Source: Oceanobacillus caeni
Lineage (GTDB): Bacteria > Bacillota > Bacilli > Bacillales > Amphibacillaceae
DNA: 64,000 bases
Assembly: GCF_019037185.1 (NCBI RefSeq)
Contig: NZ_JAHHXM010000003.1
Location: forward strand, 1 to 64,000
Direction of reading: 5' to 3'
The translations under genes and the position numbers were made by a program. A model generated the notes under the pieces. It saw only the letters and a list, made by a program, of their open reading frames with translations. It had not been told where the DNA came from and made no database searches. Shown piece by piece: positions 1 through 64,000 of the stretch (positions are counted from its first letter, which is position 1; each line of letters opens with the position of its first letter).

Positions 1-120
1 AAAATTCCTATTATTAATAATATTGACACAAAAGGTTTCGCTTGACTTTTTCCTGAAAACTTTATGCAACACTAGTGATTCATAATAAAAAATCACTTGT
101 TACAAATACACATACATTTT

Positions 121-152
121 AGTCCACATCTATTATAGGTGTGGACTATTTT
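121..152. terminator. Bidirectional intrinsic terminator
   Basis: An 8-bp perfect stem (AGTCCACA at 121-128 and TGTGGACT at 140-147) is preceded by TTTT and followed by ATTTT. It probably ends a gene lying left of the window. Positions 1-335 hold no credible gene; apart from this hairpin they hold a repeat (151-229) and the bceR leader. Confidence 0.6.
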
Positions 153-229
153 ATCCCACCTAAACGGCAGTAAGACTCCCACTCCAAACTTTTGAGGAAA
201 CAAAAAAGGTAGGCGGGAGATCAACTGCC
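151..229. repeat. Dispersed hairpin repeat, family 1 (copy 1)
   Basis: About 80 bp that begins TTATCCCACCTAA and carries a near-complementary GGTAGGCGGGAGATCAACTG on its right side, so it can fold into a long imperfect hairpin. A diverged copy lies at 10930-11005 with the same edges and the same internal order (TAAGACTC/TAATACTC, then GAGGAAACAAA/GGGGAAAACAAA). Similar units are remembered as common in halophilic Bacillaceae. Its function is unknown; it could be a REP/MITE-like element. Confidence 0.55.
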
Positions 230-335
230 TGCTATCAAAAGTTGCTTGGTTCCCTGCAATAAAAAATGGCATTAGGTGAAACGGTTATGTTAAATTAAAC
301 TTAACTTATTTAATGGAACTAGGAGAAATTCAAAC

Positions 336-1040
336 ATGGAAAAAATCATGATTGTTGAAGATGATTTAAAAATTGCAGAATACCTTTGCAAGCACATAGA
401 AAAGTACGGATATGAAGTGATCATCGCTAAAGATTTTGAAAATATAATGGCTACTTTCCGTGATGCTCAGCCTAATCTTCTTTTACTAGATATTAATTTA
501 CCTAGTTTTGACGGATATTATTGGTGCAGGCAAATTCGTAAAGAGTCTATTTGCCCCGTAATTTTCATTTCCGCACGTACAGGGGAGATGGACCAAGTAA
601 TGGCAATAGAAAATGGTGGGGACGATTTTATTACGAAGCCTTTTCATCCTGATATTGTCATGGCAAAAATACGAAGTCAAATGCGACGTGCATATGGAGA
701 ATATGCGGCAAACTATAAAGAGAGAGTACTTATTCAAGGAGACTTAACCTTATATCCTGAACGACTTAAACTACAATTTAAAAATGAAGTCACAACATTA
801 ACAAAGAACGAAACCGATATTATTGAAAGTCTGTTGGAACGATATCCCCGAGTTGCTGGTCGTCAAGATTTATTGGCGAAACTTTGGGATGATCAAACAT
901 ATGTCGATGAAAATACGCTGAATGTTAATATTGCCCGAGTTCGGAAAAAGTTTCAAGAATTAGGAATGAACGATGCTGTAGAAACCGTTAGAGGAGCAGG
1001 ATACCGTCTACGTATTACATGGGAAGAGGAGAAGGCATGA
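336..1040 (+). CDS. bceR: BceR-like OmpR-family response regulator
   Basis: A 234-residue response regulator that should switch on the adjacent bceAB transporter genes when its kinase partner senses cell-wall-active peptide antibiotics. The receiver domain occupies about residues 1-120, with the acidic pair EDD at 8-10, the phospho-acceptor Asp in LLLLDINLP, and the conserved Lys in FITKPFHP. An OmpR/PhoB-type winged helix fills the rest and ends with the motif VRGAGYRL. An AGGAGA ribosome binding site precedes the ATG. The stop codon overlaps the start of the kinase gene by four bases (ATGA), so the two are translationally coupled. The order regulator-kinase-ATPase-permease is that of the Bce/Psd/Yxd modules of Firmicutes. 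Which drug is sensed cannot be read from the sequence. Confidence 0.9.
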   Translation: MEKIMIVEDDLKIAEYLCKHIEKYGYEVIIAKDFENIMATFRDAQPNLLLLDINLPSFDGYYWCRQIRKESICPVIFISARTGEMDQVMAIENGGDDFITKPFHPDIVMAKIRSQMRRAYGEYAANYKERVLIQGDLTLYPERLKLQFKNEVTTLTKNETDIIESLLERYPRVAGRQDLLAKLWDDQTYVDENTLNVNIARVRKKFQELGMNDAVETVRGAGYRLRITWEEEKA

Positions 1041-2032
1041 GATTATTTCTTCGTGAGCATTTTTTACTCATTGTGATACTGGTTATCCAAGTTTTCATAA
1101 TACCTATACTATTTTGGTTAGATGGTTACAGAGGGCTAAGTGTAAGTATTTATGCTGTTTTTTTATCCTTTGTATTCTTAACAGCAGTTTTTATCTATCG
1201 ATACATTAGTAGAAAAAAATTCTATCAAAGGTTACAGAATTCAATAGATTCACTGGATGAATCTCTCGAGACCACCGAACAAGCCCCAATATCAGAAGCG
1301 CTTGATCAGTTACTTCGCGCTCAGTATCGTTTATATCAAGAAGCACTTCAAAAAGCAGAAGACAGACAGGATGAGCATTTGTTATTTATGGATCGTTGGG
1401 TACATCAAATGAAGACACCCCTTTCTGTGATTGAACTAACCGCACAAACACTAGATGAGCCAGAATCGTCTAGCATTCGGGAGGAAACGGAGCGAATGCG
1501 AAATGGATTGAATACTGTGCTTTATATGGCAAGACTTCGTACGATTGCGGAAGACTTTCATATTAAGCCAGTCCTCCTATCCAAATTAATACATGAAGTG
1601 AATCAAGAAAACAAACGCTTTTACATTCGTAATGAAGTGTACCCACAATTGAAGGAAGATAAGCTTGGAATAACAGTGGCAACTGATGAGAAGTGGCTTT
1701 TCTTTCTATTGACGCAACTAGTACATAATGCTGTTAAATATTCTACTGGAAAAACAAATCGAATCGTCCTATCTCTTTATGAACGTTCGGGGGAAGCAGT
1801 ACTGGAAGTAAAAGATTTTGGCATAGGTATCCCGGTTGTGGATCAGAAGCGTGTGTTCCATAAATTTTATACTGGGGAAAATGGTAGAAAAAATCGGGAA
1901 TCAACAGGGATGGGGCTTTATTTGGTAAAGGAAGTTGCAAGGAGGTTAGAGCACGCTATTGAATTGGAATCCAAAGTTGGTGAAGGAACGACTGTTCGGA
2001 TTGTTTTTTCGAATACACAAAACCTTACATAG
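1037..2032 (+). CDS. bceS: BceS-like intramembrane-sensing histidine kinase
   Basis: A 331-residue sensor kinase partner of the upstream regulator. Two hydrophobic segments near the N-terminus are separated by only a few residues, the hallmark of intramembrane-sensing kinases that have no extracellular sensor and read the state of the BceB permease. The phospho-acceptor His lies in WVHQMKTPLSV, and the ATPase domain shows HNAVKYS, DFGIGIP and GMGLYLVKE. The ATG at 1037 is chosen because it overlaps the regulator stop as ATGA and is preceded by GAGGAGAAGG; the longer reading from 1019 has no such site. A BceR box overlaps the stop codon. The assignment to the family is firm, the exact antibiotic specificity is unknown. 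Confidence 0.9.
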   Translation: MRLFLREHFLLIVILVIQVFIIPILFWLDGYRGLSVSIYAVFLSFVFLTAVFIYRYISRKKFYQRLQNSIDSLDESLETTEQAPISEALDQLLRAQYRLYQEALQKAEDRQDEHLLFMDRWVHQMKTPLSVIELTAQTLDEPESSSIREETERMRNGLNTVLYMARLRTIAEDFHIKPVLLSKLIHEVNQENKRFYIRNEVYPQLKEDKLGITVATDEKWLFFLLTQLVHNAVKYSTGKTNRIVLSLYERSGEAVLEVKDFGIGIPVVDQKRVFHKFYTGENGRKNRESTGMGLYLVKEVARRLEHAIELESKVGEGTTVRIVFSNTQNLT

Positions 2033-2039
2033 ATGTAAG
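2024..2039. promoter_or_regulatory. BceR binding box in front of bceAB
   Basis: The sequence TTACA-TAGA-TGTAA fits the B. subtilis BceR-type consensus TNACA-N4-TGTAA exactly, and an extra C/G pair extends the palindrome. It overlaps the bceS stop codon and lies about 55 bp upstream of a TATACT -10 candidate (2084-2089), so bceAB probably has its own inducible promoter besides read-through from bceRS. Confidence 0.75.
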
Positions 2040-2122
2040 ATTCATGAAAGCATAATCGATAGTTTATCGTGAACCTTCTAGGCTATACTTCATATAGAAG
2101 CTTTCAGAAGAGGAGAATGATT

Positions 2123-2887
2123 ATGCTTGAACTAACAAATGTAAGTAAGGTTTATGAAGGCAAGGTAGCTTATCGTGCCCTTACAGATATCAATTTAGAA
2201 ATTGAAAAAGGTGAATTTGTCGCCATTATGGGTCCGTCCGGTAGTGGGAAAACGACATTACTAAATATTATTTCCACAAACGATGCACCATCAACGGGGG
2301 AAGTTAAAATCGAAGGAACTAATCCACATAAGCTAAAGAAAAATGATTTAGCCAAATTCCGTAGAAATGAACTAGGATTTGTCTTTCAGGATTTTAATTT
2401 ACTCCATACATTGACTGTCGAAGAAAATATTGTTTTACCCCTTACATTAGAGGGAACCCGTGTGAAGGAAATGAAGGAAAAAGCACATAAAATTGCTGAA
2501 TACCTTGGGATTGCATCCATTATGAACAAACGCACATACGAAATATCCGGAGGTCAAGCACAACGGGTAGCAGTTGCGAGGGCGATGATTCATGAACCTA
2601 GGTTACTGTTAGCCGATGAGCCAACCGGTAACTTAGATTCGAAAGCGTCGAAGGATGTCATGAAGATGCTTGTATCCATCAATAAAAAGGAAAAAACGAG
2701 CTTATTAATGGTAACACATGACCCACAAGCGGCAAGTTATTCCGACCGCGTTATTTTTATTCGTGATGGTAAGCTCCATTCCGAAATTCATCAAGGAGAG
2801 AGTAGACAGGCATTCTTCCAAAAGATAATCGACATGCTCTCGTTGATGGGAGGCGATGGCAATGACTTTTCGTCAGTTCGCGTTTAA
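2123..2887 (+). CDS. bceA: BceA-like ABC transporter ATPase
   Basis: A 254-residue cytoplasmic ATPase that powers the BceB permease in removing or freeing cell-wall precursors from peptide antibiotics and in signalling flux to the kinase. Walker A is GPSGSGKT, the Q-loop is in FVFQDFN, the ABC signature is SGGQAQRVAVARA, and Walker B is LLLADEPTGNLDS, followed by the switch His in MVTHD. The start at 2123 is chosen because AGAGGAG lies at the right distance; the longer reading from GTG 2069 has no ribosome binding site. Its end overlaps the permease gene by 32 bases. The MacB/LolD-like group is broad, but the neighbours make the Bce assignment secure. Confidence 0.9.
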   Translation: MLELTNVSKVYEGKVAYRALTDINLEIEKGEFVAIMGPSGSGKTTLLNIISTNDAPSTGEVKIEGTNPHKLKKNDLAKFRRNELGFVFQDFNLLHTLTVEENIVLPLTLEGTRVKEMKEKAHKIAEYLGIASIMNKRTYEISGGQAQRVAVARAMIHEPRLLLADEPTGNLDSKASKDVMKMLVSINKKEKTSLLMVTHDPQAASYSDRVIFIRDGKLHSEIHQGESRQAFFQKIIDMLSLMGGDGNDFSSVRV

Positions 2888-4757
2888 TAACGTACTACGA
2901 AACAAACGATTGTACATTGCTTACTTTCTTAGTAGCATGTTTACGGTGATGGTATTTTTCACATTTGCCATTTTTGCATTCCACCCGGCGTTTTCAAGTG
3001 GTTCCATCAATCACAATGCTTTATTCGGTATGGCTGTTGCTGGTGGAATTATCTATGTATTTTCCTTCTTTTTTGTTTTATATTCGATGAGTTCTTTCTT
3101 GCAATCAAGAAAGAAAGAATTTGGCTTATTAATGATGCTTGGGGCTTCTGATAAGCAAATTCGTCTCATGGTATTTCTAGAAAATATCTTAATTGGATTA
3201 ATGGCCACTATCGGCGGAATCCTATTGGGTTTAATATTTGCAAAGGCTATTCTATTAATTGCGGAAAATGTATTAATCATCAATGAGTCACTTGATTTTT
3301 ATTTTCCTGCACTTGCCATGGTTGTGACGTTTATTAGCTTTATTTTTCTATTCTTCTGTATATCGCTCTTTGTTTCGTTTATTCTTCGTACGAATAAACT
3401 TATCGATCTAATTAAAGGGGATAAACAGCCGAAAAGAGAACCGAAAGCTTCTATTTTCCTATCCATTTTCGCAGCATTACTACTTTTAGCTGGTTATGCC
3501 ACTGCACTCATGGTTAAAGGTGTTTCAGTAGTTTTTGCAATGGTACCTGTTATTGTCGTTGTTACACTTGGAACATATCTGTTATTTACTCAATTGAGTG
3601 TGTATATCATGCGTCGATTGAAACATAATAAAACTTTCTTTTGGCGGAAAACAAATATGCTACTATTCTCGGATTTATCTTTTCGAATGAAAGATAACGC
3701 AAGAACGTTTTTCATGGTAGCCATTATATCAACGGTTGCTTTTAGTGCAATTGGCACATTATATGGATTTCAATCCTACCTTACAAAAGGAATAAAAGAC
3801 GTCAATCCGTATGACATTACGTATTCACCATGGGAGGATGATAGCAAGGATGTTATCGAAAGCGACATTCGTACAGTCAATGCTATCCTAAAAGAAGAAA
3901 ATATTGATGCGAAGATGGAACAGGTAGAATTGAGCTATTTTGACTTGTCAGTACGAGATAATGGAGTGTTAATTGCGAGAGCCTCTGATTATAATCGTTT
4001 TGCCACATTAATCGGGGATAAAAAGCTTCATCCAAACGAGAAGGAAGCAATTGTAGTGGAACAGAGTGATGCACTACTAACTGAAGGTCCTAAAGCAAGT
4101 GAAGCGTTGATGAAGTCTAACATCAAATTAAATAACGGAAAAGAAATCCAACCACGCACCGTCGTAGAATCTGAAGTGTTTTCGGAACTAAATGGGTACT
4201 ATGTTGTAAATGATAAAGTCTACGAGCAGCTTGGTTCACCAGTAAACACTAATTTGAGTGTTGTATGGAAAACGAAAGATATGAATACAGATCAATTAAT
4301 TGAAGCAGGCAAAAAGCTAGATGAACAAGTGACGCATAAAGCATTTTCCGTTGATTATACGCTTTTTCAAATTAATAAAGCGTATGGACCGATATTATTC
4401 ATTGGTTTGTTTATTGGTATTGTGTTCTTCGTCTCTGCAGGAAGCTTTCTTTATTTCCGATTATTTACCGATTTAGATGAAGAAAAGCGCAAGTTCCGTT
4501 CTATTGCCAAAATTGGTTTGACACAGTCTGAGTTGAAGAAAGTAGTGAACCGACAAATTGCCCTGTTGTTTTTCTCGCCAATTGTTGTTGCTTTAGTTCA
4601 CGGTGCTGTTGCACTTACGGCTCTATCTCATTTATTTAACTACAATTTAACGATAGAAGCATCGATCGTATTGGGAGGTTTTGCCTTTATTCAAATTATT
4701 TATTTCTTCATTGTACGATTTTTCTATGTAAAACAAGTGAATAAGGCGATCTACTAA
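2856..4757 (+). CDS. bceB: BceB-like ABC transporter permease
   Basis: A 633-residue membrane protein with the Bce architecture: FtsX-like hydrophobic segments in the first half, a large soluble extracellular domain at about residues 315-510 (rich in Asp, Lys and Glu), and three more membrane segments at the C-terminus. The extracellular domain is the part that recognises peptide antibiotics in characterised homologues. The gene starts inside bceA, which implies coupled translation, and ends just before a strong bidirectional terminator. The first of two in-frame ATG codons (2856 and 2862) is kept; either could be used. It is full length compared with B. subtilis BceB-type permeases. Confidence 0.9.
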   Translation: MAMTFRQFAFNNVLRNKRLYIAYFLSSMFTVMVFFTFAIFAFHPAFSSGSINHNALFGMAVAGGIIYVFSFFFVLYSMSSFLQSRKKEFGLLMMLGASDKQIRLMVFLENILIGLMATIGGILLGLIFAKAILLIAENVLIINESLDFYFPALAMVVTFISFIFLFFCISLFVSFILRTNKLIDLIKGDKQPKREPKASIFLSIFAALLLLAGYATALMVKGVSVVFAMVPVIVVVTLGTYLLFTQLSVYIMRRLKHNKTFFWRKTNMLLFSDLSFRMKDNARTFFMVAIISTVAFSAIGTLYGFQSYLTKGIKDVNPYDITYSPWEDDSKDVIESDIRTVNAILKEENIDAKMEQVELSYFDLSVRDNGVLIARASDYNRFATLIGDKKLHPNEKEAIVVEQSDALLTEGPKASEALMKSNIKLNNGKEIQPRTVVESEVFSELNGYYVVNDKVYEQLGSPVNTNLSVVWKTKDMNTDQLIEAGKKLDEQVTHKAFSVDYTLFQINKAYGPILFIGLFIGIVFFVSAGSFLYFRLFTDLDEEKRKFRSIAKIGLTQSELKKVVNRQIALLFFSPIVVALVHGAVALTALSHLFNYNLTIEASIVLGGFAFIQIIYFFIVRFFYVKQVNKAIY

Positions 4758-4777
4758 TAAAGCGAGTTTTAGAAACT

Positions 4778-4827
4778 TAAAAAGCACCTGCAAACATGGA
4801 TATAACAATGTTTGTAGGTGCTTTTAA
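4778..4827. terminator. Bidirectional terminator between bceB and the oxidoreductase gene
   Basis: An 18-bp stem, AAAAGCACCTGCAAACAT paired with its complement at 4808-4825, ends in TTTT on both strands. It serves the two converging genes. Confidence 0.85.
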
Positions 4828-4828
4828 T

Positions 4829-5782
4829 TTAACTATCTTTTTCTCCATTTTCAATTTGAATAACAATTTTTCCTTTAGCATGATGAGTTTCACTTAGAAC
4901 ATGTGCTTCCGTTATGCCCTTAGCAGAAAAAGGAAACTGGTGTCCTATGATAACTTTTACTTTGCCTTTCTCTAAAAGTTCAGCAATCTCTGCTAATTGT
5001 TTACCATTTGGATTGAGCCAAACTAGACCAGATTTAATGTTTTTCTGATTAGCCTTTTCTTTACTAGGTTCGGAAACAATAGATGCTAACTTTCCACCAT
5101 TTTTTAGGACGGTAAAACTTTTCACTTGATTCTCTCCGCCAAGGGAATCTAGAACAAAATCAAAGTCCCTTAAGACCGTTTCAAAATCTTCTTTTTTGTA
5201 ATCAATTACTTCATCGGCACCAAGGGATTTTAAAAATTCAACATTATATGTACCTGCTGTTGTCACAACATAGGCACCAACATTTTTGGCAAATTGAATA
5301 GCAAATGAACCTACACCGCCCGCACCAGCATGAATAAGCACTTTATCTCCACTTTTTACTTGACCAAAGTCGAATAAACATTGCCATGCAGTTAATCCTG
5401 CAAGTGGTACGCAGGCTGCTTCTTCAAAACTTACATTATCGGGAATCCTAGCAAGCAGATGTGAATCGACAACGGTGTATTCAGCATAGGTTCCTCTATT
5501 TGTTGTTTCAGGTCGAGCAAATACTCTATCACCTATTTTGAATTCCGTAATATTTTTCCCTACTTCATCTACCACTCCTGCGGCATCCCAACCTAAGATA
5601 ATGGGAAAGTCAAAAGGAAGACTAGATTTTAAATACCCTTCTCGAAGTTTCCAGTCGATTGGATTAATCGATGTAGCATGTAATTTAACAACAACCTGAT
5701 TATCTCCAGGTTGTGGCTTTTCTATTTCTCTTTCCTTTAATTGTTCTTTCCCACCATACTGGTCAATAACAATTGCTTTCAC
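4829..5782 (-). CDS. Zinc-independent quinone oxidoreductase-like MDR enzyme
   Basis: An NAD(P)H-dependent medium-chain reductase, about 317 residues, of the quinone oxidoreductase/crotonyl-reductase type. The N-terminal GroES-like domain contains SINPIDWKLREGYL and GWDAAGVV. The nucleotide-binding fold carries HAGAGGVGSFAIQFAK (the AxxGxVG fingerprint) and LKSLGADEVIDYK. The catalytic-zinc and structural-zinc cysteine sets are absent. A second GTG at 5782 is preferred over GTG 5791 because AAGGGTGAT lies a few bases upstream and the protein then begins MKAIVI as is usual. The substrate is unknown. It stands alone and ends at a terminator shared with bceB. Confidence 0.8.
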   Translation of the reverse strand: MKAIVIDQYGGKEQLKEREIEKPQPGDNQVVVKLHATSINPIDWKLREGYLKSSLPFDFPIILGWDAAGVVDEVGKNITEFKIGDRVFARPETTNRGTYAEYTVVDSHLLARIPDNVSFEEAACVPLAGLTAWQCLFDFGQVKSGDKVLIHAGAGGVGSFAIQFAKNVGAYVVTTAGTYNVEFLKSLGADEVIDYKKEDFETVLRDFDFVLDSLGGENQVKSFTVLKNGGKLASIVSEPSKEKANQKNIKSGLVWLNPNGKQLAEIAELLEKGKVKVIIGHQFPFSAKGITEAHVLSETHHAKGKIVIQIENGEKDS

Positions 5783-5923
5783 GTTTATCACCCTTTATTT
5801 CACTGAACATACTTCTACTCAGTTTTAATTTCTAATAGAAAGTTATTATTTCCTATATACTATTATAGTATGCTAATTGCTTAATTGCTTTTATTTTGCA
5901 CTAAGTGTTTCCACTATGAAAAA

Positions 5924-5981
5924 GGTCAGTTTCCCACGGTGTTAAAGTGTTAGTGTAGCGGAGGATTGACTAAGACTTTTT
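5924..5981. repeat. Dispersed hairpin repeat, family 2 (copy 1)
   Basis: GGTCAGTTTCC opens a roughly 58-bp unit that ends in GATTGACTAAGACTTTTT. It aligns with 8240-8293, where the same frame appears with compensating changes in the stem. The two copies bracket the cid operon. The rest of the gap 5783-6121 shows only promoter-like AT-rich sequence. Confidence 0.5.
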
Positions 5982-6121
5982 CTCTCTTGATCAACATATG
6001 GATTCGTAGCATTTATAGAGGGGCACCATCATTTGTTGTAAAATAGACTTATGATAAGCCATCTAAATCCTGTCATGGTTAGTGTGGTGGCTATGTATTA
6101 ATATTTTGGGAGGTATTTATT

Positions 6122-7003
6122 TTGGAATTAAGGCAATTAGTTTATTTCATAGAGGTGGCCAAACATAAGAATATAACGAAAGCTTCGGAGGAAATGCATA
6201 TTTCTCAGCCAGCTTTAAGCAAGTCTATCATTGCTTTAGAAGATGAGCTAGGTACACCGTTAATTATCCGTACGAATAAAGCCATTGAATTAACGGATGC
6301 TGGTGAAGTTTTATTAAAATATGCTGTGAAAATGACAAGTGTATTGGACGAAATGTACCAGTCGATAAGTGATTTGACAAATCTTTCTATAGGACAGATT
6401 AACATTGGACTTCCCCCTTTTATCGGAAGTTTATTTTTTCCAAAGGTGCTGGCCAAATTTCACCATACTTATCCTAATATCAAATTAGATATTACCGAAT
6501 ATGGCGGTGCTAGAGTAGTTAAAAGTGTTGAAGAAGGGGAAATAGAGCTTGGAGTAGCGGTACAGCCCTTAGATGAACAAGCGTTCCATGTTTACCCAAT
6601 AGTGAAAGAGGAAATGAAGCTAGTCGTCCATAAGGATCATCCGCTTGCATTAAAAGAAGAAGTACATATAAGAGATTTAAGAAATGAAGAATTTATTTTT
6701 TATCATGAGGAATTTGCCTTAAACGAAATTATTCGCAATCACTTTTTAATAATGGCAGGTTATGAACCTAAAATTCTCTTTAAAAGTACGCAGTGGGATT
6801 TAATGTCTGAGATGGTTGAGGCGAATCTAGGGGTGACTATTTTGCCACAGTCGATCTGTAACCGCCTATATGCCAAGGATATTGAAATCATAAGTCTTAG
6901 ACCAACTATTATGTGGAGATTAGCTGTTATTACGAAGAAAGGTCGCTATATTTCCAATGCTGGAAGAGCGTTTATTGATTTTATTTTGAAGGAACCATTA
7001 TAA
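6122..7003 (+). CDS. cidR: CidR-like LysR-family regulator
   Basis: A 293-residue LysR-type regulator that probably activates the two membrane-protein genes directly downstream in response to a metabolic signal (acetate or overflow metabolism in characterised CidR proteins). The winged helix covers residues 1-60 (MELRQLVYFIEVAKHKNITKA, then ISQPALSKSIIALEDELG), followed by the linker helix and a periplasmic-binding-like effector domain. Translation starts at TTG 6122, supported by GGGAGG thirteen bases upstream and by the fixed LysR N-terminus. The arrangement matches ywbI-ywbH-ywbG of B. subtilis. There is about 100 bp between it and cidA, containing a possible operator. Confidence 0.85.
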   Translation: MELRQLVYFIEVAKHKNITKASEEMHISQPALSKSIIALEDELGTPLIIRTNKAIELTDAGEVLLKYAVKMTSVLDEMYQSISDLTNLSIGQINIGLPPFIGSLFFPKVLAKFHHTYPNIKLDITEYGGARVVKSVEEGEIELGVAVQPLDEQAFHVYPIVKEEMKLVVHKDHPLALKEEVHIRDLRNEEFIFYHEEFALNEIIRNHFLIMAGYEPKILFKSTQWDLMSEMVEANLGVTILPQSICNRLYAKDIEIISLRPTIMWRLAVITKKGRYISNAGRAFIDFILKEPL

Positions 7004-7027
7004 CTAAAAGTTATGAAAGGTATTCTG

Positions 7028-7055
7028 GATATGTATTTCACAAATGGGACATATC
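7028..7055. promoter_or_regulatory. Candidate LysR operator upstream of cidA
   Basis: A perfect 7-bp inverted repeat, GATATGT and ACATATC, with 14 bp between the arms, lies between the regulator and cidA. Its spacing suits a LysR dimer site (T-N11-A core). Assignment to CidR is inference from position only. Confidence 0.35.
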
Positions 7056-7107
7056 GGAGTAATATGATTCTTAGTTAATATGAATTTATAAAGAAAGGCT
7101 GTCATTC

Positions 7108-7479
7108 ATGTTGAAAATAGGAGTCATTATTTTACAAGTGTGTTTTTTACATGTTTTTCTTTTTTTAGGAATGGCACTGAAACATATTCTTCCTCTGCCA
7201 ATCCCTGCTTCTATGTTCGGATTGTTCTTATTGTTTCTAGCTCTCTACTGTAAGGTGATTAAACTAGAGTGGGTGGAACAAGGTGCCAAGTGGCTAATGG
7301 CGGAGTTGTTACTATTCTTTATCCCTTCTGCAGTAGGAATTGTCAATTATGAACAAATTATAAGTATACAAGGTTTAGAAATTGTCGTCTTAATTGCCAT
7401 TAGTACAATGATTGTTATGGGGATGACTGCCATAACAGCAGAAAGAATTTTAGCAAGGAAACGAAGTGAACGGCATTGA
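7108..7479 (+). CDS. cidA: CidA/LrgA-family holin-like membrane protein
   Basis: A 123-residue protein with four hydrophobic helices, ending in a short basic tail (ERILARKRSERH). The conserved LrgA core is visible in LKHILPLPIPASMFGLFLLF and in the loop that follows the second helix. CidA/LrgA proteins form oligomers in the cytoplasmic membrane; in staphylococci they affect autolysis and in Bacillus they are linked to pyruvate or acetate movement. The gene is preceded by AAGAAAGG and is coupled to cidB by a short overlap. CidA and LrgA cannot be separated with certainty by sequence; the LysR neighbour favours the cid side. Confidence 0.85.
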   Translation: MLKIGVIILQVCFLHVFLFLGMALKHILPLPIPASMFGLFLLFLALYCKVIKLEWVEQGAKWLMAELLLFFIPSAVGIVNYEQIISIQGLEIVVLIAISTMIVMGMTAITAERILARKRSERH

Positions 7480-8150
7480 TGATGATTGTATTTACTATTT
7501 TAACGTATTTTCTTTATTTATTTTCTAAAAAGGTTTATGGCAAAATACCATTTCCTATTTTTCAGCCATTATTACTAGCTCCAATATTATTAATCATGTT
7601 GATTACCATCATGCATGTATCTGCTAATCAGTATTTAGAGGATGCGAAATGGTTATCGCATATGCTTGGTCCGGCTACCATTGCTTTTGCTGTGCCTATA
7701 TATAAACATTTCTCGACTATAAAAAAATATATGGTTACCATCCTAATTAGCATTACGACTGGAACGCTTGTAGCAATTTTTTCAACTTATTTATTATCAA
7801 AATTAATTCATTTGAATTCTGATTTTCTTATTTCGATTCTTCCAAGATCAATTACCACTCCTATAGCTATAGAAGTATCAAAGGAAATTGGTGGCTTACC
7901 GACGTTAACGACGGTTTTTGTTATTATAACAGGTGTTATGGGTGGAGTTGTAGGTCCAGCTGTTCTTAAATGGCTTTCCATCAAAACACCGATTGCGAAG
8001 GGGTTAGCATTAGGAATGGGAGCACATGGTGTCGGTACCAATAAAGCAATGGAATACGGGAAACAGGAAGAGGTATTTTCTTCCATTGCAATGATTTTTG
8101 CAGCGTTTATTACCCTAGGCTGGGGGACATTGTTTATTCTCTTTATCTAA
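7479..8150 (+). CDS. cidB: CidB/LrgB-family membrane protein
   Basis: A polytopic LrgB-family protein of 223 residues with about six membrane helices. The conserved LrgB stretches are present: LPRSITTPIAIEVSKEIGG near the middle and LGMGAHGVGTNKAMEYG near the C-terminus. It works together with CidA. The chosen ATG overlaps the cidA stop as TGATG; TTG 7476 and ATG 7482 are alternative starts. A hairpin at 8240-8293, which is also a member of a repeat family, is the likely transcription end. Confidence 0.85.
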   Translation: MMIVFTILTYFLYLFSKKVYGKIPFPIFQPLLLAPILLIMLITIMHVSANQYLEDAKWLSHMLGPATIAFAVPIYKHFSTIKKYMVTILISITTGTLVAIFSTYLLSKLIHLNSDFLISILPRSITTPIAIEVSKEIGGLPTLTTVFVIITGVMGGVVGPAVLKWLSIKTPIAKGLALGMGAHGVGTNKAMEYGKQEEVFSSIAMIFAAFITLGWGTLFILFI

Positions 8151-8239
8151 GAAGTTAGATATGACTCGATCAATGATTTTTAGAATAATTGCTAACGCCG
8201 ATTAAGTAAACAAAATAAATAAGCAACTAATTATACTTG

Positions 8240-8293
8240 GGATCAGTTTCCTACCATACTAAAATCTTAGCATGGCGGGGGCTGATCCTTTTT
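8240..8293 (+). terminator. cidB terminator formed by a family 2 hairpin repeat
   Basis: GGATCAG (8240-8246) pairs with CTGATCC (8282-8288) followed by TTTTT, with a nested stem CCATACTAA/TTAGCATGG. It is the second copy of the unit found at 5924-5981. Confidence 0.6.
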
Positions 8294-8424
8294 CTATAAA
8301 TGTCACCGCACATATTTATGATGAAGAAGAAGCAAGATTAATATATGAAAAGATTACAAAATCGTATAATAAATTGCTGTTGGACTTTTCTAGATTAATG
8401 AATGAAAAAATAAAGGAAATATAA
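8272..8424 (+). CDS. Possible 50-residue ORF overlapping the cidB terminator
   Basis: An open frame starts at ATG 8272, inside the right arm of the hairpin, and encodes MAGADPFSINVTAHIYDEEE and then an amphipathic, Lys/Glu-rich helix ending RLMNEKIKEI. Composition and codon choice look coding, but no ribosome binding site is visible, so it may be the tail of a gene cut by the repeat. It resembles no family known to me. Confidence 0.25.
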   Translation: MAGADPFSINVTAHIYDEEEARLIYEKITKSYNKLLLDFSRLMNEKIKEI

Positions 8425-8429
8425 TCACA

Positions 8430-8465
8430 GCGGGATAGCGAGGAGAAGCTCTCCCGTTTTTTGTT
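8430..8465 (+). terminator. Intrinsic terminator
   Basis: CGGGA (8431-8435) and TCCCG (8452-8456) with an internal AGCGAGGAGAAGCT loop that can pair further, followed by TTTTTTG. It follows the 50-residue ORF. Confidence 0.5.
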
Positions 8466-8535
8466 TTCGAAAAAGGAAGGAAATGAAGTAATTTTAAATA
8501 ATCTTAAGGAATTCTATGTATAAGAGCGCATTCCC

Positions 8536-8555
8536 TATACAGTATAAACTGTATA
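8536..8555. promoter_or_regulatory. Palindromic operator candidate upstream of the opuAC-like gene
   Basis: TATACAGT-ATAA-ACTGTATA is a perfect 8+8 inverted repeat about 130 bp upstream of the coding start. A -10 candidate TATAAT lies at 8615-8620 with a weak TTTGTC -35 at 8593. A GbsR/OpcR-type (MarR-like) repressor of osmoprotectant uptake would fit by context, but that link is inference. Confidence 0.45.
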
Positions 8556-8681
8556 CTTAATTTAAACGGAATTAAGTAATTATACGGTTTGGTTTGTCTT
8601 TGTTAAAGGTTTATTATAATTACGTAGCAAAAAGGTTTGCTAATCAATATAAGTTAAGAAAAAACAAAAGGGAGAGAAAAA

Positions 8682-9635
8682 ATGAATAAAATAAAAGGAA
8701 AAATGATATTTTTAGTTTTCGGATTATTAACACTACTAATAGTTGCAGGTTGCGGTTCAGAAAATGAAACAAGTAGTGATGATGGATCAGATACTAGCAA
8801 GAATGAATCAAATGCAACGGAAGATATGAATTATAGTGAAGCAGTTGATTACACCATCACAGGTATTGAACCAGGTGCTGGAATTAGTGTATCAACGGAA
8901 AAGGCGTTAGAAGAATATGATTCATTAAAAGGCTGGAATGTGATGTTTTCATCGACAGCGGGATTAATTTCAGAACTGGACACAGCAATAGAAAATGAAG
9001 AACCAATTATCATTACCGGGTGGAATCCGCATTGGATGTTTGCGAAATATCCAGATTTGAAATATTTAGAAGATCCTAAAGGTGTATATGGTGAAACAGA
9101 AAAGATTAAGACGCTTGCAAGAAAGGGTCTTAAAGATGATATGCCGAATGCCTACAAACTACTGGATCAATTTCATTGGGAAGTAGAAGATATGGAAAGC
9201 ATTATGAATGAAGCACAAGAAAGCGGAGAAGAAATAGAAACGATTGCCGAAAAATGGGTGAAAGAAAACCAAGACAAAGTGGATAAGTGGAAAGAAGGTG
9301 TAAAAGAAGTAGACGGTAAATCAATCGAATTGATATCAACACCGTGGGATTCCGAACGCGCATCATCCGGAGTGGTAAAAGCTGTATTGGAGCAACTTGG
9401 CTATGATGTAACCGTAACACCAGTTGATGTTGCTATCATGTTCGAATCGATTGCCAATGGAGATGGTGATGCAACACTTGCAGCCTGGTTACCATTAACA
9501 CATAATGATTTTTACGAAAAATATAAGGATGAAATCGATGACTTAGGTGAAAATTTAAACGGTGCAAAGATTGGGCTTGTTGTTCCAGCCTATATGGATA
9601 TTAATTCCATTGAAGACCTTCAGCCAAATGAATAA
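8682..9635 (+). CDS. opuAC: OpuAC-like glycine betaine-binding lipoprotein
   Basis: A 317-residue extracellular substrate-binding lipoprotein for betaine-type osmoprotectants. A lipoprotein signal peptide ends with the lipobox VAGC (Cys23-24 region), followed by a Ser/Asp-rich linker. The two binding lobes are in the order seen in B. subtilis OpuAC: first ITGIEPGAGISV and IIITGWNPHWMFAKYPDLKY, then ISTPWDSERASSGVVKAVL and the closing block LAAWLPLTHNDFYEKY with LGLVVP-type residues. This order is swapped relative to Lactococcus and ProX proteins. The Trp residues of the aromatic betaine cage are represented in GWNP, TPWDS and AAWLP. No ATPase or permease gene is adjacent, so it must serve a transporter encoded elsewhere or be a spare receptor. 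Confidence 0.85.
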   Translation: MNKIKGKMIFLVFGLLTLLIVAGCGSENETSSDDGSDTSKNESNATEDMNYSEAVDYTITGIEPGAGISVSTEKALEEYDSLKGWNVMFSSTAGLISELDTAIENEEPIIITGWNPHWMFAKYPDLKYLEDPKGVYGETEKIKTLARKGLKDDMPNAYKLLDQFHWEVEDMESIMNEAQESGEEIETIAEKWVKENQDKVDKWKEGVKEVDGKSIELISTPWDSERASSGVVKAVLEQLGYDVTVTPVDVAIMFESIANGDGDATLAAWLPLTHNDFYEKYKDEIDDLGENLNGAKIGLVVPAYMDINSIEDLQPNE

Positions 9636-9918
9636 TATACGATTATACCAATCCAAGATGCGGTTTTTAAGCATTAGGAGTAAGTTTATAGGGTACAAAG
9701 GTGCAGTGAAACTGGAATTAATCGAAAAGGAAAACAAAACACATAAGGATTTAAAAAAGAGCAAAGCAATATAATACTTATTGTTTAACTAATCAGTAAA
9801 ATAAGGTATGCTTTAAGTACAAAGTAATAAAATAATAAAGACTGAATGGTGCTGTAACACCATCCAGTCTAAATAGTGTAAAAGCCCTTCAAGGGGGGCG
9901 ACTCACGATAATTAGAGA

Positions 9919-9968
9919 AATAACTACCCTAACATGCTCGTCAGGCTCATTGGGTGGTTATTTTTTTG
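9919..9968. terminator. Bidirectional terminator of a type I toxin-antitoxin-like locus
   Basis: AATAACTACCC pairs with GGGTGGTTATT and is followed by TTTTTTT on the plus strand; the minus strand ends in TCTCTAATT. This hairpin with neighbouring CGACTCACGATAA is remembered as the shared 3' end of holin-like (TxpA/Hol_Tox) toxins and their antisense RNAs. An additional hairpin lies at 9839-9870 without a T tract. Confidence 0.5.
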
Positions 9969-9995
9969 AGTAAATGACAGCAGAATAGCCACCAT
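9924..9995 (-). pseudogene. Remnant of a holin-like type I toxin peptide
   Basis: A 23-codon frame, MVAILLSFTQKNNHPMSLTS then MLG and a stop, reads through the terminator hairpin in the way short hydrophobic toxins of the TxpA/BsrG/Hol_Tox group do. The usual N-terminal residues and ribosome binding site are missing: the upstream frame meets a stop after nine codons. This suggests a decayed toxin gene, with its antisense RNA partner expected on the plus strand from about 9800. The identification rests on recalled similarity of the last residues and of the 3' hairpin. Confidence 0.35.
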
Positions 9996-10052
9996 GACAT
10001 TCTGTAGATTATTCGAGAGTTAATACATTTTAACCACAAAAATGAAGAAAAT

Positions 10053-10082
10053 AAAAAAGGCTACAGGCGATTCACCTATAGC
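10053..10082 (-). terminator. azoR terminator
   Basis: On the minus strand GCTATAGGTG, AATC and GCCTGTAGC form a stem with two G-U pairs, followed by TTTTTTATTTT. Confidence 0.75.
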
Positions 10083-10132
10083 ACGTTAATATATCATTCC
10101 ATATAAACTTTCAGAGGAAATTTATATTTTAT

Positions 10133-10777
10133 TTACACTTTCTGAGTTAACCCTACTAAACGCTGTGCGCAAGCTTTTACTTCTTCCATACCTGTAGTAA
10201 TGATTTCTTGCGCTTTATCCGGCATCGCATTATGGCCTTCAATAATTACTTCATCGATGATATCCATACCAAAAATACCGCTGAATACATTACGCATATA
10301 GTTAACAGACATGTCCATTGTAGCAGTTTCTGGTGTTGAATAAACACCTCCACGGGCGTTTAGGAAGATTGCCTTTTTATCTGTCATAAGTTGAATCATA
10401 TTACCTTCCGCATCATATTTAAATGCAAATCCTGAAGAATAAACATAATCTATGAAAGTGTGTAACTTAGCAGGGATTGTTAAATTCCATAACGGGAATG
10501 CAAATACTACAACGTCTGCAGCGGATAGAACATCCATTGCTTTTTGTTTAGCCGCCAAAAGACGTGATTCATAATCTGTTAATTCCTTATTGTTTTGTAC
10601 TTTACCGAAAGCATCGAATAATTCTTGGCCGAAATAAGGCATATCTTCTTCAAAAACATCGTAAATGGTTACGTTTACGTCTTTACCTTCCAATTCAGCT
10701 AAGAAAGTTTCGTACATTTTACTAGAAATTCCCTGTGAAGCTGGGCGATTATTTGCTTTTATAACTAATACGTTCAT
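10133..10777 (-). CDS. azoR: FMN-dependent NADH:quinone oxidoreductase / azoreductase
   Basis: A 214-residue flavodoxin-like enzyme of the AzoR family that uses NADH to reduce quinones and azo bonds and protects against thiol or quinone stress. Visible features are the N-terminal nucleotide-binding strand MNVLVIKANNRPASQGISSKM (the phosphate loop for FMN), the block FAFPLWNLTIPAKLHTFIDY that contacts the flavin, and ARGGVYS near residue 143. AGGAGAGG lies eight bases before the ATG. It is a single-gene unit with its own terminator. B. subtilis has two such enzymes; which one this matches was not resolved. Confidence 0.85.
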   Translation of the reverse strand: MNVLVIKANNRPASQGISSKMYETFLAELEGKDVNVTIYDVFEEDMPYFGQELFDAFGKVQNNKELTDYESRLLAAKQKAMDVLSAADVVVFAFPLWNLTIPAKLHTFIDYVYSSGFAFKYDAEGNMIQLMTDKKAIFLNARGGVYSTPETATMDMSVNYMRNVFSGIFGMDIIDEVIIEGHNAMPDKAQEIITTGMEEVKACAQRLVGLTQKV

Positions 10778-10929
10778 TAAGAGCCTCTCCTTTGTTAAAA
10801 AATATAATTATACGACAGTGTATCTAATAGTTATTTATCCGTCGTTATATGAACTAAAGGGTTATAATAACAAAGAAAAGTTATTAGTACAACTGATTTA
10901 CTCAATAAGTTTTTAATATTTTGTAATAT

Positions 10930-11005
10930 TTATCCCACCTAATCGAGAAGTAATACTCTTATCTCAAGCTTCTGGGGAAAACAAAGAAGATAGGTGGGCG
11001 TTTTT
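10930..11005. repeat. Dispersed hairpin repeat, family 1 (copy 2)
   Basis: TTATCCCACCTAATCGAGAAG at the left and GATAGGTGGGCGTTTTT at the right; CCCACCTA pairs with TAGGTGGG. Copy 1 is at 151-229. This copy ends in a T tract and could act as a terminator on the plus strand. The remaining gap 10778-11086 shows no gene. Confidence 0.55.
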
Positions 11006-11086
11006 CAACTAGTTTAAATTTGTTTCAATCCAAAAATTATATATACTTAAATCATTACAATTAATAAAAGTAAGGGAGAAACTTAT

Positions 11087-11656
11087 ATGACAAAGGAAAA
11101 TAAAAAAGAGTTGTCACTAGAACAACGTGAAGAATTACTCCAAGTGTTGAAAGCTCGTTTTGAGAAAAATATGAACCGCCATGAAGGCCTTGAATGGTCT
11201 GATATCCAAGCAAAGCTAGATGCAAATACGGAGAAACTGTGGTCACTCCATGAAATGGAAAGGACTGGCGGTGAACCGGACGTTGTTGGTTACGATGAAG
11301 CAAGAGGCGAATACATTTTTTATGATTGTTCAAAAGAAAGTCCTAAAGGTCGTAGAAGTGTTTGTTATGACCGGGAAGCGCTGGAATCAAGGAAAAAACA
11401 TAAACCGGAAAACAACGCTATGGATATGGCAACTGCTATGGGCATTGAACTTCTAACGGAAGAACAATATCGAGCGTTGCAACGGCTTGATAATTTCGAT
11501 ATGAAAACATCGAGTTGGATACAAACACCGTCCGATATCAGAGAACGAGGTGGTGCTCTTTTTTGTGATTATCGCTATGGCCATGTCTTCGTGTATCATA
11601 ACGGTGCGGAATCTTACTATGGTGCTAGAGGGTTCCGTGGATCTTTAAGGGTCTAA
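11087..11656 (+). CDS. DUF4256 family protein
   Basis: A 189-residue soluble protein that I recognise as DUF4256; its function is unknown. Features visible in the family core are LWSLHEMERTGGEPDVVGYD, the segment YIFYDCSKESPKGRRSVCYD, and TAMGIELLTEEQYRALQ. The C-terminal half contains aromatic-rich loops (DYRYGHVFVYHNGAESYYGARGFRG) and no membrane segment or signal peptide. GGGAGAAA precedes the ATG. It is monocistronic, with a hairpin terminator about 80 bp after the stop. Confidence 0.75.
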   Translation: MTKENKKELSLEQREELLQVLKARFEKNMNRHEGLEWSDIQAKLDANTEKLWSLHEMERTGGEPDVVGYDEARGEYIFYDCSKESPKGRRSVCYDREALESRKKHKPENNAMDMATAMGIELLTEEQYRALQRLDNFDMKTSSWIQTPSDIRERGGALFCDYRYGHVFVYHNGAESYYGARGFRGSLRV

Positions 11657-11738
11657 ATTTTGAATCCATTTTTCCGCTATCAGGCACTTAATAAATGAAA
11701 TCCAATAGTGATGTAATAAATCGACTAATTTATATACA

Positions 11739-11770
11739 AAATAGGCCAGAGTTTGAATCTGGCCTATTTG
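11739..11770. terminator. Terminator between DUF4256 gene and a small minus-strand gene
   Basis: AAATAGGCCAGA (11739-11750) pairs with TCTGGCCTATTT (11758-11769). It can serve both converging genes. Confidence 0.7.
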
Positions 11771-11800
11771 CTTTATTGGGTGCTTCACACTAGGTGAGAA

Positions 11801-11908
11801 TTAGCTACGAGTATTCCTTGCATTCGATCTGCCTTTTGCTCGTCGTTGCTCATCTGGTAGCTTGGCTTTATTTGTTTTCACCTTATCTGTTTTTCCGTCT
11901 TTAACCAT
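11801..11908 (-). CDS. Small basic protein, 35 residues
   Basis: A short gene encoding MVKDGKTDKVKTNKAKLPDE followed by an Arg-rich tail (QRRAKGRSNARNTRS). The start is supported by GGAGGA exactly six bases upstream of the second of two in-frame ATG codons. More than a third of the residues are Lys or Arg, and there is no hydrophobic segment. Such small basic proteins in Bacillaceae are often made in spores, but nothing in the sequence proves this. It converges on the DUF4256 gene and shares its terminator. Confidence 0.55.
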   Translation of the reverse strand: MVKDGKTDKVKTNKAKLPDEQRRAKGRSNARNTRS

Positions 11909-12209
11909 GTTCATTCCTCCAATATATGATATGGTACGGTTTTTCGGTTCATGAAATATGCATGGAAAGTTGGGTTAGATACTGCATATTTCTTCAAACA
12001 CATTAATATTTAACCGAATACAACCATTATTACATTTACCGGAATGAAAGTAATTATTCATTGAAGGAGTTTCACTGACAGTCGGTGAGTATAGATAATG
12101 TAGTAAAGGCATTATGGACCTTTACGATATTGTACAAATTATACAGTTAGAGCTGTATTCTTTAAATTTTTTCTTTAATAGGGTATGCTTAAAGTACCAA
12201 TATAATTAT

Positions 12210-13487
12210 ATGTTGAAGGAAGGTAATACAATCGTTGATTCAGAATTAACGGTCAAGCGTAACTTAGCAATCATGTGGTTTGCTAATTTTTTTATTGCCG
12301 GAAGTATGACAATGGTTATTCCATTCCTTTCCTTATACATTGAATCAATGGGAAACTTCTCTGATTCATATGTTCAAACATGGTCAGGATTAACTTTCGC
12401 GGTTACCTTTGTCACAGCATTTATTTTTTCACCGATTTGGGGAAGATTTGGTGATAAACACGGAAGAAAACCGATTCTCATTATATCTGCTATAGGAATT
12501 GGCGTTTCTGTTTTTCTAATGGGGTTTGCTACAACGGTTTGGCAACTTTTTTTATTACGGCTTTTTATGGGAATTGTAACCGGCTTTATCCCAATGTCTC
12601 AAGCTTTCATTTCAACACAAACACCTAAAGAAGTCGCTGGTAAAGTACTTGGAACATTGCAAACTGGAAATATTACGGGCTCATTAATGGGACCAATGCT
12701 AGGGGGAATACTTGCTGATACGTTTGGTTTTGCTGGGACATTTAAGTGGATTTCATTAACAATCTTTACTTCAGCCATTCTCGTAGCTTTTGGAATAAAA
12801 GAAATCAACGTTAAACTCTCAAATGATGCAAAAGATTATAAATCTTACTCTAGTAAAGAAGTAATCCTATATATATTACGTAGTCCTGTACTACTCGTTG
12901 TTTTGCTCTTATCTACACTTGTTCAAATCGCACACTTTAGTATTCAGCCCATTCTTTCCTTATTTGTTGCCGAAATTCATGGCCCTGAAAGTTTGGCATT
13001 CTTTGCAGGCTTAGCCTTTTCAGCCGCGGGCCTGGGAAATTTACTAATGTCAAGACGTTGGGGGAAATATGGAGATAAGCATGGACATACTAAGATTCTA
13101 ATCATTTTACTTTTTGTTGCAGGAATGGTTTACTTACCAGGTGCATTTGTAACGAATATATGGCAACTTGTCATTTTACGATTCTTATTAGGTGTATCCA
13201 TAGGTGGTATTGTTCCAGTTCGAATGGCTTACATACGAACTGCAGCACCACTTTCCATGCAAGGAGAAGTAATAGGATACAATACTAGTTTACGATTTTT
13301 AGGGAATATCATTGGACCTGCACTTGGTGGATTTTTGGCTGCAATCAATGGGTTCTCTACAGTATTTGTTGTAACGAGTTTACTTCTTATTGTAAGCGGA
13401 GTGCTCATGCTTGTTACATGGTATAAATTCGAATACTTGGCCGAACAAGAACAGTCCTTTCCTACGCGTTCTAGACATTCGCATTAA
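12210..13487 (+). CDS. MFS multidrug-type exporter (DHA1 family)
   Basis: A proton-driven exporter with twelve predicted helices. The MFS loop motif appears as WGRFGDKHGRKPIL after helix 2 and again, diverged, as WGKYGDKHGHTKIL after helix 8. The antiporter motif of helix 5 is seen in GNITGSLMGPMLGGILAD. It belongs to the YttB/Bmr-like drug exporter group, substrate unknown. The start is uncertain: ATG 12210 gives 425 residues with no ribosome binding site; an ideal AAGGAAGG sits at 12216-12223, seven bases before an in-frame ATC codon, and the conserved protein begins about twelve residues beyond. A longer reading from ATG 12114 is unlikely. Confidence 0.8.
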   Translation: MLKEGNTIVDSELTVKRNLAIMWFANFFIAGSMTMVIPFLSLYIESMGNFSDSYVQTWSGLTFAVTFVTAFIFSPIWGRFGDKHGRKPILIISAIGIGVSVFLMGFATTVWQLFLLRLFMGIVTGFIPMSQAFISTQTPKEVAGKVLGTLQTGNITGSLMGPMLGGILADTFGFAGTFKWISLTIFTSAILVAFGIKEINVKLSNDAKDYKSYSSKEVILYILRSPVLLVVLLLSTLVQIAHFSIQPILSLFVAEIHGPESLAFFAGLAFSAAGLGNLLMSRRWGKYGDKHGHTKILIILLFVAGMVYLPGAFVTNIWQLVILRFLLGVSIGGIVPVRMAYIRTAAPLSMQGEVIGYNTSLRFLGNIIGPALGGFLAAINGFSTVFVVTSLLLIVSGVLMLVTWYKFEYLAEQEQSFPTRSRHSH

Positions 13488-13593
13488 CAGAGATATAACT
13501 GTAAAATTACACTAATTAGCATATCAGTATTGAATCGTTATTTGAACGTTCTAAGATTTTAGCTATAACTATTTTGAATTTTTGATGAATATT

Positions 13594-13622
13594 TAGATAG
13601 GGGATTCCCCCTATCTATTTTA
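13594..13622 (+). terminator. MFS gene terminator
   Basis: TAGATAGGGG, ATTC and CCCCTATCTA form a perfect 10-bp stem followed by TTTTAA. Confidence 0.75.
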
Positions 13623-13698
13623 ATGCACAAAACAGAATAAAAAGACACTCACATTGCAAATTAACCTGGATTAAGCAATTGAAGTTGTTCCATTAAAG

Positions 13699-13863
13699 TT
13701 ACATATCTTCATTATCTTTATCATTATTCTTAGGATTATTAATATCTAGCTCAATATTATTTTTTCCTAAAAGGTCCACAAAGGTCTCATTAAGATTTTC
13801 TCCATAGAAACCTTTGTTTAATTCAAGAATTCCTTGTTCTGGTTGGTTTTGTTTTTTCTTCAT
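13699..13863 (-). CDS. Hypothetical hydrophilic protein, 54 residues
   Basis: A small gene starting at the ATG that follows AAGGAGGG by nine bases; an upstream in-frame start at 13905 would place this site inside the coding region. The protein starts MKKKQNQPEQGILELNKGFY and ends in an Asn/Asp-rich tail (NNPKNNDKDNEDM). It has no membrane segment, no cysteines and no family that I recognise. It is isolated between two plus-strand genes. The strong ribosome binding site is the main reason to accept it. Confidence 0.5.
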   Translation of the reverse strand: MKKKQNQPEQGILELNKGFYGENLNETFVDLLGKNNIELDINNPKNNDKDNEDM

Positions 13864-14097
13864 TTGAAAGTATCCCTCCTTACCATTAATTTGTCCAAGA
13901 AACACGTATCCTATGTTTTAAAATCACTACTGATGTGTAACAAGGCGTTTTCACATATCTTTCACATATAATCTATTGATTAGCTGTCATGCTACTGTTA
14001 CATTGTTGTTAGGGTGCAAGTCCGTATCCTTAAGTTGAATGGAAATGACCCGTGTTCTAGAAAACATCATTAGACAAAGTAGTGGAGGTTATGAAAA

Positions 14098-14865
14098 GTG
14101 GGGAGAAGAATTTTAATATTGATTGTGGCATTAACAATGGCTGTTTTAGCTGCATGTAATAATGATAATGATACGGATCAGTCGCAGGAATCAGAAGAGC
14201 TAAAAATGCTTGAAGTTGATTTCGAAGTAGTTGATAAGGCTGATGTAGGTGAAACAGTAGAATTGAAGGCAATCGTTACATATGGGGATGAAAAAGTGAA
14301 GGATGCGGATGAAGTCACTTTTGAATATTGGAAACAAGGAAATGAAGAGGATAGTACTAAGATTGAAGCTAACAATAATGAGGATGGTACATACACAGCA
14401 CAAGTATCTTTTGATTCAGATGGAGTTTATGAAATGTATGCCCATACGACGGCAAGAGATTTGCACACGATGCCGAAAAAATCAATTACCATTGGAGACG
14501 GAGCAAGTTCCAATCACGAGGATGAACATCAACATGATGGAGAAACCCATGAACATTCTGGTCATGGGGAAGGTCTTGATATGCACTTTATAAAACCAGA
14601 AAATACGAAGGTAAATGAAGAAGTAAAGCTTACTGTAAATTTACAGATGAAGGATGAACCGTTTGAGGGCGCTCGTGTCCGATATGAAATTGTTAATGAC
14701 AACTCGGATATACATGATTGGGTTGACGCGGACGAAACTGTTTCAGGTGAATACACTAATTCCTATTCGTTTGCTAAAGAAGGAATGTACAAAATAGTCA
14801 TTCATGTTGAAAATGACGAAGGTCTTCATGAACATACAGTGCATCAGATCGAAGTGAATAAATAG
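14098..14865 (+). CDS. Lipoprotein with two YtkA/FixH-like domains
   Basis: A 255-residue surface lipoprotein. The signal peptide ends with the lipobox LAAC, followed by an Asn/Asp-rich linker. Two beta-sandwich YtkA-like units follow, at about residues 38-138 and 158-255; each contains the pattern of a hydrophobic strand, a DGTY or SGEY turn and a final VxIH/MYAHT strand. They are joined by a His-rich segment (HEDEHQHDGETHEHSGH) likely to bind metal ions such as copper or zinc. The GTG at 14098 is preceded by GGAGG nine bases away; an ATG seven bases earlier is out of frame. FixH/YtkA domains often accompany copper handling for oxidases, but no such gene is adjacent. Confidence 0.7.
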   Translation: MGRRILILIVALTMAVLAACNNDNDTDQSQESEELKMLEVDFEVVDKADVGETVELKAIVTYGDEKVKDADEVTFEYWKQGNEEDSTKIEANNNEDGTYTAQVSFDSDGVYEMYAHTTARDLHTMPKKSITIGDGASSNHEDEHQHDGETHEHSGHGEGLDMHFIKPENTKVNEEVKLTVNLQMKDEPFEGARVRYEIVNDNSDIHDWVDADETVSGEYTNSYSFAKEGMYKIVIHVENDEGLHEHTVHQIEVNK

Positions 14866-14869
14866 AAAA

Positions 14870-14904
14870 AGAGGGAAGGGAGCTACTCTTCCTTTTTATT
14901 TTGT
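14870..14904 (+). terminator. Terminator after the YtkA-like lipoprotein gene
   Basis: GGAAG-GGAG pairs with CTCTTCC with a bulge, followed by TTTTTATTTT. Confidence 0.55.
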
Positions 14905-15030
14905 CAAGCATTTGAAACACACATAGCCGTCATCTGTTTTCTTTTTGGCTTCTCATATAATAAGGATATACAAGACATACTAATGATAGGAGTCCGATTT
15001 CTAACCAATAATTAAATGGAGTGAGTGATA

Positions 15031-16290
15031 ATGCCATATCGAGAGCAGATTCCAATTGATAAAGGTTTTGATAATACATTAGCTATGTTGAAAGATGGCT
15101 ATTTATACATATCAAATCGAAGAAAACGTTTTGGAAGAGATATGTTTGAAACTAGGTTGCTAGGTGGACAGAAGACTGTTTGCATTGCTGGGGAAGAGGC
15201 CGTTAAAATTTTCTATGACGAATTAAAGTTGAAAAGAAATGGAGCCGCTCCCAAAAGATTACGGCAAACTTTATTCGGTGAAAAATCGATACAAACAATA
15301 GATGATTCCAGTCACAAACATCGAAAACAATTATTTTTGTCACTAATGACGGAGAAACGACTACAAGATGTTGTAAGGATATTTAGAGAGGAATGGACAT
15401 CAACGCTTGATGTGTGGATTCATAAGGAAAAGATTGTTTTATATGAAGAAGTAACAAACATATTAGCTACGACAGCTTGTAAATGGGCAGGGGTTCCATT
15501 ACCCCAAAATGATATCGCCATCAGAGCAAGACAATTGGAGGCGTTATTTGATTCCGCTGGATCTGTTGGTCCACGACATTGGAAAGGGAGACAAGCTCGG
15601 AATACTTTAGAGATGTGGTTGCAAAACATAGTTAAAGATGTTCGTAAAGGGAACCTTGATGCACCTGAAGAAACAGCCCTACATCGTATGACTTGGTATC
15701 GGGACACACATGGAGAACTTTTAAATCCCGAGGTAGTAGCTGTAGAGATCCTTAATATTATACGTCCAATTGTTGCTATTACTATCTATATTGTTTTTGT
15801 TGCATTATCCTTAGTTGAAAATCCGAAAGAAAAAGAAAGGCTATCCCACGCCAGGGAAGATGTTTATGAAATGTTTGTACAGGAAGTACGCCGCTATTAT
15901 CCATTTTTCCCATGTGCAGTAGCTAGAGTACGTGAAGATTTTCTATGGAAAGGACATGATTTTAAAAAGGGAAACCTTGTTCTGTTAGATATTTATGGGA
16001 CAAATCACCATCCTGATATATGGAATAATCCAGAGCAATTTAATCCTGAACGGTTCAAAGATAGAACAGAGAATCCCTATGATTTTATTCCTCAAGGTGG
16101 CGGAAAGTATGCTAAAGGTCATCGTTGTCCTGGGGAAGTATTGACTATTGAAATAATGAAAACAAGCTTAAACTTGCTGGTGAATCATATGGATTACAAT
16201 GTACCAGACCAAAACCTAAGTTATAGTATGAGGCGAATGCCGAGTTTACCGAAAAGCAGATTTATCATGAATCAAGTGAAGAAAATTTAA
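15031..16290 (+). CDS. cypC: CypC-type P450 fatty acid peroxygenase (CYP152)
   Basis: A 419-residue cytochrome P450 that uses hydrogen peroxide directly to hydroxylate fatty acids at the alpha or beta carbon, without a reductase. The heme-ligand region is FIPQGGGKYAKGHRCPGE with Cys366, and the substrate-carboxylate Arg lies in NIIRPIVAI, replacing the usual acid-alcohol pair of the I helix. GAVGPRHWKGR of B. subtilis CypC is represented by GSVGPRHWKGR. The residue equivalent to Gln85 of the B. subtilis enzyme is Gln (SIQTIDDSSH), which in this family favours hydroxylation over the alkene-forming decarboxylation of OleT. The ATG at 15031 is chosen over GTG 15025 for its fit with TGGAGTGAG. 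It is a lone gene with a strong terminator. Confidence 0.9.
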   Translation: MPYREQIPIDKGFDNTLAMLKDGYLYISNRRKRFGRDMFETRLLGGQKTVCIAGEEAVKIFYDELKLKRNGAAPKRLRQTLFGEKSIQTIDDSSHKHRKQLFLSLMTEKRLQDVVRIFREEWTSTLDVWIHKEKIVLYEEVTNILATTACKWAGVPLPQNDIAIRARQLEALFDSAGSVGPRHWKGRQARNTLEMWLQNIVKDVRKGNLDAPEETALHRMTWYRDTHGELLNPEVVAVEILNIIRPIVAITIYIVFVALSLVENPKEKERLSHAREDVYEMFVQEVRRYYPFFPCAVARVREDFLWKGHDFKKGNLVLLDIYGTNHHPDIWNNPEQFNPERFKDRTENPYDFIPQGGGKYAKGHRCPGEVLTIEIMKTSLNLLVNHMDYNVPDQNLSYSMRRMPSLPKSRFIMNQVKKI

Positions 16291-16326
16291 TTCAAGGTAT
16301 GGCTACTACAAGAGAAAACAACCATT

Positions 16327-16373
16327 AGCCAAAAAACGTGTATTCGGAAAATCCGAATACACGTTTTTGGCTT
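16327..16373. terminator. cypC terminator
   Basis: A stem of about 20 bp: AGCCAAAAAACGTGTATTC with its complement ending at 16372, loop of a few bases. It can work on both strands. The gap 16374-16573 contains no gene. Confidence 0.8.
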
Positions 16374-16573
16374 ATTAGCATTGATAAAATATCCTGTGTT
16401 TTTTTGCCTGTAATGACGATAGTGTGATGTTATTAAAAATGGGTTTACATAATAGTGTTCCTTAAAACTTCTTGAAAAATATGTCTTTAACCATACTTTA
16501 ATAGGGTTATCATCTAAGCATGTCTCCATAACACGAATATAATATATCGACAAAAGAAAAAGGAGGGAAAGCT

Positions 16574-16903
16574 ATGAGCAAAGTATGGAGAAACCCAGAT
16601 TTCTTCGGGGACGATGGAAGGCGATCTGGTAATTCAGAGTCAAGAAGTAATTCCAGAAGTAGTTCAAGAAGCGATGTAGATAACGAACTTGATTTTAGAA
16701 GTGACATTGATTCAGACAATGAAAATGAAGTCCAAGTTAAAGATAAGAATACTAACATTGCTAAAGTAGTAAAGAGTGGTAACTCAAGAGTAGATGTGGA
16801 TATTCACGTAGACAGTGATTCTCGTGCAAGAGTACGCGCTAGATCCGAATCAGATTCCGATCAGGAGCAAGATCAAGATCAAAATCAAAGATTTGATATC
16901 TAA
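16574..16903 (+). CDS. Disordered Ser/Asp/Arg-rich protein, possibly spore-associated
   Basis: A 109-residue protein dominated by Ser, Arg, Asp, Asn and Gln, without hydrophobic core. The N-terminus is MSKVWRNPDFFGDD; a middle segment NTNIAKVVKSGNSRVDVDIH contains the only beta-like stretch; the C-terminus is a run of DQEQDQDQNQ. AGGAGGG precedes the ATG. The SGNS-VDVDI segment recurs as SGNSDVDLVINI in the next gene, which points to a related pair. The beta-like segment recalls the CotX/CotV coat-protein unit, where short strands of alternating charged and hydrophobic residues occur, but this is a weak likeness. Confidence 0.65.
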   Translation: MSKVWRNPDFFGDDGRRSGNSESRSNSRSSSRSDVDNELDFRSDIDSDNENEVQVKDKNTNIAKVVKSGNSRVDVDIHVDSDSRARVRARSESDSDQEQDQDQNQRFDI

Positions 16904-16912
16904 CTAAATTTC

Positions 16913-16941
16913 AGAGGGGTACTTAGAAAAAGTATCCCTCT
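16913..16941 (+). other. Hairpin between the two disordered-protein genes
   Basis: AGAGGGGTACTT pairs with AAGTATCCCTCT across a 5-base loop. There is no T tract; it lies just before the GAGGTG site of the next gene, so it may separate or stabilise the two parts of a shared transcript. Confidence 0.5.
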
Positions 16942-16964
16942 ATCGATATGAGGTGTTAAGAAAA

Positions 16965-17246
16965 GTGGAAAAACGACTTGAAAATAGGTTAAATACACTG
17001 ATAGATAAAAGCGGAAATTCAGATGTAGATCTAGTTATAAATATAGAAACAAAAGCTATTGCATATAGTATTTTATGCAGTATTTATGCTAAAGGTGAAA
17101 TAAATGAAATGGAATTGGAAAGGGCAGTAAAAAAACTAGATTCTTTAATTGAAAGAGATCAAAGAAAACAAAGGGAAAGAGACCATGCACTTGAATTTAA
17201 AAATAGAGATTTTCAACAGCGAATTTCAAGAAGAAAATGGATATAA
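16965..17246 (+). CDS. Hypothetical protein sharing a motif with the upstream gene
   Basis: A protein of 93 residues starting at GTG 16965, which has GAGGTG nine bases upstream (GTG 16953 is an alternative). A segment SGNSDVDLVINIETKAIAYSI near residue 15 echoes SGNSRVDVDIHVDSDS of the upstream protein. The C-terminal half is strongly helical and charged (ELERAVKKLDSLIERDQRKQ), followed by a basic end, FQQRISRRKWI. The beta-like segment followed by an Ala/Ile helix resembles CotX/CotV coat proteins in outline only. Probably co-transcribed with the gene before it. Confidence 0.6.
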   Translation: MEKRLENRLNTLIDKSGNSDVDLVINIETKAIAYSILCSIYAKGEINEMELERAVKKLDSLIERDQRKQRERDHALEFKNRDFQQRISRRKWI

Positions 17247-17455
17247 AATTTTCTTCTATATTTAGAATTAGTTATTTAGACACTAGATGTACCTATATAG
17301 AATACTTATTCGGTACAGTGAAAAATAGAGTAAGTAGCTAACGTCTCGTTTGTACTTACCACAGGGAATATTGGAGAAAGGACAAATAAGTATAATAGTT
17401 ATCAATGAAGTGTTTTTATCTGATTCATATTTTAAAGATCGTAAATCCACGTTAA

Positions 17456-17511
17456 GGTGCCTAGCCCCACTGCTGAACTATAATAAAGCAGTGGGGCTAG
17501 GCACTTTTTTC
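17456..17511 (+). terminator. Strong terminator with no assigned gene
   Basis: GTGCCTAGCCCCACTGC pairs perfectly with GCAGTGGGGCTAGGCAC and is followed by TTTTTT. It lies 210 bp after the nearest upstream stop codon, with a TATAAT at 17391-17396 in between, so it may end a small RNA. The remainder of 17247-17741 holds nothing else I can support. Confidence 0.75.
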
Positions 17512-17741
17512 ATCACTTAAGGAGCAGGAGATTCCCTCAAGACCTGTGACGTATAAAACCCTGAAAAAATACAAGCTTGGCAGATATATCATGTAATTAA
17601 TGAATACGATAGCCCCTTAATATAATAAAAAATTACCCAATATGTTAAAATATAAGAACATACTCTATAAAAATATTTAATTTCCTAGTACTAATGATAT
17701 TCTATTAACCAATTAGGAGCCTATAGGGGGGATGAATCATA

Positions 17742-19676
17742 ATGAATAAGAAATATTTGGATTTACTTGCAGAGAAATATGATAGTGAGGAGAAAGTGAT
17801 TAATGAACTAATTAATCTGGAAGCCATTCTTAATTTACCAAAAGGGACAGAGCACTTTGTAAGTGACTTACATGGGGAGTTTCAATCCTTCCAACATGTT
17901 TTAAGAAATGGTTCTGGTAGAGTAAGGGAGAAAATTGTAGAGCTATTCTTTAGCGTTCTATCAGAGGAAAAAATTAATGAATTGACAACATTGGTTTATT
18001 ATCCTGAAGATAAGCTACAATTAATAAAACATAACTTCGGCAATAATGAGGAGTTACACGACTGGTATGCAGAAACCATTAAACATTTAGTCAAGCTTAT
18101 ATCTTTCGCTTCTTCAAAATATACACGTTCGAAATTACGAAGAGCCTTACCGAAGCAATTTGTATATATCATTGAAGAGTTACTATATAAAACGGAAGAT
18201 GAACTATTAAATAAGGAACCTTATTACAATATCATTGTCGAACGAGTAATTTCTCTTGGCCAGGCTGATAAATTGATTATTGGGCTTGCTTATTGTATGC
18301 AGCGATTAGTAGTGGACCATCTTCATGTAGTTGGGGATATTTATGATCGTGGGCCGCAACCTGATAAAATTATGGATACATTGATTGATTATCATTCAGT
18401 TGATATTCAATGGGGAAATCATGATGTATTATGGATAGGTGCCTTCTCAGGTTCAAAAGTTTGTCTCGCTAATATTCTCCGCATTAGCGCTAGGTACGAT
18501 AATTTGGATATTATTGAAGATGTGTATGGAATCAATTTAAGACCTCTTCTTAATCTTGCGGAAAAGTATTACACAGACAATCCAGCTTTTAGACCTAAGG
18601 TACAGACAGGTAAAAAAATAACCGATCAAGAACGTTTACAAATCACGAAAATGCATCAAGCCATTGCGATGATTCAGTTCAAACTGGAAATGCCTATTAT
18701 TAAAAGACGTCCATTCTTTAACATGTCAGAAAGACTTTTGCTTGAGAATATTGATTATGATAAAAATGAAATAAAGATTCAAGGGAAGACGTACAAACTT
18801 GAAAACACCTGTTTCGCAACCGTTAACCCCGATAATCCAGAACAACTTATAGAAGAAGAACAAGAAGTGATTGACAAACTATTATTCTCTGTTCAGCATT
18901 CAGAGAAACTAGCAAGACACATCCATTTTCTTATGAAAAAAGGTAGCCTCTATTTAAAATATAACGGTAACTTATTAATTCATGGCTGCATTCCTTTAGA
19001 TGAAAAGGGAAATATGGAAGAAATGGTAATTGAAGATACTACATATGGCGGTCGTGATTTACTTGATATTTTTGAGTATCATTTACGATATGCATTTGCT
19101 CATCCAGAAGAAACAGATGATCTCTCAACAGATATGGTCTGGTATTTATGGACTGGAGAATATTCATCACTATTTGGAAAAAGAGCCATGACAACCTTTG
19201 AACGATATTTTATAAAGGACAAAGAAACCCATAAAGAAACGAAGAATCCATATTACTATCTACGTGAAAATGAAGATATTTGCCGTAAAATTTTAACAGA
19301 CTTTGGGCTTGATCCAGATCATAGTCATATCATAAATGGCCACACACCTGTAAAAGAAATTGAAGGGGAAAACCCAATTAAAGCAAATGGGAAGATGATT
19401 GTCATTGATGGGGGCTTCTCTAAGGCTTATCAATCTACAACAGGAATCGCTGGATACACGTTACTTTATAATTCATACGGTATGAAACTCGTTGCTCATA
19501 AACATTTTAATTCTAAAGAAAATTTATTAGAAAATGGAACAGATGTTTTATCCGTGAAACGGGTAGTGGATGAAGAAGTGGAACGGAAGATGGTTCGAGA
19601 AACGAATGTCGGACAGGAATTGTTAGAAGAAGTAGCCGCACTGAAGAGTTTGTTGGAGTATCGATATATGAAATAA
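17742..19676 (+). CDS. fbp: Fructose-1,6-bisphosphatase class III
   Basis: A 644-residue gluconeogenic phosphatase of the class III type restricted to Firmicutes, unrelated to class I and II enzymes. It has the calcineurin-like metal-binding blocks in order: [12 protein letters not shown] (residues 39-50), [12 protein letters not shown], then [12 protein letters not shown], and late His-containing segments [19 protein letters not shown] and [11 protein letters not shown]. Length agrees with B. subtilis Fbp. The start follows TAGGGGGGATG. A terminator follows directly. It is a monocistronic unit, with a long leader region (17512-17741) in which I see no recognisable riboswitch. Confidence 0.95.
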
Positions 19677-19687
19677 AATAAGAGTGA

Positions 19688-19719
19688 AGACAATCTGCCG
19701 ATGGTGGATTGTCTTTTTT
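19688..19719 (+). terminator. fbp terminator
   Basis: AGACAATC and GATTGTCT pair across an 11-base loop, followed by TTTTT. Confidence 0.8.
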
Positions 19720-19889
19720 CGCATCAGTAGGGTATCAAGGAAATCTCGCTAACGGAAGTCCTTTTTATTAATATTCCAATAATTTTAACATTTCGCTTTA
19801 CCAACATTAATAAAATTTGATAAAGTAGAGAAGAGAATGTTAATTAAGGGAAATTTAAATAAATTCGGAAAGAACAAGGGGTGAAGGGT

Positions 19890-20522
19890 TTGACGATTTA
19901 TTTAATAAGGCACGGGGAATCCGAACATAATGTAGATTATACGATAATGGAACACATTCATGATTCGGAGCACAATTTAACAGAACTTGGGCAGAAGCAG
20001 GCAAAAGCTACAGCTGATTTTTTGAAAAACGTAGTAAGTGAAAAAACTATTTTATATAGTTCACCTTATGCACGAACGATGCAAACCGCCAAAGCCATAC
20101 ATGCGGAACTACCGGGTGAAGTTCCTTTTCTCCAAAATCCATTAATACGCGAGTGGGAATTAGGAAACTTGCTTAACATTAATAATCGTACACCACAGCT
20201 AAAGAAGGAATTTAAAGCTTCTGGTTCGTTTTTCTATCGCTATCCAAATGGAGAATCAATGGCAGATGTCTACCTTCGTGCCACTATGTTTTATAATACG
20301 TTTCTTCAGCGAGTCAAGCAACAAAATCGTTATGAAGATGTGATCATGGTAAGTCATTCTGCTTTCATGCATGCATTTTTGACGTTTATGATGCAGTGGC
20401 CAATCGATAATAAAGCAAAACCTAAACCGTTTGATAATGCATGCGTTATTGCCATAGATGAGGTGGATGGAGATTACCAATATAAACAAATTTTTGCACC
20501 TAAGATTAGTGTGACTAATTAA
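19890..20522 (+). CDS. Histidine phosphatase (phosphoglycerate mutase-like)
   Basis: A cytoplasmic enzyme of about 210 residues in the histidine phosphatase superfamily. The catalytic RHGE motif occurs at the N-terminus (IYLIRHGESEHN), a second Arg lies in SPYARTMQTA, and the late catalytic His is in MVSHSAFMHAF. The cap region differs from true glycolytic mutase, so it is a broad phosphatase of unknown substrate. TTG 19890 is preferred because GGGGTG lies six bases upstream; GTG 19881 gives three more residues but its Shine-Dalgarno would abut it. It follows fbp but has its own promoter region of about 160 bp, and a terminator closes it. Confidence 0.8.
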   Translation: MTIYLIRHGESEHNVDYTIMEHIHDSEHNLTELGQKQAKATADFLKNVVSEKTILYSSPYARTMQTAKAIHAELPGEVPFLQNPLIREWELGNLLNINNRTPQLKKEFKASGSFFYRYPNGESMADVYLRATMFYNTFLQRVKQQNRYEDVIMVSHSAFMHAFLTFMMQWPIDNKAKPKPFDNACVIAIDEVDGDYQYKQIFAPKISVTN

Positions 20523-20534
20523 AATTAGTTATAG

Positions 20535-20573
20535 AAAAGACTGAAATTCTTAACTTAAAATTTCAGTCTTTTC
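20535..20573. terminator. Bidirectional terminator
   Basis: AAAAGACTGAAATT pairs with AATTTCAGTCTTTT. It separates the phosphatase gene from the converging DUF3307 gene. Confidence 0.8.
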
Positions 20574-20591
20574 ATTATTATCAAGAAGGCT

Positions 20592-21464
20592 CTACTTAAT
20601 GATTCCTTGTACAGCAAGACCAAGTACTAATCCTAGAAAGATAGAAGATAGTGTACCTAATAAGAAATATTCCGCCCAGCTTCTATCTTCTAACTGTTTG
20701 AATCGTGCAATTGACTTGGCAGCAATAATAAAGGCAATAGACGAATAGGAGCCTATCACGGTTAATATAATAACAAGCAATCTTTCTATGTAGCCGATAA
20801 GTTTCCCACGCGATCGAAGTGGGGAAGAGTATGTAAAATAATGATATTCCTCCGTAAAGCTATTTTCCATCTTAGGTTGACTTTTTTCTGTTGTATCATT
20901 CATTTGATGTCTTAATGTTAGTTCACCTTCAAAATTTACAAGTTCTGAGGGCAATGAACCAACTATAAATTTAACGATATGACCGCTGACACTTGTTGCT
21001 AAAATATAAATAATAGAAATAAATAAAAATGTATTAAACGGGCTTAAACCGTTTGTCCCATATAAGTCTAGCAAACTAGTCGTCATTTCTGCGACTTTCA
21101 TACGAAAGAAAAGGAGGCATGCAATGATGATCATCATTGCATGTAATACTTGATCTAATAGAAAGTATCTCAGTCTTATAATATGATCCGTTGGGCTTCT
21201 TTTAATGGAGTCTACTAGCTTTATTTTTAACATATCAATCAGGAGATGTGTGATAATAATAAAAATTAAAGGTAGAATAAAATACATTATTATATTTTGA
21301 AACTCATATTGATAACCCCATATAATAGCAAGTACAATTCCAGTTGTTAGTAAATGGTGAAATATATGTTTCTTTAAATGTTTTATTTTATTTTTTACCA
21401 TTTGATCCGTTTGCAACCAAAAGTCAGCTACTAAATGTGCAAGTAGAAGTAATAGTACAGTCAT
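20592..21464 (-). CDS. DUF3307 membrane protein
   Basis: A 290-residue polytopic membrane protein whose N-terminal part is a DUF3307 domain: LLLAHLVADFWLQTDQMVKNK, followed by HIFHHLLTTGIVLAIIW and HLLIDMLKIK, where the conserved His and Asp residues sit at membrane edges. A soluble stretch at about residues 180-215 joins two further hydrophobic helices at the C-terminus. Its function is unknown. It overlaps the upstream SatD gene by four bases (ATGA) and is clearly co-translated with it; the pairing of these two families is common in Firmicutes. Confidence 0.8.
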   Translation of the reverse strand: MTVLLLLLAHLVADFWLQTDQMVKNKIKHLKKHIFHHLLTTGIVLAIIWGYQYEFQNIIMYFILPLIFIIITHLLIDMLKIKLVDSIKRSPTDHIIRLRYFLLDQVLHAMMIIIACLLFFRMKVAEMTTSLLDLYGTNGLSPFNTFLFISIIYILATSVSGHIVKFIVGSLPSELVNFEGELTLRHQMNDTTEKSQPKMENSFTEEYHYFTYSSPLRSRGKLIGYIERLLVIILTVIGSYSSIAFIIAAKSIARFKQLEDRSWAEYFLLGTLSSIFLGLVLGLAVQGIIK

Positions 21465-22237
21465 GATAATCTCCCTTCTTTAGGAAAATAATCCTGTAAA
21501 TGGTTTAATACATGCTGTCGAATGGTTGTTTGCAGCTTATCAGTTAGATGATATTTATCTTGCGCGTCTAATGAATCCAGTACATTAACAATGTCATAAA
21601 AAGTGTTCAAGATGACTTGCGTTTTACCTTTTTTCATATGATTTGATATAGTAGCTGTTGTTCTATCAAGATATTGGCTTATTTTATTTTGTTGACCGAG
21701 GATTAAATACAAAGAACAGACGAGAGATTGTATTTCAGTTTGTTCGTTAATTTGTTCTTGCTTTAGAGTTAAACTCGTATTTATTAATGTTTCGAACTGT
21801 TTGCTAAAAATGGTGAATCCTTGTTCATCTGATAAACCAGGTAATTCAAAGCGAAATAGCAATCTGTTCTGTTGTTTTTTTAGATAATCATTGGCATTTC
21901 TTGCATGTTTCATTAATGGATGAATCCAAGTTTCTATGTCTATAGCATTTACATCCTCTTGGATATTGCCAAATGATAGACCGAAATAAGGTTTATGATT
22001 TGCGAACTTCCAAATACGGCTTATATAGAAAGCAAGTGTATATGCCGATGCATAGCCACTACATACCACGGCCAATTCATCACCAGCACGATGACTGATC
22101 TTGGTCACAACAGTATCTTTTGTCCAATCTGCAATGCTCATTTTTAATTGCTGTAGATATTCACTTAATTCATTACCGATATTTTCTTTAGATGAATTAC
22201 TTACATCCATGATGAAGACGGAGACTTCATTTAACAT
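21461..22237 (-). CDS. SatD family protein
   Basis: A 258-residue soluble protein of the SatD family, named after a streptococcal acid-tolerance locus; the biochemical role is unknown. The N-terminal part is nucleotide-cyclase-like in pattern (SVFIMDVSNSSKENIGNEL, then SHRAGDELAVVCSGYASAY and ISFGNI-type residues), a shape typical of DNA-modification or second-messenger folds. The C-terminal part includes the helix-turn-helix-like stretch ISQYLDRTTATISNHMKKG, which fits a DNA-binding role. It starts the two-gene unit with the DUF3307 gene. Two copies of AGTTAGATGA lie upstream of it and might be sites for its own HTH. Confidence 0.75.
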   Translation of the reverse strand: MLNEVSVFIMDVSNSSKENIGNELSEYLQQLKMSIADWTKDTVVTKISHRAGDELAVVCSGYASAYTLAFYISRIWKFANHKPYFGLSFGNIQEDVNAIDIETWIHPLMKHARNANDYLKKQQNRLLFRFELPGLSDEQGFTIFSKQFETLINTSLTLKQEQINEQTEIQSLVCSLYLILGQQNKISQYLDRTTATISNHMKKGKTQVILNTFYDIVNVLDSLDAQDKYHLTDKLQTTIRQHVLNHLQDYFPKEGRLS

Positions 22238-22302
22238 GTATAAACAGTTCCTTTCTTATCCAACGTACAGAGGAGTTTGATTATATAATCGAATATAACA
22301 AA

Positions 22303-22341
22303 AGTTAGATGAAATAGTCAAACTTAATATAAGTTAGATGA
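22303..22341. repeat. Direct repeats upstream of the satD gene
   Basis: AGTTAGATGA occurs at 22303-22312 and 22332-22341, 29 bp apart (about three helical turns), 65-105 bp upstream of the satD start. Spacing suits a same-face protein binding site. Confidence 0.4.
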
Positions 22342-22396
22342 TTTAGACTAAAACATACTATGGTAAAGTAATTAACTCAAGTTTTGGAGTGAAAAA

Positions 22397-22522
22397 TTGG
22401 TTAAAAGCAGCAACAACACTGCTTATCATATGAATAAGATTAGCATTGTATTAGATGGTGCTGTTCCAAATGAAGAAATCTATCACCACATAGATTTAAG
22501 CTATAATTTAACAAAAATTTAA
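22397..22522 (+). pseudogene. C-terminal remnant of a MmcQ/YjbR family gene
   Basis: A 41-codon frame reads LVKSSNNTAYHMNKISIVLD and ends HHIDLSYNLTKI. The block YHMNK...I.LDG.VP.EEI...ID.SY.LT matches the C-terminal end of MmcQ/YjbR (CyaY-like) proteins, which normally have over 110 residues. The N-terminal two thirds are missing. A GGAGTG precedes a TTG, so a short peptide could be made, but decay is the simpler reading. The rest of 22523-22790 holds only the leader of the next gene, with TTGACA-like and AT-rich promoter elements at 22752-22780. Confidence 0.45.
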
Positions 22523-22796
22523 CAAAGTAATAAAGCTTTTAGAGCAGTTTAGAGGATGCAAAAGATAAAAACTATTCAGAGACTTAATGGTATTTTATGT
22601 AACTTAATTATTCTAAAAAAGTAATAAATGTATATCTTAACCCGTAAAATTTACAGGAGGGGTTTATAGAAGAAAGAAAAATTTTAACGAGGGAAGTTTA
22701 AGCAGAGTTTTATACATCTAGCCAGAAAGTATATGAAAACGCATACAACCCTTGACTTCATTTTGACAAATTTTAATTTTAAGGAGGCGATTGACA

Positions 22797-24857
22797 ATGG
22801 TATTGAATCAACATAATACTAATGTGTTTGATGCTGTGGTAGTTGGAGCGGGTTTTTCTGGATTGTATATGCTTCATCGATTACGGGAGGCAGGTTATTC
22901 GGTTCGCGTTTATGAAGCCGGTGAAGATATTGGGGGAACCTGGTATTGGAACCGCTACCCCGGTGCGCGTTGTGACATCGAGAGTATCTACTATAATTAT
23001 ACTTTTTCAGAAGAGATTTTGAACGAATGGACTTGGTCTTCCAGATATGCTGAGCAACCGGAAATACTAAACTATATAAATTTTGTAGCGGATAAATTGG
23101 ATTTGCGTCGGGACATTCAGTTCAATACACGGATCACAGCTGCCCGCTACAATGAACAAGACCGTAACTGGGAGATTGGAATGGAAGACGGCACGCAAGT
23201 CACTGCTGAGTACTTTATTACGGCATTAGGGTGCCTTTCTGCCTCTAACATACCAAAATTTAAAGGGTTAGACAGCTTCAAAAAAGAGGTATATCACACA
23301 GGAAGATGGCCGCAAGAAAAAGTAGACTTCAGTGGTAAGCAAGTTGGTGTGATTGGAACCGGATCAAGTGGAATTCAAGCAATTCCGGTTATTGCCAAAG
23401 AAGCTGGTCACCTCACCGTGTTTCAGAGGACTCCGCAGTATAGCTGTCCAGCGCAAAATCATCCGTATGATTCCGAAGTAATCAACGAAACAAGGAAAAA
23501 TTACGCAGAAATTAAACAACTTATGCGTTACTCGATGCACGGAGTTCCATCCGCACCTCGGATGAAATCAGCCCTGGAGGATTCCCCAGAAGAAAGAGAG
23601 CGTCTATACGAAAAGGCATGGCAGGAGGGTGGATTATTTACCCTAACCTATAACTATAATGACATTGGAATACTACCTGAAGCAAATGAAACCGCCGCAA
23701 CCTTTATCCGCTCTAAAATTAAGAAAATTGTCCAAGACCCAGAAGTAGCACAAAAACAAATGCCAACCTATTACTACGCTACAAAACGCCCCATTATTGA
23801 CACTAACTATTTTGAAACCTATAACCGAGAAAATGTCTCCCTTATTGATATAAAGGCAGAGCCTATTACGGAAATTACCCCAAATGGGATCAAAACGACA
23901 GATAGGGAATATGAATTAGACGTCCTTGTGTTTGCAACTGGCTTTGACGCTATGACAGGTCCTTTGTTTAAAATTGATATTCGTGGGAAGAATGATGTGT
24001 CGCTTAAGGAGAAATGGAAAGATGGTGCTGATTTAAAGACTTATCTTGGCCTGTCCACTTCCGGTTTCCCGAACATGTTTATGTTGACTGGTCCTCAGAG
24101 TCCATCAGTCCTAAGCAACATGATGGTTTCCATTGAGCAGCACGTAGAATGGGTTGCGGATTGCATTGATTACCTTCGTGAACATCATTTAGAAGCATTT
24201 GAGGCTACAATAGAGGCAGAAGAATTTTGGAGCCAGCAATGTCAGGCAATTGCCGACATGTCTCTGCTAACCAAAACAGATTCATGGTATATGGGAGCCA
24301 ATATCGAAGGAAAACCGCGGAGATTTCTCGCCTTTTCCGGAGGGGTAGGGCTTTATCGTTTAATTTGTGATGATGTAGCAGCTAGGGGCTACGAAGGTTT
24401 TACATCCCTATTATCTTCCAATGGAACTGATGAAAGTTTAGTTAAAGAGGGATTTTTTAAGGCCGATATTGACCCGCAAGCTTGGTTTGTTTTAAAACAA
24501 TTGGAGGCTACAGGAGCACCGCCAATGGAGTCACTTACACCAGATCAAGCGAGAAAGTCCGCTGATTTTCAATTGTTGGCAGGAGCTCCAGAAGAGGTAG
24601 AAACAGTAATAAACAGGACGATTCCACTGGCTGACGGGGAAATTACTGTTCGGATTTACACACCAGCCAGTGAAGGCCCACTGCCAGCATTGGTGTACTA
24701 CCATGGCGGTGGCTGGGTTATCGGAAATTTAGATACCGTTGATGTGCCTTGCCGTATGTTATCAAACAGAGCTCGTTGTGTTGTAGTGTCGGTTGATTAC
24801 CGTTTAGCACCAGAGTACAAATTTCCGACGGCTACTGAAGATGATATGCGGCCGTAA
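22797..24857 (+). CDS. Baeyer-Villiger monooxygenase fused to a truncated HSL-type esterase
   Basis: The open frame encodes about 686 residues. Residues 1-540 are a flavin Baeyer-Villiger monooxygenase: first dinucleotide fold GAGFSG (17-22), the family stretch [15 protein letters not shown] (46-60), the fingerprint [12 protein letters not shown] (161-172, where the usual third Gly is Lys), and the NADP fold GTGSSG (187-192). After a linker, residues 565 onward begin a hormone-sensitive-lipase-type alpha/beta hydrolase with the oxyanion motif HGGGW (636-640) and [12 protein letters not shown]. The frame then shifts and stops early. A BVMO turns a ketone into an ester or lactone and an esterase would open it, so the fusion joins two successive steps. 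AGGAGG precedes ATG 22797. The region looks richer in G+C than its flanks, suggesting transfer. Confidence 0.85.
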
Positions 24858-25312
24858 AGTGGGTGGCAGAAAATGCTGAATCAATCCGGGTAGACCCTGA
24901 CCGTATTGCCGTTGGTGGTGACAGTGCAGGTGGAAATCTCGCGGCAGTGGTAGCCTTGATGGCCCGAGATCGGAAAGGTCCTTCGCTTGTATATCAAATG
25001 CTGATCTATCCGGTAACCAATCATTCCTATGACACGAAGTCTTATAACGAAAATGCGGAAAGGTACTTTTTAACAAAGAATACAATGGTTTGGTTTTGGA
25101 ATCACTACTTACGCGATGAGCAGGACGGAAAAATCCATACGCTTCACCATTATTAGCCGATGACGTAAGAGGACTGCCGCCAGCTCTGGTAATTACGGCA
25201 GGATATGATCCACGGCTTCTTTTGGATGCCAGGAGCAGGAGTGCTTGCCGAGGCACATTACGGGATCAACCAAGCAGCAAATGCTTTAAGCTGCGCTTTT
25301 CATGTGGTGTAA
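24858..25312 (+). pseudogene. Broken C-terminal half of the fused esterase
   Basis: The hydrolase continues after the stop in a second frame ([13 protein letters not shown], then the nucleophile elbow [15 protein letters not shown]). It shifts again at an A5 run near 25131: the expected [15 protein letters not shown] is readable one base later, followed by LVITAGYDP with the catalytic Asp. It then jumps directly to MIHGFFWMPGAGVLAEA, which contains the catalytic His, and ends in a proper stop at 25310-25312. About 25 residues between Asp and His are missing. Nucleophile, acid and base are thus all still recognisable but cannot be made as one protein without two frameshifts. Confidence 0.8.
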
Positions 25313-25356
25313 ATGATCTAGATAAATTCCGATGAATATCTAAATATTAAATACTT

Positions 25357-25390
25357 AGACGTAGGTGTTAGCGGCATCTACGTCTTTGCT
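25357..25390 (+). terminator. Terminator after the BVMO-esterase gene
   Basis: AGACGTAGGTG and CATCTACGTCT form a stem with a short loop, followed by TTGCTTT. The gap 25391-25577 shows no gene. Confidence 0.65.
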
Positions 25391-25523
25391 TTATGTTACC
25401 GATATTGTAGTACAATTATCACGATAATCAAAATAGATCCATATTTGCACCAATAGATTTACGTGTTTCTTGATGTAATATAGCTGACAATTATAAATAT
25501 TAGTTTTTTCAAAAGTATGATAA

Positions 25524-26398
<875 letters not shown>

Positions 26399-26696
26399 TA
26401 GTGGCTAAAAACCACTACTTTTTATACATTTCCTTGTTAACATAATCTTTATTATAGGAAGTCGTGTAAAAAGCCAAAAATCAATCTCAAAAGTAAAGTA
26501 TACTTAAGATAGTGAGATAAAATAAAATTTTTTTATAGAAAATATAATTCTGTTTCTAGAAGAAATTTATTTTACGATTTAAATCAATCCGGACATTTAA
26601 GGAAATTTTTCCTTCTCAATTTACACCAAAGTAAATATATTTTACTATTTTATTCAAATCATAACGTCTTACACAGCTGAATTCCATATTATAAAA

Positions 26697-26730
26697 ATAA
26701 AAAAGCCACATACTTTTTAGTAGTGACTTT
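26697..26730 (-). terminator. Ferredoxin gene terminator
   Basis: On the minus strand AGTCACTAC and GTATGTGGCT pair imperfectly and are followed by TTTTTTATTTT. The intergenic stretch 26399-26696 is AT-rich with nothing else recognisable. Confidence 0.5.
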
Positions 26731-26737
26731 CCTCAGA

Positions 26738-26977
26738 TTATCTATTCTCAAAAAATTTACGGTTTAATTCGATATATTCCGTTTCAGCTTCTGGAACCTC
26801 ATCTTCCATGAAAATTGCCTCGACAGGACATACTGCTTCACATGCGCCGCAATCTATACATATATCAGGATCGATATAGAACATATCTTCTCCTTCTTCA
26901 ATACAGTCTACAGGACAAACTTCTACACATTCTCCAGCTTTTTCGGTTTTACATGGTGATGTTATAATAAAAGCCAA
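26738..26977 (-). CDS. fdxA: Ferredoxin with two cluster motifs
   Basis: A 79-residue electron carrier. The first cluster motif is C-X7-C-X3-C-X3-C (Cys9, 17, 21, 25) as in seven-iron ferredoxins; the second is CIDCGACEAVCP (Cys39, 42, 45, 49). The pattern fits a [3Fe-4S]/[4Fe-4S] ferredoxin of the FdxA type, with PVDCIEEGEDMFYIDPDICI between motifs and a C-terminal helix ending NRKFFENR. AGGAGGAG lies upstream of the ATG. It forms a single-gene unit. Its redox partner cannot be inferred here. Confidence 0.85.
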   Translation of the reverse strand: MAFIITSPCKTEKAGECVEVCPVDCIEEGEDMFYIDPDICIDCGACEAVCPVEAIFMEDEVPEAETEYIELNRKFFENR

Positions 26978-27105
26978 TACAATCTCCTCCTACCTTCATT
27001 GCTAAATACGATTCTCCATTAGATAGTATAACTTATTTCTACAATAAAATAAAAGATTCATCTTTCAATCAATTATTTAATTATCCATAAATAACGCAAA
27101 TAAAT

Positions 27106-27142
27106 ACCCCCAACAGTTAGAAGTGAATCTAACTGTTGGGAG
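27106..27142. terminator. Terminator of the DUF6501 gene
   Basis: CCCAACAGTTAGA and TCTAACTGTTGGG form a perfect 13-bp stem with a 6-base loop; the minus strand continues GTATTTATTT. Confidence 0.75.
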
Positions 27143-27150
27143 TTCCCATA

Positions 27151-27357
27151 CTATTTTACTTCTTTGAAATACTCTTTTAAATAACCGCCAATTCGATTGC
27201 TATTATCTTTTATAAAGTAAAATTCATCTGTCTCATTTTTCACATCGTAGATTTTTCCAGGTGTCAATTTATTATCAACCATAAATTTCTTTGCATTCGC
27301 GTGTACACATTCGATTTGTTTTATTGTCTCGTTATTTTCCCATTTTAAATGCATCAT
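27151..27357 (-). CDS. DUF6501 family small protein
   Basis: A 68-residue soluble protein (MMHLKWENNETIKQIECVHA at the start), recognised as the DUF6501 family of Bacillaceae. The conserved core is LTPGKIYDVKNETDEFYFIK followed by GGYLKEYF, a small beta-barrel-like pattern reminiscent of DNA- or cell-surface-binding small folds; no function is known. GGAGTGAT lies a few bases before the ATG pair. It stands upstream of a strong terminator and close to the MsrAB gene. Confidence 0.7.
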   Translation of the reverse strand: MMHLKWENNETIKQIECVHANAKKFMVDNKLTPGKIYDVKNETDEFYFIKDNSNRIGGYLKEYFKEVK

Positions 27358-27411
27358 TTTTTATCACTCCGTTACTAGTTAACATAATAAAGTTATGGTA
27401 AACTTATATTT

Positions 27412-28371
27412 TTATTCAAATAAATACAGATAATTTGCATATCCTTTTTCTTTCATTTCTTCTTTAGGGATAAATTTCATCGCTGCAGAATTCATGCAAT
27501 ACCGTAATCCTCCAGTCTCCCTTGGCCCATCTTCAAATACATGTCCTAGATGTGAATCAGCTTTTCGACTGCGGACCTCCGTACGTATCATACCATGTGA
27601 TTGATCGAGATGTTCTGTTACTTGATAAGAATCAACTGGTTTGGTGAAGCTTGGCCAACCACATCCCGCATCATATTGATCCTTAGAAGAAAATAGCACT
27701 TCACCTGAGATGACATCAACGTATATACCTTCTTTTGTGTTGTTCCAATATTCGTTTTGAAAAGGTCTTTCCGTTCCGTTTTCTTGCGTTACATGATATT
27801 GAATTGGGGTGAGCTGTTCTTTCAATTTAGATTTATCTACGCTCATGCCCCATGTTGACTTAATGTAATCTTCTCTTCCAGATCCTTTTTTGTATAATCG
27901 ATAATGGAAGGATTGCTTTTTATAATAATCTTGGTGATTCTCTTCTGCAGGATAGAATGGTTTTGCAGGTAAAATTTTTGTTACAATTGGTTTAGAAAAT
28001 TTCCCACTTTCTTCAAGTGCCTGCTTAGAACTCTCAGCAATTGCCTTTTGTTCATCATTGTGATAGAAAATTGCAGTTTGATATGATTCTCCACGATCAT
28101 TGAATTGTCCACCTGGATCTGTTGGATCAATTTGCTGCCAAAACGTATCAACAAGTCGTTCATATGGCATGATGGCTGGATCAAATGTGATTTGAACAGC
28201 TTCTACATGTCCTGTTGTATTTGAACAGACTTGTTCATACGTAGGATTTTCTATATTTCCACCTGTATATCCAGAAATTACACTTTCTACACCGGGTCTA
28301 GTATCAAATGGTTCAACCATACACCAGAAGCAACCACCAGCAAAAGTCGCCTTTTCTATATTTGAAGCCAT
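27412..28371 (-). CDS. msrAB: Fused methionine sulfoxide reductase MsrA-MsrB
   Basis: A 319-residue bifunctional repair enzyme that reduces both stereoisomers of methionine sulfoxide in oxidised proteins. The MsrA domain (about residues 5-160) has the active site [10 protein letters not shown] near residue 15 and [15 protein letters not shown]. The MsrB domain (about 180-319) has [19 protein letters not shown] and the catalytic Cys292 in [11 protein letters not shown]; the structural zinc cysteine pairs found in many MsrB proteins are not evident. In B. subtilis the two activities are separate genes, while fusion is common in other bacteria. It is not preceded by a recognisable regulatory element, only a normal AGGTACG region. 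Confidence 0.9.
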
Positions 28372-28442
28372 CTTCGTACCTCCATTTTTAGGATGTTTAT
28401 TTCTATTCTTCCTTTTTTTATAGAAAAATGCAAGCGCTCTGC

Positions 28443-28982
28443 TTAAATAAATAATTTTGGTGTCGAAAGGCCTTTTTCCTCTTTAGAACTTTGTGATATA
28501 ACCTCTTCATTACTTTCCGATTTTTCTTTTTCTGTACTAAAAGAATCATCTGCTAATTCATCAGAATTTAATTCTATATTTCCTTTCTTATTTTCTTCTT
28601 TATCGTCATCATTTTCAGATGCATCTTCTATTTGATCTATATCTTTAAATGCTTTCATCATACGGTACATCGCTGGGAGATTTTTAATCATTGGTCCATA
28701 TTCCTGAACGATTGGGGCCGTGGACTGAACGACATTTAATACTTGTTGAATATTTCCTAAGGTTTTTGAAAGCCCCCCTCCCGCTGATATACCTCCAGTT
28801 CCGAACTGTTGCTGCGAACCTAATAGACGTCCCAATAAATTTGGTTTTGCATTGTTAGTAGGAACTGATCTTGATCGAAGTCCGAATCCTCTATTTGGAG
28901 GTTGTGGTCTGCCGAAGCCTAATTGATTCCGGGGTGGTGGCATCGGGTACCTATATTGTTGTCTTTGAGTTGGAAATAACAT
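28443..28982 (-). CDS. yqfQ: VrrA/YqfQ-like protein
   Basis: A 179-residue protein of the VrrA/YqfQ family. The first part is rich in Pro, Arg, Gln and Gly ([20 protein letters not shown]), the middle has the conserved helical block [20 protein letters not shown] followed by [20 protein letters not shown], and the tail is acidic and disordered ([14 protein letters not shown]). Related proteins are made during sporulation; VrrA of B. anthracis is known for a variable repeat. The ATG at 28982 is chosen because AAGGGGAT lies at the right distance; the ATG 18 bases earlier lacks one. The role in the spore is an inference. Confidence 0.75.
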
Positions 28983-29243
28983 ATTGATCCCCTTCCCCAT
29001 TGCTTGATATCTAACTTTTTTAGATGTTAAACCTGAAAAATTTTATTCTTATATCTAACCTATTTTACGATAAATGACTATAAAGTGTGTAGGCTAAAGA
29101 AAACATAAATCACTTATAAAATGATGAAATATTCTATTATTTCCTGGGTAAGCGCAATAAGCTACAAGAAATTTAAATTTCTTTAATTGTTTTGTGATAT
29201 ATTGCTGTTTTTTGACATATTAGGTCGATTAGAGATCTTATTA

Positions 29244-29284
29244 AAAAAACATTCAGTAGGCTTAATATCGCTACTGAATGTTTT
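29244..29284 (-). terminator. yozE terminator
   Basis: Minus strand AAACATTCAGTAG and CTACTGAATGTTT with an 11-base loop, followed by TTTTTT. Confidence 0.8.
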
Positions 29285-29288
29285 ATCA

Positions 29289-29501
29289 TTATCTTTCGGT
29301 ATAAGCATCCCAAAGCTCATCAAATACGATAAGTGCGTTTGGGAAAGGGCTATTCCATTCAAGATAGTTGCTTATTTCATGGTAATCAGAAGAATGCTTA
29401 GGGAAATTATGGTCACGAAAAGCCCAGTCAGCTAAATTACTCTGGTCATCAGGAGTTTTCTTACCTCTATAAGTCATTAAAAACTGGTAAAATGAACGCA
29501 T
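29289..29501 (-). CDS. yozE: YozE family (UPF0346) protein
   Basis: A 70-residue soluble helical protein of the YozE family: it starts MRSFYQFLMTYRGKKTPDDQ and ends NALIVFDELWDAYTER, matching the family sterile-alpha-motif-like helical bundle. Function is unknown; it is broadly conserved in Bacillales. GGAAGGGGGA precedes the ATG. It sits immediately downstream of tatC by 14 bases and thus could be transcribed with it, and it ends at a good terminator. Confidence 0.85.
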   Translation of the reverse strand: MRSFYQFLMTYRGKKTPDDQSNLADWAFRDHNFPKHSSDYHEISNYLEWNSPFPNALIVFDELWDAYTER

Positions 29502-29515
29502 ATATTTCCCCCTTC

Positions 29516-30280
29516 CTAATAAACGTTTCCAGATTTCATATATTCTTCATGCTTTTTCTGCTTGTTACGAAATACTCGACTACATAAAGTAATGCTTATT
29601 TCATAAATTAAGATGAGTGGCACGGAAACCAATAGTGGTAAAAAGAAATCTGGTGGTGTAATCATCGTACTAATTACAATCAATAGAAAATAAGCATATC
29701 TTCTTGTTTTTTTCATGAAATCTGGAGTTAAAATTCCCAAGTTAGTTAAGAACATAACAACAATTGGTAATTCAAATAACGCTGCTAACGGCAATGTAAC
29801 TCGTATTAAAAATTTAAAGTACCCATCAACCGTAAACATGATATCAAACATTCCATTGTTTAAATTCAAAAGAAACGGAATAATAAAATGTGTGAAAAGA
29901 AAATAACCGAAAACCATTCCCGCTACAAACAAAACAAAAACAGCAGGTATGTAAGGGAGTGTAACCTTCCTCTCACGTGGTGTCAATCCAGGTTTTACAA
30001 ACGCCCAAATTTGATAAGCAATAATTGGCAATGTTCCCGCAAGAGCGATTACACCAGCAAGTGAAAAATAGATCCAGATAATTTCTCCAGGGCTTATGGC
30101 TGTTAATTTAAAATCAAGTTCTTTAGCAAAAAACCAATAAATATCTTCAATATAGATAAAACCAGCAATAAAAATGACAATAAAAAATATTCCCGTGAAC
30201 ATGATCCTATTTCTTAGTTCAGATAGATGACCAACAACGTCCATGTCTCTTTCTTTTTTATTTTTATGGTTTTTTCCCAT
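29516..30280 (-). CDS. tatC: Sec-independent protein translocase TatC
   Basis: A 254-residue core of the twin-arginine translocase, which recognises the twin-arginine signal peptide of folded exported proteins. Six hydrophobic helices are visible; the TatC features HLSELRNRIMFTGIFF, the periplasmic EFFAFVKPGLTPRER-type loop seen here as YQIWAFVKPGLTPRERK, and the C-terminal RRYAYFLLIVISTMITPPD are all present. Two tatA-like genes lie upstream on the same strand, with a hairpin between. This gives a minimal TatA-TatC system as in B. subtilis. A Rieske protein or other substrate is not in this window. Confidence 0.95.
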   Translation of the reverse strand: MGKNHKNKKERDMDVVGHLSELRNRIMFTGIFFIVIFIAGFIYIEDIYWFFAKELDFKLTAISPGEIIWIYFSLAGVIALAGTLPIIAYQIWAFVKPGLTPRERKVTLPYIPAVFVLFVAGMVFGYFLFTHFIIPFLLNLNNGMFDIMFTVDGYFKFLIRVTLPLAALFELPIVVMFLTNLGILTPDFMKKTRRYAYFLLIVISTMITPPDFFLPLLVSVPLILIYEISITLCSRVFRNKQKKHEEYMKSGNVY

Positions 30281-30310
30281 ATTAACACTCCTTCTATAAG
30301 AACAAAAGAA

Positions 30311-30334
30311 GATGTAAGGTCAGGGCCTTACACC
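30311..30334 (-). other. Attenuator-like hairpin between tatA and tatC
   Basis: Minus strand TGTAAGGCCCTGACCTTACA forms a stem with a short loop followed by TCTTCTTTTG, placed between the second tatA stop and the tatC start. It may reduce tatC expression relative to tatA, as TatA is needed in excess. Confidence 0.45.
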
Positions 30335-30355
30335 TTCCACATATATACCTATATG

Positions 30356-30511
30356 CTACTTTTTCGCATCATCGCTCATGTCTTGAACTGCTTTTTTAAA
30401 CTCTTTTAAAGTTGAGCCAAAAGCCTTTCCAATCTCAGGCAATTTGGAAGGACCAAAAACAACTAAAGCAACAATTAAAATTAGAATTAATCCTGGAAAC
30501 CCAATACCCAT
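30356..30511 (-). CDS. tatA: TatA-type translocase subunit (short paralogue)
   Basis: A 51-residue TatA/E protein that is easily missed because of its size. It has an N-terminal membrane helix ([20 protein letters not shown]), the hinge [20 protein letters not shown] with its conserved Phe-Gly and amphipathic helix, and a short charged end. GGAGTG lies in front of the ATG. It is separated from the longer tatA by about 18 bases and precedes tatC. Both paralogues share PEIGKA and the amphipathic helix; the short C-tail distinguishes this one. Confidence 0.9.
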
Positions 30512-30529
30512 TATAAACACTCCAAGAGA

Positions 30530-30739
30530 TTATTTATCATCTTTATCTGTAACAATAGCTTTCACTTCATCGATTTCTTCTTTGGCATCACTAGTCAAGT
30601 CATTTGCGGATTTCTTAAATTCTTTTAGTGTTTCCCCGGCAGCCTTTCCAATCTCAGGCAACTTTTTTGGCCCGAAAACAACTAAAGCAATAATTAAGAT
30701 TAAAATCAAACCTGGAACTCCAATAGCTCCTAAGCCCAT
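30530..30739 (-). CDS. tatA: TatA-type translocase subunit (long paralogue)
   Basis: A 69-residue TatA protein that forms the membrane channel or perturbation used by TatC. The single N-terminal helix is [17 protein letters not shown], followed by [20 protein letters not shown] and an acidic-lysine tail ([16 protein letters not shown]). AGAAGGTG is found upstream of ATG. It is the first gene of the tatA-tatA-tatC-yozE run on the minus strand, so the promoter is expected in the 30740-30830 gap. Having two tatA paralogues with one tatC is unusual but not unique among Bacillales. Confidence 0.9.
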
Positions 30740-30831
30740 ATTGACACCTTCTTTTGTTAGTATACTTATGTAAACCTTTTACTACTTTTATTTAATATTA
30801 CCATGTTAGCCTTCGAATAGACAAGCATAAC

Positions 30832-31323
30832 TCATTTTCTTCTATCATATTGTAAGAAATAATAGTCATAAGGGTTTTTTTCATCCTTATCCCCTTTAAC
30901 CTTAGTAGTCAAAACCCAGTCTGAATCAGAAAACGCTGGAAAATACGTATCACCAGCAAATTCTTCTTCAATCCATGTAATATACATACGATCTGCTAAG
31001 GGCAGTACTTGATTGAATATATTTCCCCCACCAATAACAAAAAACTCTTCATCTGGTTTTTCTTTATTCCATTTTACTACGGTATCAATGTCCGTTACAA
31101 CTTCAATATTCTCCGGAAAGCGAGAACCCTTCTTTGTTATAACTACATTCCTACGATTTGGTAAAGCTTTACCAATGGAATCAAATGTCTTTCTCCCCAT
31201 AATGATTGTATTGCCGGTGGTTTTTTCTTTAAAGAATTTTAAATCCTTAGGAAGATGCCATGGTAAATCATTATTGGCGCCGATAACGCGATTTTTATCC
31301 ATAGCTACTAATAGTGAAATCAT
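30832..31323 (-). CDS. dfrA: Dihydrofolate reductase
   Basis: A 163-residue enzyme that reduces dihydrofolate to tetrahydrofolate with NADPH. Family residues are visible: VIGANNDLPWHLPKDLKFFK with the catalytic Asp, GRKTFDSIGKALPNRRNVV, and FVIGGGNIFNQVLP for the cofactor. The ATG at 31323 follows GGAGTGATCTTG and is preferred over GTG 31332. It is located 27 bases after thyA on the same strand, giving the common thyA-dfrA folate operon: the synthase produces dihydrofolate and this enzyme recycles it. Confidence 0.95.
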   Translation of the reverse strand: MISLLVAMDKNRVIGANNDLPWHLPKDLKFFKEKTTGNTIIMGRKTFDSIGKALPNRRNVVITKKGSRFPENIEVVTDIDTVVKWNKEKPDEEFFVIGGGNIFNQVLPLADRMYITWIEEEFAGDTYFPAFSDSDWVLTTKVKGDKDEKNPYDYYFLQYDRRK

Positions 31324-31349
31324 CAAGATCACTCCTGCTAGTCTATATT

Positions 31350-32306
31350 TTATACAGCAATTGGCGCTTTTATCGTTGGATATGGATTATAATCGACTAC
31401 TTCGATATCGTCGACTTCATAATCAAAAATAGATTGTTTTTCCTGATTAAGTTTTAAAGTTGGAAAAGATTTTGGTTCACGCTCAAGTTGAGTTCGGACT
31501 TGTTCGACATGATTGGAATAAATATGAGCGTCTCCTAACGTATGAACAAACTCTCCCACCTCTAGATTACACTCTTTAGCAATTAGATGGGTTAGTAGTG
31601 CATAACTAGCAATATTAAATGGAACACCTAAAAATACATCTCCACTTCTTTGATATAGCTGACAGGATATTTTTCCATCCGCTACATAGAATTGGAATAA
31701 TGTATGACATGGCGGAAGTGCCATATTTGGAATATCCTCTGGATTCCATGCAGAAACAATATGTCTTCTTGAATTTGGATTATGTTTAATTCCTTCGATT
31801 AGATCTTTTAATTGATCAATCGTTTCATTTTGAGATGTTTTCCAATTTCTCCACTGTTTTCCATAAACAGCACCAAGATGACCATATTTTTCAGCAAATG
31901 TTTCATCTGTTAATATTTTTTCCTTAAATAGAGCCATTTGTTCCTGAAATAGCTCATTAAATTCTGGATCCTTTTGACATCTAATTCCGAAGTTAGTCAT
32001 GTCAGGGCCGGTGTATTCCTCACTTTTCACCCATTTTTCAAATGCCCATTCATTCCAAATGTTATTATTATGTTGTAATAAATAACGAATATTTGTGTCT
32101 CCTTTCATAAACCAAAGAAGTTCAGAGACAATTAATTTAAATGGGATTCTTTTCGTCGTTAATAATGGAAATCCTTCTTGTAAATCAAATCTCATTTGAT
32201 GTCCAAAGATAGAATAAGTTCCAGTATTTGTTCGGTCATCACGTTTATTACCATTTTCAAGTATATGTTGACATAAGTCTAAGTAAGCTTGTTCGCCTTT
32301 TATCAC
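31350..32306 (-). CDS. thyA: Thymidylate synthase (ThyA type)
   Basis: A 318-residue synthase of the classical, folate-dependent type that methylates dUMP to dTMP. It has [18 protein letters not shown], the catalytic block [13 protein letters not shown] with Cys near residue 200, the phosphate-binding [10 protein letters not shown] and [16 protein letters not shown]. The length reflects an insertion near residues 90-140 ([20 protein letters not shown] onward) that is found in longer Firmicutes enzymes. It starts the thyA-dfrA unit. Confidence 0.95.
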
Positions 32307-32370
32307 GGAATAACCTCCATCTTTAATAACTATTCAATACACTATATTAACATATTCCGACATTTTTCTA

Positions 32371-32955
32371 CTACCATTCTCTATGAAATTGTTCTAAAAA
32401 TTGTTCCATAAATTGATGGCGATCTGCAGCAATTTGTTTTGCTTTTTCTGTATTCATCTGATCTTTCAGTCTTAGTAATTTATCATAAAAATGTTGTATA
32501 GATGTATCTTGAGGAATTTCATTGTAAATGAATTGGCCCTTTGCTCCCCCATATGCAAAAGTCCGTGCAATACCAACCGCTCCTATTGCGTCTAATCGAT
32601 CAGCATCCTGAACGATTCTACCTTCTAACGATTCAGGGATGTTCCCTTTACTAAAAGATATATTTTGAATAATATCATTAATCATCTCGATTTCATTATC
32701 ACTCAACGAAATGTTTTTTAGAAATTGATTCATCTCCTCCAACACTTGTTGTTGTTGGAAAAGCTTATAATCCCCAATATCGTGTAACCAAGCAGCAGCC
32801 TCACAAAGAAATTCATCTGCATTTTCATATTCGGCTATAAATTTAGCCATTTTCGCAACCCTTTTCATATGATAAAAATCATGGCCAGTAACATCCAACT
32901 TAAAAAGTTCTTTAACATATTGTTGCATTGCATTCAATTGTTCCTCTCTTTTCAT
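32371..32955 (-). CDS. HD-domain phosphohydrolase (YpgQ/YedJ-like)
   Basis: A protein of about 194 residues with an HD metal-binding fold: HDFYHMKRVAKMAKFIA gives the first His, AAWLHDIGDY is the HD pair, and VQDADRLDAIGAVGIAR the late Asp. The YpgQ/YedJ group of HD proteins hydrolyses nucleotides; B. subtilis YpgQ is a dNTP pyrophosphohydrolase. The exact substrate here is inference. ATG 32955 is used, with GGAG about ten bases upstream; GTG 32964 is an alternative. It is upstream of thyA and may share nucleotide metabolism context. Confidence 0.8.
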   Translation of the reverse strand: MKREEQLNAMQQYVKELFKLDVTGHDFYHMKRVAKMAKFIAEYENADEFLCEAAAWLHDIGDYKLFQQQQVLEEMNQFLKNISLSDNEIEMINDIIQNISFSKGNIPESLEGRIVQDADRLDAIGAVGIARTFAYGGAKGQFIYNEIPQDTSIQHFYDKLLRLKDQMNTEKAKQIAADRHQFMEQFLEQFHREW

Positions 32956-33077
32956 CCTACACACACTCCATATTCATTCTAATTATATTATTATGTATAA
33001 AACTTCGGATTTTGTAAACGTTATAAATGTAGAGACAAAAAGTCTTAAGTGATTTAGTAAAATATGGCAGCAATTTC

Positions 33078-33106
33078 TTGACTAACGCTTTCAAATAAGC
33101 TATATT
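33078..33106 (+). promoter_or_regulatory. Strong sigma-A-type promoter for a small RNA
   Basis: TTGACT at 33078-33083, a 17-bp spacer and TATATT at 33101-33106 give a near-consensus promoter; transcription is expected from about 33113. Confidence 0.6.
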
Positions 33107-33112
33107 AAACAT

Positions 33113-33212
33113 AAGCAAAGAAGATGTACGGATTCATTAATAAACAGGCAACTTCCTAATAGAAGCGGATGTAATAATGATCCTACACTTCTAGTGGAAA
33201 GTTGCCTTTTTT
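33113..33212 (+). ncRNA. Candidate small RNA of about 100 nt
   Basis: Between the promoter above and a strong terminator lies no credible reading frame. The 3' part folds into a long hairpin: outer stem GGCAACTT (33147-33154) with AAGTTGCC (33199-33206), then inner AGAAG/CTTCT and GGAT/ATCC stems, followed by TTTTTT. Similar hairpins are remembered as recurring in Bacillaceae, so a repeat origin is possible. It was not matched to a named RNA family. Confidence 0.5.
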
Positions 33213-33260
33213 ATTTAATGTTTTTGTCTCTCTACTTTGTATTAACACGTTTTAATGAAC

Positions 33261-33500
33261 GTTCAAAAAGGAAGATGAAAAGGACTGAGGTCGGCTAAAG
33301 TCGCAACGTCCTGGGGCTCCGATTACTCGCCCCACCGTAAAGATTTGTTGCAACGCCGACACTAGCACGTCCTGTGCGTCGCAGTTCGAGGTGGCGTAGC
33401 TTTGAGGAACGGAACGTATGCAATTAATACGTGAGTACCGGTGAGTCTTGCCAACTAGAAACGTTGAAGTGTCATTTTCACCGGATTTTTTGAACAACCT
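33261..33500. repeat. MITE-like repeat directly upstream of cspD (copy A)
   Basis: About 240 bp bounded by inverted GTTCAAAAA ends (33261-33269 and the complement ending at 33498). It contains CCGAGGT/TTCGAGG-type blocks, ACGTCCTGTGCG and AGAAACGTTGAAGTGTCAT. A shorter inverted copy is at 58455-58621. It is visibly richer in G+C than its flanks. Its right edge is only 31 bp from the cspD start. Confidence 0.65.
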
Positions 33501-33531
33501 TTACGACGTGAAAGTTTTTAGGAGGATTAAC

Positions 33532-33732
33532 ATGCAAAACGGTGTAGTAAAATGGTTTAATGCTGAAAAAGGCTATGGTTTCATTCAATTAGAGGATGGA
33601 AATGATGTATTCGTACATTATTCTGCAATTCAAGAAGAAGGATTCAAATCTTTAGAAGAAGGCCAAGAAGTATCTTTTGAAATTGTAGAAGGCGAACGTG
33701 GCCCTCAAGCTGCTAATGTTGTAAAAAAATAG
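33532..33732 (+). CDS. cspD: Cold shock protein (CspA family)
   Basis: A 66-residue nucleic-acid-binding beta-barrel that acts as an RNA chaperone. The two RNP motifs are KGYGFIQL (RNP1) and VFVHYSAI (RNP2); the C-terminus [10 protein letters not shown] is typical. The true start is ATG 33532, with AGGAGG seven bases away; an in-frame start upstream would run through the repeat. Because the repeat ends 31 bp upstream, transcription start and any long leader, usual for cold-shock genes, must lie within or beyond it. Which of CspB, CspC or CspD it corresponds to is not certain. Confidence 0.9.
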
Positions 33733-33757
33733 AATATAATAAAAAACTTATATAATA

Positions 33758-33790
33758 CAGCGGGACTCCATTAGGGGTTCCGCTTTTTTG
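33758..33790 (+). terminator. cspD terminator
   Basis: GCGGGACTCC pairs with GGGGTTCCGC (one mismatch region) across a short loop, followed by TTTTTT. Confidence 0.75.
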
Positions 33791-34049
33791 CACTTTTAAA
33801 TCTTTCCTTTCCCCACTTATCCCTCCTCTCCTTTTCTCATTCAGATGACAGAATAAGAACTCACATTCTATTTCTATCACATTATGTTCACAAACTTTTT
33901 CAACCAAAAAGTTAGAAAAATCGATAACTCACGGCCAATAAGGGTTCTTGAACAAAGTGTGAATTGTACGAAACCTTGATAAATTCTATTTTCATATTGT
34001 GTATGATAAAAACAGATAGATAACTTAGAAAGATAAAAGGGGTGAAATG

Positions 34050-34184
34050 ATGAAAAAGAAAACACTACCCAATTCTTCTTCACAAGAGCCAAATCTAAAA
34101 GGAACCATTATCTCTGTCTCTATTGTTGGCTTCATTATTGTGGCTTCATGGTTTGCAGTGTTTGGTTTATTTTTGTCTCGTTAG
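34050..34184 (+). CDS. cbaD: Cytochrome c oxidase subunit IIa (CbaD type)
   Basis: A 44-residue membrane protein. Its single helix IISVSIVGFIIVASWFAVFG is preceded by a short polar N-terminus (MKKKTLPNSSSQEPNLKGT). It lies 27 bases before the oxidase subunit II gene, which is the position of the small subunit IIa of ba3-type oxidases. AAGGGGTG lies five bases before ATG 34050. Its function as subunit IIa rests on position, size and helix pattern. Confidence 0.75.
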   Translation: MKKKTLPNSSSQEPNLKGTIISVSIVGFIIVASWFAVFGLFLSR

Positions 34185-34211
34185 TTATTTCTTTAAAGGG
34201 GAGGAAAAAAG

Positions 34212-34715
34212 ATGCATTTACACAAATATGAAAAATGGTGGTTGATTTTTGGTGTTGGTACATTAATTACTTTTTTATTGATTCTCGGTTATGGCGCCTT
34301 CTATTTAGGAACACATCCACAAAGTCATGGAATTACAATCGATCCACAAGAAATTGAAGCTGAAGAATCTTTTAAGCCCGAGAATTTAGGATTAACAAAA
34401 GTGGATGAAGGACAATATGTATTGAATGTAGTTGCTTCCGCTTTTAATTATGATTTAGGAACAGATGAAGAAGGTAAACCTGTCAAACATATTCAAATTC
34501 CAAAAGGATCAACAGTACTTGTTCAGGCAGTTACTCCTGACGTTATTCACGGTTTTAACATTGCTGGTACAAACGCAAACATGATGGTTGAACCTGGATT
34601 TATTAGTAGTATGGAAGTTACGTTAAACAAAGCAGGAGAATATACGCTATTATGTAACGAATACTGTGGATCCGGACATCATATGATGTTTGCTACTGTG
34701 GAGGTGACGGAATAA
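34212..34715 (+). CDS. cbaB: ba3-type cytochrome c oxidase subunit II
   Basis: A 167-residue subunit that carries the CuA centre and accepts electrons from cytochrome c. A single N-terminal helix (WWLIFGVGTLITFLLILGYG) anchors a cupredoxin domain. CuA ligands are visible: His in DVIHGFNIAG and the cluster CNEYCGSGHHMMF (two Cys, Glu, His, Met). The short one-helix anchor separates it from two-helix aa3 subunits. Its stop overlaps the start of subunit I by one base (TAATG). Confidence 0.9.
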   Translation: MHLHKYEKWWLIFGVGTLITFLLILGYGAFYLGTHPQSHGITIDPQEIEAEESFKPENLGLTKVDEGQYVLNVVASAFNYDLGTDEEGKPVKHIQIPKGSTVLVQAVTPDVIHGFNIAGTNANMMVEPGFISSMEVTLNKAGEYTLLCNEYCGSGHHMMFATVEVTE

Positions 34716-36406
34716 TGGCTATCGAAAAATTACTAAAATATGAACAAGATAGTAGGTTTCCATTAACTTTATCTAAATCAGAATCCCGCCTTTATATGTC
34801 ATTTATTAGCTTTGCATTTATCGCACTTTTTGTTGGTGGGCTTATGGGGTTATTACAAGTTCTCGTTCGATCTGGTTACTACACGTTACCAGCAGGAATT
34901 GATTATTATCAAGTATTAACAGTACATGGAGTTGTATTAGGACTGGTTTTAACCACATATTTTATTATCGGTTTCCAATATACTTTAATGGGAAAGACAG
35001 TAGGAATATCTGATACTCAGTATCGTGTAGCTTGGCTTGGTTTCTGGGTAATGACACTCGGAACCGTAATGGCAGCAATAACGATTTTATATGGAAAAGC
35101 AAGTGTACTTTATACATTTTACGCCCCACTACAAGCACACCCAGCATTTTATATTGGTTTAGCTCTTGTTATTATTGGTAGTTGGATTGCTTGTTTTGTG
35201 AATTGGCGTCAACTTTATGTATGGAAGAAAAAACATCCAGGTGAAAAATCTCCATTACTTGCTTTCATGGTAGTAATCAATATGATTATGTGGTTTATCG
35301 CAACTTTAGGTGTGGCAGCATCCGTTCTTTTACAATTCATTCCTTGGTCATTAGGATATGCCGCTACTATTGACGTTCTATTAAGTAGAACTCTATTTTG
35401 GTACTTCGGACATCCACTTGTCTATTTTTGGTTATTACCTGCATACATGGCATGGTATGCGATTATTCCTAAAATAATTGGTGGGAAAATCTTTAGTGAT
35501 TCGCTTGCAAGATTATCATTTGTGTTATTCTTATTCTTCTCCATACCAGTCGGACTTCACCATCAATTAACAGAACCAGGAGTCCAAACAACATGGAAAT
35601 TTGTACAAATCATACTGACATTTATGGTTGTTGTTCCAAGTTTAATGACAGCATTCTCCATGTTTGCTACATTTGAAATTAGTGGTAGAAGAAAAGGATT
35701 CGGTGGACTATTTGGATGGTTCGTTCACTTACCATGGAAAGATGTACGATTTTTAGCTCCATTTGTAGGGATGCTTGCCTTTATCCCAGGTGGTGCTGGT
35801 GGATTAATTAATGCATCTTATCAGTTAAATTCCGTTATTCATAATACAATTTGGGTTACCGGACATTTTCATTTAACTGTTGCAACAACTGTTATTCTTA
35901 CATTTTTCGGAATAACCTATTGGCTAGTCCCACACCTTACTGGTCGTAAATTAACACCGTCAGTTAATCGACTTGGAATCATTCAAACTATATTTTGGGC
36001 AATCGGAATGACAATTATGTCTGCAGCAATGCATATACAAGGATTACTCGGGGGCCCAAGAAGATCTTCTTTCTCAGAATACAATGGTTCTGAGCAAGTT
36101 GCCGAGTGGGGAGCGTATCAGGTAGCTCAAGCCATTGGTGGAACCATTTTATTTATTGGTATTGTCTTGATGATCTATATCTTCATAAAATTAGCTTTCT
36201 TTTCACCAAAGGGTAATGAAGAATTTCCAATTGCTGAAGAAGAAAAAGATGCAGAGCCAACGCCAATGTGGTTAGAAAAATGGAAATTATGGGTGGCGAT
36301 TACCATTGCCTTGATTCTATTTGCTTATACGATTCCAATAATGGATATCATTCAACATGCACCACCAGGTTCAGCACCATTCGCTTGGCCAATTGGTAAT
36401 AATTAA
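34715..36406 (+). CDS. cbaA: ba3-type cytochrome c oxidase subunit I
   Basis: A 563-residue heme-copper oxidase subunit of the B family with about 13 helices, which reduces oxygen at the heme-copper centre and pumps protons. Visible ligands include HGVVLGLVLTTYF for the low-spin heme, HPLVYFWLLPAYMAWY for copper, PVGLHHQLTEPG, and the late HNTIWVTGHFHLT block with the heme His residues. The sequence and order IIa-II-I match the Geobacillus/Thermus-type ba3 oxidase. A strong terminator follows. This gives the strain a second, oxygen-affine route besides the usual aa3 enzyme. Confidence 0.95.
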   Translation: MAIEKLLKYEQDSRFPLTLSKSESRLYMSFISFAFIALFVGGLMGLLQVLVRSGYYTLPAGIDYYQVLTVHGVVLGLVLTTYFIIGFQYTLMGKTVGISDTQYRVAWLGFWVMTLGTVMAAITILYGKASVLYTFYAPLQAHPAFYIGLALVIIGSWIACFVNWRQLYVWKKKHPGEKSPLLAFMVVINMIMWFIATLGVAASVLLQFIPWSLGYAATIDVLLSRTLFWYFGHPLVYFWLLPAYMAWYAIIPKIIGGKIFSDSLARLSFVLFLFFSIPVGLHHQLTEPGVQTTWKFVQIILTFMVVVPSLMTAFSMFATFEISGRRKGFGGLFGWFVHLPWKDVRFLAPFVGMLAFIPGGAGGLINASYQLNSVIHNTIWVTGHFHLTVATTVILTFFGITYWLVPHLTGRKLTPSVNRLGIIQTIFWAIGMTIMSAAMHIQGLLGGPRRSSFSEYNGSEQVAEWGAYQVAQAIGGTILFIGIVLMIYIFIKLAFFSPKGNEEFPIAEEEKDAEPTPMWLEKWKLWVAITIALILFAYTIPIMDIIQHAPPGSAPFAWPIGNN

Positions 36407-36487
36407 TCAATGAGGTATATTTTTATTATTCCTTCGATTAAATTAACCGTTTGTAAGCATTCTAAAGACTTTTGCTTTGATTAACAT

Positions 36488-36529
36488 AAAAACTCATTTG
36501 CGATTTATAATGGCAAATGAGTTTTTTTC
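36488..36529. terminator. cbaA terminator
   Basis: AAAACTCATTTGC and GCAAATGAGTTTT pair across an 11-base loop and are followed by TTT. Confidence 0.8.
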
Positions 36530-36580
36530 ACTAACTAACATTTAGCTCCAATTTAAATTCCCTCACCTTTTATAACTTCT

Positions 36581-36988
36581 TTACATCCGTACAATAATTG
36601 CACCGCCACCGCTTCCCTGGACGTATTTGGTATCTTCTTGATTACACATCGATTGCAATAGTTGATTGTTCAGTTCTATCAATTGATTAAGCCGATATAG
36701 TTGATTCTCAAGATTGATCATCATTTGCCTCATGTCCTGTATGTCTGATAATGACCTAGGATTGGTACTAGCTGGATTTGATGAAGTATAACCTTGGCTG
36801 GCTGTATCCTGGAAAGGAAGTGTATGCGCTGGTAAAATACCTGATCCATACATATCACTTTGAGCTTTTGTTCCCATTTCCTGCACGTCAGTACTATCAT
36901 GCCCTTGGTGTCCACCTTGTTTGTCAATAGGTCCCGGGCTTTGACTATAAGGGTACCAACTAAGCTGATATGGATTGTGAGAAGACAT
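36581..36988 (-). CDS. Hypothetical protein with a GSGGGAIIVRM C-terminus
   Basis: A 135-residue protein with a Tyr/Pro/Gly/His-rich, probably disordered N-terminus (NPYQLSWYPYSQSPGPIDKQ), a helical coiled-coil-like centre (DIQDMRQMMINLENQLYRLN then QLIELNNQLLQ) and a last segment VQGSGGGAIIVRM. The aromatic-Pro N-terminus and the beta-type C-terminus resemble Bacillaceae spore-coat or germination-related small proteins in style, though no family was identified. AAGGAGG precedes the ATG strongly. It lies between the oxidase terminator and the TetR gene, transcribed alone. Confidence 0.6.
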   Translation of the reverse strand: MSSHNPYQLSWYPYSQSPGPIDKQGGHQGHDSTDVQEMGTKAQSDMYGSGILPAHTLPFQDTASQGYTSSNPASTNPRSLSDIQDMRQMMINLENQLYRLNQLIELNNQLLQSMCNQEDTKYVQGSGGGAIIVRM

Positions 36989-37091
36989 CTGTTAACCTCC
37001 TTTCATCGTATATCCAGTTTATGCGCCTTTTACTTTTCATGGGTACAATCATCCCAAAAATGATTGATTTGCCCTATTACAAGGCTTCAGT

Positions 37092-37131
37092 TTATGAACA
37101 CTTATAGCATATTATGAACACTTATAGCATA
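37092..37131. repeat. Perfect 20-bp tandem duplication
   Basis: The unit beginning TTATGAACACTTATAGCATA occurs twice back to back with no mismatch. It lies in the AT-rich gap before the tetR gene. Confidence 0.85.
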
Positions 37132-37253
37132 TAGAAAGCTAGAAATATATTTAAATTTTTATGTGTTCAGAAATTGACGGTTTTCTGGACACTATTCTAT
37201 AAATTTATTTTAAAACTGATATTTCTTGCTTAATCAACAAAAATATACTATTA

Positions 37254-37283
37254 TGACTACAGGTCAAAAATGACCATCAGTCA
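37254..37283. promoter_or_regulatory. Double TetR-type operator in the tetR leader
   Basis: Two palindromes of the form TGAC-N5-GTCA lie at 37254-37266 (TGACTACAGGTCA) and 37271-37283 (TGACCATCAGTCA), 17 bp apart centre to centre. Together they form a larger inverted repeat around AAAA. They lie between a TATACT -10 candidate (37244-37249) and the coding start, so the regulator probably represses its own two-gene operon. Confidence 0.65.
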
Positions 37284-37302
37284 GAAAAGGTGGTTTTTGT
37301 TA

Positions 37303-37902
37303 ATGTCGCAAAGAATGGACAAAATATTTTATGAAAGAAATAAAACAATCCTAAATCATGCAGAAACATTATTTAGATTAAAAGGTTTCGATAAAGTAAC
37401 TATGAATGACATAGCGAAAGAATCAGATGTCGCAAAAGGCACTTTATATTTGCATTTTAAATCTAAAGAGGAACTACTTTTTAACATTTTGAAACCTAAA
37501 TTGGAAGAATTTAATCATAAGGTAGAACTAATAGACAAAAACGAAAATCTTACAAGAGATAAAATAAAAAAAATAATAATTTATGGGTTTGACAGTGACT
37601 TTTTTGACTTTACTAAGGATCAATTTCTTTATATGCATAAGTTATTTAATGTGCAATATCACCATGAATTAAATTCAATTATCGATAAGGTCATAAATAA
37701 TTTTTCGCTAATCATACAAGAAGGTAAGGAAAAAAACGAAATAAACTCTTCTCTACCTAATAACTATTTATCACATCAATTGATGCACATTTTTGACCCT
37801 CAAATTTACTTTAGTTTAGTTGAAAATGAAAAAAACACAAAAGAAAGTTTTGTTCGCAATACGATTACTTTTTATTTAAATGTATTAAGTATAGCTAATT
37901 AA
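37303..37902 (+). CDS. TetR-family regulator
   Basis: A 199-residue repressor. The N-terminal HTH is AETLFRLKGFDKVTMNDIAK then SDVAKGTLYLHFKSKEELLF, the fixed TetR pattern. The ligand domain is all helical, with Phe/Tyr/His-rich segments (FDFTKDQFLYMHKLFNVQYH), suggesting a bulky hydrophobic ligand. ATG 37303 is chosen because AAAGGTGG lies about nine bases upstream; the longer reading from 37270 would run through the operator. It is 13 bases before the SDR gene, which it probably controls. The pair is very AT-rich. Confidence 0.85.
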   Translation: MSQRMDKIFYERNKTILNHAETLFRLKGFDKVTMNDIAKESDVAKGTLYLHFKSKEELLFNILKPKLEEFNHKVELIDKNENLTRDKIKKIIIYGFDSDFFDFTKDQFLYMHKLFNVQYHHELNSIIDKVINNFSLIIQEGKEKNEINSSLPNNYLSHQLMHIFDPQIYFSLVENEKNTKESFVRNTITFYLNVLSIAN

Positions 37903-37915
37903 AGGAGATAATATA

Positions 37916-38710
37916 ATGGATCTACAATTAAAGAATAAAAGTGCACTTATTACTGGATCAACTAAAGGGATAGGAAAGGCAATAGCTTTCGAACTTGCAA
38001 AAGAGGGTGTGGATGTTTTAGTTAACGGTAGAAACAATGAAGAAGTAGAAATTGTTGTTAATGACATAAAGAAAAAATATCCAGAAACTAATCCTCAAAA
38101 TGCTTTTGGTAATCTATTGAACAAAGATGAAAGAGAAAATATATACAATAATCATCCTAATGTAGATATTCTTGTGAATAATTTAGGAATATACGAAATG
38201 ATGACTTATGAAAAAGTTAATGATGAAGTTTGGAAGAAATATTTTGACACGAATTTTCTTATTGCTGATAACATGTCAAGGTTTTATATAGATAAAATGC
38301 TGAATAAAAATTTTGGCAGAATTATTTTTATTGCTAGTGAAGAAGCTGTCATGCCTTCAGGAAATATGCCACAGTATGCTGTAACTAAATCAATGATTTT
38401 ATCTTTATCCAAATCATTATCATTTTTAACCAAGGGCAAAGAAGTGACAATTAATATCATAATGCCTGGACCAACATTGTCGGAGACTGTCGAAAATATA
38501 CTCAAAGACATATATAGTAATTCTAGTAAGTCTTTCGAACAAATTGAAAAGGACTTTGTATTGTCTAATTTACCTGATTCACATATTGAAAGGTTTATTC
38601 GTCCTTTCGAGATAGGAAGAATGGTTGCATTTGTAAGCAGCCCACATTCAGGTGCTATGAAAGGTACAGCAGTTCGAATGGACGGTGGTTTGATACCAAC
38701 TATTTATTAA
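37916..38710 (+). CDS. Short-chain dehydrogenase/reductase
   Basis: A 264-residue Rossmann-fold oxidoreductase. The cofactor motif TGSTKGIGKAIA (TGxxxGIG) lies near residue 13, NNLG-type NAG substitute is VNNLGIYE, and the catalytic Ser-Tyr-Lys set is in FIASEEAVMPSGNMPQYAVTK. The C-terminal segment GTAVRMDGGLIPTIY follows the FabG-like ending. Arg at position 39 of VNGRN favours NADP. The substrate is unknown; the TetR partner suggests induction by a small molecule. GGAGAT precedes the ATG, and a strong hairpin ends the operon. Confidence 0.85.
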   Translation: MDLQLKNKSALITGSTKGIGKAIAFELAKEGVDVLVNGRNNEEVEIVVNDIKKKYPETNPQNAFGNLLNKDERENIYNNHPNVDILVNNLGIYEMMTYEKVNDEVWKKYFDTNFLIADNMSRFYIDKMLNKNFGRIIFIASEEAVMPSGNMPQYAVTKSMILSLSKSLSFLTKGKEVTINIIMPGPTLSETVENILKDIYSNSSKSFEQIEKDFVLSNLPDSHIERFIRPFEIGRMVAFVSSPHSGAMKGTAVRMDGGLIPTIY

Positions 38711-38774
38711 AAAGCTAATATTACCATTAATTTAAAACATCTTATTTAATTCAATCCTTTATTCCATTAAAAAT

Positions 38775-38803
38775 GACGCTTTTCCGTATTCCGGAAAAGC
38801 GTC
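38775..38803. terminator. Terminator between the SDR gene and bpsB
   Basis: GACGCTTTTCCG and CGGAAAAGCGTC form a perfect 12-bp stem with a small loop; usable from both sides. Confidence 0.7.
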
Positions 38804-38831
38804 TGATTATGCTGCCTATGAAAACAGCCTT

Positions 38832-39356
38832 TTATTTATTAATCTTTACCCTTCCCAAAGCCTTTTCCTCTAAAGGAATTCTAACTTTCATCAACATCAA
38901 ATGAAAGAGGGGAAACATTAAAGCAGTGTAATAGGCGCCGAAAAGAAGCGGTATGACTATTAGCTCTAATCCAACGATAACATAATTAGGATGTTTAATA
39001 TATTTGTACGGCCCCCGTTTCACTAATGCGACATTCGGCAAAACGATAATTTTTGTATTCCAAAATCTTCCTAATGATTGAATACACCATACCCTTGCTA
39101 ATTGTATAAGCAAAAAGAGCGCAAATAAAAAGTTGTTTAACACATACCCATCCGTACCTCGTATTGCAACTTCAGCGAGAATAGATATAAAAAATAAACT
39201 ATGTATAACGATAAACCATTTATAATGTTCTTTACCCTTTTCAATCCCTCCGTTTGCCTTCATCCATTGTTCATTTCTTTTCGCTATTATTAGCTCCACT
39301 AATCTTTGGACAATAATAAAAATAAAGAGAAGCCATAAGAACAAACTGTGCATCAT
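38832..39356 (-). CDS. bpsB: BpsB-like isoprenylcysteine methyltransferase family protein
   Basis: A 174-residue polytopic membrane methyltransferase of the isoprenylcysteine/phospholipid methyltransferase superfamily (YpbQ). The SAM-binding C-terminal region is RRGPYKYIKHPNYVIVGLEL (seen as KRGPYKYIKHPNYV), with the Arg-His-Pro-xY hallmark. In B. subtilis the homologue methylates the alkylpyrone product of the adjacent type III polyketide synthase. It overlaps the upstream bpsA gene by four bases (ATGA), which supports a coupled pathway. Confidence 0.8.
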   Translation of the reverse strand: MMHSLFLWLLFIFIIVQRLVELIIAKRNEQWMKANGGIEKGKEHYKWFIVIHSLFFISILAEVAIRGTDGYVLNNFLFALFLLIQLARVWCIQSLGRFWNTKIIVLPNVALVKRGPYKYIKHPNYVIVGLELIVIPLLFGAYYTALMFPLFHLMLMKVRIPLEEKALGRVKINK

Positions 39357-40441
39357 TCATCCCACTCCAATAATAGTAATTCTGAGCTGAAACCAGGTCC
39401 TAATGCAGATAGGATACTTCTATTATTATTGCCCACTTTCTCCTTCATCCATTCTTCTAAAACATACAAAACAGTAGAAGAAGACATATTTCCATGCTCC
39501 GATAACACTTTATAAGAATGTTTTAGTTTATTATTAGTGGTTTGTAAGACATGTTCCATAGCTTCGAGTACCTTTTTACCACCTGGATGAGCAATATAGG
39601 AGAAAATATCACTTTCAAATAAATGCTGATCTTGTAAAAAGGATTCGATATGTTCTTTCCAAAAGGATTGTACAAGCGATGGAATGCTTTTGGAAAAGAT
39701 GACTTCTAAGCCACTATTTGTTACATCCCATCCCATCACATCGATACTTTTCGGTTTCAATGAAGAACTGGTTGAAACAATCTTTGGGGATGCTACTTTT
39801 CTATAGGTTAAATAGCGAGATTTTTCCCCAACAACCAAAGCCGAACTTATTCCATCGCCAAATATGGCAGTTCCAACAATGTTACTCTTTTTCACATCCC
39901 CCTTTTGGAAAGTTAGACTACATAATTCACAACATACTACTAGGGCTGTTTTATCAGGGTTGGCAGAAATCCAATCATAAGCAGTGGACAACCCCATCGC
40001 CCCTCCTGCACAACCTAATCCCCATAGAGGTAAACGTCTAACATCTTTACGAAAGGCACGCTCATTAATAATATGAACGTCCATCGAAGGAGCTGATATT
40101 CCTGAACTAGAAACAAATATAATCATATCGATTGCCTCATATGGAATAGCATCAGTAAGAAAATCGTGGTTTTGTAAGCATTGATCAATTGCTTGAACCG
40201 AATATTCTTTTGCTAGTTTTTGAAATAAATGATTCTTTTCTTCAAAACTATGCTCTTTTGTAAACCATGATTTTTCAACTACAAACTGTCGATCATGAAC
40301 ATAAGCATTATCAAAAACCGGTAGCAATCTTTCCACTTGTCTACTTGTATAACTAAATATATCTTTTACTAATCGTTTGATTTCTTCTTGATTCATATTA
40401 TATCGTGGTGTGGCGGTACCTATGGAACAAATATAAGGCAT
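39353..40441 (-). CDS. bpsA: Type III polyketide synthase (BpsA/BcsA-like)
   Basis: A 362-residue chalcone/stilbene-synthase-like enzyme. The catalytic triad is visible: Cys144 in LWGLGCAGGAMG, His in YIAHPGGKKVL, and Asn in LSEHGNMSSST. B. subtilis BpsA extends long-chain acyl-CoA with malonyl-CoA to make alkylpyrones; substrate length in this copy is not readable. ATG 40441 is used since AAGGGTG lies nine bases upstream; GTG 40453 would add four residues. It is the first gene of bpsA-bpsB. Confidence 0.9.
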   Translation of the reverse strand: MPYICSIGTATPRYNMNQEEIKRLVKDIFSYTSRQVERLLPVFDNAYVHDRQFVVEKSWFTKEHSFEEKNHLFQKLAKEYSVQAIDQCLQNHDFLTDAIPYEAIDMIIFVSSSGISAPSMDVHIINERAFRKDVRRLPLWGLGCAGGAMGLSTAYDWISANPDKTALVVCCELCSLTFQKGDVKKSNIVGTAIFGDGISSALVVGEKSRYLTYRKVASPKIVSTSSSLKPKSIDVMGWDVTNSGLEVIFSKSIPSLVQSFWKEHIESFLQDQHLFESDIFSYIAHPGGKKVLEAMEHVLQTTNNKLKHSYKVLSEHGNMSSSTVLYVLEEWMKEKVGNNNRSILSALGPGFSSELLLLEWDE

Positions 40442-40535
40442 GGATTCTATCACCCTTTTATCTTATTTTCCCATTTTTATGTTCTCCCAAAATAAGGGTT
40501 ATCATTCATAGGGGTAGTGGTGCTCAGAATTAATA

Positions 40536-40563
40536 TAAAAAAAGACATCATGGTAAGATGTCT
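40536..40563 (-). terminator. Terminator-like hairpin upstream of bpsA
   Basis: Minus strand AGACATCTTACCATGATGTCT followed by TTTTTTT. It may stop transcripts that come from the ypsC side before they enter bpsA. The rest of 40442-40822 shows no gene that I can support. Confidence 0.55.
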
Positions 40564-40822
40564 AATTTCAACCATTTATTAGCGTATTAAAAGGTTTGTC
40601 ATATTCTTGTAATCGCGAGGTACAAAACAATAAGTACTTGCATCGCTTCCATTCTACCGCATCCAAAGGAAAGTAAGTAATGTGATGATAGAAATTAAAG
40701 TTGTACTAAAATTCTAACTCCGTAATAAAATAAACATGATAAATTAAATGATTGGTAACGTGGTTGTAACCACCAAGTGATAACCTTGAGTGTGGCTTAG
40801 AAACATTAAAGGGAGTTACGAA

Positions 40823-40924
40823 ATGAACATAAAAGCTATTTTTTGCAAATTATTATTTAAGAAACATAAATATAACTACTTTACTGATAAATGTGTGAGA
40901 TGTGGAAAGTCAAGGAGTGCCTAA
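40823..40924 (+). CDS. Small Cys-pair protein, 33 residues
   Basis: AAGGGAG is followed by ATG and a 33-codon gene for MNIKAIFCKLLFKKHKYNYF and then TDKCVRCGKSRSA. The ending CVRCGK is a short zinc-knuckle-like pair; another Cys lies at residue 8. It resembles the small phage or prophage-type proteins of the DUF1660 kind (KLFGHKW...CxRCG). The evidence is the ribosome binding site plus composition; a function is unknown. Confidence 0.45.
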   Translation: MNIKAIFCKLLFKKHKYNYFTDKCVRCGKSRSA

Positions 40925-40970
40925 ACGATGAGTGAAATTTCAGCGGTAAATTACAATTGGGGCTAATATC

Positions 40971-40997
40971 GGGGCTGAATAAGCATTTTCAGCCCCC
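40971..40997. terminator. Hairpin between the small gene and ypsC
   Basis: GGGGCTGAA and TTCAGCCCC form a 9-bp stem with an 8-base loop. A T tract is weak on both sides, so efficiency is uncertain. Confidence 0.5.
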
Positions 40998-41017
40998 ATA
41001 CCTTAATATGGAAAAAA

Positions 41018-42148
41018 TTAAGAACGCTCCCCAAAATACTGATAATAATTCGTTTGAATAAATCCATTAAATAATTTGCGCTTCTTGGTTGCATTTTTAC
41101 CATAGGCTTTCTCAAATTCTTCATAAGCCGTCAATATATAAACACTCCAAGATGGATGTTGTTCCATAACCTTACCAAGACCACGATATATTTCTTCTAC
41201 GGATTCTTTATCACTTAGTCTTTGTCCATAAGGAGGGTTCCCCACAATATATCCATTATTAGCCTTTATCGATAAGTCATTTACCTGCATTTGCTTCCAA
41301 GTAACTAAATCACCCAATCCAGCCTCAATTGCATTATTTTCAGCAATGTTTATCATTTTATGGTCTATGTCGGAACCTGTAATGAATAGTTTTTGATCAT
41401 AGTTGGCCTGATCTTCTGCTTCTTCAAATGCTTTTTCCCAGTGTTTTTTCTTTATTAATGGCCATTCCTCAGAAACAAAATCTCGATTAAATCCTGGAGC
41501 GATATTTTGTCCTATTAATGCCGCTTCAATAGGAATCGTACCTGAACCACAAAATGGATCAATAAATGGATCATCGGGTTTCCAGTTGGTTAATAAAATG
41601 AGTGCTGCAGCCATTGTTTCTTTTAATGGTGCTTCCCCTTGACCAACGCGATATCCCCTTTTATGAAGGCCAGTTCCAGAAGTATCAATAGTTAAGGTTG
41701 CAATATCTTTAAGAATGGATACTTCAATTTTATATATTGCACCGGTTTCCGGCATTTTATAGACAACACCATGCTTTAATTTCAATTTTTCAGCTATCGA
41801 CTTTTTTACTATCTTCTGACAGTCAGGTACACTATGTAATTCGGATTTGACAGACTTACCTGAAACTGGGAATTGTCCATCCTCTGGAATGTATTCCTCC
41901 CAAGGTAAATGCTTGGTACCTTCAAATAATTCATCAAAGGTAGTTGCTTGAAACTCCCCTACAAGGATTTTAACCCTATCAGCAGTTCTAAGCCATAAGT
42001 TACATCTCGGTATCGCTGAGATAGGCGCATCAAAAATTACTTTACCATTGTCTACTTCTACCTCATAACCTAGATTTCGTACTTCGTTTGCCACAACGGA
42101 TTCTAACCCCATTGCCGCAGTAGCTATTAATGTTACAGTTCGCATCAT
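41018..42148 (-). CDS. ypsC: THUMP-domain rRNA methyltransferase (YpsC/RlmL-like)
   Basis: A 376-residue class I SAM-dependent methyltransferase. The N-terminal THUMP domain binds RNA (residues 1-160), and the methyltransferase core shows FIDPFCGSGTIPIEAA (SAM-binding), GSDIDHKMINIAENNA, and the catalytic NPPYG motif (IVGNPPYGQRL). It corresponds to the RlmL N-terminal half type that methylates N2 of a guanine in 23S rRNA; the exact site is an inference. In B. subtilis ypsC lies beside rnpB and gpsB just as here. ATG 42148 is adjacent to an in-frame ATG 42145. Confidence 0.9.
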   Translation of the reverse strand: MMRTVTLIATAAMGLESVVANEVRNLGYEVEVDNGKVIFDAPISAIPRCNLWLRTADRVKILVGEFQATTFDELFEGTKHLPWEEYIPEDGQFPVSGKSVKSELHSVPDCQKIVKKSIAEKLKLKHGVVYKMPETGAIYKIEVSILKDIATLTIDTSGTGLHKRGYRVGQGEAPLKETMAAALILLTNWKPDDPFIDPFCGSGTIPIEAALIGQNIAPGFNRDFVSEEWPLIKKKHWEKAFEEAEDQANYDQKLFITGSDIDHKMINIAENNAIEAGLGDLVTWKQMQVNDLSIKANNGYIVGNPPYGQRLSDKESVEEIYRGLGKVMEQHPSWSVYILTAYEEFEKAYGKNATKKRKLFNGFIQTNYYQYFGERS

Positions 42149-42202
42149 ATAATTCCTTTCAAATAAAAAATTTATTACTATAGTTTACCACACTTAAAGG
42201 CA

Positions 42203-42241
42203 AAAAAACCTTTTCTATAGCATTCGCTATAAAAAAGGTTT
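42203..42241 (-). terminator. rnpB terminator
   Basis: Minus strand AACCTTTTTTATAGC pairs with GCTATAGAAAAGGTT and is followed by TTTTTT. It ends RNase P RNA right after its 3' end. Confidence 0.75.
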
Positions 42242-42258
42242 AGGAAAACGTACTTAAG

Positions 42259-42664
42259 ACCAATTAAATACTCGATAAGCCATGTTCTGTCCCTTTGTAC
42301 TGCAAACGGTGGTCTAACCTCGTACTCCGGGCGTAATCATCTATCTACAAGTAAAATACTTGTCCCTCGTTCGGTTGAATTCCCTAGTAAAGGATGCCCC
42401 TACCATTATTTGGGTTGCTCACTCGTGGGGTTTACCTCGTTCCACCTGAAATGTTTCCATTCCAGCTACGTCACTGTGGCACTTTCAAGGATTAGATTCC
42501 ATATCTAAAATGACTTAGGAATACATCCTGCCGTTAGCCCTAAAAGCTACCTTGACTTATGAATTCGTCAAGCACGAACACTACAGACATCTCAGTCTGT
42601 GTGAGCATGGACTTTCCTCTGCATGATTAATCATACAGCGATTACGTGAGTATCTAATTAAATT
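42259..42664 (-). ncRNA. rnpB: RNase P RNA, Bacillus (type B) class
   Basis: About 400 nt on the minus strand. The universally conserved P RNA blocks are readable: GAGGAAAGTCCATGCTCACAC, CTTGAAAGTGCCACAGTGACG, GGAACGAGGTAAACCCC and GGACAGAACATGGCTTATCGA. The first and last dozen bases (TTAGATACTCAC and GAGTATTTAATT) pair as helix P1. The RNA processes the 5' end of pre-tRNA. It lies between gpsB and ypsC as in B. subtilis, and is followed by a terminator. Ends are placed from the P1 pairing and may be off by a few bases. Confidence 0.9.
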
Positions 42665-42723
42665 ATGTTTATATCATAACATGCATAGACGAACTATTCA
42701 ATGGTAGATTGTGGTATGATGGT

Positions 42724-43041
42724 TTAGTTTTCTGCTGAATCAACAAACTTTTTCCCAAAAACAGCTTTTTCTAAATTAGATAATCGTTTCAAAATATCAT
42801 AATTTACTTGTGTAGGTTGCTGTGGTGCTCTTACCCTTGTAGGTTGTTCATGATCATTATTTTTCTTCAGTTTATCTAACTCTTGCTGTAATCTGTTTAT
42901 CTCCTGTTGAAGTAAATCATAATCTTGAATAATGATATCAAGAAATTCATCTACCTCTTCTTGATTGTATCCTCGCATTCCAGTTTTAAAATCCTTTTCA
43001 AGAATATCTTTACCACTCAAACGAACACCTTTAACACTCAT
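42724..43041 (-). CDS. gpsB: GpsB, DivIVA-like cell division regulator
   Basis: A 105-residue coiled-coil protein that links the cell division machinery to penicillin-binding proteins such as PBP1 (encoded by ponA further along). The membrane-binding N-terminus is VKGVRLSGKDILEKDFKTGM with RGYNQEEVDEFLDIIIQDY, and a Gln/Pro-rich linker joins it to a C-terminal trimer helix. The ATG at 43041 follows GAGGTG; an upstream in-frame start lacks a site. Order gpsB-rnpB-ypsC is conserved. Confidence 0.95.
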   Translation of the reverse strand: MSVKGVRLSGKDILEKDFKTGMRGYNQEEVDEFLDIIIQDYDLLQQEINRLQQELDKLKKNNDHEQPTRVRAPQQPTQVNYDILKRLSNLEKAVFGKKFVDSAEN

Positions 43042-43183
43042 CCGTATCACCTCATAATTCTTCACTAATTACATATATCTCTTTTATTACTATTCGTGTC
43101 TATGTAAATACATTATATCATACTTCATTTCTTATTTTCTCCAAATCCTGCTGAAAAAGTGAAATAATTCTATTTTATGTGTA

Positions 43184-43220
43184 AAACAGGAAACTGAATG
43201 TAAGGTTCAGCTTCCTGTTT
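43184..43220 (-). terminator. cdd terminator
   Basis: Minus strand AAACAGGAAGCTGAA pairs with TTCAGTTTCCTGTTT across a 7-base loop. Confidence 0.7.
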
Positions 43221-43223
43221 ATA

Positions 43224-43622
43224 TTAACTAAATAAATCATGTTGTCCAAACGAAAATGGTAATAATTCCTCCATTTTAACCTCTTTTGTTTCTTGTTTTA
43301 GGTTGGTTAGATATATTTTCATATCTTTGTTAAAAAATTCACTCATTACTTGTCGACAGGCACCACATGGTGGAACAGGCCTATCGGTATCCGCAGCAAC
43401 CGCCATTTCAATAAATTCACTTTCACCATCTGACAACGCTTTAAATATGGTTACTCTTTCTGCACAACACCCTACAGAATAAGCGGCATTTTCAATATTA
43501 CACCCAGTATAAATTTTACCAGATTTTGTTTTTAAAGCAGCACCTACGGGAAATTTTGAATAAGGAACATATGCATTTTTTCGTATGTTAATTGCTTCTT
43601 GAATTAAATTTGATGTAGACAT
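43224..43622 (-). CDS. cdd: Cytidine deaminase
   Basis: A 132-residue tetrameric-type enzyme that converts cytidine and deoxycytidine to uridine forms in pyrimidine salvage. Zinc ligands are visible: CCAERVTIF (Cys and catalytic Glu) and PPCGACRQV. The substrate block FPVGAALKTKSGKIYTGCNI is typical. ATG 43622 is chosen; AAAGGTGAG lies about 9 bases upstream, and a longer reading from 43631 is not needed. It follows yppE by 15 bases, so they probably share a transcript. In B. subtilis cdd is in a different neighbourhood. Confidence 0.9.
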   Translation of the reverse strand: MSTSNLIQEAINIRKNAYVPYSKFPVGAALKTKSGKIYTGCNIENAAYSVGCCAERVTIFKALSDGESEFIEMAVAADTDRPVPPCGACRQVMSEFFNKDMKIYLTNLKQETKEVKMEELLPFSFGQHDLFS

Positions 43623-43637
43623 TAGCAACACTCACCT

Positions 43638-43988
43638 TTATTTAAGTTCATGTATGATTTGTTCAAATATATATCGAATCGATTTGTGATACTCCATATA
43701 CCTTCTTTTTCGTATATCTTTGTAATAACTATGCATGATAAGTAGATCCATATTTTCCTTTGTAGAATTAACTTGTCCGGGGTGTATGTTCACCTCTCGG
43801 TTTTTAACCGACTTTAAAGCTTGTTCCTCCCACTCTTCTAACAATTCATAAATTGGAGTTACTTCTTCCTTTACCTGGAGGAAGAAAGCTTTATCTCGAA
43901 TATTATCCGGAGGTTTCCCTTCTTCAAAAAATTCCTTAAGATGCATCAAATGATTCAAAAGTAACTCTGTATTTTTAAATAAATCCAT
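43638..43988 (-). CDS. yppE: YppE family (DUF1798) protein
   Basis: A 116-residue all-helical protein of the YppE/DUF1798 family, found only in Bacillales near recU-ponA. The opening MDLFKNTELLLNHLMHLKEF and the ending SIRYIFEQIIHELK are as expected, with long charged helices and no cysteines. Function is unknown. It lies 15 bases before cdd. Confidence 0.8.
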   Translation of the reverse strand: MDLFKNTELLLNHLMHLKEFFEEGKPPDNIRDKAFFLQVKEEVTPIYELLEEWEEQALKSVKNREVNIHPGQVNSTKENMDLLIMHSYYKDIRKRRYMEYHKSIRYIFEQIIHELK

Positions 43989-44050
43989 AAACTTCCGCCT
44001 TTAATTAGTATTCCTTTTTTTACTTTAACATATTTTCCTTAAAGCGGATA

Positions 44051-44257
44051 TTATATAAACTTCTTAATAGAATTTTCTAGTTTGGAAATTTCATACTGTT
44101 GATTTTCGTAACGATAGGAAATTTCATTTTCCGTTTTCATGTTTAATTTTTCATCCATTATACGGATCTGATCTGAAATCTGTTGTAAGGAGGATTCAAA
44201 TTGATCAATACTAATACCATTCGCGTATTGGTCTAATTTTCGTGCTGCAACTGACAT
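44051..44257 (-). CDS. Hypothetical coiled-coil protein, 68 residues
   Basis: A small helical protein beginning MSVAARKLDQYANGISIDQF, with heptad-like spacing through QQISDQIRIMDEKLNM and a final helix ISKLENSIKKFI. GGGGTGATGGT precedes the ATG. The yppC/yppD/yppF positions of B. subtilis lie in this place, but I cannot match it to one of them. No function is proposed. Confidence 0.55.
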   Translation of the reverse strand: MSVAARKLDQYANGISIDQFESSLQQISDQIRIMDEKLNMKTENEISYRYENQQYEISKLENSIKKFI

Positions 44258-44419
44258 ACCATCACCCCATTCCCATTTAGCTTAGTAACAACATATTCTG
44301 TAAATGCGTTTAAACTCCTTCCCCTTCGACAAAACTAGAAAAAAACGTACAAAAGAAGTGGAAATCCTAAATCTTTTTTATGAAATTAGACACAATATAA
44401 ATGAAGGAGGGGTTTAAAA

Positions 44420-44527
44420 ATGAGTAAAAGCAAACAAATATTAAATCAGGAAAAACAACAACGTAAATCTAAATCAGAAATTAAAGGTGATAAGAAATTA
44501 AATGGTCCAAACCGACCTTCAACTTAA
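44420..44527 (+). CDS. Small hydrophilic protein with an LNGPNRPST ending
   Basis: AAGGAGGGG precedes a 35-codon gene encoding MSKSKQILNQEKQQRKSKSE and then IKGDKKLNGPNRPST. It is rich in Lys and Gln, has no Cys and no hydrophobic stretch. Proteins with the LNGPNRPST end recur in Bacillaceae as small spore-related products; this is recalled, not tested. It lies between two minus-strand genes and the recU gene. Confidence 0.55.
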   Translation: MSKSKQILNQEKQQRKSKSEIKGDKKLNGPNRPST

Positions 44528-44533
44528 GAACAA

Positions 44534-44676
44534 AAGCGGAAGCGCCCGTTTAGCGACGTACGGACTGGACTGAGCCGTAGGAGATAAAGGAAACACGACG
44601 AACGGAGTGAGTCGATGTTGACTTATCGCACGGAGGTGAAGGAAGTCTCGCTAGTCGCTGGGCGCTGGAGCTGGAC
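44534..44676. repeat. G+C-rich dispersed hairpin repeat, family 4
   Basis: Opens AAGCGGAAGCGCCCG and closes GTCGCTGGGCGCTGGAGCT; AGCGCCC with GGGCGCT and TAGCGAC with GTCGCT form the base of a long imperfect hairpin. Its base composition contrasts with the AT-rich flanks. This type of element is common in Bacillaceae genomes; its biology is not established. Confidence 0.6.
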
Positions 44677-44738
44677 GTGGCCTTCTCTATGACAAGATTT
44701 ATAGGCTAAATTTTTATACTTTCTAATCTTGCTAAATG

Positions 44739-44777
44739 AAAACCAATGGTCCTCTTCTTTGAATGACCATTGGTTTT
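44739..44777 (+). terminator. Intrinsic terminator
   Basis: AAAACCAATGGTC and GACCATTGGTTTT form a perfect stem with a 13-base loop and a T tract. The following gap, 44778-45052, is AT-rich and carries the recU promoter region. Confidence 0.75.
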
Positions 44778-45052
44778 GTGTTGCTATACTAACCATTAAT
44801 ATAAAAGTACAAAATAAGGATATATTTTGTTATCGTAGGACCTTTATAGTGGCTATTTAACCCCTATAATTAAATAAAGAATTTCGTAATATATTTTTCG
44901 AAGGTATCAACAAGAAAGATTATAGTGTTTAAAGTCTGTGCATTTTTCGCCAATGATATATAATAAAGGTAAAACATTTCCTTTAGAGTTGTAGTTTATA
45001 GTTATCATTTGTCTATTTTTTTGGTATGATACTGTAGATTAGGAGGATATGA

Positions 45053-45643
45053 ATGAATTATCCAAATGGTAAAAAAAAGAACATGACTAGTAAAAAAAGT
45101 AGATCAAAACCGAATCACAGTTTCAGTAATAGAGGTATGTCACTAGAGGACGATATTAATGTAACGAATCAGTACTATTTGGAGACCAATCGAGCAGTTA
45201 TTCATAAAAAACCTACACCGGTACAGATTGTTAAAGTGAATTATCCTAATCGAAGTGCAGCTGTCATTACTGAAGCGTACTTTAAGCAAGCTTCTACTAC
45301 AGATTATAATGGCTTATATCGTGGAAAATATGTAGACTTTGAAGCAAAAGAAACAAAAAATAAAACCTATTTTCCACTGGCAAATATTCATGACCATCAA
45401 ATAAAACACATGAATTCTATTCTTAATCATGGTGGTATCTGTTTTACTATTATTCGATTTTCTACTTTTGATGAAACATATCTGCTTCAAGGAACAAAAC
45501 TTTTGGAATACTGGAAAGACAAAATGAATGGTGGCAAGAAATCGATTCCCTATTTACATTTTAAAGAAAATGCTTTTGAGATACCTTTTAAATACCAAGA
45601 ACGTGTGGACTATTTAGCAATTATAGATCAATTATATTTTTAG
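45053..45643 (+). CDS. recU: Holliday junction resolvase RecU
   Basis: A 196-residue DNA resolvase for recombination and chromosome segregation. The nuclease core shows [16 protein letters not shown], the Asp/Glu catalytic elements DFEAKET and the conserved block [20 protein letters not shown] precedes them. The N-terminus is basic and disordered, as in the family. AGGAGGAT precedes the ATG. It is 128 bases before ponA and both are on the plus strand, the universal Bacillales arrangement. Confidence 0.95.
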
Positions 45644-45771
45644 CAGAAAGGAAACAGTTCTTCCTGCATAAGTGCAACTAAGGCATTCGCTAAAACTTAA
45701 AAGCGAATGTCAAATTTTCTATAATTTTTCGCATTATATAATTGTTATTTTAAAGAGTGGAGGTTAGAGCT

Positions 45772-48603
45772 ATGGCAGAAAAGGGCCAAACTCGTTCAGC
45801 TAGAAGAAAACAAAAAAAATCAACCAAAAAACCTATATGGAAAAAAATATTATTAGGAATCGTTATTTTTATATTGGTAATAGGAATCGGAACAGGTGCA
45901 GTTGGGGCTTACTGGATTGCTACCGCTCCTGATATTGATGAGGCAATGTTAAAGGATCCATATGCTTCCGTCCTATTAGATAAAGACGGAGAACAATTTG
46001 CAGAATTAGGTGCAAATCGTAAAAAAGTGGAATATGAAGACCTTCCACAAATTTTAATCGATGCGGTTACTGCTACAGAAGATGCTAGATTTTTTGAGCA
46101 CCATGGTATTGACCTTAGAAGAATTGGCGGAGCTATATTAGGCAACGTTGTAAATGGATTTGGTTCACAAGGAGCAAGTACCATTACACAGCAAGTTGTA
46201 GAGAAATCATTTTTATCACCTGAGAAAAAGATTAAACTTAAAGTACAGGAACAATGGTTAGCATTAAAGCTTGAGAGAAAGTACTCTAAAGAGGAAATTT
46301 TGGAAATGTATTTAAATAAAATCTTTTACGGCGCCAATGCTTACGGGGTCGCACAAGCTGCCGAAAATTACTTCGGTAAAAAAGATTTACATGATTTAAC
46401 TTTACCGGAAGCTGCTATTTTAGCAGGCTTACCACAGCGTCCAACTGCTTATAATCCATTTCAAAATCCTGAATTAACGAAGGAAAGAATGAATACTGTA
46501 TTAAAGCTAATGGTTCGTCATAATAAGATTACAGAAGCTGAAGCAAACGAAGCTAGACAAGTAGATGTAGCATCACTTCTAACCGATAAAGAGCCAGATA
46601 CATTTAAATATGCAGCGTTTGTTCAACAAGTAGAAGCTGAAATAAAAGAAAAACTAAATGGTGCAGATATAAACACAGACGGTTTAGTAATCCATACTAC
46701 CCTAGACACTGGAGCACAAGAATATGTAGAATTTTTACTTGAAGATAGCGATGAAAATCCAATAAATTATCCACTCGAACAAATGCCAAATATGCAAGGA
46801 GCTATGGTTGTATTAGATACCAAAACCGGTGGAATACAAGCAATCGGCGGTAGATTAAACCCTAAGCAATACGGTGAATTAAATTACGCAACCCAAGGTG
46901 GAAGTCAAATTGGATCAACAGCGAAACCTATTATGGCTTATGGTCCAGCAATTGAATATAACAAGATTTCTACTTACCATCAAATTAATGACGACAAACC
47001 ATATGAACCAAACGGATCTAATCCGATTAGAAACTGGAATCGTAGTTATGCTGGCTGGATAAGTGCAAGATATGCATTGGAACAATCATTAAACGTCCCT
47101 ACTGCAAAACTATTTGATGAAGTTGGGGCAGGTAATGCACAAAAGTTTGCTGAAAGTCTAGGAATTAAATTTGCTGACAATCAAATTAATGTCCGTGATG
47201 CAATTGGTGGTACATCTACAAATGTTACTCCACTTCAATTAGCAGGAGCCTATCGTGCTTTCGGTAATGAAGGAGTTTACAATGAGCCATATGCAGTAAG
47301 TAAAGTAGAATTTCCAGATGGTGAAACAGTTGATTTAGCACCTAAACCTAAAGCGGTAATGGCCGATTATACAGCTTACATGGTAACAGATATGTTAAAA
47401 GGCGTATTAACAAATGGTACAGGTAAACAGGCTAATATTCCGGGACTTCCTGTCGCAGGTAAAACAGGGACAACAAACTTAGAAGGTGGTGGCTCACCTG
47501 ATTCATGGTTTGCTGGATACACTCCATACTATACAATTGCTGCCTGGACGGGTGGATATGTATTAGATGATGAAAACAAACCTAAGCGTGCTGCGCTTCC
47601 TGATACTAAAATATCGCAACAACTTTTCAAACATGCAATGACTAAAATCTCAGAAGGACTTGATACACCAGACTTTAAGAAACCAGATTCTGTGGTGGAG
47701 GCAAAAGTAGAAAAAGGATCTAACCCTGCTAGAAAGCCAAGTGCAAATACACCATCATCAAGAATTGTTACCGAACTGTTTGTTAAAGGCACTGAACCAA
47801 CTAGTGTATCGAAGACATATGATAAATTGAAGCCTGTTTCAAACTTAAATGCTAAATACAATGAAGAAGCAAAATCTATCGACGTATCTTGGGATTATAA
47901 ACATGATGATGATGTAAACTTCACTGTTAGTGTTAGTGAAAATGGGAAAGAAATGAAAGAATTGTCAACTACAGAAGATACCTCGTTAGTCATTAACAAG
48001 GTAGAACCAGGTGATTATCAAATACAAGTTGTTGCAGTTAATAAATCGGACGGAAGTACAAGTGATCCTGTAACAGCAAAAGTTACAATTGACACTGGTG
48101 AAGAAGATGATGAAGGAAATATGAAACCAGTTGAAAATCTTTCAGCCGATTATATAGAAGATAGTGGCATCATTAGAGCTTCATGGGATTATAATGGTCC
48201 ACCAGCACTATTTGAAGTATCTGTTAATGGCCAAGTACATTCCAATAATGTAGAAGCAAATGGAATTGATATTGGTAATTCTACACCTGGGGAAACGTAT
48301 AATATCCAAGTAACCCCTATTGGTCAAAATGGAGAAAATAGCGGAGTTCGAGGTGAATCTAGATCAATTTCATTTAAAGTTCCGGGACAAGCTGAAGGAC
48401 AGCCGGAACAACCCGAACAGCCAGAGGAACCTGAGCAACCTGAAGAGGAACCACCGGTAGAAGAAGAACAACCACAACAGGAAAATCCTGAGGAATCTGA
48501 AGTGGATGAAAACGAACCAGAAGAAAACGAAAACGAAGAGGAACCTGTTGAAGCTGATCAAAATCAAAATGAAGATGAGGAACAAGAAAATAACGAAGCA
48601 TAA
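45772..48603 (+). CDS. ponA: Class A penicillin-binding protein PBP1
   Basis: A 943-residue bifunctional enzyme that polymerises and cross-links peptidoglycan. A single TM helix near residue 40 is followed by the glycosyltransferase domain (EDARFFEHHGIDLRR, ASTITQQVVEKS, then AAILAGLPQRPTAYNP), the transpeptidase domain (SxxK as STAKP, the SLN-type motif in EQSLNVPTAK, KTG in AGKTGTTN) and two FN3-like modules at about residues 700-860. The tail is a long Pro/Glu/Gln/Asn repeat (QPEQPEQPEEPEQPEE onward). ATG 45772 is preceded by GGAGG six bases upstream; GTG 45757 is an alternative. GpsB, encoded nearby, regulates such proteins. Confidence 0.95.
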   Translation: MAEKGQTRSARRKQKKSTKKPIWKKILLGIVIFILVIGIGTGAVGAYWIATAPDIDEAMLKDPYASVLLDKDGEQFAELGANRKKVEYEDLPQILIDAVTATEDARFFEHHGIDLRRIGGAILGNVVNGFGSQGASTITQQVVEKSFLSPEKKIKLKVQEQWLALKLERKYSKEEILEMYLNKIFYGANAYGVAQAAENYFGKKDLHDLTLPEAAILAGLPQRPTAYNPFQNPELTKERMNTVLKLMVRHNKITEAEANEARQVDVASLLTDKEPDTFKYAAFVQQVEAEIKEKLNGADINTDGLVIHTTLDTGAQEYVEFLLEDSDENPINYPLEQMPNMQGAMVVLDTKTGGIQAIGGRLNPKQYGELNYATQGGSQIGSTAKPIMAYGPAIEYNKISTYHQINDDKPYEPNGSNPIRNWNRSYAGWISARYALEQSLNVPTAKLFDEVGAGNAQKFAESLGIKFADNQINVRDAIGGTSTNVTPLQLAGAYRAFGNEGVYNEPYAVSKVEFPDGETVDLAPKPKAVMADYTAYMVTDMLKGVLTNGTGKQANIPGLPVAGKTGTTNLEGGGSPDSWFAGYTPYYTIAAWTGGYVLDDENKPKRAALPDTKISQQLFKHAMTKISEGLDTPDFKKPDSVVEAKVEKGSNPARKPSANTPSSRIVTELFVKGTEPTSVSKTYDKLKPVSNLNAKYNEEAKSIDVSWDYKHDDDVNFTVSVSENGKEMKELSTTEDTSLVINKVEPGDYQIQVVAVNKSDGSTSDPVTAKVTIDTGEEDDEGNMKPVENLSADYIEDSGIIRASWDYNGPPALFEVSVNGQVHSNNVEANGIDIGNSTPGETYNIQVTPIGQNGENSGVRGESRSISFKVPGQAEGQPEQPEQPEEPEQPEEEPPVEEEQPQQENPEESEVDENEPEENENEEEPVEADQNQNEDEEQENNEA

Positions 48604-48645
48604 AACAAGAGGATAACTCCATAAAGGGGTTATCCTCTTGTTTTC
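48604..48645. terminator. Shared terminator of ponA and nth
   Basis: AAAACAAGAGGATAAC and GTTATCCTCTTGTTTT pair across a 12-base loop. It overlaps the nth stop codon, so nth ends inside the stem. Confidence 0.85.
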
Positions 48646-49280
48646 ATTCTCTTTTGTCCTTCTCTACATATTTCCAATAGTGGACATTCCGGGCAATTGG
48701 GATTTCTTGCTTTACAATGATATCTACCGAAAAATATCATGCGGTGATGAGTAATACTCCATTCTTCTCTTGGGATTTTTTTCATTAATGTTTCTTCTAC
48801 TTCAATAACAGAATCTTTCCACCTACAAATCCCTAGTCTCTTTGAAACTCGTTCCACATGTGTATCAACAGCAATTGCCGGTTCATTAAAAGCTATGGAA
48901 GCAACAACATTAGCAGTCTTTCTTCCAACACCTGCAAGTGTCATTAGTTCTTCTTTTGTTCTTGGTACCTCTCCTTGGTATTTATCTACCAAGACTTGGC
49001 AAAGCTTTCGAATATTTTTCGCCTTATTTCGATATAACCCTATAGATTTAATATCGTCTTGTAATTCTTCCAATGATACAGCTAAATAATCTTCAGGTGT
49101 TTTATATTTTTTAAATAAATTTTCCGTAACTTTGTTTACTAATTTATCTGTACATTGTGCTGAGAGTAATACGGCAATGACTAGTTCAAAAGGATTAGAG
49201 TGATTTAGCTCCCCTTTTGCTTCAGGAAACATTTCTGCCATTTTGTCCAAACAAAATCTTATTTGCTTTTTATTTAGCAT
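48630..49280 (-). CDS. nth: Endonuclease III
   Basis: A 216-residue base-excision-repair glycosylase/AP lyase acting on oxidised pyrimidines. The helix-hairpin-helix motif is LAGVGRKTANVVAS with the catalytic Lys, the later Asp lies in AVDTHVERVSKRLG, and the iron-sulfur cluster Cys set is CKARNPNCPECPLLEICREG. It follows dnaD by six bases on the same strand and is convergent with ponA. ypoC, normally between nth and ponA, is missing. Confidence 0.95.
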   Translation of the reverse strand: MLNKKQIRFCLDKMAEMFPEAKGELNHSNPFELVIAVLLSAQCTDKLVNKVTENLFKKYKTPEDYLAVSLEELQDDIKSIGLYRNKAKNIRKLCQVLVDKYQGEVPRTKEELMTLAGVGRKTANVVASIAFNEPAIAVDTHVERVSKRLGICRWKDSVIEVEETLMKKIPREEWSITHHRMIFFGRYHCKARNPNCPECPLLEICREGQKRMKTRG

Positions 49281-49286
49281 ATCTTA

Positions 49287-49967
49287 CTAATCTTCCCCTT
49301 CTAACCAATTATAATAAATAGATGTATCGCTTTTTTTAGGAGCATTTTCTTGTTTTATTGTTTGTTGACCATGATAATTTCTACTTTGTTTTCTGGCTTG
49401 GTCAACTGTATGAATTCCCTTCTTCTTCCACTCCCTAAGAATACGATCAATATATTTAAAATTTAATTTACCCATAAGTACAGATTCGCGTAATCCGGCT
49501 TTAATTAAAGCTGGTTCAATTTGATCCTCGTCTAGCCACCCATTAATCATTTCTATTTCGAAAGGTGATAAAGGTCTACCAAATTCCTGTTCAAATAATA
49601 TAAAAATGGTTCCATCTGAACTTTCCTTCTCTTCTAATTCCTTACTATATAATTGATCAAATAATGGTTGTAAGGAATAAGACTCACTTAAAATATGCTG
49701 TTCATTCTCTTTTTGTTCAATCGTAAGTAGATTTTTTTGAATCAATTTTCGTAAAATCTGTGCACATTGTTTCTCGTCAATCGACATATGATTTGCAATT
49801 TCATTTGGTGTGGGAAAATCATTATTTTGTTTCAAAAAATTAAATAATTGAAGGATGACCATTGTTTCTACTTCTGTTAAACCTAAGAATCTGTAATGCT
49901 TGAGTAATTCAACAGGAATAGGAATTTGATCAAACAAAACTTGTTGAATTGAATAAGACTTTGACAT
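49287..49967 (-). CDS. dnaD: Primosome protein DnaD
   Basis: A 226-residue replication initiation and restart protein. The N-terminal winged helix opens MSKSYSIQQVLFDQIPIPVE and contains KHYRFLGLTEVETMVILQLF; the C-terminal DnaB2 domain contains FGRPLSPFEIEMINGWLDED and the YIDRILREW-type helix (LNFKYIDRILREWKKKGI). ATG 49967 is chosen with GAGGTG six bases upstream. It precedes nth and follows aspB at about 110 bases; asnS, which separates aspB and dnaD in B. subtilis, is absent. Confidence 0.95.
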   Translation of the reverse strand: MSKSYSIQQVLFDQIPIPVELLKHYRFLGLTEVETMVILQLFNFLKQNNDFPTPNEIANHMSIDEKQCAQILRKLIQKNLLTIEQKENEQHILSESYSLQPLFDQLYSKELEEKESSDGTIFILFEQEFGRPLSPFEIEMINGWLDEDQIEPALIKAGLRESVLMGKLNFKYIDRILREWKKKGIHTVDQARKQSRNYHGQQTIKQENAPKKSDTSIYYNWLEGED

Positions 49968-50005
49968 GTAAAGCACCTCATTACTAGTATATCACAAAAA
50001 CGAAT

Positions 50006-50031
50006 AAATCCCTTGCTTAGGCAAGGGATTT
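50006..50031 (-). terminator. Terminator between aspB and dnaD
   Basis: AAATCCCTTGC and GCAAGGGATTT with a 4-base loop, flanked by TTATTCG on the minus strand. Confidence 0.6.
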
Positions 50032-50088
50032 ATAATGTATGATGAAGTCGATTTTAACTGAATCACAGGTTTTATAATTAAAATATTA

Positions 50089-51276
50089 TTACTTATTTTG
50101 ATGATTTAAAACAAATCGTTTGATTCGTTTTGCTGCTTCAACTAACTCATCCATTGCTAACGCATAGGACAAACGTACATTGTCATCAAAGCCGAATCCA
50201 GAACCAGGAACAAGTGCCACTTTTTCCTCTTCTAAAATTGCTTTAACCCACTCATCTGTATTAGAAAAGCCATTCATTTTCACCGCTTCTTTGACGTTAG
50301 GAAAAACATAGAAAGCACCTTTAGGTTTTTTACATGTAATTCCAGGGATTTCCGTAATTAAACGATAGATGGTATCTAATCTTTCGGCAAATGCTTTTTT
50401 CATTTCATTTATTGCACTTTCATCGGCTTGATATGCAGCAAGGGCCGCAAATTGTGCAATCGAAGTTGGATTAGAAGTGGAATGAGATGCTAAATTCGTC
50501 ATTGCTTTAATAATTTCTTCTGGTCCTGCAGCATATCCAATTCTCCATCCAGTCATTGAATGCGACTTAGAAACACCATTAATAACTACTGTATTTTCCT
50601 TCAATTCAGATGAAATAGAAGCAATAGACACGTGCTCGTCAGAAGTATAAATTAGTTTTTCATAAATCTCATCAGAAATAATCAAAATATTATGGTCTAA
50701 ACAAACTTTTCCTAGAGCTTCTAATTCTTCTTTACTATACATCATACCAGTTGGATTACTTGGTGAGTTAATAACGACGGCTTTTGTTCTGTCTGTAACT
50801 GCCTTCTTCAATTCACCTGGAGTTAATTTAAATTCATTTTCCTCTAACGCAGAAACAAATACAGGAGTACCTCCAGCTAATTTAACTTGTTCAGGGTAAC
50901 TAACCCAGAAAGGAGCAGGTATAATTACTTCATCTCCGTCGTTTAATAACACTTGAAATAATGTGTATAATGCATGTTTAGCACCTGAGGTTACGATAAT
51001 TTCATTTGTGGAATAGGAAAGCTGATTATCTTGTTTAAACTTACGGACAATCGCTTCTTTTAATTCCATTATTCCCCCTGCAGGAGTATATTTAGTCATT
51101 CCGCTATCCATTGCTTCCTTAGCAGCTTCTAAAATATAATCTGGTGTATTAAAATCTGGTTCCCCAGCACCTAATCCGATCACATCATGTCCTTGTTTTT
51201 TCAATTCTTTGGCTTTAGCTGTTATAGCTAATGTCGATGATGGTGTTAACGTTTCTACTCTTTTGGATAATTCCAT
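50089..51276 (-). CDS. aspB: Aspartate aminotransferase
   Basis: A 395-residue PLP enzyme that converts aspartate and 2-oxoglutarate to oxaloacetate and glutamate. The fold I elements are GLGAGEPDFNTPDYI (N-terminal), PSNPTGMMYSKEELEALG, DEIYEKLIYT and the PLP Lys in VSKSHSMTGWRIGY, and a final Arg in NVRLSYALAMDEL for substrate carboxylates. Terminator and gene order agree with the B. subtilis ypmA-ypmB-aspB run. Confidence 0.95.
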   Translation of the reverse strand: MELSKRVETLTPSSTLAITAKAKELKKQGHDVIGLGAGEPDFNTPDYILEAAKEAMDSGMTKYTPAGGIMELKEAIVRKFKQDNQLSYSTNEIIVTSGAKHALYTLFQVLLNDGDEVIIPAPFWVSYPEQVKLAGGTPVFVSALEENEFKLTPGELKKAVTDRTKAVVINSPSNPTGMMYSKEELEALGKVCLDHNILIISDEIYEKLIYTSDEHVSIASISSELKENTVVINGVSKSHSMTGWRIGYAAGPEEIIKAMTNLASHSTSNPTSIAQFAALAAYQADESAINEMKKAFAERLDTIYRLITEIPGITCKKPKGAFYVFPNVKEAVKMNGFSNTDEWVKAILEEEKVALVPGSGFGFDDNVRLSYALAMDELVEAAKRIKRFVLNHQNK

Positions 51277-51293
51277 GTCTATGTCTCCCCTCT

Positions 51294-51836
51294 TTAGTCA
51301 AACATCCGATTAAATCGATATTGCTCATATGACGAACCATCGTGAATGGAAAAGTAATCTAAAACATAGCGATCATTCTCGTCATAATATGTAATCTCCC
51401 ATAGTAATTGATCATTTATCAGGGCAGGAGAAATTTTATTTAGTTCACAATTAGCACAATTTTTTTGCCAACTTTGTAAGATTTGTTCTTTAGGAATGAT
51501 TTCTGACATGCTAATTGTTGTAATGTCCTTTTCCTTCCCTTTTAATGGATAAAAGATAATTTGTTCTTCCCCTTTTTTATCACTTCCATAAACTAAATGG
51601 TATGCTTCATCTCCATGGTATAACTCGATCTTATCTACCTTGGTAATAGGTGTTTGCTCCAAAATCACTTCTTTGGTTTGCTCAAAATTCGCTGTTTTAT
51701 TTTTCATTGTACCTAGATATAAATATACACCAAAAATGACAGCAACTACAATGATTGCAATAAAAATTATGAAAGACTTTTGTATCCAATTAAGTCCTGT
51801 AGATTGTGAAAACTGCTTGTTTTTCATTTTCCTCAT
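51294..51836 (-). CDS. ypmB: YpmB family protein (DUF5590)
   Basis: A 180-residue cell-wall-facing protein with one N-terminal membrane helix (SFIIFIAIIVVAVIFGVYLY) and two DUF5590/PepSY-like beta units, the first at about residues 60-105 and the second after SMSEIIPKEQ. It lies 17 bases before aspB and overlaps ypmA by up to 47 bases on the same strand. Two ATG codons (51836 and 51827) are possible. Function is not known. Confidence 0.85.
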   Translation of the reverse strand: MRKMKNKQFSQSTGLNWIQKSFIIFIAIIVVAVIFGVYLYLGTMKNKTANFEQTKEVILEQTPITKVDKIELYHGDEAYHLVYGSDKKGEEQIIFYPLKGKEKDITTISMSEIIPKEQILQSWQKNCANCELNKISPALINDQLLWEITYYDENDRYVLDYFSIHDGSSYEQYRFNRMFD

Positions 51837-51963
51837 CCAATGCTAATCCGAACATTAAATCATCACCCTTTAGAGTTCGATTTAAAATGTCGACGATTTT
51901 ATAAATTTCTGATGAATGCTCTAATTTGACTGTGGCAAGTGTTTTAGTTTTATGTTGATCCAT
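51790..51963 (-). CDS. ypmA: YpmA family small protein (DUF4264)
   Basis: A 57-residue protein, MDQHKTKTLATVKLEHSSEI at the start, then YKIVDILNRTLKGDDLMFGLALDEENEKQ and VFTIYRT at the end (the central part matches the remembered B. subtilis YpmA almost residue for residue). ATG 51963 follows GGAGG by six bases; the ATG directly before it has too short a spacing. Its 3' end overlaps ypmB. It begins the ypmA-ypmB-aspB run. Confidence 0.9.
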   Translation of the reverse strand: MDQHKTKTLATVKLEHSSEIYKIVDILNRTLKGDDLMFGLALDEENEKQAVFTIYRT

Positions 51964-52160
51964 CATATACCTCCGATTAAAAGTGCTTCATTCATTATCA
52001 AAATTTGCTAATTATAGATCTAATAAAACAGTGAACAATAATATTAGTTGATATTATGAAGATGAAGCATCTTTAGTATACCAATTTTAAAAATGATTTG
52101 CTTTATTTTATAAAATTTCAACAAAAAATTTCTACACCCCTACCATTACAAAAAACATTT

Positions 52161-52191
52161 ATACTGATGCTCCTGCATCAGTATTTTTTTT
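52161..52191. terminator. Terminator downstream of dinG
   Basis: ATACTGATGC and GCATCAGTAT pair across TCCT; the plus strand has a T8 tract, the minus strand only ATAAATG then TTTTTT. It separates dinG from ypmA. The gap 51964-52254 has no gene. Confidence 0.6.
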
Positions 52192-52254
52192 AAAATAAGT
52201 TTACATTCGAAAATCAAGTTCATTTAATCTCCTACGAAAGGCTTTTGCTTTTGT

Positions 52255-55056
52255 TCAAAACCACTTTTTAGCTTTTTCCATAAGCTCATTCGTGGAATCA
52301 AACGTAATAGGTACTTCTGGAATAGAATTTATAAAATATTTTCCATATCGCGCTTTTATTACCCTAGCATCACAAACAAAAACAATTCCACGGTCATTGG
52401 AAGATCGTATTAATCGACCAAACCCTTGTTTAAAACGAATAACAGCATTTGGTAGCGAATATTCCATGAAAGGATTTTTCCGTTTTGTTTTTAAATAATT
52501 AGCTTTTGCTTCATAAACCGGATGGTTAGGTGGTTGAAATGGTAGCCTAACAATCATTAAACAAGATAGGTCATCACCCGGTATATCGACTCCTTCCCAA
52601 AAAGAGCTGGTTCCTAAAAGTATAGATTGGTTAAAGGATTGGAAGTTTTTCTTTAATCTTGATCTACTTCCACTTGTTATCCCCTGTGCAATAAGCATAT
52701 ATTGACCAATATCCATTTTCTCTTTAAGTATTTTATACGACTTTTTTAACATATCATAAGATGTAAAAAGTACTAACATTCTTCCGTCAGTAATATTAGC
52801 CAAATCTAAAATTGTTTCACTTGTAGCCAATATAAAATCATCCATGTTCCTGTAATTAATTTCTGGAAAATCATTTGGTATCAATAATTGTACTTGATCT
52901 CGATACGAAAATGGTGAGGTTATTTTTTGAGTAATGTAAGGTTTATTTGATAAACCTAACCTTTCCACCATAAAAGAGAAGGAATTAGCCATTGTTAACG
53001 TAGCACTAGTTAAAATAACACTTTCCTTTTCATCAAAAAATTGCTCAGCAAGAAGTGATGAAATATCTGTCGGTTCACAATATAAGTAAACAGCATTGTT
53101 CTTTCCTTTTGTATCGATTTCAATCCACTTCGCCTGTGGAATGTCTATATCTGAGATAATTAAAATTTCAAGACTATCAATGAAGTTTTGTAATAGAACT
53201 TTTAATCCATTTAAATCTTCTTTATCATATTTGTCTAGCCATTCTTCCTGATCAAATTTTTGTTCTAAAGATGAGATAACGTGAATTAAATCTCTAAAAT
53301 AAAACGTTAATCTTGTTGCCATCTCCGTAATAACATTCCAAGTTTTATAGTCCTCTTTTTCCTTTTCATATCGATATTGAACTCTTCCTATATCACTTAA
53401 AGCCATATCTCTTCTCATACCGAGAACATAATGATACAGAGTTCGGAATAATTCTTCTACTTCATATTTAGTGGAATCGAGAATATCATCCCATTGCTTC
53501 ATAAGATTTTCTACTTGTAACGCATAAGGGGCTATAACTTTTCCAAGTAATTTATTATTTTCATGAGAATGTCCAATTTGATTTAGTGTATACTGAATCG
53601 TTATATAGTCTAACTTTAACCCATAATGATGTGCTGCCGTTTCTTCAAAATGATGGGCTTCATCAATTATTACCTTTTTATAGGGTGGTAAAAATTGGTT
53701 ATCATTAAATATATCCGTGCATAATAGAGCGTGATTCGTAATAATAATATTAGCTTGCTGAGCTCTTCTTTTCGCTTTTTGATAATACGATTTAGAAAAC
53801 CACGGGGAATAAGGATCTAAAACACCTTCTGACTCTGTTGAAACATTTTTATAAAATAAATAACCACTAGCAGGTAAGTTTATCTCATCTATGTCCCCTG
53901 TCTCCGTTTCGGTAAGCCATACTAATATCATTGCTTTTGTTAAAATAATATCGTAATTATCTTTATTACCATGTTGCAATTCATGAGCAAATTTTTCTAA
54001 GCTAATATAATGACTTTTTCCCTTTAATAAGGCAACCTGAAATGGAAAAGGTACGATTTTTTCAAGTAATGGAATGTCTTCATCGAGTAATTGGGATTGA
54101 AGCTGAGTCGTGTAAGTACTAATAATAATCCTCTGTTTTGATTTAACAGAGTCATGGATAGCCGGTATTAAATAGGCTAATGACTTTCCTGTACCCGTTT
54201 CTGCTTCGATTAGGGCATGTTTTTTTCCTTGAAAAGAATCAAAGACGGCTTCAGACATTTCCCTTTGTCCCATTCTTTTTTCATAATGATTCATATTTTG
54301 CTGTAATGTCCCGTTTTCTTCGTATATAACGTCCAGAAAATCTCCAAACGACTGGATATCCGTACTGCTGGGTTGGGCAATACTTTCTGTCTTTTTAAAC
54401 GCCAAACCTTGAAAAACTTCCACATTTGCATCCTCTTCTGTTGAAAACGCCAATTCCTTTAGTCTATTGGATAATAAACTAGTTAAATCAGACTTAAACA
54501 TGTTTTCTAGTTTAAGTAATGTATCCAATGTCTCATATGGAAGCGAAAATAACTTTTCTTTTAACTTCAAAAGTATTTTCGCTGTAACATAAGCATCTGA
54601 TAATGCCCGATGTGGATCGTCATGATAAATATCCAAAAATTCAGCTAACTGGCTCAACTTATAACTCGGTGATTGTGGGAACAAAATACGAGATAATTCT
54701 ACTGTATCAATTATTGGATTATTTAGGGCGTTTTTTCCACTATTCCTCAATTCCGCATTTAAAAAACCTAAATCGAAAGGTACATTATGTGCAACAAGGT
54801 AACTATCCTTAAATAAAGAAATAATTTCATCAGCTTTATCATGAAAAAAAGGCGCATCTTTCACGTCTTCATTATTTATTCCGGTAAGATTAGTTATGAA
54901 AGGTGGAATAGATTTATTAGGATTAAAAAAACTTGACTTCGTTTCTATTATCTGGTCGTTTTCAATGACTACAATACCCGCTTCAATAATCTTATCGTCA
55001 TTTACTGGGGAATGACCAGTTGTTTCTAAATCAATGACTACATATCTATTTTCCAT
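52255..55056 (-). CDS. dinG: DinG-type exonuclease/helicase
   Basis: A 933-residue protein with an N-terminal DEDDh 3'-5' exonuclease domain (VIDLETTGHSP at residues 8-18, HNVPFDLGFLN, DAYVTAKIL) joined to an XPD/DinG-like domain (Walker A EAETGTGKSLAYLIPA, DEAHHFEE, and the late motif GTSSFWEGVDIPGDDL). The iron-sulfur cluster Cys residues of E. coli DinG are absent, as expected for the Staphylococcus/Bacillus form, which acts as a nuclease. It lies between birA and ypmA; panBCD is missing here. Confidence 0.95.
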   Translation of the reverse strand: MENRYVVIDLETTGHSPVNDDKIIEAGIVVIENDQIIETKSSFFNPNKSIPPFITNLTGINNEDVKDAPFFHDKADEIISLFKDSYLVAHNVPFDLGFLNAELRNSGKNALNNPIIDTVELSRILFPQSPSYKLSQLAEFLDIYHDDPHRALSDAYVTAKILLKLKEKLFSLPYETLDTLLKLENMFKSDLTSLLSNRLKELAFSTEEDANVEVFQGLAFKKTESIAQPSSTDIQSFGDFLDVIYEENGTLQQNMNHYEKRMGQREMSEAVFDSFQGKKHALIEAETGTGKSLAYLIPAIHDSVKSKQRIIISTYTTQLQSQLLDEDIPLLEKIVPFPFQVALLKGKSHYISLEKFAHELQHGNKDNYDIILTKAMILVWLTETETGDIDEINLPASGYLFYKNVSTESEGVLDPYSPWFSKSYYQKAKRRAQQANIIITNHALLCTDIFNDNQFLPPYKKVIIDEAHHFEETAAHHYGLKLDYITIQYTLNQIGHSHENNKLLGKVIAPYALQVENLMKQWDDILDSTKYEVEELFRTLYHYVLGMRRDMALSDIGRVQYRYEKEKEDYKTWNVITEMATRLTFYFRDLIHVISSLEQKFDQEEWLDKYDKEDLNGLKVLLQNFIDSLEILIISDIDIPQAKWIEIDTKGKNNAVYLYCEPTDISSLLAEQFFDEKESVILTSATLTMANSFSFMVERLGLSNKPYITQKITSPFSYRDQVQLLIPNDFPEINYRNMDDFILATSETILDLANITDGRMLVLFTSYDMLKKSYKILKEKMDIGQYMLIAQGITSGSRSRLKKNFQSFNQSILLGTSSFWEGVDIPGDDLSCLMIVRLPFQPPNHPVYEAKANYLKTKRKNPFMEYSLPNAVIRFKQGFGRLIRSSNDRGIVFVCDARVIKARYGKYFINSIPEVPITFDSTNELMEKAKKWF

Positions 55057-55116
55057 TAGTTAGTCCACCTACCTTTCTAAATCCTGAATGAACCGGATTC
55101 TATTGCAACCTCTTTG

Positions 55117-56100
55117 TTAATCTTTAAACCAATCAATTTCAGCTGAATACAGTGTTGTTCTATTTCCATCCATATCTTTGGTAATAAGTGCCCCGTCATT
55201 CGTTATTCCAAGAAATGGAGCTTTCCAATGACTTTTCATTGTTTTTATTGAAATCTCTTTCCCCATTTTAAAACCATAACTTTCCCATTTCTCTTTAATG
55301 TCTGCAAAACCATGTTCTAAATAATAATCATATGTTTTTTCAAATGTAACTAATATTTCTTGAATTAAATCATTTAGTTTCCATTCAGTATCTGTTTCCA
55401 CCCTTAGTGATGTTGCTTTGTAGTTTATATTTTCCGGTAGTTCTTCAATTGTATGATTTACATTTAGCCCAAAGCCAACAATAACATACCATATACGATC
55501 CTGTTCAGCTTGCATTTCAGTTAATATACCTGCTGTCTTCTTACCGTTAATTAAGATATCATTCGGCCATTTAATTTGTGGTTCAACGTGAACATAGTTA
55601 CGAAGAACATCAGCCAATACTGTTGCAGTTAATAATGTCAATTTTGGTGCTTCTTGAGGGGGGATTTCTGGCCTTAAAATCATACTAAGCCAAACCCCTT
55701 TCCCACTCGTAGATTGCCAATTACGAGTGATTCTACCTCTCCCTTTAGTTTGTTCATCCGCAACTATCACAGTTCCATTTATTGCATTATTTTGTGCCTC
55801 TTCATGGGCTACCGTTTGGGTGGATGTTACTGTATCAAAATGCTTAATATTTTTACCTAACCATTTTGTTTTTAATCCCCATTTAATCGTATTTTCACTC
55901 ATTTTATCTGGGAATTTAATAATTCGATAACCTTTGTTAGACTTACCTTCTATCTCATAACCATCTTTTTTTAATTCGTTTATATGTTTCCAAACCGCAC
56001 TTCTTGAAATATTTAATTCATCCGATAACATTTGACCGGAAATATATTGATCATTATTTTTTGACAAGAGATTAATTAATTTATTTCGAGTGGATTCCAT
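55117..56100 (-). CDS. birA: Biotin--protein ligase / biotin operon repressor
   Basis: A bifunctional protein of about 327 residues. Its N-terminal winged helix is LLSKNNDQYISGQMLSDELN with ISRSAVWKHINELKKDGYEI; the ligase domain shows EQTKGRGRITRNWQSTSGKG for biotinyl-AMP and KWPNDILINGKKTAGILTEM, ending in an SH3-like segment (ISIKTMKSHWKAPF). It attaches biotin to carboxylases and represses biotin genes when biotin is abundant. ATG 56100 (overlapping cca by 25 bases) is preferred to TTG 56109. Confidence 0.95.
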   Translation of the reverse strand: MESTRNKLINLLSKNNDQYISGQMLSDELNISRSAVWKHINELKKDGYEIEGKSNKGYRIIKFPDKMSENTIKWGLKTKWLGKNIKHFDTVTSTQTVAHEEAQNNAINGTVIVADEQTKGRGRITRNWQSTSGKGVWLSMILRPEIPPQEAPKLTLLTATVLADVLRNYVHVEPQIKWPNDILINGKKTAGILTEMQAEQDRIWYVIVGFGLNVNHTIEELPENINYKATSLRVETDTEWKLNDLIQEILVTFEKTYDYYLEHGFADIKEKWESYGFKMGKEISIKTMKSHWKAPFLGITNDGALITKDMDGNRTTLYSAEIDWFKD

Positions 56101-57275
56101 TTTATCCAATCCTTTATATCGTTTTTTCTATTTTTCAGATTACCAAAAACAATTTCCTTTTCAACCATCGTTAATAATTTTTGAATCCACGGTCCTTTTT
56201 TTATATTCGGGTACCAGGATATTAAATCATTACCGTTAACACATAGTTCTTGACGAGACTGTATCGGTAACGAGTTGTATACCTTGTCCAAATCATTTTC
56301 ATCCAGTAATGCAGGGTGAAAAATATTCATGATATTGGTAAAACCCTTATAATACCTTCGATCAAGCGTATATACGAGCCATTTATCAATTCCGTATTTT
56401 TCAAATAAGGAATAGGCTTGTACAATAGCAACAGCTTCCTGTTTAACTTGATTGGAACATTTCCATTTCTTCACCCATTCTATCACACTAACTCTTGTAT
56501 CTAATAAATGAAAAAACGCTATAATTTCTCCAAATGAATGTAAAGGTTGTATCGAATCTGGAACTTTATAGATTAAATCTGGAATATCTGCAAAAATAGG
56601 CAGATACTTATAACTTTCAGATTCCTTCATATAATGAATTCCATTTTTCAGATAATGACCTGCGAACAATTTACCAAATTCCTTTGTGATTCTTTCAATT
56701 GCTAAATTAGATATATCTTCACTTACTTCTTTCATCTCTTTTAGCGTCTGCGGATCGATCTTAAATCCGAGTTGACTTGCAAACCTTAACGCTCTAATAA
56801 TTCGTAGAGAATCTTCCTTAAAACGTTCATAGCCGTTTCCAACTGTTCTGATAACCTTTTTTTGAATATCTTCTTTTCCGCCAAAGAGATCAATAATATT
56901 TCCTGTAAGATCCATTGCTAATGCATTTATCGTAAAATCTCGCCGTTCTAGATCCTTATCTAGTTGATTTATAAAAGTAACGGAATCAGGGTGACGTTGG
57001 TCTGAATATCTTCCTTCCACTCGGAAAGTAGTTACTTCATAAGGTACATCATCATAGACAACAATGACGGTGCCGTGTTCAATCCCAACCGGAATAACTT
57101 TTGGGAAAATTTGTTGAATGGTAGTTGGAGTTGCAGAAGTTGTAATATCTATATCCCCAATTGGTCGCTTTAATAAAAAATCACGAACACAACCACCAAC
57201 GTAATAAGCTTGATGGTCATGTTTTTCAATATTTTCTATAACCGGCCTTGCTTTTATAAATGGCTCACTAATCAT
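56076..57275 (-). CDS. cca: CCA-adding enzyme
   Basis: A class II tRNA nucleotidyltransferase of about 399 residues that adds or repairs the 3'-CCA of tRNA. The nucleotidyltransferase motif is YYVGGCVRDFLLKRPIGDID with DITTS, then RRDFTINALAMDL and EDSLRIIRALRFASQ; a helical tail follows. ATG 57275, close to GGTGAG, is chosen over ATG 57287 because the latter has no ribosome binding site. It is four bases away from bshA if the longer start is used. Confidence 0.95.
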   Translation of the reverse strand: MISEPFIKARPVIENIEKHDHQAYYVGGCVRDFLLKRPIGDIDITTSATPTTIQQIFPKVIPVGIEHGTVIVVYDDVPYEVTTFRVEGRYSDQRHPDSVTFINQLDKDLERRDFTINALAMDLTGNIIDLFGGKEDIQKKVIRTVGNGYERFKEDSLRIIRALRFASQLGFKIDPQTLKEMKEVSEDISNLAIERITKEFGKLFAGHYLKNGIHYMKESESYKYLPIFADIPDLIYKVPDSIQPLHSFGEIIAFFHLLDTRVSVIEWVKKWKCSNQVKQEAVAIVQAYSLFEKYGIDKWLVYTLDRRYYKGFTNIMNIFHPALLDENDLDKVYNSLPIQSRQELCVNGNDLISWYPNIKKGPWIQKLLTMVEKEIVFGNLKNRKNDIKDWIKWNPLEIN

Positions 57276-57290
57276 TCCACTCACCATTTC

Positions 57291-58412
57291 TTATTTTTTT
57301 ATTACATCGAAATATAATTTTGTATACTGGTTAACAATTTGTTCAGATTTAAAAGTTGTTTTGGCATGATTATAGGCATTTTTGGAAAACTGTTCTAACT
57401 TTTTATCGTCTTCAAACAATTTAATCGCATAATTCGATGCTTGTTCAATATTTCCAGATTTAACGATAAAACCAGTTTCTTCATGTTTAATAACTTCAGG
57501 AATTCCTCCAACATTTGTTCCAATACAAGGAACTTTACATGCCATTGCTTCTAACAATACTAGGCCGAAGCTTTCTTTCTCAGACAGTAAGAGCATTAAA
57601 TCAGATATGGATAATAAATCACTTATGTTATTTTGTTTTCCTAAAAACAATACGTCGTCATTCAGTCCCAATTTATGTACTAATTGAACGATATCCGAAT
57701 ATTCCGGACCGTCACCGACTAAAAGTAACTTACTATTAACCTTACTTCTAATACGATTAAATGTCTTAACAATTAAATCCACTCTTTTTACTTTTCGGAA
57801 GTTAGATATATGGATAACCACTTTCTCATTTGGTGATATTCCAAATTCCCTCTTCAGCATTTTATTGTCCTTACGGTAATATTCTTGTTCATTTATAAAA
57901 TTATAAATAACGGAAATATCTTTAGTCGTTTTAAGCATGTCTTTTGTTTGTTCTACTAGATTATTGGAAACGGCTGTTACAGCATCCGATTGTTCAATCC
58001 CATATTTAATCATTTTCTTAAAGGTATTATCTACTCCTAATACCGTAATGTCCGTTCCATGAAGTGTTGTTACAATTTTCACATCGTGCTCTGCCATCTC
58101 TTTTGCTAAAATGGCACAAATAGCATGTGGGACAGCATAGTGTACGTGTAAGACATCTAACTTTTCCTGATCAATCACATCTGCCATTTTAGTCGCCAAA
58201 GCTAAGTCATACGGTGGATATTGAAAAACAGGATAATGTCCCATTTCCACTTCATGATAAAAGATATTAGGGTAAACTTTATCTAAACGAAAAGGAAGAC
58301 TTGATGTGATAAAGTGAATTTCATTGCCTTTTTCCGCAAGCATTTTTCCAAGTTCGGTAGCGATCACTCCTGAACCACCGACTGTGGGGTAGCATGTAAT
58401 TCCTATTTTCAT
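57291..58412 (-). CDS. bshA: BshA, N-acetylglucosaminyl malate transferase
   Basis: A 373-residue GT4 glycosyltransferase that joins N-acetylglucosamine to malate in the first step of bacillithiol synthesis. The glycine-rich N-terminal loop TVGGSGVIATELGKMLAEKG and the acceptor region HVHYAVPHAI are present, as is the C-terminal donor block SDLMLLLSEKESFGLVLLEA. bshB1, the deacetylase for the next step, is not next to it, as it would be in B. subtilis; a repeat takes that place. AGGAAGAG precedes the ATG. Confidence 0.95.
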   Translation of the reverse strand: MKIGITCYPTVGGSGVIATELGKMLAEKGNEIHFITSSLPFRLDKVYPNIFYHEVEMGHYPVFQYPPYDLALATKMADVIDQEKLDVLHVHYAVPHAICAILAKEMAEHDVKIVTTLHGTDITVLGVDNTFKKMIKYGIEQSDAVTAVSNNLVEQTKDMLKTTKDISVIYNFINEQEYYRKDNKMLKREFGISPNEKVVIHISNFRKVKRVDLIVKTFNRIRSKVNSKLLLVGDGPEYSDIVQLVHKLGLNDDVLFLGKQNNISDLLSISDLMLLLSEKESFGLVLLEAMACKVPCIGTNVGGIPEVIKHEETGFIVKSGNIEQASNYAIKLFEDDKKLEQFSKNAYNHAKTTFKSEQIVNQYTKLYFDVIKK

Positions 58413-58454
58413 ATTTTTCTCTCTTCCTTTGTTTTTTTAATTCCAATTAAAGAA

Positions 58455-58621
58455 GTTGTTCAAAAAGTCCGGTGAATATGACACTTCGACGTTTCTAGGA
58501 ACTTCTACTAAGATCGCACACGTCCTGCGCAAATACGTTTCTTACGTATTTACTGAACACGTTCCGGTACTCAAATGCTACGCCGCCTCGAACCTCGGTC
58601 CTCCTCATTCTCCTTTTGAAC
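58455..58621. repeat. MITE-like repeat between dapB and bshA (copy B)
   Basis: A 167-bp relative of the element at 33261-33500, in inverted orientation. Shared blocks read (on the minus strand) TTCGAGGCGGCGTAGC, TACCGGAACGT, TAGAAACGTCGAAGTGTCAT, and CACCGGACTTTTTGAAC; the ends are inverted GTTCAAAA repeats. Copy A has about 70 bp more inside. It sits seven bases after the dapB stop. Confidence 0.65.
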
Positions 58622-58627
58622 TCTCAC

Positions 58628-59419
58628 TTAAATAACATTTTCCAACCCATAAACGAGCTCATTGAGTTCAAAAACTTTTTCCACAGAAAATTTAACTCCA
58701 TCCATAAAAGAAGCACGATTAAATGAGTCATGTTTAATGGAAAGTAATTGTCCATCCCCACCAAAAATAACTTCTTGATGTGCAACAAGCCCAGGTAATC
58801 TAACACTGTGAATCCTCATGCCACCCATTTCTGCCCCACGTGCACCATTCAATGTTTCTTTTTCATCCGGATGACCTTGAGATTTTAACTCTCTCGTTTC
58901 TCTAATCATCTCAGCCGTTTTCACAGCTGTTCCAGATGGAGCATCTAATTTATTATCGTGATGCTTTTCGATAATTTCTACATCTGGCATATATTTTGCT
59001 GCCATTTGCGAAAATTTCATCATTAGTACAGCACCGATGGCGAAGTTTGGCGCAATAATTCCACCTAGGTTTTTATTTTTAGTTAATTCTTTGAGTTCCG
59101 TAATTTGCTCTTGAGAAAATCCTGTAGTCCCAATAACCGGTCTAATATTGTGTTCAATTGCTTTTTTAGTATGTACGTATCCTACCTCTGGTATAGTTAA
59201 ATCAACTAGAACATCTGCTTCTACTGAATCAAAACACTCATCAATATCTTCAAAAATTGGTACATCCAGATTAGGGAATTGCGTTAGGTCCATTAATTTT
59301 TTTCCATTATTCTTATTGTCTAAGCATGCAACAAGACGGAAATTTTCTTCATTTGTAACCATTCTTACTGCCTCAGATCCCATTTTCCCACGTGGTCCTG
59401 CAATTATAATGTTAATCAT
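58628..59419 (-). CDS. dapB: 4-Hydroxy-tetrahydrodipicolinate reductase
   Basis: A 263-residue NAD(P)H-dependent reductase of the lysine, cell-wall meso-diaminopimelate and dipicolinate pathway. The nucleotide fold is [20 protein letters not shown], and the catalytic and substrate segment is [18 protein letters not shown], as in the family. ATG 59419 is chosen with GGAGGAATTAACG as the ribosome binding site. Its normal downstream partners mgsA and bshB1 are missing. Dipicolinate production is consistent with spore formation. The 59435-59855 stretch has no supported gene; ypjD, which lies there in B. subtilis, is absent. Confidence 0.95.
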
Positions 59420-59855
59420 CGTTAATTCCTCCAAATCATATTAGTCTATAGGTATCCATCGATCATATCTTTTGTTTTAAACTTCGTAATTGCTAAATCA
59501 AATACTTTAGATAGGTCGTTATAATCTTTCCCGTCTGCATATGTGTAACGAAGGCATTTACCTCAATTTCTTTTTGTATTGTAAATTGGTTTCTCTATTT
59601 CACTTACCTTTATTTAAGATATCTCTTTAATGTTAGCGAATTGAGGGCGATTTGACAAATCATATACTTCTATAAAAATGTTACATAGAAGCTAAATTTG
59701 TCTATACTAATAATAAAGTGAAAAATTTAAGGAAGAAATTTCTTCCTTACATGTTTAGGGAACCTAAAGACTTGATGGTTGCCATCATTATTTATTTATT
59801 CTACATCCTATGGAGACACGATAAACGGCTTAAAGATTAACAGGAGGAATTTTAA

Positions 59856-60731
59856 ATGAGTATATTTGGTTTAAGGATTAAAAATATTTTATTTATTCTT
59901 TTGGGTGCTGCTATTTTTTCATTTGGTATCGTTCATTTTAATATGCAACATAATTTAGGGGAAGGTGGATTTACAGGTATTACATTGTTGCTTTATTTTT
60001 TATGGGGAATCGATCCAGCTATAACAAATATCATTTTGAATATACCTGTATTTTTTATTGGTTGGAAATTTTTAGGTAGGAATACATTTATTTATACGAT
60101 TATAGGTACCTTTGCAGTTTCCTTGTTTTTACGTTTATTTCAAATTAAACCATTTGTCATTCATTTAGAGCATGACATGTTCCTAGTTGCTTTATTTGCC
60201 GGAGTATTTATCGGAATTGGATTAGGAATTATATTTAGATATGGCGGAACAACCGGTGGTGTAGACATTATCGCACGTATCGTCAATAAAAATGTTGGAT
60301 GGTCAATGGGACGAACGATGTTTCTCTTTGACTTAGTAGTTATTACAACCTCTATTTTTGTCATTCTAGAATTAAGTGAAGGAATGTATACGTTAGTAGC
60401 AGTATATGTCGCTGCAAGAGTAATTGATTTTTTACAGGAAGGTGCTTATTCTGCAAAAGGGGCGACAATCATCTCCGATCACAGTGATGAAATCGCAGAA
60501 TTAATAAAAAAGAAAATGGATCGAGGAGTCACTGTTTTGGATGGACGTGGAAGCTATTCTGGTATAAAACGCGATGTTCTATACTGTATTGTAGGAAGAA
60601 ACGAAATTGTTCGTCTAAAAAGTATTATTCGAAACGTAGACCCACACGCATTTGTTGCGGTTACAACCGTACACGATGTATTAGGAGAAGGATTTACGTT
60701 AGATGAAAATAAAAATCCTCTAACAGAATAA
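59856..60731 (+). CDS. ypjC: YitT family membrane protein (DUF161/DUF2179)
   Basis: A 291-residue membrane protein with five or six hydrophobic helices (KNILFILLGAAIFSFGIVHF at the start) and a C-terminal DUF2179 domain of about 80 residues ending NVDPHAFVAVTTVHDVLGEG. Conserved YitT motifs are LGEGGFTGITLLLYFLWGIDP and GLGIIFRYGGTTGGVDIIARI. Function is not known. AGGAGGA precedes the ATG. It is transcribed opposite to its neighbours. Confidence 0.85.
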   Translation: MSIFGLRIKNILFILLGAAIFSFGIVHFNMQHNLGEGGFTGITLLLYFLWGIDPAITNIILNIPVFFIGWKFLGRNTFIYTIIGTFAVSLFLRLFQIKPFVIHLEHDMFLVALFAGVFIGIGLGIIFRYGGTTGGVDIIARIVNKNVGWSMGRTMFLFDLVVITTSIFVILELSEGMYTLVAVYVAARVIDFLQEGAYSAKGATIISDHSDEIAELIKKKMDRGVTVLDGRGSYSGIKRDVLYCIVGRNEIVRLKSIIRNVDPHAFVAVTTVHDVLGEGFTLDENKNPLTE

Positions 60732-60735
60732 TACG

Positions 60736-60767
60736 AAAAAAGGATGGTAAGCACCATCCTTTTTTAA
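60736..60767. terminator. Shared terminator of ypjC and the YugP-like gene
   Basis: AAAAAAGGATGGT and ACCATCCTTTTTT form a 13-bp stem with a 4-base loop; it overlaps the stop of the converging gene. Confidence 0.85.
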
Positions 60768-61441
60768 TCATCATTTGCAGCTACAAATATTAAAATAAAC
60801 CTTACTAACTCTGCTACAGCTGTTAAAGCAGCAGCAACATATGTCATAGCAGCAGCATTGAGAACTTTTTTCGTTTCCCTTTCCTCATTATTCCGGATAA
60901 TACCCGAGGAAACAAGTTGGGACATCGCTCTGTTTGAAGCATCGAATTCAACAGGTAAAGTAACCAGTTGAAACAGTACAGCAGCTGACATAAAGATAAT
61001 ACCTAAAAGAAGCCAATTCATTGCACCAAAAATTAAACCAGCAAATATAAAGAAAAATGATAAATTTGACCCAATATTTGCCACAGGTACTAAAGCACTT
61101 CTAAACCTCAAGAAAGCATATTCTTGTTCATCTTGAATGGCATGACCAACTTCGTGCGCAGCGACTGCTGATGAAGCCATTGAATGACCATGATAGTTGT
61201 CAGTAGAAAGTCTTACAACTTTTTTACGTGGGTCATAATGATCCGATAAAACTCCTCTTGTTTCTTCAATGCTTACATGATACAAACCGTTATCGTCTAA
61301 TATTTTCCTTGCTACTTCTGCTCCGGACATATGCGAAGACGTCGGTTTTTTGGAGTATATTCTGTAGGCATTCTTAACTTTTGACTGTGCCCATAAGGGA
61401 ATTATGAGTAAAAGAGCGATGTAAATGATATACCCTGCCAT
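60764..61441 (-). CDS. Zinc metallopeptidase (YugP-like)
   Basis: A 225-residue membrane metallopeptidase of the YugP group. Hydrophobic N-terminal helix AGYIIYIALLLIIPLW, zinc motif AAHEVGHAIQDEQ (HExxH) near residue 117, and a second membrane pair at the C-terminus (SNLSFFFIFAGLIFGAMNWL and following). ATG 61441 is chosen because GGAGG lies seven bases before it; the longer reading from 61483 is probably incorrect. Function is unknown; similar proteins are common in Bacillales. Confidence 0.8.
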   Translation of the reverse strand: MAGYIIYIALLLIIPLWAQSKVKNAYRIYSKKPTSSHMSGAEVARKILDDNGLYHVSIEETRGVLSDHYDPRKKVVRLSTDNYHGHSMASSAVAAHEVGHAIQDEQEYAFLRFRSALVPVANIGSNLSFFFIFAGLIFGAMNWLLLGIIFMSAAVLFQLVTLPVEFDASNRAMSQLVSSGIIRNNEERETKKVLNAAAMTYVAAALTAVAELVRFILIFVAANDD

Positions 61442-61507
61442 CTTCATTCCTCCATTAAAAATTTCTATCTTTCTTAAGGTCAATTTTAGTCAAATTAATA
61501 AATTTAG

Positions 61508-61765
61508 TCAATTATTATGACGATCTTTTTTATTATGCTTTTTTTCACCCTTATATTTTCTCCAACTTACATAAGATAATGTAATCCCAATACTTCCAGC
61601 AACAATAACTACCGCCCATATAATCGGACTCCACTCAAATATATTAATCGAGAAGAAACTTGCACGAATGGAACTTGCTTCTACTGTATGATTTCCTAGT
61701 TGAAATACGATTATCCCTATGAGCAATGTAAACGTTAACACACGATGCACTTTTTTATTATCCAT
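61508..61765 (-). CDS. ypjB: Shortened YpjB-like sporulation membrane protein
   Basis: An 85-residue protein with an N-terminal signal sequence (VLTFTLLIGIIVFQLGNHTVEA) and a C-terminal membrane helix with a basic end (WSPIIWAVVIVAGSIGITLS then YVSWRKYKGEKKHNKK). The tail resembles the remembered end of YpjB, a sporulation protein of about 260 residues, and the position between the YugP-like gene and ypjA is that of ypjB. The extracellular domain of about 170 residues is missing. GGGGTGAT precedes ATG 61765. Deletion in ypjB fits best; a separate small protein cannot be ruled out. Confidence 0.5.
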   Translation of the reverse strand: MDNKKVHRVLTFTLLIGIIVFQLGNHTVEASSIRASFFSINIFEWSPIIWAVVIVAGSIGITLSYVSWRKYKGEKKHNKKDRHNN

Positions 61766-61920
61766 AGAGATCACCCCACATACGTCTTAATTCAATGTAT
61801 GTTATGGAGTTCTATTATATAACTAACTATCTTCTAGATATGCAACAAAGAATAAACGTTCTTATCCTACATAATTGCCATTAAGCCATTTGTCGAACCT
61901 ATTAGCGAATCCCACGTTTT

Positions 61921-62487
61921 CTAATTATTTTTAACAGTTAATCCATAAGCAATCAAAATGGAAATAATACTTAACCAAAAAGTAAAATAACCTATACCAT
62001 CCATATAATTATGTAAAGATGAATAGTTTGGCATCATTCCGAATACATAGTCGATGATATCATTATGTAAAACAAATATTGCTGCTACTGCGATATGCTT
62101 TAACTTTATTGTATAAAATGGCGCATATAGCAATCCCTGAATGGCCATACCTAAATGGGAGATAATTAACATATAACCTGTCCAATGTAAATAACCCTCT
62201 ATTACTAGGGTGAAAATATTCATCACTACTGCCCAAATGCCATATTTGAATAAAGTTGTAATTGCTAAAGCCTCAATATAGGGTAAATGTTTATGGAAGA
62301 TAAAAGCAATTAAAAAAATGGTGAAAAATAAACTAGCTGTTGGACTATCTGGAACAAATGGTAAGAAAATTGGTGGGGTGATTGCTAATTGATCTTTGTA
62401 CCAATAGTACCCATAAATAGTCCCTAATAAGTTTACGAAAAATAATCCAATTAGAAAACGTTTGTCAAGTAATATCATTTTTAACAT
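61921..62487 (-). CDS. ypjA: YpjA family membrane protein (DUF1405)
   Basis: A 188-residue membrane protein with about five hydrophobic helices, recognised as DUF1405/YpjA by gene position and sequence (LLDKRFLIGLFFVNLLGTIY at the start). It lies next to the qcr operon as in B. subtilis. ATG 62487 is used; ATG 62478 is an alternative. Function is not known. Confidence 0.85.
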   Translation of the reverse strand: MLKMILLDKRFLIGLFFVNLLGTIYGYYWYKDQLAITPPIFLPFVPDSPTASLFFTIFLIAFIFHKHLPYIEALAITTLFKYGIWAVVMNIFTLVIEGYLHWTGYMLIISHLGMAIQGLLYAPFYTIKLKHIAVAAIFVLHNDIIDYVFGMMPNYSSLHNYMDGIGYFTFWLSIISILIAYGLTVKNN

Positions 62488-62632
62488 TTTCTCATCATTC
62501 CTTTATTGATAAAGTGTTACTTTACTAAGTCCTATCGTTATGTTTAGAAAACGTGGCATTCGCTATTACAGTTTAGTGATTGCATTAGTTGCACCTATAC
62601 AGAGAGAAAGTTTCACACGTTCCTATTTACTA

Positions 62633-62673
62633 AATAAGAAGCACCTTCCTACTCAGTGAAGGTGCTTCTTATT
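62633..62673. terminator. qcrC terminator
   Basis: AATAAGAAGCACCTTC and GAAGGTGCTTCTTATT form a 16-bp stem with an 8-base loop. Confidence 0.85.
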
Positions 62674-62683
62674 TATCGTTTAA

Positions 62684-63460
62684 TTATTCAGCTGATTCGT
62701 TAACTGTAACAATGAAATCGGCTAATTGTTCTAACTCTTCATCTGAACCAGTAAATATTCCTGCAGGCATTGATCCAGTACCATTAACTGCGATATCGGC
62801 AATTTCCTCTGCAGAATGTTCAGTACCAACTAGAGTCGGTGCTGCTGGTCCACCTTCTAATTCGCCACCATGACAAGTCATACAGCTGTTTTCATAAACA
62901 GCATACCCAGGATGATCCGTGTCAATTGTGACAGAAGATTGAGGAACTGGTTTATTTGCTTCAGCTCTTGCTTCCCAATCTACGTGAGAAGCAGATGTGT
63001 ATGTTAACCAAATAGTTCCTATCAATGCTAGTATCATCATTCCCACTGCAATAGGACGTTGATGCGGCCTGCGTCCCGGCCCATTGTCCAAAAATGGAGC
63101 AAGTAATAATGACCCAAAAACAATACCAGGAATTCCAAGAATACCTAATAATACCCAATCTCCACTAGCAAATTCATATTTTAAAAGTTCATATAAGAAT
63201 AAGAAATACCAGTCTGGTAGCGGTATGTATGCAGCGTCAGTTGGATCTGCCATTCCTTCTAATGGTGATGGATGTGCTAATGTTAAACAAAGAAATCCTA
63301 CTAAGAATACTGCACCTACTAACCATTCTTTTAATAAAAAGTTGGGCCAAAATGCTTCGGTTCTACCAGGATATTCAGAATAATCTTTTGGTATCTGCGA
63401 TGTTTTTTCCGAGGAGATACGAGAGTCTCCAACAAATTTCATACCTTTACCCCTATGCAT
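62684..63460 (-). CDS. qcrC: Menaquinol:cytochrome c reductase cytochrome c subunit QcrC
   Basis: A 258-residue fusion of a cytochrome b subunit IV-like part (residues 1-150, three hydrophobic segments including LKEWLVGAVFLVGFLCLTLA) and a cytochrome c domain (about 170-258) with the heme site CMTCHGGELEGGP and Met ligand in GSMPAG. It matches B. subtilis QcrC in layout from the first residues (MHRGKGMKFVGDSRIS). Together with QcrB and QcrA it forms the Bacillus bc complex. GGAGGGG precedes the ATG. Confidence 0.95.
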   Translation of the reverse strand: MHRGKGMKFVGDSRISSEKTSQIPKDYSEYPGRTEAFWPNFLLKEWLVGAVFLVGFLCLTLAHPSPLEGMADPTDAAYIPLPDWYFLFLYELLKYEFASGDWVLLGILGIPGIVFGSLLLAPFLDNGPGRRPHQRPIAVGMMILALIGTIWLTYTSASHVDWEARAEANKPVPQSSVTIDTDHPGYAVYENSCMTCHGGELEGGPAAPTLVGTEHSAEEIADIAVNGTGSMPAGIFTGSDEELEQLADFIVTVNESAE

Positions 63461-63476
63461 GCTTTTCCCCTCCTTT

Positions 63477-64000
63477 TTATAGTGGTCCAGAAATACCTTG
63501 TCTACGGATTAAGATAAAGTGTGCAGCCAGAAGTCCGAATAATGCTGCTGGCAAGAAAAATACATGGATAGCAAAGAATCGAGTTAATGTCTGTGCCCCA
63601 ACAATAGATGCATCCCCTGCTAACAATGTTTTTAATTGTGTCCCGATTAATGGAACTTGTTCAGCAATTTCTAAACCTACTTGAGTTGCAAAATATGCTT
63701 TGTTATCCCATGGTAATAGGTATCCAGTAAATCCTAGGCCTAACATAACAAAGAATATTAAAACCCCAACAATCCAGTTTAATTCACGAGGTTTCTTATA
63801 CGCACCTTGGAAAAACACTCGCAACGTATGTAATAGTAACATTACAATAACAACACTTGCGCCCCAATGGTGCATTCCACGAACAATTTGGCCATGTGCT
63901 ACCTCTGTCTGTAAGTAGTATACAGATTTCCAAGCGTTTTCAATATCCGGAACATAATACATCGTTAAAAACATTCCAGATAGGATTTGAATAACGACTA
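63477..64000 (-). CDS. qcrB: Menaquinol:cytochrome c reductase cytochrome b subunit QcrB (partial)
   Basis: The downstream three quarters of a cytochrome b6-like subunit; the frame is open at the window edge (VVIQILSGMFLTM), and the complete protein is about 224 residues. Visible features are GMHHWGASVVIVMLLLHTLR with two heme His residues, TGYLLPWDNKAYFATQVG, and the second His pair in RFFAIHVFFLPAALFGLLAA. It lies 16 bases before qcrC. The upstream part and qcrA lie beyond the window. Confidence 0.95.
   Translation of the reverse strand, partial: VVIQILSGMFLTMYYVPDIENAWKSVYYLQTEVAHGQIVRGMHHWGASVVIVMLLLHTLRVFFQGAYKKPRELNWIVGVLIFFVMLGLGFTGYLLPWDNKAYFATQVGLEIAEQVPLIGTQLKTLLAGDASIVGAQTLTRFFAIHVFFLPAALFGLLAAHFILIRRQGISGPL

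Follow-up and report, generated by a model that had tools for sequence, protein, structure and literature searches.

The window, a stretch of 64,000 nucleotides from Oceanobacillus caeni, very probably carries a laterally acquired copy, now in decay, of a genuine bifunctional gene that was born from an operon of a Baeyer-Villiger monooxygenase (BVMO) gene and an esterase gene. A sequence-only reading had described the block as an in-frame fusion of a BVMO with an esterase of the hormone-sensitive lipase (HSL) type. The identity of both halves and the positions of the BVMO fingerprint and of HGGGW were borne out by homology matches. The proposed end of the fusion fits the end of the esterase, but the joined frame closes at 24857; it starts at the ATG at 22797, with an in-frame TTG upstream (22791), and has 688 codons counted from the TTG. 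The layout of the locus is given in Table 1.

Table 1. Features of the fused gene and its immediate neighbours in the window
Feature	Position	Strand	Remarks
YjbR-family gene remnant (probable)	22397-22522	+	C-terminal end only; Pfam YjbR
Shine-Dalgarno AAGGAGG	22781-22787	+	9 nt 5' of ATG 22797-22799; read from sequence
Fused gene block	22797-25312	+	BVMO and HSL-type (LipP1 family) esterase, damaged copy
BVMO domain	22797-24401	+	Frame intact; terminus ...GYEGF as in relatives' separate BVMO genes
BVMO fingerprint	23277-23312	+	Lys where 143/144 aligned BVMOs have Gly
Linker	24402-24470	+	Presumed derivative of former intergenic spacer
Weakened Shine-Dalgarno	24444-24452	+	Encodes KEGFF in linker
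AAG	24459-24461	+	Occupies former esterase start codon site
Esterase, N-terminal part	24471-24842	+	Joined frame; HGGGW 24702-24716
Esterase, middle part	24845-25132	+	Different frame; GDSAGG 24917-24934 (catalytic Ser by homology)
Esterase piece with LPPALVITAGYDP	25132-25212	+	Third frame; stretch missing at its end
Esterase, C-terminal end (MIHGFFWMP...) and stop	25205-25312	+	Homology to 25309; stop 25310-25312
Split HTH and LAGLIDADG_3 gene	25578-26398	+	HTH 25578-25835, LAGLIDADG_3 25844-26398, in different frames; neighbour only

State of the two halves in the window gene

Type I BVMOs are recognized by the fingerprint FxGxxxHxxxW[P/D], which is flanked by two nucleotide-binding motifs of the GxGxxG type. 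Residues 13-538 of the window ORF match this class, with PAMO (1w4x, 641.6 bits) as the best PDB match, and both nucleotide-binding motifs are present (GAGFSG and GTGSSG). The fingerprint departs from the consensus at a single position, where Lys replaces Gly. Over the 144 rows of the BVMO alignment, Gly is found in 143, Pro in 143, Trp in 142, Phe in 138 and His in 128. Hence the Lys pointed out by the sequence-only reading does exist, but it is a private change of the window copy and not a trait of the family. It is probably a by-product of decay, though the rest of the BVMO half looks constrained. The His of the fingerprint is variable in alignment A3, which has L166 among its rows.

Esterases of the HSL type carry an HGGG motif and a catalytic triad made of Ser, Asp and His. 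A match to Abhydrolase_3 begins at residue 634 of the window ORF, and the presumed catalytic positions are invariant in an alignment of 14 rows, ten intact Bacillota fusions included. When compared with intact relatives, however, the window gene changes frame at about 24.84 kb and again at about 25.13 kb, and a stretch around 25.2 kb is absent from it, whose size of about 25-30 codons is a reading of the pieces against those relatives. The residues that correspond by homology to the catalytic triad are therefore not in one frame. Scanned apart against the LipP1 model NF058653 (cut-off 350), the window pieces score 154.6 and 134.3 bits, below the cut-off, while the intact esterase halves of L016 and L181 reach 462.7 and 467.3 bits. 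Judging from its sequence, the window copy can hardly yield a complete esterase domain, and the earlier proposal that one chain performs two steps is not supported for this copy. A search of its own genome with the window ORF (E ≤ 0.001) returned no match besides itself.

Selection on both halves was estimated as dN/dS of means over the 36 pairs formed by nine fused relatives (L146 included), using the first 122 codons of the esterase. Values of 0.058 for the BVMO and 0.045 for the esterase denote strong purifying selection on the two halves. In the nine pairs that involve the window gene, the values are 0.062 and 0.098, respectively. The difference lies in the esterase, whose mean dN to the relatives is 0.122 in the window against 0.061 among the relatives themselves; for the BVMO half the figures are 0.082 and 0.086. 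Likewise, the ratio of esterase to BVMO dN ranges from 0.63 to 0.84 in the nine relatives and is 1.49 in the window. These observations indicate that both halves are maintained in the relatives, and that the esterase of the window copy decayed first. The linker appears less constrained (dN/dS 0.12-0.23), a noisy estimate from 28 codons in five pairs of intact genes. Counts of codon singletons do not single out the window gene, which has 9 synonymous and 2 non-synonymous; L137 has 9 and 7.

The single frame breaks of the window gene could be sequencing errors instead of decay; the missing stretch, the doubled esterase dN and the private fingerprint change fit poorly with that explanation. It may also be asked whether the gene still yields a working BVMO, whose esterase tail is truncated and non-catalytic. 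An open frame and the unraised BVMO dN speak for such a possibility, which we nevertheless consider rather unlikely: the fingerprint has lost a Gly that every other aligned BVMO retains, the esterase half is fragmented, and a relaxation of constraint may have left no trace yet.

Intact fusions in other genomes and their origin

A contig scan yielded at least 592 candidate loci, and the best 80 were examined. Both domains were found in one open frame in seven of these 80. Three belong to Bacillota: L016, which is Paenibacillus sp. BSR1-1 by title and whose genome (G219) is classed in the Neobacillus citreus family; L017, from N. citreus itself; and L018, from Mesobacillus persicus. Their genes have 869-880 codons and share 87-88% identity with the BVMO half of the window. 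Another three lie outside Bacillota, in Amycolatopsis circi (L055), a Chromatiales MAG (L064) and an Actinomycetota MAG (L084). The seventh, in an Alphaproteobacteria MAG (L051, 7062-9608), is a reversed fusion with the esterase first and the BVMO second.

Additional fused genes were detected in searches by taxon. In the N. citreus family, 72 of 193 genomes have matches at E ≤ 1e-130. Among the best 30 loci, ten are fused (L146, cut by a contig end, is one of them), separate adjacent genes occur in 18, and two (L147 and L150) have neither arrangement. The latter two show an esterase match with no 400-aa BVMO match in one frame, and are possibly more decaying copies. An order-level draw of 397 genomes gave six with a match at E ≤ 1e-250, including one further fusion, L181. 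In the A. circi family, where 88 of 249 genomes match at E ≤ 1e-150, four of the 20 loci fetched are fused (L161, L164, L166 and L160, which is L055 again). No further fused gene was found among 14 other genomes of the family of G861 (E ≤ 1e-230).

Altogether, ten intact fused genes of 867-890 codons are known from Bacillota (L016, L017, L018, L131-L133, L136-L138 and L181); with L146 and the window gene, the set amounts to twelve. The closest relatives, whose fusions are intact, share 86-88% identity with the window ORF along its length. Identity to L016 is 82-88% within the main clade described below and 73% for L138 and L181. A more distant case is WP_283043299.1, a protein of 825 aa from Bradyrhizobium sp. 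CB82 that is annotated as a single CDS for an 'alpha/beta hydrolase fold domain-containing protein'. As in the window family, the BVMO precedes the esterase in one chain; its identity to L016 is 45% over nearly the whole length, and it occupies another place in the tree. Two distant fusions, L015 and L166 (from Bradyrhizobium and an actinobacterium), are grouped together in the tree.

Intact single chains, and not only separate genes, thus exist in relatives. On the strength of these homologues, the BVMO-esterase fusion is natural and genuine, as the sequence-only reading had proposed. The rival idea, in which the in-frame join of the window is a mere by-product of decay in a two-gene operon that lost a stop and a start, finds some backing in moderately close loci with separate genes and short spacers (G056, G127, G093 and Cupriavidus KK10). 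The nearest relatives are, however, intact fusions with an alignable linker, which overturn that idea, and we regard it as highly improbable. G056 had looked like a joined copy when tabulated, and turned out to contain two separate genes.

The origin of the fusion was examined on a BVMO tree of 144 rows (18 fused, 1 reversed, 34 adjacent and 91 without an esterase in the available flank), from which 13 repeat loci and L181 were left out. The label 'fused' requires six changes on this tree, of which at least five are forced by well-supported branches; these changes may be gains or losses. Full support was obtained for a main clade of ten fused genes (L016-L018, L131-L133, L136, L137, L146 and the window). 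In the best trees, L138 and L181 fall outside the main clade, beside lineages with separate genes. The data do not reject a single clade that unites the 12 Bacillota fusions (p-AU 0.164 for the BVMO and 0.226 for the esterase); the linkers of L138 and L181 differ from those of the main clade in length and sequence, which favours separate events. Nature has probably fused the BVMO and the esterase several times.

Because sister lineages have separate adjacent genes, the fusion appears to have arisen from an operon. In three loci with separate genes (L148, L152 and L153), the distance from the esterase start to the DPQA motif equals that of the internal start in the main clade. In most other separate-gene junctions compared, the esterase start is one codon nearer DPQA (5 of 32 loci gave no junction). 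A Bacillota ancestor would have had an operon with the BVMO gene first and the LipP1-type esterase gene second, and loss of the stop codon between them would have turned the spacer and its ribosome-binding site into a linker of about 25-30 residues.

A Shine-Dalgarno sequence and a start codon at the join

The linkers of the ten main-clade genes share the peptide KEGFF. In five of these genes (L017, L018, L131, L132 and L136), AAGGAGG is followed after 8 nt by ATG, or GTG in L017, in the position once occupied by the esterase start codon. The remaining five (L016, L133, L137, L146 and the window) have AGG, AAA or AAG in place of the start, and a weakened motif. The main clade is thus divided into genes that have retained both elements and genes that have lost both. 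Outside this clade, L138 (GGAGG, ATG) and L181 (AGGAGGT, ATG) also retain the two elements, which brings the number to seven of the 12 fused Bacillota genes. On a nucleotide tree of weak support, rooted with L138, the loss of the start falls into about four events.

As a control, the 595 in-frame internal ATG, GTG and TTG codons of the 12 genes (two partial) were surveyed. Six of them, each at the join, have a Shine-Dalgarno match of 7 nt at a distance of 4-11 nt. Matches of 6 nt add two more, in L138 and L146, both off the join; at its join, L138 has only 5 nt. The case for the join is weakened by other signals: a further in-frame ATG in L137 comes with a 5-nt motif, and in several fused genes a motif of 4-5 nt accompanies a downstream ATG.

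Retention of an internal Shine-Dalgarno sequence and a start suggests that some lineages may make a free esterase in addition to the fusion. An alternative is that the strong motif is a relic still awaiting mutation, and that no free esterase is made. Conservation of KEGFF would by itself preserve part of the motif, and predicted RNA folding at the join is alike in genes with and without the start (means of -9.82 and -9.66 kcal/mol). Synonymous choices follow the start codon, however: AAGGAGG is present in 5/5 genes with ATG or GTG and in 0/5 without (Fisher 0.004, uncorrected for kinship), despite a gene-wide use of 36% for GAG and 44% for AAG (11 of the fused genes). Mean dS among these genes, 1.4-1.5, also speaks against a relic. 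We therefore lean somewhat against the relic explanation, while granting it real weight.

If the internal elements are functional, some descendants of the ancestral fusion would translate one mRNA, in a single frame, into the fusion and additional free esterase, and other lineages, having lost the start and the Shine-Dalgarno sequence together, would make the fusion alone. In the window gene, the internal start is lost, the esterase is broken in several places, and only the BVMO half is open and still constrained. Repeated fusion of the same pair in unrelated bacteria, dual products and commitment of some lineages to the fusion alone might be viewed as intermediate stages of gene fusion, an interpretation for and against which we find the arguments evenly balanced.

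Probable acquisition, putative function and known systems

The block is richer in G+C than its flanks, as the sequence-only reading had noticed: it has 44.3%, and three stretches beside it have 32.6%, 28.1% and 30.1%. A similar contrast surrounds the gene in L016-L018 (47-49% against 38-41%). The contrast is therefore a trait of the family, and weaker evidence for recent transfer. The gene remnant and the decayed endonuclease gene reported at its sides were also found. The YjbR assignment of the former is probable, as its match (E 1.7e-5, positions 56-88 of the 88 of the profile) scores 25.9 bits, below the curated Pfam cut-off of 30.1. The LAGLIDADG piece of the latter has one match in the window genome.

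Acquisition of the gene, likewise suggested earlier, gains support from its distribution. At E ≤ 1e-60, searches of the remaining 27 genomes of the genus and the remaining 158 of the family revealed no further fused copy; one genome per species was searched, so that intact copies are possible in other strains of the window's species. In two congeners (G003 and G020, loci L201 and L202), the satD-to-ferredoxin interval, which corresponds to 22238-26737 in the window, is occupied by 5.5 and 8.6 kb of other DNA without BVMO, esterase or LAGLIDADG matches (E ≤ 1e-4). Ten regions were fetched for this comparison, and the other eight had satD and no ferredoxin match. The interval is variable in the genus. 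Altogether, the window gene was probably acquired.

Neighbourhoods were compared in 11 fused and three separate loci (ORFs of at least 90 aa, identity above 35%, coverage of 60%). A long run of common neighbours was found in only two of the 14 loci (N. citreus and G349), and this scarcity fits a movable single-gene cassette. Conserved neighbours were also considered as a clue to the substrate and discarded, as no family besides BVMO and esterase is common to more than two of the 14 loci.

By homology, the intact chain would use FAD, NADPH and O2 to oxidize a ketone to an ester, and would then cleave the ester into an acid and an alcohol. It is plausible that one chain carries out two consecutive steps of ketone breakdown, in which case tethering would limit escape of the ester. 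Aryl or bulky ketones are our guess for the substrate, given the kinship with PAMO and steroid monooxygenase (STMO).

PAMO and steroid monooxygenase (1w4x and 4aos), the type I BVMOs that give the best PDB matches of the BVMO half, are stand-alone enzymes, unlike the fused gene. The same is true of the esterase side: the LipP1 hormone-sensitive lipases of NF058653, the family into which the esterase half of L016 scores, are stand-alone esterases, and so are Est8 (4ypv), the best PDB esterase match among the matches listed, and EST2 (1evq), among the next. Of the 141 PDB matches at E ≤ 1e-20, 60 were listed, and none of these covers both domains. Titles and abstract openings of the literature searched report no natural BVMO-esterase fusion, which does not imply its absence from print.

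The fusions made by nature parallel those made by hand, as BVMOs have been fused by engineering to partner enzymes such as alcohol dehydrogenases (excerpts of PMC9354712). Intact natural fusions are available for testing, with split sister pairs as controls, and the retained internal ribosome-binding site offers a testable picture of how the genes of an operon become one gene. The logic of the ancestral operon has a known counterpart in acmA-acmB of Gordonia sp. TY-5, described in excerpts of PMC6215540 as a bicistronic operon for an acetone monooxygenase and an esterase that turn a ketone into an ester and the ester into an acid and an alcohol. There, as in the proposed ancestor of the fused family, BVMO and esterase genes share one operon, and the two steps are those proposed for the fusion. 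The likeness drawn here is one of operon layout and proposed chemistry, and acmA-acmB encodes two separate proteins where the fused family has one chain.
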